This document shows positions 1 through 36,600 of a DNA stretch of 36,600 nucleotides, in pieces. This DNA is from a virus. The stretch's first letter is position 1. The number at the start of each line of letters is the position of its first letter. A program made the position numbers and the translations under genes. Under the pieces are notes generated by a model. That model did no database searches and was not told the origin of the DNA. It worked only from the letters and a program-made list of their open reading frames with translations. The stretch is taken from positions 1-36,600 of IMG/VR virus record IMGVR_UViG_3300020553_000016; one strand, written 5' to 3'.

Positions 1-75
1 ATTGTAAAATATCACTGATACAGATAGTAATACAATCATAATAAGTGTTACAGAAACCTTATCTATTGTTTTCAT
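1..75 (-). CDS. small membrane protein, N-terminal fragment (cut by window edge)
   Basis: An ATG at 75 on the minus strand opens a frame that runs off the left edge without a stop, giving 25 residues. The start reads MKTIDKVSVTLIM and continues as an uninterrupted hydrophobic stretch (residues about 7-23), as in a single transmembrane segment or signal anchor. It lies 10 nt downstream of the stop of the DUF4313-like gene, so it is probably in the same minus-strand operon. Function cannot be read from the fragment. The spacing and the AT-rich leader favour a real gene, but with 25 codons visible this is tentative. Confidence 0.45.
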   Translation of the reverse strand, partial: MKTIDKVSVTLIMIVLLSVSVIFYN

Positions 76-84
76 ATAATGTTT

Positions 85-615
85 TTAGAATGATTCAATC
101 ATAGGTAATAAGGTTAATGCCTGCTCATATGAGTCAGCCCAAATCTTGTAGTCTTTAATGATCCACATAGATTTACCAGTCTGTGTATTAATCTCATCTG
201 GTGGAGGTGCCATTTTATTATCAGACATTGTAAACCCTGCACTGTCATACTCAGGTTCTTCATCTAATGAATATACACTAGGAGTTAAACCCCACTCTGA
301 TTCAGGATTAAGAACACAAACTTGTACGTCTACATAACCACTCTTTACCCAATTGTTAGTTGGCGTAACTATATTATGTTTAGCTAAAAAGTTTGTAATG
401 CCCTCATTCTCAGAATAGTCTTTGATTAGCACTTCATTGTCTTCTAATAGTACATTAGGAATGTTTACACTTGCAGTCATGTAAGGTGTATATCCATGTT
501 CTGGATCTATTTCCAGTAATTCAATAGCCGGACGTCCGTTATTATACTGACGTATATTCACTGTTACTGGAATATCTTCACAAGTAAAGGGACTAGTTAA
601 CGTAAATTGTTTCAT
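85..615 (-). CDS. DUF4313-like accessory protein
   Basis: A 176-residue, acidic, soluble-looking protein with no signal peptide or membrane segment. The pattern NGRPAIELLEIDPEHGYTP (about residues 26-44), then SVNIPNVLLEDNEVLIKDYS and a following ENEG, matches my memory of the DUF4313 family of Bacteroidetes mobile elements and phages (NGR-AI-L, SVNLP, IKDYSENEG). That family has no established activity that I know. The C-terminal half (about 100-176) looks unrelated to this motif block and may be a separate domain. It is co-directional with the 625-996 gene, 9 nt downstream of that gene's stop. Both proteins carry an HGYTP motif, possibly a shared structural element. The assignment rests on motif recall only. 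Confidence 0.7.
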   Translation of the reverse strand: MKQFTLTSPFTCEDIPVTVNIRQYNNGRPAIELLEIDPEHGYTPYMTASVNIPNVLLEDNEVLIKDYSENEGITNFLAKHNIVTPTNNWVKSGYVDVQVCVLNPESEWGLTPSVYSLDEEPEYDSAGFTMSDNKMAPPPDEINTQTGKSMWIIKDYKIWADSYEQALTLLPMIESF

Positions 616-624
616 GTTAAATGA

Positions 625-996
625 TTAAAGGATTTGAATAAATATATTTTGTGGATAGGTGTTATTAAACAGATACAATACAACAGGACATAACCATAAA
701 TTATGATCGTTGTCTTTAACTGTATACCATGCACCTGAATCTAGTTCTGCTTCGTCTAAAAGTTCAGGTGTATAACCATGATTTGAAGATCTAATAAGCT
801 CTACATCATGATCTACAAACTCCTCGTCTGTAAATTTTAGGGTGATTGATGTCTCACCTTGGGCTAATGTAGATAAAAAAGTATCTGCACCTGCTACCAT
901 TTCAAGATTGGACTTAGTGCCCACTCCTGATTCAATGTATTCTGGTAAATCTATATACCAGCGTCCATCTTCTTCTTGATAAAAGTTCTTTACCAT
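625..996 (-). CDS. hypothetical protein (DUF6717-like, tentative)
   Basis: A 123-residue acidic protein beginning MVKNFYQEEDGRWYIDLPEY. The features FY-E-DGRWYIDLPE, then LEMVAGADTFL (about 32-42) and a C-terminal VVLYLFNNTYPQNIFIQIL resemble a small family of Bacteroidetes/phage proteins that I remember as DUF6717; the name is uncertain. No catalytic motif is visible. The start is preceded by an A-rich leader reading TTAAACAAAC on the minus strand, the same type found before plus-strand genes in this window. A hairpin terminator at 1025-1050 separates it from the 54-aa gene upstream, so it may have its own promoter. Together with the 85-615 gene it forms a two-gene unit. Confidence 0.65.
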   Translation of the reverse strand: MVKNFYQEEDGRWYIDLPEYIESGVGTKSNLEMVAGADTFLSTLAQGETSITLKFTDEEFVDHDVELIRSSNHGYTPELLDEAELDSGAWYTVKDNDHNLWLCPVVLYLFNNTYPQNIFIQIL

Positions 997-1012
997 ATAG
1001 TTTGTTTAATTG

Positions 1013-1050
1013 TAATAAAAGTAGAGCTCCCACGTAGAAACGCAGGAGCT
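1013..1050 (-). terminator. intrinsic terminator of the 54-aa gene
   Basis: On the minus strand AGCTCC and GGAGCT (plus coordinates 1045-1050 and 1025-1030) form a 6-bp stem with further pairing inside. After CTAC it is followed by TTTTATT (1020-1014). It lies 19 nt beyond the stop of the 1069-1233 gene and before the start of the 625-996 gene. Confidence 0.55.
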
Positions 1051-1068
1051 TAATTGCCTTATGAAAAT

Positions 1069-1233
1069 CTAAAACGTTTGTGGTCCTTTCTTAGCTCTAC
1101 GGAAGTTAAATTCCACTATAAAGCATAGAAATGCTACATACAAATCTGGTTTGTCATAGCTAATACCAAATAATACTGTGTTAGGGATGAATTTTAGGGT
1201 AATTATCTTACCTCTAATTAGAGTTTTTTCCAT
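1069..1233 (-). CDS. hypothetical small protein, 54 aa
   Basis: An ATG at 1233 opens a 54-codon frame beginning MEKTLIRGKIITLKFIPN and ending with TAG at 1069-1071. The product is basic at both ends (RRAKKGPQTF at the C terminus) with a hydrophobic middle containing LYVAFLCFIVEF (about residues 31-42), which could be one short membrane segment or a buried strand. The AT-rich leader, a terminator directly after the stop and position within a same-strand gene series support a real gene. No family is recognised. Confidence 0.5.
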   Translation of the reverse strand: MEKTLIRGKIITLKFIPNTVLFGISYDKPDLYVAFLCFIVEFNFRRAKKGPQTF

Positions 1234-1269
1234 GTGGATTGTTATTTGATTAATAAATAATTTTGTTTA

Positions 1270-1386
1270 TTATCTAATCACCAAGTTACATTTATAGTTC
1301 TTTGGTGGACGTTGAGGGCTGTACGCTCTACAACTAGTTGCTATTACAGCAACAAGGGTAATGATAACTAATAATTGACTTTTCAC
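1270..1386 (-). CDS. putative tiny lipoprotein, 38 aa, GTG start
   Basis: The minus-strand frame starts with GTG at 1386 and stops with TAA at 1270-1272. The start (V/M)KSQLLVIITLVAVIATSC is a textbook lipoprotein signal: a Lys, 13-14 hydrophobic residues and a lipobox-like IATSC, with Cys19 as the lipidation site. The mature part would be only about 20 residues and is basic and Pro-rich (RAYSPQRPPKNYK). The sequence element TTTATTCACGC lies 15 nt before the GTG, and the same element stands at similar distance before the genes starting at 2552 and 2905, which supports this start. Phages use small lipoproteins for superinfection exclusion or as spanin outer-membrane subunits (Rz1). Either is possible here, but no Rz-like partner is next to it. 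Reality of the gene: moderate. Confidence 0.45.
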   Translation of the reverse strand: MKSQLLVIITLVAVIATSCRAYSPQRPPKNYKCNLVIR

Positions 1387-1408
1387 TATATAAGTTTTAA
1401 GCGTGAAT

Positions 1409-2230
1409 AAAAAAAATTGAGGCTGAGTGTTGACCGTCAATATATCATCGTTTTCACAGGATTACCCCTGCTTATACACACTATAGATTACTCCATAGTA
1501 GATGATAGTACCAGTGTTTAACTTCACTCCTGAAGGATCTCTCTCTAGACTACATAGATATTAATTTCTACCAAGCGGACTGGATGGTCCTTAGCTACAT
1601 CCCTGCAACTACTTAGATATACTTTTGCCATCTCACAGTTTTCCTTACGGTACTAGCTGTGCTGTCATATTTCATACAGATAAGGTACTTTGACCTAGAG
1701 AACTAACAGACTTTTGTTAAATTAATTAGTTTAATTTTACAATAGCATAATCCAGGACGTGCCATTAGATTGCAGCTCACTCCCTTTTGAGGAATGCGTA
1801 CTACAACGCCCCAGTGTAGATTACCAGTCTACGATGTATTAAGATGCTTTAAGCCACACCTTGCTACATTGAGTAACGCAGTTATTCTTTTGGTAAAGAA
1901 CTCCCACATGCACCCCACAGGTGTTCCTATTGTGATTTCTCACTCAACAGTGTATGCTAACACTGTAATTGCTCAGAGATTTCCCCATTGCAATTGTTGC
2001 CCGCTTGCTTACTTGGCCAGCCTAACGCTGTAGATGTACGCTTGTTTACGCACACCTTATATACCTGTCACCAGGTTTATCCTAAAGACCATAAGCGGCC
2101 TAATCTCCAAAGGAGAATATCATAAGGTGAACCAGACCCATTACAGGCCCAGTTCACCACTAAAATTGTAAATATGCAGATTTTGTGCCTCAACCTACAA
2201 AGCCTCTATTCAGTGAAGTAGAATAGATAA
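1409..2230 (-). ncRNA. large structured non-coding RNA (~800 nt), ornate-RNA type, class undetermined
   Basis: About 800 nt without a plausible gene, more GC-rich than its surroundings and dense in hairpins. Read as minus-strand RNA, TTGAGGC (2193-2187) pairs with GCCTCAA (1423-1417), extendable to about 10 bp with G-U pairs. Eight U's follow directly (1416-1409), so the molecule closes on itself and ends like an intrinsic terminator. Internal helices in plus coordinates: 2126-2132/2152-2158, extended inside by two G-U pairs only possible in the minus transcript; 2063-2067/2072-2076 capped by a GUGA (GNRA) tetraloop on the minus strand; 1967-1972/1990-1995; 1947-1953/1960-1966; 1634-1638/1657-1661; 1582-1586/1598-1602; 1522-1526/1531-1535; 1457-1460/1467-1470. 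A 5' hairpin may start near 2227. Size, phage context and ornateness recall GOLLD and ROOL RNAs, which occur in phages; membership is not shown. Confidence 0.7.
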
Positions 2231-2246
2231 ACCCCTATTAATATTG

Positions 2247-2552
2247 TTAAAATGCGTCTGATGTAAATAATTGCATTAGCTCTTCTCTTTCTACCTCAGT
2301 CATAGTGTTCATCTTACAATAGAATTCATCACCATCTATGTCGCCTTGCCAGCCAACATTCCAGTGTGAAGCATACTTCATATACTTACAACCATCTAAT
2401 TGAATAGTTGTAATGTTTGTACTACCTTCATCTTCAAAAGAAATAAACTCTTTGTTCTCTTTAACAAAGTGTTCATGAAACTCTGATATGTCAATCTCTT
2501 CTATGTCACGATTAAACATATCGTATCTAGCGTATAGCTCTGACTTTCTCAT
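2247..2552 (-). CDS. hypothetical acidic protein, 101 aa
   Basis: A 101-residue acidic protein (MRKSELYARYDMFNRDIEEI start) without signal peptide or membrane segment. A central Trp-rich patch HWNVGWQGDIDGDEFY (about residues 63-78) and a C-terminal helix with EVEREELMQLF are visible. No family recognised. Two copies of the GGGTGAATAA element (minus: TTATTCACCC) lie 19-41 nt upstream of its start. The large structured RNA begins about 20 nt after its stop, so the gene and the RNA could be co-transcribed with the RNA released by processing. Confidence 0.6.
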   Translation of the reverse strand: MRKSELYARYDMFNRDIEEIDISEFHEHFVKENKEFISFEDEGSTNITTIQLDGCKYMKYASHWNVGWQGDIDGDEFYCKMNTMTEVEREELMQLFTSDAF

Positions 2553-2570
2553 AATGATTTAATTTAATGT

Positions 2571-2593
2571 GGGTGAATAAGGTGGGTGAATAA
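2571..2593 (-). promoter_or_regulatory. tandem TTATTCACCC element upstream of start codon
   Basis: GGGTGAATAA occurs twice in tandem (2571-2580 and 2584-2593). It is also found at 2923-2932 (before the 2905 start) and as GCGTGAATAA at 1401-1410 (before the 1386 GTG). On the minus strand each reads TTATTCAC(C/G)C and sits roughly 15-40 nt before a start codon. It could be a -10-like box, an operator or a translation-leader element; the sequence alone does not decide. Confidence 0.35.
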
Positions 2594-2687
2594 AAGTTTA
2601 TGACAGCTCACCAGTGAGCTCTCCTTAACATAGTAGATAAAGAGCTATTCTCTATCTACTATATTATAGGGTTCAAAAATGAGCTGT
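2594..2687 (-). promoter_or_regulatory. intergenic hairpins with two exclusive folds (attenuator/terminator-like)
   Basis: In the minus transcript downstream of the 2687-2905 gene, a perfect 10-bp hairpin (2630-2639/2653-2662) is followed by a 7-bp hairpin (AGCTCAC 2605-2611 with GTGAGCT 2614-2620) and then CTTTTATT, a weak U-tract. The same 3' arm can pair instead with the segment at the stop codon: ACAGCTC 2603-2609 with GAGCTGT 2681-2687. The two pairings exclude each other, as in attenuators. It may simply be a terminator with an alternative fold. Confidence 0.45.
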
Positions 2688-2905
2688 TAAAACACTTTGT
2701 CAAAATAATCCTGCTTGGATATGTAATACTCACGAGCTGGGAAGATGGCTAACCACCAACCTAAGAACATAGCATAAACCATAAACCAATTGTGGTTTGT
2801 TATAATCTCACTGTAAGGAGTAAAGAACACACCTATAAGAGATAGTAACAAGAAGAACAGTACGAATGAAACCAAGTAGGTTCCAATTAAGATGATAGAC
2901 TTCAT
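2687..2905 (-). CDS. small inner-membrane protein, two transmembrane segments
   Basis: A 72-residue protein with two hydrophobic segments: about residues 4-28 (ILIGTYLVSFVLFFLLLSLI region) and about 40-56 (WFMVYAMFLGWWLAIFP). They are joined by a short polar loop, with a charged C-terminal tail (REYYISKQDYFDKVF). The topology could be that of a small phage membrane protein such as a holin or exclusion protein, but no endolysin is adjacent and the family is not recognised. The leader has the TTATTCACCC element 18 nt upstream of the ATG. Its 3' end feeds directly into the attenuator-like spacer. Confidence 0.6.
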   Translation of the reverse strand: MKSIILIGTYLVSFVLFFLLLSLIGVFFTPYSEIITNHNWFMVYAMFLGWWLAIFPAREYYISKQDYFDKVF

Positions 2906-2956
2906 GTGAATAGAAGTTTAAAGGGTGAATAAACAAGTTATAGCTATCTTATCCGT

Positions 2957-3087
2957 CTGACTAGGTCAGTTATTAGGCTCTAAGAGTTAGATGAAAGAAA
3001 GCTAGGAAGTGGTTCTACCACTCTTACACTCACACATAAGTGAATGTAAATCAACGTTTTATTTAACACGGGTAACGTAGAACCGTG
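2957..3087 (-). ncRNA. structured intergenic RNA with bistable pairing
   Basis: The 190-nt gap between the genes at 2905 and 3096 has no credible ORF but carries perfect hairpins: 2957-2961/2965-2969, 3008-3013/3017-3022, 3026-3033/3040-3047 (with a G-U pair on the minus strand) and 3067-3071/3083-3087. GGTTCTAC (3011-3018) is also fully complementary to GTAGAACC (3077-3084). Forming that long-range helix encloses the 3026-3047 hairpin and breaks its two neighbours. It could be an independent small RNA, a 5' UTR regulator of the 2905 gene, or a 3' UTR of the gene upstream. Confidence 0.45.
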
Positions 3088-3095
3088 GACGTGAG

Positions 3096-3188
3096 TTACG
3101 CTTGGCGTATATCAGCAGCCACTGTTGCAGCTTCTATCATAGAAGATACAATAGTGATTGTTCCGTCTAGGAGAACGAGTGCAATCAT
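3096..3188 (-). CDS. possible 30-aa hydrophobic peptide
   Basis: An ATG at 3188 opens a short frame (MIALVLLDGTITIVSSMIEA start, stop TAA at 3096-3098). It lies downstream of an A/C-rich leader reading AACAAACCCACACACTAACAAC, split here as AACAAACCCACA and CACTAACAAC, which resembles the leaders of other genes in the window. The longer reading from a GTG at 3314 is rejected because it would translate the terminator T-tract. The peptide is mostly hydrophobic and could be a small membrane peptide. Very short, so low confidence. Confidence 0.25.
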   Translation of the reverse strand: MIALVLLDGTITIVSSMIEAATVAADIRQA

Positions 3189-3264
3189 GTTGTTAGTGTG
3201 TGGGTTTGTTAATATGTTAATAGATATAATAAACTGATATGCGTACTGACTGAACTGATAAACT

Positions 3265-3307
3265 AAAAAAAAGTAAAAAAAGGCATACGAGGTTTTTCCC
3301 CGTATGC
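3265..3307 (-). terminator. strong intrinsic terminator of the 3316-3603 gene
   Basis: GGCATACG (3281-3288) and CGTATGCC (3300-3307) form a perfect 8-bp stem that extends by GG/CC inside. On the minus strand it is followed by TTTTTTTACTTTTTTTT (3280-3264). It lies 9 nt after the stop of the 3316-3603 gene and ends that transcript. Confidence 0.85.
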
Positions 3308-3315
3308 CTTGCACG

Positions 3316-3603
3316 TTATTTAACGTGTAGCCATTTCAGCATAAGCTTCACAACCTCGCCCGAAGTAGTGTCGACTGTATCATATGGACGCTCCTCAATA
3401 CGGAAGTTGTCCAATTCAAGTTCGTCTACTGTACCCACCTTAGTAGGTTTGCTCAAAGCTATGAAGTATGTGAGTTGACCACTTACCTTAGTTTGACCGA
3501 GCACGCTCACTTCCTTACCTTCTGTTTTCAGAGTGTGAATGTAGTTACCATTCTTAGAAGCTTGTGTAGAACATTTGCTGACTGTTACTTTAATCTTTCC
3601 CAT
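3316..3603 (-). CDS. small basic protein, possibly OB-fold/nucleic-acid binding
   Basis: A 95-residue protein starting MGKIKVTVSKCSTQASKNGN. It alternates short hydrophobic strands and polar turns (KIKVTVSKC, YIHTLKTEGKEVSVLGQTKV, LTYFIALSK, DNFRIEERPYD) and ends LMLKWLHVK. An all-beta, OB-like fold is plausible, and similar small proteins accompany replication genes in crAss-like phages as I remember them, but no defining motif is visible. It is the first gene of the minus-strand block, facing the divergent region, and has its own strong terminator directly after its stop, so it is probably made as a monocistronic, abundant transcript. Confidence 0.6.
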   Translation of the reverse strand: MGKIKVTVSKCSTQASKNGNYIHTLKTEGKEVSVLGQTKVSGQLTYFIALSKPTKVGTVDELELDNFRIEERPYDTVDTTSGEVVKLMLKWLHVK

Positions 3604-3639
3604 TTTTAATGTTTTTTAGAGTTTAATAAAAAAAAAGAA

Positions 3640-3795
3640 CTGCTGTTGCAAAGTACCGGGGTACCCGCAACGCCACGACTGAGTCGGGGTCAACAAACTA
3701 ATACCCCTCTAGATTCTCTAACATCCTAAATCCGTATAGGAAAGCCTAGGGGGTTGCTATTAGGTTATTAACAAGTGGGGGATAACTTGTTATTG
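3640..3795. other. GC-rich hairpin island in the divergent intergenic region
   Basis: No gene lies between 3603 (minus start) and 3877 (plus start). Instead there are nested hairpins: 3645-3649/3667-3671 enclosing GTAC/GTAC; CGAC-TGA-GTCG near 3676-3686; a long stem 3698-3712/3746-3763 (CTAATA/TATTAG, CCCC/GGGG, CTAG/CTAG) with an inner 3725-3728/3737-3740 stem; and an 8-bp palindrome TAACAAGT/ACTTGTTA (3769-3776/3785-3792). Such a cluster between divergent operons may be a regulator binding region, a structured 5' UTR for the 3603 gene, or a replication origin. The strand is undecided. Confidence 0.5.
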
Positions 3796-3842
3796 TATTG
3801 GTATATAAAAAATATTAAATTTGCTAAGTTTAAACTTATTAG

Positions 3843-3876
3843 GTATATTATAGTATAGACCAAACTAAAAAATCAA
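3843..3876 (+). promoter_or_regulatory. candidate promoter core and leader of the plus-strand operon
   Basis: GTATATTAT at 3843-3851, followed by AGTATAG, lies 34 nt before the first plus-strand ATG. The same nonamer occurs at 13891-13899 and 20664-20672, in the two other long AT-rich gaps before plus-strand genes. The leader then reads ACCAAACTAAAAAATCAA. In AT-rich DNA a nonamer can recur by chance, and a copy also lies inside a fibre gene (24062). Confidence 0.35.
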
Positions 3877-4173
3877 ATGATACACACGTGCAACATTCAC
3901 TGCCACACGCTAGAAGTAGAGAAGGCAGAATTGATGGGACTAGAGGATAAAGGGAGATGGATGCCATTTGCATTCCATATAGATATTGTGATAGCTTGTA
4001 AACTCACCTCTGATGAGGAAGATTCTTTGGTTAATGGCTGCACTACAATTTTTACAGAGCCAGGTGATACATATATTATAGATACTCCATACGAGCAGTT
4101 TATGCCAATATTTAAAACCTATTATGATGACGAACTAGATGCTACGCAAGCAAATGGTGATATAGAATTATAA
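3877..4173 (+). CDS. hypothetical acidic protein, 98 aa
   Basis: First gene of the plus-strand operon; 98 residues, acidic, soluble. It contains Cys/His near the N terminus (CNIHCH, residues 5-10) and a hydrophobic central segment FAFHIDIVIACKLTSDEED. The CxxHCH cluster could bind a metal, but the second half of a metal site is not obvious. No family recognised. It follows the candidate promoter at 3843 and precedes the 4194 gene by 20 nt, whose leader contains AAACAAACCAAATT. Confidence 0.65.
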   Translation: MIHTCNIHCHTLEVEKAELMGLEDKGRWMPFAFHIDIVIACKLTSDEEDSLVNGCTTIFTEPGDTYIIDTPYEQFMPIFKTYYDDELDATQANGDIEL

Positions 4174-4193
4174 ACAATTAAACAAACCAAATT

Positions 4194-4571
4194 ATGTCAG
4201 AAGAAACACAAAAAGTGAACGAAGAACAAAAAGCTCCTACTAAAGATCAAGTGATGGAGTTCTTAAAAGAGCAGATTGATGTAAAGAAGCTACAACTTGA
4301 GCTTCAGCAGCTTAACACTGGACTTGCTACAAACAGAGCAGAAGAGTTAAAAGCATTAAGCTTTATTGCTCAATTGACTAACCCAAGACAAGAGGGAGGA
4401 TCTCCATACCAAGGTGCACCAGACGGTACGCCTCATAAGATTACACAAGAAGATCTTGATAATAATCCAGAGCTTGTAGAAGCAGGTGTAGAGGTGGGGG
4501 ATGATGTTATTATTCCTAACCAAGAAGGTCCACAAGAAGAAGCACCAAGTAAAAAGTTAAAAAAGAACTAG
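4194..4571 (+). CDS. hypothetical helical protein, 125 aa
   Basis: A 125-residue, highly charged protein. Residues about 18-58 (VMEFLKEQIDVKKLQLELQQ and onward) are predicted by eye to be one long amphipathic helix or coiled coil. The C-terminal half is low-complexity, acidic and Pro/Gly-rich, ending in a Lys cluster (KKLKKN). Such composition is typical of small structural or scaffolding-type phage proteins, but nothing identifies the role. The stop TAG is 1 nt from the ATG of the acetyltransferase gene, so the two are translationally coupled. Confidence 0.7.
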   Translation: MSEETQKVNEEQKAPTKDQVMEFLKEQIDVKKLQLELQQLNTGLATNRAEELKALSFIAQLTNPRQEGGSPYQGAPDGTPHKITQEDLDNNPELVEAGVEVGDDVIIPNQEGPQEEAPSKKLKKN

Positions 4572-4572
4572 A

Positions 4573-5019
4573 ATGGGTTCATCATATTCTATTCTTTATA
4601 GGTTAAAAGACTATAAAGAATGTCTACCCTTTGAACGTGAGCATCCTAAAGAACTACGTTGGGATGATAAGTATAAAATCTTTATGCTTACACAAAAGGA
4701 GAAATGTCAAGGAATATGGATGAAGGACGGTAAGAGTGGTTTAATAGCTGAGGCTATTGTAACATGGCAGAGTGATAATGTATTGCATATTGATAGCTTC
4801 ACCGTTTTGCCTTCCCATAGAGGACAGGGATTAGGATATAAGCTTGTACAAGCTGTAATAGATTGGGCTCAAGAAATGGACTACGCACATTTAACAGGAG
4901 AAGCTAGAATAGGAGCATCGTGGCACATTTTTGCAAACATGAGTGCTGCCCCGGTGCTCTTATATAAAAACTGGAATGACACTGGAGAAGATTACATGAG
5001 TTTTAAAATAGAATTATAA
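4573..5019 (+). CDS. GNAT-family N-acetyltransferase
   Basis: A 148-residue protein of normal GNAT length. The acetyl-CoA-binding motif A is clear: IDSFTVLPSHRGQGLGYKLV (residues 73-92), with R83-G84-Q85-G86-L87-G88 forming the pyrophosphate loop, preceded by a beta-4-type strand. The family transfers an acetyl group from acetyl-CoA to an amine of a small molecule or protein; the substrate here is unknown. It is embedded in a tight operon (stop overlaps the next ATG as TAATG), upstream of packaging genes. It may modify a host or virion protein; that is inference. N-terminal about 50 residues show no extra domain. Confidence 0.85.
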   Translation: MGSSYSILYRLKDYKECLPFEREHPKELRWDDKYKIFMLTQKEKCQGIWMKDGKSGLIAEAIVTWQSDNVLHIDSFTVLPSHRGQGLGYKLVQAVIDWAQEMDYAHLTGEARIGASWHIFANMSAAPVLLYKNWNDTGEDYMSFKIEL

Positions 5020-5390
5020 TGGCAATAGTAAACCAAGTAGATAAGCGAGTGAAGATGAGTGGCTGGCAGATAGTTAAATATCAAATTTTAACTCACTGCT
5101 ACTTATACAACATTCAAGTGAGTGAGTCTGATTTAGACTGTCTCACCCTTCTTGCAATAGAAGGAGATCAAGAACTTACAAGTTTTTGTAATAAAGCTCA
5201 TGATAAGCAAATATTCTCTAGTACCCAGTCGGTACGCAACTGCCTCACTAAGTCTGAAAAGAAAGGCTTAATTAAAAAAGAAGGAAAGAATAAGAAAAAG
5301 ATATTTATTAATCCAGAACTAAAGGTACATTCTACTGGTAATATTTTGTTAGACTTTAAATTCTTAAGCATTGCATCCACGGAAAGCTAA
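5019..5390 (+). CDS. winged-helix-like DNA-binding protein
   Basis: A 123-residue basic protein that overlaps the previous stop by one base. Residues about 53-95 (LTSFCNKAHDKQIFSSTQSV, then RNCLTKSEKKGLIKKEGKNK) look like a helix-turn-helix with recognition helix (SSTQSVRNCLTKSEKKGLI) followed by a Lys-rich beta wing (KKEGKNKKKIFI). This matches the winged-helix layout of small phage regulators or replication factors. The strongly basic wing supports nucleic-acid binding. It may act with the IHF-like protein encoded next; no precise family assigned. Confidence 0.65.
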   Translation: MAIVNQVDKRVKMSGWQIVKYQILTHCYLYNIQVSESDLDCLTLLAIEGDQELTSFCNKAHDKQIFSSTQSVRNCLTKSEKKGLIKKEGKNKKKIFINPELKVHSTGNILLDFKFLSIASTES

Positions 5391-5769
5391 AGAGCTATAT
5401 TCAGAAGTGGCAAAAGAAGCCAATCTATCTGAAGAAACTATAAACAATATAGTAGGTTTTTATTGGAGAGAGGTGAGAAAGAATCTATCTTCATTAAAGC
5501 ATTCTAGAGTGCATATTACAAATCTTGGTGATTTTGTAACAAAGCATTGGAAGATAGATAGTAAGATTGAGATGCTTGAAAAGTTTGAAGAGAACAACAG
5601 GCAAAAAGGTTTACAGCAAATGACTGCTAGATTTAAAACAGCAGAAACATTGTTTGACCTGAAAATACTAAAGGATATTATTACAGAAGAAAAGCAAAGA
5701 GCTGACTTTATTAAAATGCATAAATCTCATGAGTCTAAAAGAAAACATAATAAAAATATGGAAGAGTAA
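5371..5769 (+). CDS. IHF/HU-like DNA-bending protein (TTG start)
   Basis: A 132-residue protein with an HU/IHF layout. Two N-terminal helices (ELYSEVAKEANLSEETINNI; VGFYWREVRKNLSSL) are followed by the signature beta turn VHITNLGDFVTKHW (about residues 47-60), equivalent to the I-x-x-x-G-x-F motif of HU. The C-terminal 40 residues form a Lys-rich helical tail. IHF-like proteins are regularly found upstream of terminase in crAss-like phages. A TAA at 5365-5367 blocks any upstream start and the next ATG would remove the fold, so TTG at 5371 is the only good start. The gene overlaps the previous one by 20 nt and the next by 41 nt. It probably bends viral DNA for packaging or transcription; the partner is unknown. 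Confidence 0.8.
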   Translation: MHPRKAKELYSEVAKEANLSEETINNIVGFYWREVRKNLSSLKHSRVHITNLGDFVTKHWKIDSKIEMLEKFEENNRQKGLQQMTARFKTAETLFDLKILKDIITEEKQRADFIKMHKSHESKRKHNKNMEE

Positions 5770-6058
5770 AGGTCAGATTATAGAGGGCATAACCAATTCC
5801 ATATTTAAGAAAGAAGATGTTGAAGAGATTGCTAAACATAGATTAAGTATATGTCACTTCTGTGATCTTTATACAGAATCAGATAGTGGCTGCATGGTTC
5901 CTGGCACTGATCCTTGTTGTAATAAAGAACTAGGAGGATGCGGATGCTGTCTTGCATTAAAGACAAGAAGTTTAAGTTCAGAATGTCCAAAGGGGCACTG
6001 GAAAGCAGAGTTGACACAAGAGGAAGAAGATAAACTAAACGAAAAATTAGGACTATGA
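5729..6058 (+). CDS. Cys-rich putative zinc-binding protein
   Basis: A 109-residue protein with nine cysteines clustered at residues 42, 45, 55, 63, 64, 71, 73, 74 and 86 plus His43 and His90. The spacing CxxC...C...CC...CxCC...C suggests one or two zinc sites. The N-terminal 40 residues are helical and basic, the C terminus acidic. Small Cys-rich proteins of this kind occur near the terminase region of crAss-like phages in my recollection; function unknown. It overlaps the IHF-like gene by 41 nt, and its TGA stop overlaps the next ATG (ATGA), so the operon is tightly coupled. The TGA stop also argues against TGA recoding. Confidence 0.7.
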   Translation: MSLKENIIKIWKSKGQIIEGITNSIFKKEDVEEIAKHRLSICHFCDLYTESDSGCMVPGTDPCCNKELGGCGCCLALKTRSLSSECPKGHWKAELTQEEEDKLNEKLGL

Positions 6059-6888
6059 TAGTTTTCACAGCACAAAACCACAAGTATAGAAGTATAGATG
6101 CTACAGATGTTACAAACTGGGTTTCTGTAACAAGCTTTATATCAAACTTTAAAAAGCCATTTGAGTCAGACGTTATTGCTGCTAAATCTTCTAAGTCTAA
6201 AAAGTCTAAGTGGTATGGCATGACACCTGAAGAAATAAAGGATGCATGGGCATCAGAAGCTAAACGTGCAACAGACCTTGGAACTTGGTATCATAATTGT
6301 AGAGAAAAAGATTTGTGCGAACTAACCACGATGGAACGTCATGGGGAAGTGGTGCCTGTATTTAAACCCATCGAAACAGATGGAATTAAACAAGCTCCAG
6401 TACAAAAGCTTACCAATGGTGTTTATCCAGAACACATGGTTTATTTAAAATCTGCTGGTTTATGCGGTCAGTCAGATCTTGTAGAAGTGATCAATGGAGA
6501 AGTGCATATTACAGACTACAAGACTAACAAAGAAATTAAAACAGAAGGATACACTAGTTGGGATGGTAAGGTGGATAGAATGGCTAGTCCTTTAACTCAC
6601 TTAGATGATTGTAATCTAAATCACTATACACTACAGCTAAGTTTATATTTATATATTATTCTTAAGCACAACCCTAGGTTAAAACCAGGTAATTTAATAA
6701 TCCATCACATCCTATTTGAAACAGTGGGCGTAGATAAGTTTGGTAATCCAATCACTGCGTTAGACACAACTGGTAATCCTATAGTAAAAGATATTGTTCA
6801 GTATAACCTTCCTTATATGAAGAGTGAGGTGATAAACTTATTGCATTGGTTAGAAGACAATAGAGAACAGTTAAAACCTAAGTATTAA
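6055..6888 (+). CDS. PD-(D/E)XK nuclease, RecB/Cas4-like
   Basis: A 277-residue protein with a RecB-type nuclease core: Glu126 in a helix (PEHMVY), Asp141 in GLCGQSDLVEV, the D154-Y155-K156-T dyad in VHITDYKTNKEI, and the downstream Q/Y motif HYTLQLSLYLYI (190-201). This order (E, GxxD, DYKT, QLxLY) is that of the PD-(D/E)XK superfamily, which cuts DNA with divalent metal ions. Related nucleases lie beside the terminase genes of crAss-like phages and may serve recombination, host DNA degradation or packaging. All catalytic residues are present, so it should be active. The start ATG overlaps the previous TGA, and its TAA overlaps the next ATG. Confidence 0.88.
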   Translation: MIVFTAQNHKYRSIDATDVTNWVSVTSFISNFKKPFESDVIAAKSSKSKKSKWYGMTPEEIKDAWASEAKRATDLGTWYHNCREKDLCELTTMERHGEVVPVFKPIETDGIKQAPVQKLTNGVYPEHMVYLKSAGLCGQSDLVEVINGEVHITDYKTNKEIKTEGYTSWDGKVDRMASPLTHLDDCNLNHYTLQLSLYLYIILKHNPRLKPGNLIIHHILFETVGVDKFGNPITALDTTGNPIVKDIVQYNLPYMKSEVINLLHWLEDNREQLKPKY

Positions 6889-7403
6889 TGAGAAAAGAAT
6901 TATTTGTTTCTGCTTCTAAAGAAAAGAAACTTATTGTTACACTTACCAATAAGCTTATTGAAAAATACCCTGATGTATCAGCTGATAACACTCTTTTAGT
7001 GATGGTTAGTCCTGACTATTCTGCAACAGTAGCTATGCACCTTGCTCATAATCTAAGCAAAAATGGAGATATGTGTGATATACTACCTATACACGTTCCC
7101 TATCCTGATGAAAATGAACACATCTATGTAAGGAAAGCAGACCAAGATATAGACAATTGGTTTAAGTTTTCAGAAGATGATTATAAATATTATCTTTTAG
7201 TAGAAGGGGGAGTTATTCGTGGAGGTAACTATACATGGCTTACTAAGTTATTTAGAAATAAGGTGACTGGTAATATTATTACAGCTTCTCTATATGAAAA
7301 TATAGGAAGTAGATTTCAAAGTGATGTTGTAGCAGAATACTATGATAACACTAAACAAGACCTCACCTTTTATTTTGAAAGGGAAAACAAACACTGGAAC
7401 TAA
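6888..7403 (+). CDS. phosphoribosyltransferase-like protein (divergent)
   Basis: A 171-residue alpha/beta protein. NTLLVMVSPDYSATVAMHLA (about 39-58) resembles the strand-helix opening of a type I PRTase fold. YYLLVEGGVIRGGNYTWL (about 100-117) sits where PRTases have the PRPP loop (hydrophobics-D/E-D-hydrophobics-TGGT). The acidic pair and the TGGT are degraded here to EGG and RGGN, so catalysis is doubtful; it could be an inactive PRTase-fold binding protein. One-base overlaps on both sides tie it to the nuclease and the 7403 gene. The family call is by pattern only and could be wrong. Confidence 0.5.
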   Translation: MRKELFVSASKEKKLIVTLTNKLIEKYPDVSADNTLLVMVSPDYSATVAMHLAHNLSKNGDMCDILPIHVPYPDENEHIYVRKADQDIDNWFKFSEDDYKYYLLVEGGVIRGGNYTWLTKLFRNKVTGNIITASLYENIGSRFQSDVVAEYYDNTKQDLTFYFERENKHWN

Positions 7404-7915
7404 TGGTAAGATTATTTGATATACAGAATGGTAAAGTTGTTCCTAGTGAGCATTGTTACACTCTAAATTCTTTAAAAAAGATTATGGATGAGTATGGCGA
7501 AGAAGCAGTGAAGGTGTATGCATATTTGTTTTATATGACCTGCCCTAGTCCAGATCTTAATCCGTTCTTTGATATGCCAGAACAAGATAAGGAAGAACTT
7601 ATTTTAGTTGAGGTGGATGGTGACTTTTCAGGAGAAGATGAAACAATAGTTGTTGCACTTAAGGTGTGTCAGAAAATGTATGAGACTCCTACGTATAGAG
7701 CATACAATGGAATCAAGATTGCCTTAGATAATATGGCAACGTTTATGGCTACAGAAAAACCTACATCAGGACGTGATGGATCTGCTACAGCGTTACTACG
7801 CATAGCAGAAAGGTTTGATGCAGTGAGACAAAGTTTTAAAGGAGTCTATAGAGATTTACAAGAAGAGCAGCAATCTTCTGTAAGAGGTGGCCAGAGATTG
7901 GCATATGATCAATAG
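7403..7915 (+). CDS. conserved-looking protein of unknown function upstream of the RNA cluster
   Basis: A 170-residue, mildly acidic, largely helical protein. Residues about 77-110 include a long helix-rich stretch (VVALKVCQKMYETPTYRAYN) and residues 119-150 another (GRDGSATALLRIAERFDAVR). The C terminus has an RGGQR patch after a Gln-rich stretch. No motif was recognised. It is the last gene of the overlapping operon, and its TAG stop (7913-7915) abuts the first base of tRNA-Cys at 7916. Operon position beside packaging genes suggests a late or assembly role, which is inference. Confidence 0.65.
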   Translation: MVRLFDIQNGKVVPSEHCYTLNSLKKIMDEYGEEAVKVYAYLFYMTCPSPDLNPFFDMPEQDKEELILVEVDGDFSGEDETIVVALKVCQKMYETPTYRAYNGIKIALDNMATFMATEKPTSGRDGSATALLRIAERFDAVRQSFKGVYRDLQEEQQSSVRGGQRLAYDQ

Positions 7916-7986
7916 GGTGAGTTGTTAGAGTGGTTATATAGCGGTTTGCAAAACCGTTCACACAAGTTCGAATCTTGTACTCACCT
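7916..7986 (+). tRNA. tRNA-Cys (GCA)
   Basis: A 71-nt cloverleaf. The acceptor GGTGAGT pairs with ACTCACC. The anticodon arm GCGGT-TTGCAAA-ACCGT gives anticodon GCA. The T arm ACAAG-TTCGAAT-CTTGT is perfect, and the discriminator is T, as expected for tRNA-Cys. CCA is not encoded. It begins on the base after the preceding gene's stop codon, so it is cut from the operon mRNA. The D arm is slightly irregular but readable. Confidence 0.93.
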
Positions 7987-7992
7987 CTATAT

Positions 7993-8162
7993 TGTAGAGT
8001 GGCGAAATTGGGTTGTCTCAGTTATGACCTTGGCATACGCACCCACCTGTCTCGTGGGCGGTGATAAAGAAATAGATTGATGATATGGGGTAGACCACCA
8101 GCTTGCAAGCGTACTGTCATCAATTGAATCTCACCTTGGTGGTTCGAATCCATCCTCTACAG
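7993..8162 (+). tRNA. tRNA-like RNA, 170 nt, with oversized D loop and giant variable arm
   Basis: All tRNA helices are present but far apart. The acceptor TGTAGAG (7993-7999) pairs with CTCTACA (8155-8161), with discriminator G. Positions 8-9 are TG. The D stem GCG/CGC (8002-8004/8038-8040) closes a 33-nt D loop that begins AAATTGG as in tRNA-Leu. A26 is 8041. The anticodon stem CCCAC/GTGGG (8042-8046/8054-8058) carries loop CTGTCTC, anticodon GTC with T33. The variable arm GGTGA/TCACC (8060-8064/8131-8135) contains an inner 9-bp stem GATTGATGA/TCATCAATT... (8075-8083/8117-8125) and a palindrome GCTTGCAAGC (8101-8110). The T arm GGTGG-TTCGAAT-CCATC (8138-8154) is canonical. The class II shape fits Leu/Ser, yet GTC is an Asp anticodon and base 37 is T. 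It may be functional, a relic, or a tRNA mimic. Confidence 0.6.
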
Positions 8163-8174
8163 CAATATTAGGTT

Positions 8175-8273
8175 GACTGGAATGGCGTACTCTTAACTGT
8201 AGAAAGGGCAGTACGTGATCGGTTAGAAATGCCAGTCGTAAAAGCAGATGTCCACGCACCCATCTTCTGCTTT
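8175..8273 (+). ncRNA. hairpin-rich RNA segment after the tRNA-like gene
   Basis: GACTGG (8175-8180) pairs with CCAGTC (8232-8237), and inside it CGTACT (8186-8191) pairs with AGTACG (8210-8215). A second hairpin follows: AAAGCAG (8241-8247) with CTGCTTT (8267-8273), extended by ATG/CAT. It resembles a third, armless tRNA-like unit or a processing/termination structure at the end of the RNA cluster. It also covers the ATG at 8229, which argues that the next gene starts later, at 8298. Confidence 0.35.
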
Positions 8274-8297
8274 CCTAAACTTATTAAATATAAAACT

Positions 8298-8573
8298 ATG
8301 GTACAAGACGTTTACACAGATTATGAAATTAAAGAGTTTGCAGCAGTTGACCCTCTATCAGATATTGATGGTTATATGCATGATTGGGTTTTCCATTTTA
8401 ATCCTTACACTAAACTATGGAATGCTATTCCTAGAGATTTGTATACTAAATATTGGGACAATTGTGAATTGGATGGCGTATTACGTAGTAAAGATTTTAA
8501 CACTCTTTTACATTTACTACATAAATGTAAAGGGGATGTGATTGACATACATAAATTAACCTCAACTAAGTAA
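8298..8573 (+). CDS. small protein directly upstream of TerL, in the same frame
   Basis: A 91-residue protein read from ATG 8298 (MVQDVYTDYEIKEFAAVDPL start), preceded by an A-rich leader AAATATAAAACT. An earlier ATG at 8229 would add 23 residues, but it lies inside a folded RNA segment. The protein is rich in aromatic residues (HDWVFHFNPYTKLWNAIPRD) and has no recognised motif. It stands where a small terminase subunit often lies, but it shows no helix-turn-helix, so that role is only a guess. Its TAA stop is followed immediately, in the same reading frame, by the TTG that opens TerL. Termination-reinitiation or low-level readthrough into TerL is therefore possible. Confidence 0.65.
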   Translation: MVQDVYTDYEIKEFAAVDPLSDIDGYMHDWVFHFNPYTKLWNAIPRDLYTKYWDNCELDGVLRSKDFNTLLHLLHKCKGDVIDIHKLTSTK

Positions 8574-10778
8574 TTGGAACCTAACATATTTATAGAAGTA
8601 CCCACTTATAATATTGATCACTGGACAGTAACTACTTTTTATAGTAGAGAAGAGTTTAGAGATTTTTTATTATCTGTTTTTAAAGAACCGGGTGAGTATA
8701 ACTTTGACGAGACTAGTCAAATCTTTAATATTGAAGCTCGTAAGTTTCATAAGCAAGGATACTATTGTCCAGCTCCAGTAAAGAGTAAAGACTTTATAAC
8801 TTATTGGGATGACCAAAAAGCTAAGTGTCGTAAAGGTATAATTGTCAAGAGTGTAAATGGTACTTGGTATATTAGTAGAGACTACTACATGTGGTTAAAC
8901 TTTTTACCTATATATGATAAAGAAGAAAAAAGATTTGACTTTGCTAAGGTGAGAGATGCACAGTATCATATGGCACTATATGAGCATTTAGCTGAATTAC
9001 ATTATAAGCATGCTATTATACTAAAGAAACGTCAGATAGCATCTTCTTATTTCCATATGGCTAAACTAATTAACCAATGGGTATTTGAAGAAGGAGCTAT
9101 TCTTAAAATAGGAGCTAGTCTTAAAGACTATATCAATGAAAAAGGATCTTGGAAGTTTCTTAATGAATATCGTAACTTCTTAAATGAGCACACTGCATGG
9201 TATAGACCAGCTGAGCCTGATAAGGTGGGGGCGTGGAACCAGCAGATTAAAGTGAGAGTTAACAATCGTGATACGTATAGAGGATTAAAATCTACTATCA
9301 ACTTATACTCATTTGAAAAAGATCCAACACATGGTGTCGGTGGTCCTGTAACTTATTTCTTTCATGAGGAAGGAGGCATTGCTCCTAAGATGAATGACAC
9401 CTATGGATTTATGAAACCAGCACTTAAGTCTGGACATATCATCACAGGTCAGTTTATTGCAGCAGGATCAGTTGGTGATCTTGATCAATGTGAACCAATG
9501 AAAGAGTATATCTATCATCCAGAAGAAAATGGATTTTATGGTGTACAAAGTAATCTTATAGATAAAGACGGTGCTCCAGGTGTAATAGGACTTTTTATTC
9601 CTGAACAATGGTCTATGCCACCTTATATAGATCAGTATGGTAACTCTTTAGTAAAAGAAGCCTTAGAAGCCCTAGATAAGGAGTTTGAGAAGATGAAGAA
9701 GGATCTTGATCCAGGAGCATACCAGCTTACCATTTCTCAGCATCCTAGGACCCTTGAGGAGGCTTTTGCGACACGTAAGGTGAGTGTGTTCCCTCCACAT
9801 CTAGTTGCCAAACAAATGCAGCGTATCCAAGATAAGGAGTATCCAGTGGAATATCTTGAACTCTCTCGTAACGATGAGGGTAAGATTATAGATAAACCAT
9901 CTAGGAAGATTCCTATTATGGAGTTTCCTTTGTCTAAAAAGACAGAAGATAAAGAGGGAGTGATATGCATATACGAAAGACCTTCTAAAGATCCTCAGTT
10001 TGGTACATACTATGCTTCTGTAGATCCAGTTAGTGAAGGAAAGACTACCACCTCAGATTCACTATGTTCTATATACGTGTATAAGAATCCAGTGGAGGTT
10101 ATAAAAGATTCAGGCAATGGATCAGTGGAAAGTAGTATTGAGCGTGACGGTATTGTGGCATCTTGGTGTGGACGTTTTGACGATCTTAATAAAACTCATG
10201 AGCGTCTAGAGATTCTTATAGAGTGGTATAATGCATGGACTATAGTGGAAAATAACGTAGCTTTGTTTATCCAGTATATGATATCTAAACGTAAACAAAG
10301 ATATTTAGTACCTAAAGATATGATTTTGTTCTTAAAAGATATAGGAGCAAATCGTAATGTGTTCCAAGAATATGGTTGGAAAAACGTAGGTACGCTGTTC
10401 AAAGGAAACATTCTGTCTTATGGAATTGAATATACTCAAGAAGAATTAGATCATGAGACAAAAGAAAATGGAGATATAGTAAAAACAATATATGGTATAG
10501 AACGAATACCAGATATAATGTTACTTAGAGAGATGCAAGCATATAGAGATGGACTAAACGTGGATAGATTAGTAGCATTTTGTTCTTTAATAGCCTTTGC
10601 AAAAGTGCAACAATCTAACCGTGGTTTCTCTAAACGTATAGAAGTTACAAAAGAAAACTTGGATAACTCCCAAAAATTTAGTAAATTAAATTATAGTCCC
10701 TTTAGACATATTGGTAATTCTAAGGGTAACGGGCCAAGTATGAGACCACCTCGTAACCCTTTTAAAAATATGAGATAA
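8574..10778 (+). CDS. terL: terminase large subunit
   Basis: A 734-residue ATPase-nuclease that powers DNA packaging through the portal. The ATPase half shows a divergent P-loop, KKRQIASS (151-158), lacking the classical GKT/S as in many TerL proteins. It also has a Walker B with catalytic acids, VTYFFHEEGG (259-268; E265/E266), and a coupling motif near GQFIAAGSVGD. The RNase H-like nuclease half begins with YASVDPVSEG (D484), followed by VENNVALF (E559), and has a basic C terminus (SMRPPRNPFKNMR end). The only start compatible with the full domain is TTG at 8574, right after the preceding TAA; the first in-frame ATG is about 110 codons in. The small gene at 10785 follows after 6 nt, then the portal gene. 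Length and order fit crAss-like phages. Confidence 0.92.
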   Translation: MEPNIFIEVPTYNIDHWTVTTFYSREEFRDFLLSVFKEPGEYNFDETSQIFNIEARKFHKQGYYCPAPVKSKDFITYWDDQKAKCRKGIIVKSVNGTWYISRDYYMWLNFLPIYDKEEKRFDFAKVRDAQYHMALYEHLAELHYKHAIILKKRQIASSYFHMAKLINQWVFEEGAILKIGASLKDYINEKGSWKFLNEYRNFLNEHTAWYRPAEPDKVGAWNQQIKVRVNNRDTYRGLKSTINLYSFEKDPTHGVGGPVTYFFHEEGGIAPKMNDTYGFMKPALKSGHIITGQFIAAGSVGDLDQCEPMKEYIYHPEENGFYGVQSNLIDKDGAPGVIGLFIPEQWSMPPYIDQYGNSLVKEALEALDKEFEKMKKDLDPGAYQLTISQHPRTLEEAFATRKVSVFPPHLVAKQMQRIQDKEYPVEYLELSRNDEGKIIDKPSRKIPIMEFPLSKKTEDKEGVICIYERPSKDPQFGTYYASVDPVSEGKTTTSDSLCSIYVYKNPVEVIKDSGNGSVESSIERDGIVASWCGRFDDLNKTHERLEILIEWYNAWTIVENNVALFIQYMISKRKQRYLVPKDMILFLKDIGANRNVFQEYGWKNVGTLFKGNILSYGIEYTQEELDHETKENGDIVKTIYGIERIPDIMLLREMQAYRDGLNVDRLVAFCSLIAFAKVQQSNRGFSKRIEVTKENLDNSQKFSKLNYSPFRHIGNSKGNGPSMRPPRNPFKNMR

Positions 10779-10784
10779 AATAAT

Positions 10785-11063
10785 ATGGAAAATAAAGACT
10801 TACATGCCCAAAAGGTAACTATTCTTTCTAGATTGATTAAAGAAAGCTCTCTCACATTTGAGGAAGCTTTACTTATTTTGAAGGAAGAAGAGCCAAAACA
10901 GTCACCTGCACAGTTTCTAACTAGTGGTACTGGTACTGCATACATCCCTCCTTTAGGAACTTGGAGTACAACAGGGATGCCAACTTTTTTATCTATGACT
11001 GGCAGTGGTACTAGTTCTATTACAAATACAATTGCTGATAATTCAGCAGACTTAAATAACTAA
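10785..11063 (+). CDS. hypothetical small protein between TerL and portal
   Basis: A 92-residue protein. The N-terminal 40 residues form a likely helix pair (VTILSRLIKESSLTFEEALL region). The rest is Gly/Thr/Ser-rich and probably flexible (GTGTAYIPPLGTWSTTG, then SMTGSGTSSITNTI). No motif recognised. It sits 6 nt after TerL and 5 nt before the portal gene, so it is co-translated with both. It may be a small virion or assembly factor, which is positional inference only. Confidence 0.65.
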   Translation: MENKDLHAQKVTILSRLIKESSLTFEEALLILKEEEPKQSPAQFLTSGTGTAYIPPLGTWSTTGMPTFLSMTGSGTSSITNTIADNSADLNN

Positions 11064-11068
11064 ATATC

Positions 11069-13822
11069 ATGCAGATATATTCAGCAATGGATTTGAAAGC
11101 CGGTAAAAAGGCGGAACATAATAAGATGGGTACTCTTACCCAACCTATCCAATTTTTACCTGAGAAAGAGAAAGATGATGAATGGAGAGCTTGGAATCTA
11201 GACTGGTTAGAGTGGCAGGGTATGAAGCAACTTAGACGTAACGCTCGTAGATTAATGAAAAACTACAAGCTTGCTAAGGGTATCATTGACAAGACAGATT
11301 ATATTGTAGAAGAGGATAATGAGATGGCGGATCTAATAGATACGCTAACTAAAGAAGATGAGTCTGCTTTAGAACTTAAGTTCTATCCTATTATTCCTAA
11401 CGTTGTAAACGTATTATGTAATGAGTTTTCTAAAAGAAGCTCACGTATTATGTTTAAGGCTGTGGATGATATCTCTTATAATGAGCTTATAGAAGAAAAA
11501 CGTAAGATGCTTGAGGATGTTCTTTTACAGGATGCTCAGCAAAAGATGATGATGGAAATCATGAATCAAGGTTTAGACCTTGAGGATGAGGAAGTTCAGA
11601 AACAAGTTCAAGAACAAACATCTCCTGATAATCTAAAGAAGCTTCCTGAGATAGAGTCTTTCTTTCGTAAAGACTATAGATCTATGATTGAAGAGTGGGC
11701 ATCTCACCAAATGTCTGTAGATGAGGAACGTTTTAAATTACAAGAATTAGAAGAGCGTGGCTTTAGAGACATGCTTATTACAGATAGAGAGTTCTGGCAT
11801 TTTAATATGATGGAGGATGACTATGAGCTAGAGCTTTGGAACCCATTGCTTACGTTCTATCATAAGTCTCCAGATGTTAGATACATCTCTCAGGGTAACT
11901 GGGTCGGTAAGATGGATATGATGTCTGTATCAGACGTTATTGATAAGTTTGGATGGATGATGAACGAAGAACAAATGTATTCGTTAGAAGCCATCTATCC
12001 TGTCCGTTCTGCCGGCTATGCTGTACAAGGATACCAGAATGATGGTAGCTATTACGATGCTACAAAATCACATGAGTGGAATACACAGATGCCAAGTCTT
12101 GGCTATAGACAGTTTTCGTCTTTATATGACACTAAGTTTGGTACAGGAGATATTGTAGAGTGGATCCTATCTGATTCAGAGGATACAATAGATTTTGGTA
12201 AGTCACATTTATTACGTGTATCCCAAATTTATTGGAAGTCTCAACGTAAAGTGGGTCACTTAACTAAAATTACAGAAGAAGGAGAAATCTTACAAGATAT
12301 TGTAACTGAGGAGTTTAAATTAACAGATAAGCCTCAATACAATACAACATTGTATAAACAAAAGACTAAAGAAAACTTAATCTTTGGAGAACATATTGAT
12401 TGGATTTGGATTAACGAAACTTGGGGAGGTATTAAGATTGGACCTAACCGTCCCGCATTCTGGGGAAATAATAACGCAGGTGGTATCAATCCAATCTATT
12501 TAGGACTTAATGGTGGTAAACCAGGAAGACTACCTTTCCAATTTAAAGGAGATGCTACACTTTATGGGTGTAAACTTCCAGTGGAAGGTTGTGTTTTTGG
12601 AGATAGAAATACTAGAAGTACTTCATTAGTTGATCTAATGAAGCCTTACCAAATAGGCTATAATATAGTGAATAACCAAATAGCAGATATCTTGGTTGAT
12701 GAGCTAGGCACGGTTATCATGTTAGACCAGAACTCTTTGCCTCGTCACTCCATGGGAGAAGATTGGGGGAAAAATAATCTGGCTAAAGCCTATGTGGCAA
12801 TGAAGAACTTCCAGATGTTACCGCTTGATACAAGCATAACTAACACTGAGAACGCTCTTAACTTCCAACATTATCAAGTGTTGAACTTAGAGCAAACTAA
12901 TCGTTTGCTTTCTCGTATACAATTGGCAGGTCATTTTAAAAACCAAGCCTTTGAAACTATTGGTCTTAACCCACAACGTATGGGCCAACAGATTGCTCAG
13001 CAGCAAACAGCCACTGGCGTAGAGCAAGCTATGAATGCTTCTTATGCACAGACAGAGCAGTATTTTATTCAGCACTCTGATAACTTAATGCCTCGTGTAC
13101 ATCAGCTTAGAACAGACTTAGCTCAATACTATCATTCTAAAAAACCTAGTGTTCGTCTTCAGTATATCACTGGTAAAGATGAAAAGGTTCATTTTGAAAT
13201 GAATGGTACAGAGCTACTTATGAGAGATCTTAACATCTTCTGTACAACAAAGACTAATGCTCGTTCTGTAATGGAGCAACTTAAACAGTTGGCTATAAAT
13301 AATAATACTACAGGAGCATCTATATATGATCTTGGAAATGTTATTAAGTCTGAGTCTATTGCTGAGTTAACTGGTGTACTTAAGAATGCAGAAGAGAAGG
13401 TACAGTCTCAGAAAGAAGCAGAAATGCAGCAACAACAGCAAATGCAGCAAGAGATGATACAGTCTCAGGAGAAGCAAAGACAAATGGATCTTGACTTTAG
13501 AACAGGCCAAGCAGATCTTGATAGACAAACTCAGATCACTGTGGCTGAAATTAGAGCTGCAGGTTATGGAGCAGGCGTAGATATTAATGAAAATAAAGTG
13601 TCTGACTACCAAGATGCCTTGGAGACGATTCGTGGTGAACAACGTTACCAAGATCAAATGAATCTTAAGCGTGAGTCCGAGATGAATAAGAAGATGCAGG
13701 TAGATCAGAAGCTTAATATAGACCGTGAAAAGTTACAAACACAGAAACAAATAGCAGATAAACAACTTCAGATTGCCAAAGAAAATAAGAATAAATACGA
13801 CTCTGGTAAGAAAGCTAAATAA
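11069..13822 (+). CDS. portal protein, crAss-like
   Basis: A 917-residue protein directly downstream of TerL and upstream of the scaffold/MCP pair, the usual portal position. The body is alpha/beta with many Trp/Tyr residues, as in large podovirus portals. Residues about 765-917 are a Gln/Lys/Glu-rich coiled-coil tail (EAEMQQQQQMQQEM and onward), fitting the helical barrel/crown region of crAss-like and P22-like portals. It forms the dodecameric ring at the capsid vertex through which DNA enters and leaves. No short catalytic motif exists for this family, so the call rests on position, size and the C-terminal barrel. A 109-nt promoter-like gap follows. Confidence 0.85.
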   Translation: MQIYSAMDLKAGKKAEHNKMGTLTQPIQFLPEKEKDDEWRAWNLDWLEWQGMKQLRRNARRLMKNYKLAKGIIDKTDYIVEEDNEMADLIDTLTKEDESALELKFYPIIPNVVNVLCNEFSKRSSRIMFKAVDDISYNELIEEKRKMLEDVLLQDAQQKMMMEIMNQGLDLEDEEVQKQVQEQTSPDNLKKLPEIESFFRKDYRSMIEEWASHQMSVDEERFKLQELEERGFRDMLITDREFWHFNMMEDDYELELWNPLLTFYHKSPDVRYISQGNWVGKMDMMSVSDVIDKFGWMMNEEQMYSLEAIYPVRSAGYAVQGYQNDGSYYDATKSHEWNTQMPSLGYRQFSSLYDTKFGTGDIVEWILSDSEDTIDFGKSHLLRVSQIYWKSQRKVGHLTKITEEGEILQDIVTEEFKLTDKPQYNTTLYKQKTKENLIFGEHIDWIWINETWGGIKIGPNRPAFWGNNNAGGINPIYLGLNGGKPGRLPFQFKGDATLYGCKLPVEGCVFGDRNTRSTSLVDLMKPYQIGYNIVNNQIADILVDELGTVIMLDQNSLPRHSMGEDWGKNNLAKAYVAMKNFQMLPLDTSITNTENALNFQHYQVLNLEQTNRLLSRIQLAGHFKNQAFETIGLNPQRMGQQIAQQQTATGVEQAMNASYAQTEQYFIQHSDNLMPRVHQLRTDLAQYYHSKKPSVRLQYITGKDEKVHFEMNGTELLMRDLNIFCTTKTNARSVMEQLKQLAINNNTTGASIYDLGNVIKSESIAELTGVLKNAEEKVQSQKEAEMQQQQQMQQEMIQSQEKQRQMDLDFRTGQADLDRQTQITVAEIRAAGYGAGVDINENKVSDYQDALETIRGEQRYQDQMNLKRESEMNKKMQVDQKLNIDREKLQTQKQIADKQLQIAKENKNKYDSGKKAK

Positions 13823-13860
13823 TTATAGCTCTATTATCCGTATCTTAGGTATATTTTTTT

Positions 13861-13931
13861 AGGAAAAGTAAATATTTAAAATTTAAAGTTGTATATTATT
13901 TATGTAGAGATACACAAAAAACCAAACAAAT
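13861..13931 (+). promoter_or_regulatory. AT-rich candidate promoter and leader before the capsid genes
   Basis: The 109-nt gap after the portal gene holds GGAAAAGT (13863-13870), GTATATTAT (13891-13899) and then ACCAAACAAA (13921-13930) directly before the ATG. The pair GGAAAAGT...GTATATTAT recurs before the 20723 gene (20644-20651 and 20664-20672), with shorter spacing. This could be a late promoter giving extra transcription of scaffold and MCP. No Bacteroides -33/-7 pair (TTTG/TAnnTTTG) is evident. Confidence 0.4.
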
Positions 13932-15191
13932 ATGACTGATTCTCAAACCAGTGTACAAACAAACGTACAACAAGTTGATCTTGACATTGATAGTTGGCTA
14001 GGAGCCCCAGGTGCAGATAGTATAGTTACTCCTGCTAAAGATGAAAAACCTAGTATTTTTAGCCAAAAAGTTCAAGATTTTAGTTTCTTAGATGAAGAAG
14101 ATAATGATGATTCAACATCTAGTGATGACACAAAAGATACAGGTGAAAAAAAGCTTGTAACAAAAGAAGATACAGATAGTCTTCTTAAAGAGTTAACTGA
14201 TGATGAAGATGATTCATTTGAGTCTAAATCAAAAGGAGGACGTCCTAAGACAGAAAAGTCTGGATTAGTAGAGTTTCTTAAAAAGCGTATAGAGTCAAAG
14301 GAAATGTTTGCCTTTGATGACTATGATGAAAAGAAACAAAGTCTTGATGACTACTTAGGTGGTCTTGGAGATAAAGACGTTGAAGAGTTGTGGCAAGCTA
14401 ACGTAGACAATATGAAGTCTGAGGTGGCAGCTAAGACTCCTCAAGAATTCTTTGAGTCTTTGCCAGATGAATTGCAATATGCAGCAAAGTATGTAGCAGA
14501 CGGTGGGCAAGATCTTAAAGGTCTTTTCCAGGCTTTGGCTCAAGTAGAACAAGTTCGTGAGATGGACCCTACTGACGAGAATGACCAAGAAGGTATTGTA
14601 AGATCTTATTTACAAGCTACTGGTTTCGGTACAGCAGATGAAATTGAAGAAGAAGTTTCTACATGGAGAGAAATTGGATCTTTGGAAAAGAAAGCTAAAC
14701 AGTTCAAACCAAAGTTAGATCAAATGCAAGAAGAGTTTGTACAAGCGACTCTTGCAGAACAAGAATCTAAGAAAGAACAGCAAGAGCAGGCAGCTCAAGC
14801 TTATATGCAAAATGTGTTTGAAGCACTTCGTCCAGCTGAGATTAATGGTCTTAAGCTAGATAAAAAGACTCAAGCTCAATTATATAGTGGATTGGTTCAA
14901 CCTCAATATCCATCTATCAGTGGTCGTCCAACAAACTTGTTGGGTCATCTTTTAGAGAAGTATCAGTTTGTAGAACCTAACTATCCATTGATTGCTGAAG
15001 CTCTATGGTTACTTTCAAGTCCTGATGAGTATCGCTCAAGCCTTACTAAGCAGGGAAAGAACCAGGCGGTAGAGCAAACTGTACGACAACTTAAGACTGA
15101 ACAGTCACGTAAGAATGTTAGTACTTACCAAGAAGAAGAAGAGACTAGATCTAGAAAAATATCTAGACCTCAAAATATTTTTAAAAGATAA
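13932..15191 (+). CDS. scaffold-like capsid assembly protein
   Basis: A 419-residue, strongly acidic, helix-rich protein between portal and MCP, the standard scaffold position. The first 100 residues are low-complexity and acidic (FLDEEDNDDSTSSDDTKDTG). A Lys/Gly patch KSKGGRPKTEKSG follows, resembling an AT-hook-like GRP, then long helices including a Gln/Glu coiled coil (about 270-300). The C terminus is basic (TRSRKISRPQNIFKR), as in P22-type scaffolds whose basic C-terminal helix binds coat protein. No protease catalytic triad was seen. In crAss-like phages this protein precedes the MCP; I infer assembly rather than a permanent virion role. Confidence 0.65.
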   Translation: MTDSQTSVQTNVQQVDLDIDSWLGAPGADSIVTPAKDEKPSIFSQKVQDFSFLDEEDNDDSTSSDDTKDTGEKKLVTKEDTDSLLKELTDDEDDSFESKSKGGRPKTEKSGLVEFLKKRIESKEMFAFDDYDEKKQSLDDYLGGLGDKDVEELWQANVDNMKSEVAAKTPQEFFESLPDELQYAAKYVADGGQDLKGLFQALAQVEQVREMDPTDENDQEGIVRSYLQATGFGTADEIEEEVSTWREIGSLEKKAKQFKPKLDQMQEEFVQATLAEQESKKEQQEQAAQAYMQNVFEALRPAEINGLKLDKKTQAQLYSGLVQPQYPSISGRPTNLLGHLLEKYQFVEPNYPLIAEALWLLSSPDEYRSSLTKQGKNQAVEQTVRQLKTEQSRKNVSTYQEEEETRSRKISRPQNIFKR

Positions 15192-15200
15192 ATAATTTAT

Positions 15201-15222
15201 TAACCCTTAAACTTTATGCCCT
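15201..15222 (+). promoter_or_regulatory. conserved 22-nt leader of the MCP gene
   Basis: TAACCCTTAAAC followed by TTTATGCCCT ends exactly at the MCP ATG. An element of the same length and position, 18 of 22 bases identical, precedes the gene at 19223. Both have the invariant blocks TAACCCTT and GCCCT. No Shine-Dalgarno sequence is present. Likely a translation-enhancing leader or processing site for abundant virion proteins. Confidence 0.5.
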
Positions 15223-16842
15223 ATGGCAACTCCAGTTTTAAACAATGGTATATTTCTACGAGATACCAGCTATGCAACTAGCTCACATGTAGATTCTTAC
15301 CACCTTTCTAACCTCTTAAAGTCTGCTGAACCTACTGATTTAGGTCCAGTTGATTTATGGGCAATGGCACAAAAGGTAGAAATGCCTTTATACCAAATGT
15401 CTAGCTTTGGCGGTAAGAACGTTATCTCAGTAGATAATGCACGTGGTGAGTACAAATGGCAGATCCCAGTAACTCAGGATCTACCTTACGTTATTGAAGA
15501 CGTAGAATCCGCTAATGCTACAAAAGGTATTGACGGACAGAGTTTCAAAATTAAGATTAACAAGCGTTCTTTTGGACATGGTGATATCATCACTTATGAC
15601 AAATACAACGGTGTTGAGATGTACATCACTGCTGACGATATTATCCCAGCTGGTGACGGTTTTATCTACACAGTACAACTTGTTAATAATGACAACGCTA
15701 AGTATTTGGATAACAAATATCTTAAAGTTGGTACTAAGGTTTTCCGTAAAGGATCTGCTCGTGGTGAATACGGTGAGCGTTTCTCTGATATCGGTAACGT
15801 TAATGCAGGTTTCCGTGAATTCTACAACTATGTAGGTGGTGCTGAAGCTCACGTTCATTATTCTGTTAGCTCTCGTGCTGACTTGATGTTGAAAGGTGGA
15901 TTGAAAGCTGATGGTACAGTTCCTGTAGTAGAGCTTTGGAGAAACTTTGACAAGTCTAGTGATCCTTCTATTACAAACTTAGAGGACATGGCTTCTAAAA
16001 TGGGTAAAGATTATGTAAAGAAAGCTTACCAATCTGGTCAGTTGACTCGTACATTCTTAACCGCTATGGAAGCAGCTCATTTGACTAAGATTGCTAATGA
16101 CATTGAGACTTACCTTATGTGGGGTCAAGGTGGTAAAGTTAAGCAAGATGGTCCAGATGATATTCGTTTATCTGTAGGTCTTTGGAAGCAGTTGGATAAC
16201 TCTTACAAGCGTATCTACAACAAAGGCTCTTTCAACTTGGATCTATTCAAGTCTGAGATTTTCAACTTCTTTAATGGTAAAGTTGAATTCCAAGGACCAG
16301 ATCCTAAGCGTAGCTTAGTTGTACAAACAGGTCTTGGTGGTATGAAACTTGTTAATGAAGCTATTAAGCGTGAGGCTATTAACTCTGGCTTGGTAATTAA
16401 TGCTTCTGAAGTTGGTGCTATCACTGGCAAAGGTATGGACTTGAACTTTGGTTTTGCTTACACTCAATACGTTATTCCTTTCTTGGCTAACGTTAAGTTT
16501 GTATTGAACCCAGCGTTTGATAACATTCATACTAATGACATTGAGAACCCAATCATTGATGGTTTCCCATTAAGTTCTTACAATTTTATTATCTTTGATG
16601 TAACTGAGAATACTAATGACAACATCTACTTGTTGAAGTTATCTTGGGATAATCAATTGAAATGGTTCTATCAGAACGGTACTATGGATTACATGGGACG
16701 TTCTCAAGGCTTCCAGTCTTCTGGAAACTTTAACGGTTACCGTGTATTCATGACACAAACAATGCCTGCTATTTGGGTTAAAGATCCAACTAAAGTGTTG
16801 AAGATTGTTATGAGAAACCCTGTAACTGGTGGATCATTCTAA
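15223..16842 (+). CDS. major capsid protein, HK97 fold, crAss-like
   Basis: A 539-residue protein. The N terminus has LKSAEPTDLGPVDLWAMAQK (residues about 33-52), then beta-rich segments (EYKWQIPVTQDLP; KIKINKRSFGHGD), a spine-helix region with many Lys/Asp, and a C-terminal beta/P-domain-like part ending with MRNPVTGGSF. Length, composition and the portal-scaffold-MCP order fit the crAss-like HK97-fold coat protein. Codon choice (GGT, CGT, AAC) is more biased than in neighbours, as expected for the most abundant protein. It has the special 22-nt leader. After its stop lies a fully structured 160-nt spacer that probably sets the level or stability of the MCP mRNA. Confidence 0.88.
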   Translation: MATPVLNNGIFLRDTSYATSSHVDSYHLSNLLKSAEPTDLGPVDLWAMAQKVEMPLYQMSSFGGKNVISVDNARGEYKWQIPVTQDLPYVIEDVESANATKGIDGQSFKIKINKRSFGHGDIITYDKYNGVEMYITADDIIPAGDGFIYTVQLVNNDNAKYLDNKYLKVGTKVFRKGSARGEYGERFSDIGNVNAGFREFYNYVGGAEAHVHYSVSSRADLMLKGGLKADGTVPVVELWRNFDKSSDPSITNLEDMASKMGKDYVKKAYQSGQLTRTFLTAMEAAHLTKIANDIETYLMWGQGGKVKQDGPDDIRLSVGLWKQLDNSYKRIYNKGSFNLDLFKSEIFNFFNGKVEFQGPDPKRSLVVQTGLGGMKLVNEAIKREAINSGLVINASEVGAITGKGMDLNFGFAYTQYVIPFLANVKFVLNPAFDNIHTNDIENPIIDGFPLSSYNFIIFDVTENTNDNIYLLKLSWDNQLKWFYQNGTMDYMGRSQGFQSSGNFNGYRVFMTQTMPAIWVKDPTKVLKIVMRNPVTGGSF

Positions 16843-16845
16843 AAA

Positions 16846-17007
16846 ATAGTATCTAAAGCAGGGGGCTAAAATCCCCTGCTGAGGATACACTATCACCCTC
16901 CTGTAGATTTATCTGCAGGTTTCCTATCGTATGCGTACCATGAATGATCACATGGGAAGTTCGCAACTTCTGATAGGTTCTAAATATAAAAGGTTACATT
17001 TGTAACC
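16846..17007 (+). ncRNA. highly structured RNA spacer after the MCP gene
   Basis: Nearly every base of this 190-nt gap can be paired. (1) 16846-16853/16884-16893 encloses GCAGGGG (16858-16864)/CCCCTGC (16873-16879). (2) A 9-bp hairpin 16900-16908/16911-16919 includes a U-G pair that only the plus transcript can form. (3) CCTATC (16923-16928)/GATAGG (16972-16977) closes a three-way junction holding hairpins 16938-16942/16951-16955 and 16956-16961/16965-16970, stacked without a gap. (4) GGTTACA (16992-16998)/TGTAACC (17001-17007). No U-tract follows, so it is not a simple terminator. It could be a 3' stabiliser, a partial terminator or processing site, or a cis-acting element. Confidence 0.6.
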
Positions 17008-17033
17008 AATTATAAAAACCAAACAAACCAAAT

Positions 17034-18053
17034 ATGAGTAGCAGTGTATCAATGATTGAAAAGTATCCACAAAACAAACGTTCAAGTATAGCAATCCGAC
17101 CATACTTTGATCCTTTAGTGGATAACATGGGACTTCAGAAGTACGGATTGAGTCTTTTTGACGGAGCGTTCCACGAGGAACCTATTGCTTGTTTAGAGAT
17201 TAATGGAATCAAAAGATTCATTACAGGTCTAAATGAATATGCTCCTGATGTTAAAGACTTACCATTGGAAGAACAAGAAGCTAAGATAAAGCAGATTCGT
17301 GCTGTTATTGCTCAACTTGAGAAAGAACTAGCTTCAAATGTAGTGGATGCTGCAGATGAGCAATTCTGGAATAAGTTAAAACTTCTTAAACCAGACAATA
17401 ATGAGTTCTGGGATAGAATTAAGATTAGATGTGGTAATGAACCAGTATATTTAGAGCCTGATAAAGATCCTTATGATTTAATTAGGTTATATGCTATAGA
17501 AGCCGGTGGGTTTAGTATTGTTGCTAAGAGTCTTGAAGAAGCTCGTAGAATGTCAGTACCGCCTAAGTTTTATCTAGATAAGCTAGAAGAAACTGCTTCT
17601 ATACAAACAGAAGTTAAGAAGCTTCGTAACAGAGCTTTATCAGAACTTCAGAAGTTATTTGACAAGAACCAGAATAAGCTTCTTTATGTAGCTAAAGTGT
17701 TGGATGCAAATAGTGCTCAATATAAGAAGTCTACACCTAATGACGTTATCTATGATAATATGGATAAGTTTATTAATGGAGACTTAGTAGAGAAGGATAA
17801 GCGTAAAACCGCTCAAAGATTTTTGGATGCTGCTAATCTAGACATGGAAACATTAAAGATTAGATCTATTGTAAAAGATAGTAACTACTTTAAGTTCATT
17901 GCTCCAAAATCAGATGGTTTTATTTATCATATGCAAACTACTACTATGATGGGTAGAACTTCTACAGATGTAGTTGAATTCTTAAAAAATCCTTTAAACG
18001 AGGAGCTTTTAATAGACTTAACTAAAAAGGTTGAAAAATACTGGATGCAGTAA
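17034..18053 (+). CDS. head/virion-associated structural protein (unknown family)
   Basis: A 339-residue protein directly after the MCP block. The N-terminal domain is beta-rich (IAIRPYFDPLVDN; GLSLFDGAFHEEPIACLEIN). The remainder is helical, with a coiled-coil-like stretch (about 76-100, EEQEAKIKQIRAVIAQLEKE) and Lys-rich helices (190-240). The C terminus is helical (LIDLTKKVEKYWMQ). In crAss-like genomes the gene after MCP encodes a conserved virion component; I infer an auxiliary or inner-head role. The leader contains AAACCAAACAAACCAAAT before the ATG. Followed after 8 nt by the connector gene. Confidence 0.65.
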   Translation: MSSSVSMIEKYPQNKRSSIAIRPYFDPLVDNMGLQKYGLSLFDGAFHEEPIACLEINGIKRFITGLNEYAPDVKDLPLEEQEAKIKQIRAVIAQLEKELASNVVDAADEQFWNKLKLLKPDNNEFWDRIKIRCGNEPVYLEPDKDPYDLIRLYAIEAGGFSIVAKSLEEARRMSVPPKFYLDKLEETASIQTEVKKLRNRALSELQKLFDKNQNKLLYVAKVLDANSAQYKKSTPNDVIYDNMDKFINGDLVEKDKRKTAQRFLDAANLDMETLKIRSIVKDSNYFKFIAPKSDGFIYHMQTTTMMGRTSTDVVEFLKNPLNEELLIDLTKKVEKYWMQ

Positions 18054-18061
18054 AATAGTAT

Positions 18062-18763
18062 ATGAATAATAATCTCTTACAAATTAAGATAAAACAGAGG
18101 CTTAATAAACTAGCATCTTTTGATTATGACAACATAGAATGTTGGATGATCCAAGAAGCTTTTAATAAAGCTCAGTTAGAGTGGGTGCGTAGACGCCTCC
18201 ACGGTCTTAATGCATCTAGAGAAGCATCAGAGCAAAGTGTAACAATAGTTGATGATGTACAAATTCTTTTAACAGAAACACCTTTAGGTAGAACAATAAA
18301 AGATAAGTTTGTAGAATCAGATTCTTTACCTACTAACTTTTTACATTTTGTAAGAGTTAGCGGTAACGCCAAGACTGAATGTTGTCCAGAAAGAGCTCTT
18401 TCTATATATCAAGCTGAAGAAGCTAACGTAGACATTCTTTTGAGTGACAAGTTTAAATCTCCAAGCTTTGATTGGGCAGAGACCTTTTGTACGATAGCTT
18501 CTGATAAAATTAGGTTATATACTAATAATGAGTTTGATATAGAAGATATTAAACTTACATATTATAGGCTTCCTAGAGATGTGCAGTTTAATGGTTGTAC
18601 TAATATATCTACTGGAGTAGTATTTAGAGCTGATCAAACATGTGAACTTAAAGAAGACATATGTGAAATATTAGCAGACGAAACAGCAGCTATTTTAGCT
18701 GGAGACATAGAATCTATAACTCAGTATCAGAGAGATATACAAAACGCTCAAAGAAATAGCTAA
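18062..18763 (+). CDS. connector / tail tubular (ring) protein
   Basis: A 233-residue protein with an N-terminal helical part typical of head-to-tail adaptors (CWMIQEAFNKAQLEWVRRRL, about residues 22-41). The mid part is beta-rich, with SLPTNFLHFVRVSG and the strand-turn IEDIKLTYYRLPRDVQFNG. The C-terminal helix contains EICEILADETAAILAGDIES-like sequence. This resembles the conserved crAss-like protein described as a P22 gp4/T7 gp11-type tail tubular or ring protein, which docks under the portal and seals the head. The stop overlaps the next ATG (TAATG). Moderate confidence; no single diagnostic residue exists. Confidence 0.65.
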   Translation: MNNNLLQIKIKQRLNKLASFDYDNIECWMIQEAFNKAQLEWVRRRLHGLNASREASEQSVTIVDDVQILLTETPLGRTIKDKFVESDSLPTNFLHFVRVSGNAKTECCPERALSIYQAEEANVDILLSDKFKSPSFDWAETFCTIASDKIRLYTNNEFDIEDIKLTYYRLPRDVQFNGCTNISTGVVFRADQTCELKEDICEILADETAAILAGDIESITQYQRDIQNAQRNS

Positions 18764-19176
18764 TGATGCAGAAACTACAAAGACCTAGTCCAATGGGACC
18801 ATGTACAGAAACAGCAGCAATGTTAGCACATGCTCAAGCTCTTACAACTAGTATGCACCAGTTGCATTTAAAAATTACTGGTCCTGGTTCTTTTTCAGCA
18901 CATAAAGCTCTTAATGAGTTTTATGATGGAATGCCAGATTTAGTAGATGCTGTAGCTGAACAATACCAAGGAGCTCGTGAGAAGCTTCTAGATTTCCCGG
19001 CAGTGAGCCCATATAAATGTGGTTCTGTACAGGAAGCAATATCTCACATGAAAGAACTATATACAGAAGTTAATGAGTTACAAAAGATTATGCCTTTTTC
19101 AGAAGTTGTAAACCAACTAGATGAGGTTAAGAGTTTGATTGCTTCAACCAAGTATAAGTTAATGTTCTTAAGTTAA
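18763..19176 (+). CDS. Dps/ferritin-like four-helix protein
   Basis: A 137-residue helical protein. The segment MHQLHLKITGPGSFSAHKAL (31-50), then NEFYDGMPDLVDAVAEQYQG (51-70), matches the ferroxidase region of Dps. His35 and His47 are 12 apart, position 51 four further, Asp62 eleven further and Glu66 four further, the exact spacing of E. coli Dps H51, H63, D67, D78 and E82. Only the D67 equivalent is changed, to Asn51. Dps proteins form 12-mers that bind iron and may protect DNA; the phage copy could be an iron-binding enzyme or a structural four-helix protein in the virion. It is translationally coupled to the connector gene (one-base overlap) and followed by the abundant protein at 19223. 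The fold is likely; activity is uncertain. Confidence 0.68.
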   Translation: MMQKLQRPSPMGPCTETAAMLAHAQALTTSMHQLHLKITGPGSFSAHKALNEFYDGMPDLVDAVAEQYQGAREKLLDFPAVSPYKCGSVQEAISHMKELYTEVNELQKIMPFSEVVNQLDEVKSLIASTKYKLMFLS

Positions 19177-19200
19177 ATTTGTTTTTTATTTATTTATTTA

Positions 19201-19222
19201 TAACCCTTTAAATTAAAGCCCT
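19201..19222 (+). promoter_or_regulatory. second copy of the MCP-type 22-nt leader
   Basis: TAACCCTTTAAA followed by TTAAAGCCCT ends at the ATG of the 19223 gene, identical at 18 of 22 positions to the MCP leader and in the same register. A repetitive TTTATTTATTTAT lies just upstream. It suggests co-regulated, high-level translation of the two genes. Confidence 0.5.
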
Positions 19223-20581
19223 ATGTATTTTCCTAATGCATTCCGCAAGTCATTCTTGCCTGCTAGTACAACACTAGCAACCACTGGTGGAACTGATGCT
19301 TTAACTGCTGGACAGATTGGTTTCTTTGATGCCAAGTCTTTTCAAGTAGTTTCTGCTCAAGCTGCACCTTTTATCATGGCTCAAGGTAGTTACTTTGCTG
19401 CTGACAAAATTGGCCCCACTCATGGTGGTTACAAAGAGTCAGTTAAGTCTAAAGTGATTAACCCTAAGTACATCAGTCGTTTGATTAAAGTGACATCTGA
19501 TGTTGCTCAAAATCAAATTGTATCTGTAGATCCTTCTACATGTACACTTAATTGTGATTCTACTTATCGTCTACGTCTAGATGTTAAAGGTTCACCTGCT
19601 TTACGTTTCGTAAGCCATAACCTTTATGACACCTTGGACGGATTCACAGGTTGTTGCACTGTACCTGGTACTACTAATACAGTAGACCAAAACGTAGTGT
19701 TACTTCAGTGGAAAGATCAGATTAATGAATCTCTTTTGTTGAAAGAGCTTATTCAAGCTAAGGTTTGGAACTTAACTACAGCTTCTGTAGCTATTGATCC
19801 AACTGCTGCTTCTGCAACTATTGCTGTAGCTAACGCTGATGCTGCTCTTTTCCAAGTTGGAGAAAAAGTAGTTCATGCTTCTTTGGCTCCTAACTCAATC
19901 GTAGTTTCTATCGGTGCTGCTGATTCAGCTAGTTCTGGTAATGCAAACGTAGTTCTTTCTGTTGCTGCTGTATCTTCTACAAACGGTAATGCTAAGATCT
20001 ATAGCGAAATTGCGACTAGTACTTATGTTCCTGTAACTTCTTCTGCAAATAATATTGCTGCTGTAGATTCTCATTTAGCTATTGCTGCTGCTTATGTAGA
20101 GACTAAGTTCGGTACATGTACTTTTACTCCTACAGATTTCTATGGTTTAGAGCCTTTATTCATCTACACTTCTTTTGTAGAAGAGTCTGGTGAGCCTTGT
20201 GCTGTAAACTGTTTTGTATCTGCAGAAATTCAAGCTCCTAAGCAAGCTTCTGGTTTGGGTGAAACTGTACTTCGTGAATTGATCTTAGATGGTCGTTATT
20301 TACAAAACGCATATCCTGATAGCTCTCGTGTAGATAGCTTACGTATGCGTGAGATCGAAGCTGATCCAGCTTTGAACACTGTAAATAAGGCTGCTTTGTA
20401 TGATCAAGTTTTGATCTTGCACAATGTACCTCGTTTTAACAACCCAACAAGTACTTTTGATAATGATCAGTATTTGATCGTAGTTCACGTACCTGCTGGT
20501 ACTGCAACCACTTCAATTACTAACTTCATTGTATCTAGTGCTAGTGCTGCTAGTAATGCGGTTTCTCTAGAGACTTACTAA
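19223..20581 (+). CDS. abundant structural protein (auxiliary capsid or tail component)
   Basis: A 452-residue beta-rich protein starting MYFPNAFRKSFLPASTTLAT. A core (about 1-175 and 290-452) is split by an Ala/Ser/Val-rich insert (about 180-285: VAIDPTAASATIAVANADAA and onward) that looks like an Ig-like or surface-exposed domain. The C terminus is also Ala/Ser-rich. Conserved-looking segments are FIYTSFVEESGEPCAVNCFV and LRELILDGRYLQNAYP. The MCP-type leader and strong codon bias suggest high copy number. Candidates are an auxiliary capsid protein, a major tail-tube or sheath-type protein, or a muzzle/needle component. It is the last gene before the strong terminator at 20607. Confidence 0.6.
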   Translation: MYFPNAFRKSFLPASTTLATTGGTDALTAGQIGFFDAKSFQVVSAQAAPFIMAQGSYFAADKIGPTHGGYKESVKSKVINPKYISRLIKVTSDVAQNQIVSVDPSTCTLNCDSTYRLRLDVKGSPALRFVSHNLYDTLDGFTGCCTVPGTTNTVDQNVVLLQWKDQINESLLLKELIQAKVWNLTTASVAIDPTAASATIAVANADAALFQVGEKVVHASLAPNSIVVSIGAADSASSGNANVVLSVAAVSSTNGNAKIYSEIATSTYVPVTSSANNIAAVDSHLAIAAAYVETKFGTCTFTPTDFYGLEPLFIYTSFVEESGEPCAVNCFVSAEIQAPKQASGLGETVLRELILDGRYLQNAYPDSSRVDSLRMREIEADPALNTVNKAALYDQVLILHNVPRFNNPTSTFDNDQYLIVVHVPAGTATTSITNFIVSSASAASNAVSLETY

Positions 20582-20606
20582 GAGTTTTTAGTAAATATTA
20601 AGAAGA

Positions 20607-20638
20607 GGGAGTGGACTATAATGTCCCTCCCTTTTTTT
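20607..20638 (+). terminator. strong intrinsic terminator ending the head operon
   Basis: GGGAGTGGAC (20607-20616) pairs with GTCCCTCCC (20623-20631), 9 bp with one bulged T, with loop TATAAT and followed by seven T's (20632-20638). It lies 25 nt after the stop at 20581. Confidence 0.93.
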
Positions 20639-20643
20639 GTTTT

Positions 20644-20722
20644 GGAAAAGTCCTAAAAAATGGGTATATTATTATTGAGAACGTGTATATAAAATTCATA
20701 TAAATATTTAAAGTTTACTATA
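20644..20722 (+). promoter_or_regulatory. candidate promoter of the tail operon
   Basis: Immediately after the terminator the AT-rich gap contains GGAAAAGT (20644-20651) and GTATATTAT (20664-20672), the same pair seen before the scaffold/MCP genes, then AAATATTTAAAGTTTACTATA before the ATG (split here as AAATATTTAAA and GTTTACTATA). A new transcript must start here because the upstream terminator is strong; the exact promoter is not proven. Confidence 0.45.
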
Positions 20723-21271
20723 ATGGCAAGCAAACATCAGTTAAGTTTAGAACTACCTGATACCAATAATATCAAGGTTTTACGTCTATTTGACACAAGT
20801 TTATATGCTGAAGATTTAGCTATAGACTGCGGTACGCTCAGGATAACATCCCCAGGTTTTAACTTACCTGTAGCTATAGAAATTCTAAAAGGCTTTAATA
20901 TAGTATTAAACGCCTGTAGCTTAGGGTTACAACGTACAAACTGTCAAGATGCTTCTCAACCTATTCCTGACGGTGTTTATGTGATTAACTATTCAGTGGC
21001 TCCAAACACTTCTGTATTTGTGGAGTATAATCATTTACGCACAACACAAACAACTAATAAATATTTTAACTTACTTTGTGATCTAGAAATGTCAAGTTGT
21101 GAACCAGATGCTGATGTAAAAGAAAAACTTGAAGAACTAAGACTTATTAAAAGTTTTATTGACGCAGCTAAAGCTAAAGTGGAATATTGCCATGAACCTC
21201 AAGCTGGAATGGAGCTTTTAATCTATGCTCAAAAAAGATTAAACAAGTATGCCACTGAGTGTGCGTGCTAG
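20723..21271 (+). CDS. tail-region structural protein, 182 aa
   Basis: A 182-residue protein. The N-terminal 115 residues are beta-rich (LRLFDTSLYAEDLAID; GTLRITSPGFNLPVAI; GVYVINYSVAPNTSVFVEYN). The C-terminal 60 residues are helical with charged residues (DADVKEKLEELRLIKSFIDA) and end CAC. There are ten Cys, several paired, which is unusual for a cytoplasmically assembled virion protein. It is the first gene of the tail transcript; position suggests a tail or collar component. No family motif recognised. Confidence 0.65.
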   Translation: MASKHQLSLELPDTNNIKVLRLFDTSLYAEDLAIDCGTLRITSPGFNLPVAIEILKGFNIVLNACSLGLQRTNCQDASQPIPDGVYVINYSVAPNTSVFVEYNHLRTTQTTNKYFNLLCDLEMSSCEPDADVKEKLEELRLIKSFIDAAKAKVEYCHEPQAGMELLIYAQKRLNKYATECAC

Positions 21272-21294
21272 TATTGTAATAAAACCAAACATAT

Positions 21295-21474
21295 ATGAGA
21301 TCATGTAACAATTGTGGAGCTACAATTACATGTGGCTGCCAAGACAGAATTGCATCAGATGGTAAACAAGTTTGTACGCAATGTTCTGTACCATATGAGC
21401 AACAGCTTATTTTAGCTAATGCTCAATCTATCCTACAAAATAATATAGAACAAAATGAGAACTCTGCTTCCTAA
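21295..21474 (+). CDS. small zinc-ribbon-like protein, 59 aa
   Basis: An ATG at 21295 after the leader AAAACCAAACATAT opens a 59-codon frame. The first 30 residues (MRSCNNCGATITCGCQDRIA, then SDGKQVCTQC) hold Cys at 4, 7, 13, 15, 27 and 30, with two CxxC knuckles (4/7 and 27/30) as in a zinc ribbon. The remainder is a short Gln/Asn-rich helix. The last 20 nt overlap the next gene, so the two are translationally coupled. It may be a small assembly factor for the 21455 protein; the role is unknown. Confidence 0.7.
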   Translation: MRSCNNCGATITCGCQDRIASDGKQVCTQCSVPYEQQLILANAQSILQNNIEQNENSAS

Positions 21475-22072
21475 AAAAGAAAAATACTATAAAGAATTTG
21501 CTGATGTGGTTAACAAAACCTATCGTCAAATGCGTTACGGTATTGCTGCTTGTAAACCAAGTGTTAGTGAAGACTTAGCTTTTATGAGAAAGCATATTGT
21601 TGATTGGCAAGATTTAGAAGATGAAGATGCATTATGCAAATCTAATATCAACTATACAACATGGTTACCTGTTACTTACAGAAATGATAACTCAGTACAA
21701 TATGATCAGAGTGTAGATTTATGGGGAGCTGGTTATTTACGTGGTAACGTACCAAGTTCACCACAACAACTTGGTGTAGGTTTAGCATACGGTGCAAACA
21801 ATCAAAACATTATAGAGGTAAACACTGGAGGTTGTGTAACTAGAATTAATCTTAATCCAGCTATCACTTTTAATAATAATAGTTCTTTTGAATTTGTACA
21901 GCAAACTGCTGCTACAGTATGGAACATTAGTCATAACATGGGGCTGAAACCAAATGTTAAGACTGAAGATTTACAGGGTAATGATATTGTAGGAGTTATA
22001 GATTACATAGATAACAACACAGTTAGACTTACTTTTAATCAGGCTGTAGCCGGTAAAGCATATTTATCATAA
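21455..22072 (+). CDS. tail adaptor protein with shared C-terminal beta domain
   Basis: A 205-residue protein. The N-terminal half is helical (EFADVVNKTYRQMRYGIAAC), the middle Asn/Gly-rich. The last 55 residues form a module with the pattern W-N-I-S-H-N-M...KPNV...GNDIVGVIDYIDNNTVRLTF...GKAYLS. The same module ends the next two gene products, so these three proteins probably assemble with a common surface at the tail tip or collar. The stop overlaps the next ATG (TAATGG). The exact role is not recognised. Confidence 0.65.
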   Translation: MRTLLPKKEKYYKEFADVVNKTYRQMRYGIAACKPSVSEDLAFMRKHIVDWQDLEDEDALCKSNINYTTWLPVTYRNDNSVQYDQSVDLWGAGYLRGNVPSSPQQLGVGLAYGANNQNIIEVNTGGCVTRINLNPAITFNNNSSFEFVQQTAATVWNISHNMGLKPNVKTEDLQGNDIVGVIDYIDNNTVRLTFNQAVAGKAYLS

Positions 22073-22599
22073 TGGCAGTACAGAAGATATATGTAGACTA
22101 CGATTTTAATAAGAATCAGATTCTTAATGCTAAGTTACAACCTGTAACCACTGCACAAAGAAATGCTTTAGCGTCTGGATATAATTCTGGTGATGCTGGT
22201 ATTGTTGTTTTTGACACTACATTACAGCTTCTATTTACATGGGATGGTAATCAATGGGATCAAGCAAGTATATCATCTGAACAAATAACTCAAATTGTAG
22301 AAGCTTTTAATAAAACAGTAGTAGATATTGACATAACTGCTAATACTACTACAAGAACTATTACATTAACCTATAGAGATGGATTTAGTATATCAGACTC
22401 ATTTACGTTTTCTTATATTCACAATCAAACTGGGTCAAGTACAACATGGACTGTAAATCATAACTTGAATAAATATCCATCTGTATCTATTGTAGATTCT
22501 GCAAATACTGAAGTGATTGGTGAGGTGGAACACATAGATACTAATAATCTCACTATAAAATTTTCAGCAGCTTTTAGTGGAAAAGCGTATATAAACTAA
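22072..22599 (+). CDS. tail fibre adaptor protein, 175 aa
   Basis: A 175-residue protein. The N-terminal block DYDFNKNQILNAKLQPVTTA (about 9-28), followed by GIVVFDTTLQLLFTWDGNQW (about 43-62), is shared with the 22618 gene (LDLTKNQILN...GQVYFDTTDKRIYFWDGLAW). This is a common attachment domain of phage tail proteins in which strands lead to an FWDG-W turn. The C-terminal 55 residues carry the WTVNHNLNKYPSVSIVDS...AAFSGKAYIN module shared with both neighbours. It is thus a minimal adaptor with just the N- and C-domains, likely placed between tail tip and fibres. Confidence 0.7.
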   Translation: MAVQKIYVDYDFNKNQILNAKLQPVTTAQRNALASGYNSGDAGIVVFDTTLQLLFTWDGNQWDQASISSEQITQIVEAFNKTVVDIDITANTTTRTITLTYRDGFSISDSFTFSYIHNQTGSSTTWTVNHNLNKYPSVSIVDSANTEVIGEVEHIDTNNLTIKFSAAFSGKAYIN

Positions 22600-22617
22600 T
22601 TTTAAAAAATAATAATT

Positions 22618-23817
22618 ATGTCTAAAAAGTTTCTAACCAATCTGGACCTGACCAAAAACCAGATTTTGAATGTGGCAATCCACAATTTAAGCAGTGCTCC
22701 GGCATCACCTGTACTTGGTCAAGTTTATTTTGATACAACAGATAAACGTATTTATTTCTGGGATGGTTTAGCCTGGGTAGATATGTCTGGTGATATCCAA
22801 GATGTATTGGGTGGAGCAGGTCTTACAGCATCTAGTTCAAATGATGTTGTAACCTTAGATGTTAACGTAGATAGTGCTACAATTGAGATTAATGCTGACT
22901 CACTAAGAATTAAAGATCTTGGTGTAACCACTGGTAAATTAGCAGATTCTGCAGTTACTACATTAAAGATTAATCCTAATGCAGTAACGTTTGCTAAAAT
23001 TCAACAGCTTAATAACTTAACAGTTATTGGTAATGTATCTGGAGCATCAGCTAACGCAGCTGAGGTGACAATCATTACAGATATGGCTAACTCTAGTTCT
23101 AGTTCATTAGCTACATCTACAGCAATCAAAACATACATTGATGCTAACGTAGGTAGTCTTGGTAATTTAGAAGGAGCTTGGGATGCATCTAGTGGTTCAT
23201 TTCCTGTAGGATCAGCTCCAGTAGCTGGCACTAAAGCTGGTGACTATTGGTACGTATCAGTAGCAGGAACAGTAAACAGTGTTGCTTTTAATGTAGGTGA
23301 TGTAATCGTTGCTAAGATTAATGCAGCTTCTACATCTCTAGCTACAGACTGGATTCAATTAGAGGTTAACCGTGATCAAGCTACTACAACTGTATTAGGT
23401 TTAGTATTTCTTGCTACAAATGCAGAAACACAAACTGGTACAGATGCTAACAAAGCAGTTACGCCAGCTAGTTTAACAGCTCGTACAGCTACAGAAACTC
23501 GTACAGGTATTGCAGAGATTGCAACAGATGCTGAGTTAACAACTGGTACAGATGATACTCGTATTGTTACTCCGCTTAAATTAAAGACTTATTTAGATAA
23601 CAGAACAGGTGGTTACGCTGCAAACATTGGGGGTGCTGGCACTTCTTATGCATTGACACATGGCTTAAGCACTATTGATGTAATCGTGATGATTAAAGAT
23701 AACACTACATTAGAAGAAGTTATAACAGATGTAGTAATTACAGATGCTAACACAGTAACTGTAAGTTTTGCAACAGCTCCTGGAGCTAATGCATATCGTG
23801 TAATTATCAAGAAATAA
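22618..23817 (+). CDS. tail fibre/appendage protein, 399 aa
   Basis: A 399-residue protein with the attachment domain at the N terminus (LTKNQILNVAIHNLSSAPAS; YFDTTDKRIYFWDGLAWVDM). Next come a beta-rich shaft (DVLGGAGLTASSSNDVVTLD; SATIEINADSLRIKDLGVTT), repeat-like segments (TDANKAVTPASLTARTATET followed by RTGIAEIATDAELTTGTDDT, a pattern usual in tail fibres) and a degenerate form of the C-terminal module (YALTHGLSTIDVIVMIKDNT). It lies just upstream of the three giant fibres and probably connects them to the virion or forms a short fibre itself. Confidence 0.75.
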   Translation: MSKKFLTNLDLTKNQILNVAIHNLSSAPASPVLGQVYFDTTDKRIYFWDGLAWVDMSGDIQDVLGGAGLTASSSNDVVTLDVNVDSATIEINADSLRIKDLGVTTGKLADSAVTTLKINPNAVTFAKIQQLNNLTVIGNVSGASANAAEVTIITDMANSSSSSLATSTAIKTYIDANVGSLGNLEGAWDASSGSFPVGSAPVAGTKAGDYWYVSVAGTVNSVAFNVGDVIVAKINAASTSLATDWIQLEVNRDQATTTVLGLVFLATNAETQTGTDANKAVTPASLTARTATETRTGIAEIATDAELTTGTDDTRIVTPLKLKTYLDNRTGGYAANIGGAGTSYALTHGLSTIDVIVMIKDNTTLEEVITDVVITDANTVTVSFATAPGANAYRVIIKK

Positions 23818-23829
23818 TAAACAACCTGA

Positions 23830-26800
23830 ATGAAGTTTCTATCTGACATACTAGCTAAAGCTGGTCTGACAGTAGATGGTGTAGTTACACTTAACAATAC
23901 TGCTACTGGTCAAACACCTGCTTCTAATGATAACTCTACCAAGTTAGCAACTACTGCTTGGGTTAGAACCTTTGTTCAGCCCTACAGTTTACCTATTGCC
24001 TCTACAAGTATACTTGGAGGTATTAAAGTTGGTACTGGTTTATCAATAGATGCTGGAAGTGGTATATTATCTGTAACCGGTGGCGGTGCAGCATCTATTA
24101 AATCTACACAAACTTTTACAGCTACAGCAGCTCAAACAGTATTCACTATAACAGGTGGATATAGTGTTGGACTTATTGATGTATTTTTAAATGGAGTATA
24201 CCTATCTCCTAATCAAACTACAGCTACTAATGGCACTAGTATTACATTAGGTGATGCAGCTTTAGCTGGAGATATTATAGATGTTATTGTAGCTAGTCCT
24301 GTTTATGAAGGAGCTACAACTACTACTGATCAACTTTCTGAAGGAACTACAAATTTATATTTTACTAATGCTCGTGCAAGAGCAGCAATTAGCTTGACCA
24401 CAACAGGTACAAGCGGAGCAGCGACTTATACAAGTGGAGTATTAAACATTCCACAATATCAAGGGGTGTTGACTAATCCTGTAACAGGAACAGGTACTAC
24501 TAACTACCTACCTAAGTTTACAGGTGCAAGTACAATAGGGAATAGTCAAATATTTGATAATGGAACTAATGTTGGTATTGGTACTATAACTCCTTTAGGT
24601 ATATTACATCTTTTTGTATCTGCTGCTACTACACGAATGTTATTAGACGGAAATGCAGGACAAAGTAAAATTATAACATATCGTACAAATGGATTACAAA
24701 GATTTGGATTATATGTTAATAATACTGCCGAAAGTGGATCAAATGTAGGTAGTGATTTTCAGGTTCGTGCTTATAATGATGCAGGAACTTTATTAAGTAC
24801 ACCTTTATTTATAAAAAGAAGCACAGGTAATGTAGGGGTTAATACAATTACTCCTGCTTATCAATTAGATGTAAATGGTACAGGAAGGATAAGTGGTGTA
24901 TTGACATTAAGTTCAACTATTAGTAACGGAACTTATACTTATACACTTCCAAGTGCAACGGGTACTTTGGCTTTAACAAGTGAATTAAGTTCTTATGTAC
25001 CTACATCTAGAACACTTACAATTAATGGTACTACTTACGACTTAACTGCTAATAGAACATGGACATTAACTACAGCTAATATTTCTGAGGTTACTAATCT
25101 GTATTATACAGATGCAAGAGCTCGTGCTGCTATTAGTGTAACAGGTTCTGGTTCTTATGATTCCGCCACTGGTGTCATCACTGTAACAGGAGGTGTAACT
25201 AGTGTAAACACTTTAACAGGTGCTGTTGTTCTCACTACAACTAATATTGCTGAAGGGACAAACTTATATTATACTCAAGCAAGATTTGACACTGCGTTTA
25301 CAGCTAAGTCAACAACAAACTTAACAGAAGGAACTAATCTATATTATACTACTGCTAGAGCAAATGCAGACTTTGATACAAGACTTGCTACTAAGTCTAC
25401 TACTAATCTTTCAGAGGGTACAAATTTATACTACACAGACACACGTGTAGGAACCTATCTTACAAACAACTCTTACGCTACTCAAACTTATGTAAACACA
25501 GCAGTTTCTAATTTAGTAGATGCTGCTCCTGGTACATTAGATACATTGAATGAGTTAGCGGCTGCTCTTGGAGACGATCCTAACTTTGCTACTACGGTGG
25601 CAACAAGTATAGGTACAAAAGAACCTGCAATCACTGCTGGTACAACAGGTCAATATTGGAGAGGTGACAAGTCATGGCAGACGCTTCCTATATATACGTT
25701 ATCAGGATTAGGTGGTGTTCCTACTACAAGAACTATTACCATCAATGGTACAGCACAAGACTTATCTGCAGATAGAACCTTTACTATAAACTCTATGGTA
25801 TATCCTGGAGCTGGTATTGCTCTATCTACAGGATCAGCTTGGGGAACATCAATCACTGACAATAGTGCAAACTGGAACACAGCATTTGGATGGGGTAACC
25901 ATGCAAGCGGTGGTTATTTAACTACTGCTCTAGCAGCTACAACATATGCTTCTCTTACAGGAGCTTATGCTAATCCAGCTTTTGTAGCATCATTAGCTTG
26001 GTCAAAGATTACTGGAGCTCCTGCATTTATTACTTCTTACACAGAAGTAGATACTCTTGCTACTGTTACTGGACGTGGTAATTCTACTACTTCAAGTATC
26101 ACTGTTAATGGTGATATGAACTCAACAGGTATAGTATATTCTAGAGCTAACCAAACAACTTCATATACAACAGCTGCTTTATGGACTCAATCATTTGGTT
26201 CCACTTTAACAGGTATTGCATTCCATATATCAGGTGTAGTAGGTAGAATGCTATACATGAATACTACTGATGCTAATCTTTATTGGAATGGTACTGCATT
26301 AGTTTATAATAGTGGTACTTGGTCTATTAATGTAACAGGAAATGCAGCTACGGCTACTAATGTAGCTTACTCTGGATTAACTGGAACAGTTCCTACATGG
26401 AATCAAAATACTACAGGTTCTGCTGCTACAGCAGGTTCTTCAAATTTTTTAAGTTTACAAGGTACAGCTAATTTAAGAACTATTACATCTGCTGGTATTT
26501 ATAGAGAAGAACAACCAGATTCTGGTTTTTCTTATACGACCACTTTAAATATGAACTCTTCAGATGGAAGACAACAGTTAACTATTGAAAGAGGTGGTGG
26601 GGGTATGAAGTTTAGAGGTAGTACATCTGGTAGTGGTGATATTAGTTGGAGTGATTGGAGAAATGTATGGCATTCATCTAATTTAACTAATTTAAATCAA
26701 CTCACAAATGGTCCTGGATATATTACAGGATACACAGAAACTGATACTTTAGCAACTGTAACTGCTCGTGGAGCAACTACTACATCAACAATTATTATAA

Positions 26801-29331
26801 ATGGAGGGGTAGTTCATCCTCTTGCTATATCTTCTAGTCAGAGATATCAAATGCAAGTAAGAAATACTAGCAATAGTATAAATTCTGGATATGGTTGGTG
26901 GTGGTTTATGGACACCAACTTTAATATGGGTTTTCATGCTGATGGAGCAAGTGATAGATTTACATTAACAAGAGATGGAAATTTATCTGTAAGTGGTACA
27001 CTATCTGGATCAAATTTATCAGGAACCAATACAGGGGATCAAACAAATATTAGTGGGTATTCTGCATCTGTTATTCATTCATCAGCTAGAACAGATTCTG
27101 CATCATATAATGTAGTTTGGGCAGCAGGTAATCCGTCACAAATGTATTCTTGTGATGCTGTTAGAATTCAATCAAGTACAGGTACAATATTTGCTACACG
27201 TTCTTCTGCACCTATGTCAGCAACAGTAGCAGATGGTAATTGGGATACAAGTTTTTCAAATACACCTGTATCTACAATGGCTTGGGGTGGAGATATTTCA
27301 GCAGGTGGACCAACAGGTACTTGGTGGTTCCAAATGAATATGCGTCATAGTAATGCATCAAATTTATGGGGTACACAGTTAGCTTATGGATGGGAAGATA
27401 ACGCAAATCAGTTATATCAACGTAATGTAACAGGAGGAAGCTGGAGTGGTTGGGTTAGGTATTTGAATAGTGGTAACTATAATTCATACGCACCAACACT
27501 TACAGGAACAGGAGCAAGTGGTACTTGGGGAATTAGTATTACAGGTAATGCTGGTTCAGTTTCTGGGTTAACATTAACTAGTTCTGCTAATGGTATTAAC
27601 CCAGATTCAGTAACACAAAATCAAATAGGATATAATACAAGTGTAAGTTTATTTGGACAAACAGATGGAGGTCTTTATTCTTCTGCATATAGTTCTAATT
27701 GGATACATCAAATATATGGAGATTTTAGAACAGGTCAAATAGCAATAAGAGGTAAACAAAATGGTACGTGGCAAGCATGGAGGACTGTATGGGATAGTAG
27801 TAACTTGACTAATCTCAATCAACTTACTAATGGACCTGGTTATATTACATCTTCTGGTTCTATATCTGGTACAGCTAGTAATATTACAGCTTATACAATC
27901 AATCAAAGTGTTGGAACAGGTAACTCTCCAACTTTTGCAGGGTTAACGGTTAGTGGACCAGTGTATCAAGGACTATCAAATCAAGGAGTTATAAGCTTAC
28001 TTTCAGATGTTGTTGTAGGACAAACTAACAATTATTTTAGATTATATTTACCTCAAGGATATTATGATAACCGAAATGGAGGTACCGCAACTATTAAAAT
28101 TGTTTGGGGTATGCTACATGCAGGTGTAACTTATTCACAAGAATATAAGCTTACTTTTGGAACCAATCATGGAGCAGGTGGTAATTATTTACATTCATCT
28201 CAGGTAACAAAAACATATAGTGACCAAAACCCAGAAAGTTATGGTGGCTATTTAATGGACCAGACACCATCAGTTGATTTTTATCATGACATGAGTGGAG
28301 GGTATATTAACTTTAATGTTAAAGGTTATCAAAGTTATAATACACATAGAGTAGTAGCTGTTGATATTGTTGGAGGAGGTGTTGGTACTCCTACTTTAAC
28401 ATACTATGGAGCATCAAGTCCAGGTGGCTCTGCTCTTACAGTAAAAGATATTCCTTATGCATCAACTGCTGGTAGTGCTAACAGTGTTGCATGGACTAAT
28501 GTATCAAGCAGACCAACAGCACTTTCATCATTTACTAATGACGTTGCTCTACCATTAAATGGTAACTGGGTTGGTAACACTGGTATGAATGATCAAAAGT
28601 TATATCTCAGAACTAATGGAGATAACAATCATTACATATGGAATGCAGCTGATGATTGGGAAGAAATTGTAGCATATTTTGGAACAGGTTTAAGAATAGC
28701 TGCTAGTAATGCAACAACACTTGCTACATTTACAACTAGTGGTTTAACAGTTACTGGAGCTATAAGTACTAGTGGAGCTTTAACAGTAGCAGGTACAACA
28801 ACTTTAAATACTCAAGTAAATATTAATAGACATATTGATGCTAATACAGGTTGGGGAAGTGCGTCAGGTAACACAATATTTGTAGGTTGGAATGGTGGAA
28901 AAGTAGTGTTAGGTAGTAATGCTAATGGTGGTCATGATTATGCTAGTGGTATAGCAGTTGCATCTGTTGTTTCTACAAATCCATTTTTCTGTTTTCAAGA
29001 TATTACAGCTTATTCTGATGCACGTGTTAAAGATAATATTCAGATAGTAGAAAATGCTGTTGAGAAAATAAAAGCTATACGTGGGGTTACATACACAAGA
29101 AGTGACAATGTTGATAAAGTAAAGCGTCATGCCGGTGTTCTTGCACAGGAAGTTTTAAAAGTATTACCAGAAGTGGTAAACGGATCAGAAGATAGTGTAT
29201 ACTCAGTAGCATATGGTAATATGGCAGCATTATTTATTGAAGCAATCAAGGAACAACAAACTCAAATAGAATCTCAGAAGAGTGAGATAGATGAACTTAA
29301 AGATTTAGTACAACAACTTATAAATAGATAA
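23830..29331 (+). CDS. giant tail fibre 1 with C-terminal peptidase S74 chaperone
   Basis: A 1833-residue trimeric-fibre-type protein. Residues 1-60 contain the entry module shared with fibre 2 (ASNDNSTKLATTAWVRTFV). Five EGTNLYYTxAR-type repeats occur at about 169, 418, 473, 498 and 527, then LNELAAALGDDPNF and QYWRGDKSWQTLP modules (about 570-620), followed by a long Gly/Thr/Ser beta shaft. The C-terminal about 105 residues are an intramolecular chaperone: YSDARVKDNI gives the S74 Ser1729-Lys1734 dyad, spaced as in phage K1F endosialidase, and the domain ends in a coiled coil (KEQQTQIESQKSEIDELKDL). It should trimerise, then cleave itself before Ser1729 and release the chaperone. Binds the host surface; receptor unknown. 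Confidence 0.88.
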   Translation: MKFLSDILAKAGLTVDGVVTLNNTATGQTPASNDNSTKLATTAWVRTFVQPYSLPIASTSILGGIKVGTGLSIDAGSGILSVTGGGAASIKSTQTFTATAAQTVFTITGGYSVGLIDVFLNGVYLSPNQTTATNGTSITLGDAALAGDIIDVIVASPVYEGATTTTDQLSEGTTNLYFTNARARAAISLTTTGTSGAATYTSGVLNIPQYQGVLTNPVTGTGTTNYLPKFTGASTIGNSQIFDNGTNVGIGTITPLGILHLFVSAATTRMLLDGNAGQSKIITYRTNGLQRFGLYVNNTAESGSNVGSDFQVRAYNDAGTLLSTPLFIKRSTGNVGVNTITPAYQLDVNGTGRISGVLTLSSTISNGTYTYTLPSATGTLALTSELSSYVPTSRTLTINGTTYDLTANRTWTLTTANISEVTNLYYTDARARAAISVTGSGSYDSATGVITVTGGVTSVNTLTGAVVLTTTNIAEGTNLYYTQARFDTAFTAKSTTNLTEGTNLYYTTARANADFDTRLATKSTTNLSEGTNLYYTDTRVGTYLTNNSYATQTYVNTAVSNLVDAAPGTLDTLNELAAALGDDPNFATTVATSIGTKEPAITAGTTGQYWRGDKSWQTLPIYTLSGLGGVPTTRTITINGTAQDLSADRTFTINSMVYPGAGIALSTGSAWGTSITDNSANWNTAFGWGNHASGGYLTTALAATTYASLTGAYANPAFVASLAWSKITGAPAFITSYTEVDTLATVTGRGNSTTSSITVNGDMNSTGIVYSRANQTTSYTTAALWTQSFGSTLTGIAFHISGVVGRMLYMNTTDANLYWNGTALVYNSGTWSINVTGNAATATNVAYSGLTGTVPTWNQNTTGSAATAGSSNFLSLQGTANLRTITSAGIYREEQPDSGFSYTTTLNMNSSDGRQQLTIERGGGGMKFRGSTSGSGDISWSDWRNVWHSSNLTNLNQLTNGPGYITGYTETDTLATVTARGATTTSTIIINGGVVHPLAISSSQRYQMQVRNTSNSINSGYGWWWFMDTNFNMGFHADGASDRFTLTRDGNLSVSGTLSGSNLSGTNTGDQTNISGYSASVIHSSARTDSASYNVVWAAGNPSQMYSCDAVRIQSSTGTIFATRSSAPMSATVADGNWDTSFSNTPVSTMAWGGDISAGGPTGTWWFQMNMRHSNASNLWGTQLAYGWEDNANQLYQRNVTGGSWSGWVRYLNSGNYNSYAPTLTGTGASGTWGISITGNAGSVSGLTLTSSANGINPDSVTQNQIGYNTSVSLFGQTDGGLYSSAYSSNWIHQIYGDFRTGQIAIRGKQNGTWQAWRTVWDSSNLTNLNQLTNGPGYITSSGSISGTASNITAYTINQSVGTGNSPTFAGLTVSGPVYQGLSNQGVISLLSDVVVGQTNNYFRLYLPQGYYDNRNGGTATIKIVWGMLHAGVTYSQEYKLTFGTNHGAGGNYLHSSQVTKTYSDQNPESYGGYLMDQTPSVDFYHDMSGGYINFNVKGYQSYNTHRVVAVDIVGGGVGTPTLTYYGASSPGGSALTVKDIPYASTAGSANSVAWTNVSSRPTALSSFTNDVALPLNGNWVGNTGMNDQKLYLRTNGDNNHYIWNAADDWEEIVAYFGTGLRIAASNATTLATFTTSGLTVTGAISTSGALTVAGTTTLNTQVNINRHIDANTGWGSASGNTIFVGWNGGKVVLGSNANGGHDYASGIAVASVVSTNPFFCFQDITAYSDARVKDNIQIVENAVEKIKAIRGVTYTRSDNVDKVKRHAGVLAQEVLKVLPEVVNGSEDSVYSVAYGNMAALFIEAIKEQQTQIESQKSEIDELKDLVQQLINR
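24334..25470 (+). repeat. EGTNLYYT-type protein repeats in fibre 1
   Basis: Five coding repeats of the form [LI]-x-E-G-T-N-L-Y-[YF]-T-x-A-R begin at residues 169, 418, 473, 498 and 527 of fibre 1. Single copies occur in fibre 2 (about residue 174) and fibre 3 (about residue 80). Codons differ between copies, so the repeats are old at the DNA level. They look like structural units of the trimeric shaft. Confidence 0.7.
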
Positions 29332-29342
29332 TAGTATAGATA

Positions 29343-32300
29343 ATGAACAAACAAAGGAAGACCTCCCATATACTTAACGTATTTCAGTATGATGCTGATG
29401 GACACGTTGTTCTACCAGCAAGTCTTACTTTAACTGTACCTCCTGCTAGTAATGATAATAGTGGTAAGGTGGGTACTACGGCATGGGTGCGTACATACGT
29501 AACAGGTCTTAGTTATCTTACAGGTAACCAATCTATCACAGTTAGTGGTGATGCTACAGGATCTGGTACTACATCTATTGAACTTACACTTGCTAATACA
29601 GCAGTGACGCCCGGTACTTACGGGTCAACTACTCTTGTACCTGTAGTAACAGTTGATTCTAAAGGACGTATTACTTCTGTAACAACAGCTGCTATATCAG
29701 GATCACTCACCTTTACAGGAGATGTAACTGGATCTGGAACAACTGGAACTAGCACAGGATTAACTTTAGCTGCATCAGGTGTAACAGCTGGTACATACAC
29801 TAAGGTGACAGTAGACTCTAAAGGTAGAGTTACCGTAGGAGCTAGTGCAACAACCTCTGACATATCAGAAGGTACAAATCTATACTATACAGATGCTAGA
29901 GTGTTAACTTACTTAAGTGCTAATACTTATGCAACACAATCATATGTAGGTACACAGATAGCTAATTTAGTAGCTAGTTCACCAGCAGCTCTTGATACTC
30001 TTAACGAGTTAGCAGCGGCTTTGGGTAACGATGCTGCATTCTCTACAACAGTCAGTACAGCTCTTGGTAATAGATTAAGAATAGATACAGCTGCTCAAGG
30101 ATTAAATGGTACACAACAAGCAAATGGTAGAACTAACTTAGGATTAGGAACAGCTGCTACTTCTGCTACAGGAGACTTTGTTGCATATAGAACATTTGGT
30201 ACAGCAGCAAACTCTGCTACAGGAGATTTCGTAGCCTACCGTACATTCGGTACAGCTGCTAATAATAACACAGGAGACTTTGCTGCAGCTAGTCATACAC
30301 ATAGTATAGCTGATGTAACAGGATTACAAACAGCACTAGATGGTAAACAAGCTTCTCTTGGATTTACACCATATAATAGTACTAACCCTTCTGGTTATAT
30401 TACATCAGCTGCATTAAGTTCATATGTACCTACTTCTGGATATGCGTTTGGAACAGCTTTTACATTAGGTACAATGTATGTAGGAACTGGAGCTCAAGCA
30501 ACAGTAACATCTTTACTTGGTGTTTATAGTAATGGATACACTTATACTTTTGGAGCAGCAGCTGTTCAATCTTGGTTAGGATTAGGATCTTTAGCGTATA
30601 GCTCTACTACTATTCCTACTAATAATAATCAGTTAACAAATGGTGCTGGCTACATTACATCAACTGGAAATATTTCTGGTTATGCAATGTCTTTAAACGG
30701 ATATACTGGTCAAACAGAATATGTTATATTAACAGGTCCTGCAAACGGTCCAGTTATTAAAGTTAGATATGATGGAGCTACTGCTAATAGATATATAGAT
30801 ATTGGTAGTAAAGATGGTAATGGTGTTTATAGTGAAGGATTAAAACTTTATAATGGATCAACCATGACTTGGTTAGGTTATACAGTTTATCACTCTGGTA
30901 ATATACCAACGTGGAATCAAAATACAACAGGTACAGCTGCATCAATATCAGGATTTAATAATCCTACTACAGCAGCTACAGCTAATACAATAGCATATAG
31001 AGATGCTAGTGGTGATTTAACAGTTAGAGAATTAGTTCTTAATGTAGCTGTTCAAAGTTTTACACCTTCCTCAATGGTTGCTATTTATCCAACAACTAAT
31101 CAAGCTGTAAAAGTAAATGCTGCTGGAGTACAAGCATTCTTAGGACTTGGTTCTTTAGCTTATAGTTCAGCAACTATTCCAACTAATAACAACCAGCTAA
31201 CTAATGGTGCGGGTTATATAACTTCAGATTCTACAAAACTTCCTTTAGCGGGAGGTACAATGACTGGTACAATAACAATTACTAGTACTGATATTAGAAG
31301 TAACGCTTCTTCAGGTTGGACAGGTGACCCAGGTGCTCAAGGTAAAATACAATATCATTCTAACAGATGGTACATAGTAGCTGATAGTGCTTCAGATAGA
31401 ATTGTTCAATTTAGAAGAAATGGTACAGATACTTCTTACATTTCAAATGATGGAACGTTTATCGGAAGCATATCAGGTAATGCTGCAACAGCAACATTTG
31501 CAACAAACTCAAGTAAATTATACTCAACAGATGTTGCGTATTCATACACAAGTGCAGCACCGTATTATGGTTACTTAACTTATGATGGAACTTATTGGTT
31601 ATATCAAGTTTCACCAGCAACTCCATCAGCAGTAAGAGTAGCAAGAGCGGATAGTGCTGGATCAGCAGGTAGTGCAGGTAGTGCTGGTTATGCTGCTTAT
31701 TTATCACCTACATATGCAGGTGATGTATATACAAATCCTCAAGTATATTTTAATAATGGTATTGGACTAAAAGTAGCCATGACAGGAGCCTGGTCTGTAT
31801 GGTCAGATACTTTATGGATAAATGGTTATACTGGAGGTGATGTACCAAATATGTGTGCATTACATTTTTTACGTAATGGAACGCCAAGAATGGCTATTAG
31901 TACACAAACACAGGGTGCTACTAGTTATGGTACTTATTATGAAGTTATAACTGCATATAATATTGCTTCTCAATCAGTATCTTATGCAACTACAGCAGGT
32001 AGTGCAACTACCGCAACTACTGCAAGTAATCTTGCAGCAAATACTTCTCCAACAATACAGGTACTTAACTTTACAGGAGTTGGGACTAATTCTGGTAATG
32101 CTAATCAGAGTTATGCTATATATCAAGAAGGAGGATCATGGGCTCCACCGTTCCCAGATTTATGTATAGGTTACCATACAGGTATTAAGATAGGTGCATA
32201 TTATGGTTATAATGGTATAAGATTTTATAATAACTCAGATTTTGTAACTGAAACATTTTCAGTTGGAAATGGAGATAACCATGTAAGAGTAGCAAATAAT

Positions 32301-33986
32301 TTATATGTTGCTTCAGACATAGTTTATAATAATATGAAATTTACTGGAGACCAAACATATGGTTTTCTTGGTAGAAATGTTTATGCAGATACTATTAATG
32401 GTAGAGGTTCAGATTCACTAGAATTAAACTATTACGATGGTGGTTCTGTAATAATAGGAACGGGTGCAAATGGTAGTAAACCATTATATGCTGGGTCTTT
32501 ATATGATGCTGGTAATAGAGTATATTCTGCGGGAAATCCACAAGTTAATATTACAGGTTCAGCTGGTTATTCGGACTATGTTGCAGCTCAAACAAATCCA
32601 GTAGGGAACTTTAATGTAGGATTATCTCGTCCAAAAGGTGCATCATATACAACAACAGCTTCTGTAGTTACAGGTGCAATCAAAATTAAATTACCACCTG
32701 GAACACCAGTTCACGGTATGTGGAAAATGACTGTTAAAATATATGAGTATGGTCAAAGAGGTAATGGTTACACTATCGAATTAGGTTGCCATCTTTATCC
32801 AAGTACAGCATATAATAGATATCAATGGATGCTGACTACTGATACTGGTGCAGTACTTCCAATAAGATATGGAACTGATGGTTCTTCTGGTTGTGTTTGG
32901 ATTGGAGAAAATGGAACTACTTGGTCATATCCACAAGTTCATGTAACAGAGTTTTCAAATGGGTTTAATAATCCTGGCGGTGTCAATTGGACTACAGGAA
33001 CTTGGGCTGTTTCAATTGGAGCAATAGATAATTCAGTTGCAGTTGATGGACCGTATACAACAAGTTTAATAGCTGCAGCTTATGCAACAACAGCAGGTTC
33101 AGCTCCAGCAAATGGAGGAAATGCTTCAACAGTTGGAGGATATGCTCCTTCTGGTCCTATTGGAGCTAATACAGTTGTAATAAGAGATTCAAATAACTAC
33201 ATATATGCTTATTATATTAATTCTTCTGTATCTGAAACAGAGAATCCAACTATTAATTCATTCTATACAAGTAATGGAGATGGTTGGTTAAGAAAGTCTT
33301 CTTTGGCTCATGTTAGAAGTCAATTAGGAAACTATGGAGGATGGATTACATCAGATACTACAAAACTTCCTTTAGCAGGTGGTAATATGTCTGGTGCAAT
33401 AGGAAGAACAAGTCACTCTTCTGGATATTTTGTAGGTTCTTATAATAATGTTGGAGCTAATTCAGGTAACACAAATCCTATTTATACTATTGGTAGTTCT
33501 TATACACCAAATGATACTTCTTTGATAAACATGTATGGTATAGGTTATTCTCATCAGAATTTTTGGGGAGCTGGTAAAACACCAAGTTGGGGATTATACG
33601 TATGTGAAGGAGCAACAATAAATGCAACAATAGGTGGTGGTGCAATTACTATATGGGCACAAAATGATATAGTAGCTTTTTCTGATGCAAGAGTAAAAGA
33701 TAATGTTGAGGTGGTAACAAATGCTATTGAAAAAATACAAGCTATTAGAGGTGTAACATTTACTAGAAAAGATGCAGCATTAGAAGATAAAGATAAAAGA
33801 CATGCTGGTGTAATTGCTCAGGAAATATTAAAAGTAATGCCAGAAATTGTTACAGGTACAGATGAATCTATGTATTCTGTAGCGTATGGTAACATGGCAG
33901 CATTGTTTATTGAAGCTATTAAAGAACAACAATTACAGATTGAAGAACTTAAAAATAAACTAGATAATGTCTTATCAAGTAGATAG
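29343..33986 (+). CDS. giant tail fibre 2 with C-terminal peptidase S74 chaperone
   Basis: A 1547-residue paralogue of fibre 1. The N terminus shares the ASNDNSGKVGTTAWVRTYV module, then VTGSGTT-type beta repeats, one EGTNLYYTDAR repeat and LNELAAALGNDAAF. Duplicated segments include TGDFVAYRTFGTAANSA (twice) and NNNQLTNGAGYITS (twice). The C-terminal about 100 residues are an S74 chaperone with FSDARVKDNV (Ser1447, Lys1452) and share YSVAYGNMAALFIEAIKEQQ with fibre 1. It is expected to self-cleave before Ser1447. The last 20 nt overlap the start of fibre 3. The central receptor-binding part differs from fibre 1, so the phage may recognise more than one surface structure. Confidence 0.86.
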   Translation: MNKQRKTSHILNVFQYDADGHVVLPASLTLTVPPASNDNSGKVGTTAWVRTYVTGLSYLTGNQSITVSGDATGSGTTSIELTLANTAVTPGTYGSTTLVPVVTVDSKGRITSVTTAAISGSLTFTGDVTGSGTTGTSTGLTLAASGVTAGTYTKVTVDSKGRVTVGASATTSDISEGTNLYYTDARVLTYLSANTYATQSYVGTQIANLVASSPAALDTLNELAAALGNDAAFSTTVSTALGNRLRIDTAAQGLNGTQQANGRTNLGLGTAATSATGDFVAYRTFGTAANSATGDFVAYRTFGTAANNNTGDFAAASHTHSIADVTGLQTALDGKQASLGFTPYNSTNPSGYITSAALSSYVPTSGYAFGTAFTLGTMYVGTGAQATVTSLLGVYSNGYTYTFGAAAVQSWLGLGSLAYSSTTIPTNNNQLTNGAGYITSTGNISGYAMSLNGYTGQTEYVILTGPANGPVIKVRYDGATANRYIDIGSKDGNGVYSEGLKLYNGSTMTWLGYTVYHSGNIPTWNQNTTGTAASISGFNNPTTAATANTIAYRDASGDLTVRELVLNVAVQSFTPSSMVAIYPTTNQAVKVNAAGVQAFLGLGSLAYSSATIPTNNNQLTNGAGYITSDSTKLPLAGGTMTGTITITSTDIRSNASSGWTGDPGAQGKIQYHSNRWYIVADSASDRIVQFRRNGTDTSYISNDGTFIGSISGNAATATFATNSSKLYSTDVAYSYTSAAPYYGYLTYDGTYWLYQVSPATPSAVRVARADSAGSAGSAGSAGYAAYLSPTYAGDVYTNPQVYFNNGIGLKVAMTGAWSVWSDTLWINGYTGGDVPNMCALHFLRNGTPRMAISTQTQGATSYGTYYEVITAYNIASQSVSYATTAGSATTATTASNLAANTSPTIQVLNFTGVGTNSGNANQSYAIYQEGGSWAPPFPDLCIGYHTGIKIGAYYGYNGIRFYNNSDFVTETFSVGNGDNHVRVANNLYVASDIVYNNMKFTGDQTYGFLGRNVYADTINGRGSDSLELNYYDGGSVIIGTGANGSKPLYAGSLYDAGNRVYSAGNPQVNITGSAGYSDYVAAQTNPVGNFNVGLSRPKGASYTTTASVVTGAIKIKLPPGTPVHGMWKMTVKIYEYGQRGNGYTIELGCHLYPSTAYNRYQWMLTTDTGAVLPIRYGTDGSSGCVWIGENGTTWSYPQVHVTEFSNGFNNPGGVNWTTGTWAVSIGAIDNSVAVDGPYTTSLIAAAYATTAGSAPANGGNASTVGGYAPSGPIGANTVVIRDSNNYIYAYYINSSVSETENPTINSFYTSNGDGWLRKSSLAHVRSQLGNYGGWITSDTTKLPLAGGNMSGAIGRTSHSSGYFVGSYNNVGANSGNTNPIYTIGSSYTPNDTSLINMYGIGYSHQNFWGAGKTPSWGLYVCEGATINATIGGGAITIWAQNDIVAFSDARVKDNVEVVTNAIEKIQAIRGVTFTRKDAALEDKDKRHAGVIAQEILKVMPEIVTGTDESMYSVAYGNMAALFIEAIKEQQLQIEELKNKLDNVLSSR

Positions 33987-36600
33987 TTATGGTAATGCTT
34001 ATTTTCCCGCAGGCGTATCTGTAGCTTCTATACCTGCTACTACTGGTACACAGGCTAAAGTTCTTGTGCCCGGAGCTAATGGTAGGATATCATCTGCCAC
34101 TATAGCTCAACTTGTTACACAGAGTGGTGGTAATATTGTTAGTTCTATATTTGGTAGAACAGGTGCAGTTGTTGCAAAACAAGGAGACTATACCACAGAT
34201 CAAATAACAGAAGGTAGAAATGGTTTATATTTTAGTAATGATAGAGTTAGAAAAGCTATAGCATTAACTACATTTAATACATCTGGCCCGGCCACTTATG
34301 ATAGTATTACAGGTATACTTAATATACCACAGTATGGATCAGGAGCAAGTGGTAACTTTGTTCCTCTTACAAGAAAAATTACTATTAATAATCAGACAGC
34401 TGATTTATCTATAGATAGAATATTTAGTGTTAAAGAAATGGTTTACCCAGATGCAGGTATACCTTTATCAAATGGTGTTTCATGGCAACCAAGTATAGTT
34501 AATAACTCTGTTAATTGGAATACAGCTTTTAGTTGGGGAAATCACGCTGGTCTATATTCTTTACTAGGTCACACTCATACGTTTACTTCATTAACTTCTA
34601 AACCTACTACTCTTGCTGGTTATGGAATAACAGATGCCGCAACATCTGCACAAGGAGCTAATGCTGACACTGCATTTGGGTGGGGTAATCACGCACTTGC
34701 TGGATACTTAACATCATTTACTGAAACTGATCCTACAGTTCCATCTCATGTTAAAGGTATTACTACTACAAATATTAGTAATTGGAACACAGCATACACT
34801 TGGGGCAACCATGCATTAGCTGGTTATCTAACTTCTTTTACAGAAACAGACCCAATCTGGACTTCTGAGAAAGCTAACTATGCGTTAAAGACATATGTAG
34901 ATACAAGTATATCTAATTTAATAGATACAGCTCCAACAACACTTAATACTCTTAATGAGTTGGCAGCTGCATTAGGAGATGATGCTAACTTTAGTACAAC
35001 AATTACTACACTAATAGGTACTAAAGAACCAGCTATTACAGCAGGTACTACCGCACAATACTGGCGTGGTGATAAGACCTGGCAAACTTTACCTATCTAC
35101 ACACTTAGTGGATTAGATGGTGAGCCAAGTATTGCAGTTGGAACAACTGCTCAGTATTGGCGTGGAGATAAAAGCTGGCAGACTCTTCCTATTTATACAT
35201 TAGCTGGACTTGGTGGTTTACCACTAGCCGGTGGAATTATGACTGGTGCGATCACTCTAAAAGAAGGTGTAGGTAATGGTCTTAAGTTTCCAAATGATAT
35301 ATTTGGAGGAAGCGGTGATACAGCAGGTATGAGATTAATAACTCGTGCTGGTGAATCTATGTCTTTAGAAGTATATCTTACTAACGATGCAGATGATTGG
35401 TTTAATATATCAGTACCTACTGATAATGCTGCTAAAGTAAATGGTAACACTATATGGCATGCTGCTAACTTAACTAACCTTAATCAGTTAACTAACGGAC
35501 CAGGTTACATTACATCTTATATAGATACTAATACAACTTATAGTTTAACTATACCAGTTTCAACAACTAAAATTAGACTTAATGGTTCAGATGCTTCTAC
35601 AAGTGATATTACATTTACAGGAGGTGGGGCAACAACTATAACTAGAACTAGTGCTACAGAATTTACAATTAGTTCAACAGATACCGATACTAACACTACT
35701 TACGCAAACTTTACAAGAACTGTTGCAGGTCTTGTACCCAATCCAGGTGGTGCAACCACTAATCGTTATTTACGAGAAGATGGTACGTGGGTAATACCAC
35801 CAGATACAGACACTGATACTAATACATGGGTTGCTAACTCTGTTAACGTAGCAGGTTATGTTGCAGCTCCTGGAGCAGTGGCTAATAAAGTATGGAAAAC
35901 TGATGCTAGTGGTAATCCTGCATGGAGAGATGATGCAGATACGATTACAACATCATTAGCTTGGACTAGCATTACAGGAAGACCAACTGTATTAAGTTCA
36001 TTTACAAATGACTTAGGAAATTATGGTTCATTTTTAACAAGTTACACCGAAACAGATACATTAAGTTCTGTTACAAATAGAGGAAATACCACAACACAAA
36101 ACCTTGTTTTTACTAATGGAAGAAAAGGTCTTATAGGTGTTTATGATGCTGCCCAAACTCAAGCTATATTTGCTATGGGTGCTGCATACATTTTAACAGA
36201 TGGCGGTGCATCATCTAATATAGGAAATTTATATGGTTTAGCTTGGTCTTATAATCCAAATTATGGTGGTGCAGGGAATAATCCACAGTCAATAGCTGGT
36301 TTAAACCATCAGCTTTTATTAATGCAAAATGGTATTACCACTGCAGCACTAGGTTCTGGAATATGGACAAGTGGTAATGTAACAGCTACTACTTTTATTG
36401 GTTCTATAGCTTGGACAAGTGTAACTGGTAGACCTACAGCACTAAGCTCATTTACTAATGATCTTGGTAACTATGGTGGTTGGTATTCTGCTAGTGGTGG
36501 AACTATATCTGGTGATGTAACTATTAATGGTGCATCTAATACACCATTAACTATTAGCCAAGTACAACCTTATGTAGATTTAAATGCAACCGGAGCTACA
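33967..36600 (+). CDS. giant tail fibre 3, N-terminal 878 residues (cut by window edge)
   Basis: An ATG at 33967, inside the end of fibre 2, opens a frame that stays open to the window edge. Recognisable modules are ITEGRNGLYFSNDRVRKAIA (about residue 80); NWNTAFSWGNHAGLYSLLGH; two copies of WGNHALAGYLTSFTETDP; TLNTLNELAAALGDDANF; and two copies of TTAQYWRGD-WQTLPIYTL. These are the same modules as in fibres 1 and 2, so it is a third paralogue. Any S74 or other C-terminal domain lies outside the window. The absence of a stop over 2.6 kb and the module content make the gene secure. Confidence 0.85.
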   Translation, partial: MSYQVDSYGNAYFPAGVSVASIPATTGTQAKVLVPGANGRISSATIAQLVTQSGGNIVSSIFGRTGAVVAKQGDYTTDQITEGRNGLYFSNDRVRKAIALTTFNTSGPATYDSITGILNIPQYGSGASGNFVPLTRKITINNQTADLSIDRIFSVKEMVYPDAGIPLSNGVSWQPSIVNNSVNWNTAFSWGNHAGLYSLLGHTHTFTSLTSKPTTLAGYGITDAATSAQGANADTAFGWGNHALAGYLTSFTETDPTVPSHVKGITTTNISNWNTAYTWGNHALAGYLTSFTETDPIWTSEKANYALKTYVDTSISNLIDTAPTTLNTLNELAAALGDDANFSTTITTLIGTKEPAITAGTTAQYWRGDKTWQTLPIYTLSGLDGEPSIAVGTTAQYWRGDKSWQTLPIYTLAGLGGLPLAGGIMTGAITLKEGVGNGLKFPNDIFGGSGDTAGMRLITRAGESMSLEVYLTNDADDWFNISVPTDNAAKVNGNTIWHAANLTNLNQLTNGPGYITSYIDTNTTYSLTIPVSTTKIRLNGSDASTSDITFTGGGATTITRTSATEFTISSTDTDTNTTYANFTRTVAGLVPNPGGATTNRYLREDGTWVIPPDTDTDTNTWVANSVNVAGYVAAPGAVANKVWKTDASGNPAWRDDADTITTSLAWTSITGRPTVLSSFTNDLGNYGSFLTSYTETDTLSSVTNRGNTTTQNLVFTNGRKGLIGVYDAAQTQAIFAMGAAYILTDGGASSNIGNLYGLAWSYNPNYGGAGNNPQSIAGLNHQLLLMQNGITTAALGSGIWTSGNVTATTFIGSIAWTSVTGRPTALSSFTNDLGNYGGWYSASGGTISGDVTINGASNTPLTISQVQPYVDLNATGAT
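35038..35213 (+). repeat. tandem duplication within fibre 3
   Basis: Two adjacent copies of a unit encoding AGTTAQYWRGDKTWQTLP / VGTTAQYWRGDKSWQTLP plus IYTLxGL lie about 96 nt apart. The nucleotide sequences have diverged mainly at third positions, so the duplication is not recent. A related single unit is in fibre 1 (about 25637-25710). Confidence 0.65.

What the first reader, a model, noticed from the sequence alone, without database searches (positions are those of the whole stretch)
1409..2230. An ~800-nt self-closing ornate RNA in a crAss-like phage
A gap of about 860 nt in a compact phage genome is unusual. Read on the minus strand it forms a unit: the 5' segment TTGAGGC (2193-2187) pairs with GCCTCAA (1423-1417), which runs straight into U8 (1416-1409). 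At least eight local helices lie inside, one with a GUGA tetraloop and one held by G-U pairs that exist only in the minus transcript. Known phage-borne giant RNAs (GOLLD about 800 nt, ROOL about 600 nt) share size, context and complexity, but I cannot confirm membership. It could be a divergent member or a new class.
Basis: partly seen in the sequence, partly recalled or inferred. Interest (0 to 1): 0.85.

Follow-up and report, generated by a model that had tools for sequence, protein, structure and literature searches.

The report
Divergent GOLLD RNA in crAss-like phage
The long gene-free stretch in this crAss-like phage encodes a divergent but complete member of GOLLD, a known phage RNA whose studied member builds hollow 14-copy RNA cages; the proposed closing stem is not part of it, and the family reaches phage groups (crAss-like and Lak) for which I found no earlier report.

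Summary
The RNA is real, lies on the minus strand, and is not a new class. Window 1420-1814 (-) matches the whole Rfam GOLLD model (RF02032, positions 1-416; 87.4 bits, E 4e-23). That is below Rfam's gathering score (150), so default annotation misses it. The rest, about 1815-2165, is the GOLLD 5' domain: it holds a GAUAA + stem + GNRA hairpin also found, with other stem sequences, in GOLLDs above the gathering score. Five other virus records of the same phage group carry the RNA (three lineages in all). Between two lineages none of 235 predicted pairs is broken and 10 change on both sides. The likely terminal helix is UUAGU (2163-2159) with AUUGA (1441-1437). In sister phages the RNA starts 5 nt after a stop codon and ends 8 nt before a tRNA. 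Its most likely form is the hollow 14-mer RNA cage known for GOLLD (inferred). Related GOLLDs turned up in a 295-kb phage and in Prevotella Lak megaphages.

The parts
1420..2165 (-). GOLLD RNA, whole unit (5' and 3' domains)
   Evidence: Rfam RF02032 match; unit shared with L013/L116/L117/L118 and L228, whose flanks differ
1815..2165 (-). 5' domain (the cap domain in the published GOLLD cage)
   Evidence: conserved GAUAA-stem-GNRA-stem-AUAAA-like block in 8 GOLLDs; compensatory pairs
1420..1814 (-). 3' domain; matches Rfam GOLLD positions 1-416
   Evidence: 87.4 bits, E 3.8e-23
2055..2081 (-).
   Evidence: same block in L110, L233 (both copies), L235, L236 with other stem sequences; 0-5 of 3000 shuffles
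1932..1943 (-). GUGA-GAAA-UCAC hairpin; GUGG-GAAA-CCAC in L116/L228 (double change)
   Evidence: columns 238/243; for L228
1752..1814 (-). First long stem of the 3' domain with conserved UCAAAAG loop
   Evidence: 22 of 23 Rfam pairs standard in the window; 21 of 23 pairs vary on both sides among 7 GOLLDs
1709..1742 (-). A/U-rich linker, at the position of the disordered linker inside the GOLLD cage
   Evidence: alignment to the model; PMC12286853 for the linker
1703..1768 (-). Helix across the linker: CUAAUGG (1768-1762) with CUGUUAG (1709-1703)
   Evidence: 7-9 bp helices at the same place, other sequences, in L110, L228, L235, L236; double changes. Single-sequence shuffle P only 0.02-0.18
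1437..2163 (-). Proposed true terminal helix: UUAGU (2163-2159) with AUUGA (1441-1437); in L116 UUUAGUG/CACUAAA, 7 perfect pairs
2170..2239 (-).
   Evidence: present without GOLLD in L017, L019, L050, L092, L093; 5 pairs with double changes, 0 of 500 shuffles reach the covariation score
2247..2552 (-). 101-aa gene just upstream; in L116 its stop codon ends 5 nt before GOLLD
1270..1386 (-). Small lipoprotein-like ORF downstream of GOLLD
   Evidence: homologue in L116 and L013

Best explanation
The region encodes a full-length, divergent GOLLD RNA of about 746 nt on the minus strand. It is probably transcribed with its neighbours and made into a stable non-coding RNA. By homology it folds into a 5' cap domain and a 3' ring domain, with an A/U-rich linker in the 3' half, and copies most likely assemble, RNA-only, into a hollow cage of about 14 copies with the linkers inside. 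Shown here: membership by sequence-and-structure model, conservation of both domains, base-pair covariation, genomic context. Inferred: transcription late in infection, processing (in sister phages probably by tRNA maturation at the 3' side), cage assembly. Speculative: that the cage serves the phage late in infection by holding or keeping away RNA cargo such as tRNAs or ribosomal particles.
For: Whole-model Rfam match with E 7.5e-23 and 3.8e-23, repeated in relatives at 81-87 bits. 45 of 46 pairs of the two best-aligned model segments are standard in the window, and 41 of these 46 vary on both sides across GOLLDs. The 5' domain shares the GAUAA-GNRA hairpin with GOLLDs above the gathering score. 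235 predicted pairs, none broken and 10 double-changed, between window and L116 lineages. 1-nt indels between lineages speak against coding. GOLLD's usual neighbour, a tRNA, is 8 nt downstream in L116/L118/L013. The 14-mer cage, the two domains, the inside linker and the rise in expression during lysis are from PMC12286853.
Against: Bit score is below Rfam's gathering score. The model's middle part (about positions 235-275) does not fit the window well. No tRNA flanks the copy in the window itself. No transcript data and no assembly data; the 5' end is defined by comparison only.
Confidence: 0.9

Rival explanations
1. A new class of giant ornate RNA, only superficially like GOLLD.
For: Score below the gathering threshold; no blastn match in 50,697 phage records.
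Against: Full-length model match at E 1e-23; shared UCAAAAG loop, CUCAGCCU 3' end, linker position and 5' GAUAA-GNRA hairpin with strong GOLLDs.
Confidence: 0.03
2. A decayed gene or a long untranslated mRNA region with chance structure.
For: It follows a gene on the same strand at 5 nt in L116, so it is probably co-transcribed.
Against: z -6.05; no broken pair and 10 compensated pairs between lineages; 1-nt indels; unit kept while both flanks change.
Confidence: 0.02
3. A GOLLD relic: homologous but no longer functional in this lineage (no tRNA neighbour, U-rich 3' flank instead).
For: The window copy lacks the flanking tRNA; its terminal helix is weaker (two G-U pairs) than in L116.
Against: Model stems are kept, with compensatory changes between window and L116.
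Confidence: 0.05

Closest known systems
GOLLD RNA (Rfam RF02032; cryo-EM of env-38, PMC12286853)
   Same: Both domains, 3' domain model end to end, conserved UCAAAAG loop and 3' CUCAGCCU, A/U-rich linker, phage location, tRNA directly beside it in sister lineages.
   Different: Shorter (about 746 nt against 833), 81-87 bits against a gathering score of 150; the stem-loop pair in the middle of the 3' domain is of other sequence; no tRNA beside it in the window.
ROOL RNA
   Same: Size class, phage location, cage-forming.
   Different: No Rfam ROOL match in the window even at E 10.
ICP1 ~800-nt abundant transcript (PMC7567579)
   Same: Orf-less ~1 kb phage gap with a very abundant RNA of similar size.
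   Different: No RF02032 match found in the ICP1 record here (the same kind of search also missed the Lak copies, so this is weak).

Membership tests
GOLLD (RF02032) | Match to the family covariance model over its full length | tested here: met
   Positions 1-416, 87.4 bits, E 3.8e-23
GOLLD (RF02032) | Score at or above Rfam's gathering cut-off (150 bits) | tested here: not met
   87.4 bits. This is an annotation threshold, not a structural feature; the cut-off E < 1e-5 used by Kretsch et al. is met
GOLLD (RF02032) | Model stems formed, with covariation | tested here: met
   45 of 46 pairs standard in two segments, 41 of 46 with double changes across GOLLDs; middle segment poorly aligned
GOLLD (RF02032) | A less conserved 5' domain upstream | tested here: met
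   about 350-nt structured domain with a hairpin block shared with other GOLLDs
GOLLD (RF02032) | Variable unstructured linker in the 3' half | tested here: met
   A/U-rich stretch 1742-1709 at that position
GOLLD (RF02032) | Phage or prophage, often beside tRNAs | tested here: met
   Phage contig; tRNA 8 nt downstream in L116/L118/L013 but not in the window
GOLLD (RF02032) | 14-mer cage assembly | not testable with these tools
   needs cryo-EM or mass photometry
ROOL | Match to the Rfam model | tested here: not met
   no match at E 10
New RNA class | No significant relation to a described family | tested here: not met
   GOLLD match

The most novel reading that the evidence does not exclude
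GOLLDs of this crAss-like clade, of a 295-kb phage and of the Lak megaphages form a divergent branch with altered mid-3'-domain loops, so their cages may pack with other inter-subunit contacts or another copy number than env-38.
Probability: 0.2. Interest if true: 0.65.

Novelty: new member of a known kind. Interest (0 to 1): 0.5.

Why it matters
GOLLD cages are among the largest RNA-only assemblies known and have no known function. Placing divergent members in crAss-like and Lak phages widens their known range, shows that default Rfam thresholds miss them, and gives natural with/without pairs of closely related phages in which the role of the RNA could be tested.

Tried and rejected
Closing helix TTGAGGC/GCCTCAA: rejected, absent in the other lineages and part of a separate element. 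The pattern CAAAAGTCT..TAG..AAAG in viral contigs: only one of nine hits was GOLLD. A second pattern gave mostly chance hits, but three of the records carry strong GOLLDs elsewhere and one (L228) is a true relative. blastn to phages: nothing useful for the window RNA. Sigma-70-type promoter and terminator scans: no more than chance. RF02032 searches of the ICP1, Leptolyngbya phage and whole Lak records gave nothing, but Lak does match when the short stretch is scanned alone, so those negatives are weak. My first pasted alignment of the 3' segment was shifted by one for window and L116 and was redone. Literature: no paper in the library links GOLLD with crAss-like or Lak phages; supplements could not be read.

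Full report
What was checked. The gap is real: between the 101-aa gene ending at 2247 (-) and a small lipoprotein-like ORF starting near 1386 (-) there is no credible ORF. The minus strand folds with z -6.05 (0 of 20 shuffles as stable), the plus strand with z -1.73.

What it is. A scan with Rfam at curated cut-offs finds only the tRNA-Cys at 7916. With E-values, 1420-1814 (-) matches GOLLD RF02032 from its first to its last position: 87.4 bits, E 7.5e-23 in 1.7 kb and 3.8e-23 in 871 nt. In the two best-aligned model segments the window forms 45 of 46 pairs, and 41 of the 46 pairs show changes on both sides among the window, L110, L235, L236, L233, L234 and (one segment) Lak (the alignment is fitted to the model, so it leans towards it). 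The middle of the model (about 235-275) fits poorly.

The 5' half. Rfam models only the 3' half. By eye and script I found one block, GATAA/G + stem of 4-6 bp + GNRA loop + A/U-rich AUAAA-like tail, in the 5' domain of window, L116, L228, L110, both copies in L233, L235 and L236. Each independent lineage has another stem sequence (ACCUG/CAGGU, UCCA/UGGGA, GCUCCG/CGGAGU, CCCCA/UGGGG, UGCAUA/UAUGCA, CAGUG/CACUG). The block turns up in 0-5 of 3000 dinucleotide shuffles per sequence. The pattern was formed while looking at these sequences, so the figures are optimistic; its recurrence in six independent sequences is the argument. L235, L236 and the stronger L233 copy score 178-190 bits, above the gathering score. 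So the window has both GOLLD domains.

Relatives and boundaries. Six virus records of one phage group hold the RNA: the window, 3300044846_000606 (99.8%), 3300044643_000126, 3300034108_000145 and 3300042992_000159 (91%), and 3300032333_000040 (cut by the contig end). Terminase is 94% or more identical in those where it was compared. Relatives with terminase at 87% or less, or with the flanking 123-aa gene at 85%, show the locus without GOLLD (L017, L019, L023, L050, L092). In L116/L118/L013 the RNA begins 5 nt after the stop codon of the upstream gene, and a tRNA follows its 3' end after 8 nt. The shared stretch runs from TTTAGTGG (window 2164) to CTCAGCCT (1420); flanks differ on both sides.

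The closing helix. L013/L116 lack TTGAGGC and GCCTCAA, and L228 lacks TTGAGGC. TTGAGGC is the second loop of a two-hairpin element that six phage lineages carry at this locus, five of them without GOLLD. That element covaries in its own right: 95.5% of cells paired, 5 pairs with double changes, 0 of 500 shuffles reach its covariation score, and the slid controls pair 30-48%. Its loops CUUCA and UGAGG/UGAAG are complementary and may kiss. A better terminal helix for GOLLD is UUAGU/AUUGA in the window, UUUAGUG/CACUAAA in L116.

Covariation inside the clade. With four sequences (two lineages), RNAalifold predicts 235 pairs; none is broken in any sequence, 10 change on both sides. Examples: the GAAA hairpin (A-U to G-C) and U-A to A-U at columns 683/698. 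Three 1-nt indels between lineages speak against conserved coding.

How it works. From PMC12286853: GOLLD env-38 forms a D7 14-mer hollow cage; 5' domains form the caps, 3' domains the rings, the linker lies inside; expression rises in lysis; function unknown. I infer the same architecture here from the shared domains and linker. Co-transcription with the upstream gene and release by tRNA maturation is inferred from the short spacings in L116; the window copy has no tRNA and would need another way to make its 3' end (its U8 lies just after CUCAGCCUCAA). The cargo or purpose is not known; holding RNA cargo is a hypothesis of the literature that nothing here tests.

Phage identity. Terminase, portal and capsid proteins match PHROGs for those functions; the portal matches Crassvirales records at 22-33% identity and the capsid protein matches crAss-like records. 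The closest cultured relative by these proteins is Leptolyngbya phage Lbo-JY46, not placed in Crassvirales in its record. 'crAss-like' is right in the broad sense.

Wider range. L110, on a 295-kb record, has an 85.7-bit GOLLD with a tRNA-model match 13 nt downstream. It led to Prevotella Lak megaphages, whose stretch scores 65.9 bits, E 6e-17, when scanned alone. No paper in the library links GOLLD to either group.

Verdict.

Noticed in passing
L237:1865-2310 (Lak-A1, MK250015.1) and L238: Prevotella Lak megaphages carry a divergent GOLLD (65.9 bits, E 6e-17 when scanned alone; missed in larger scans). I found no report of it.
   Followed up: partly
window 2170-2239 (-); L017, L019, L050, L092, L093: A covarying two-hairpin element with complementary loops, present in six crAss-like lineages at this locus with or without GOLLD; no Rfam match in the window. 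Function unknown, perhaps a leader or processing signal.
   Followed up: partly
L017:3725-3757, L019:2741-2778, L023:3239-3276, L050:1984-2016, L092:1144-1176: A second conserved intergenic motif, GGATGGTTAG..CCCTGGNGAT..TCAAAGGGG, downstream of the first element in relatives; no exact match in the window lineage loci.
   Followed up: no
L233:1501-1917 and 2469-2916: Two GOLLD RNAs in tandem on one 135-kb virus record, 178 and 69 bits.
   Followed up: no
L236:1837-1908: A tRNA inside the GOLLD linker, with an odd four-base anticodon call (ttag).
   Followed up: no
L110:1365-1487: The tRNA-model match just downstream of GOLLD needs an insertion of about 50 nt, possibly an intron; ARAGORN does not call it.
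   Followed up: no
L116:6068-6138: tRNA called Asn (att) next to GOLLD seems to lack the usual U33; may be atypical or miscalled.
   Followed up: no
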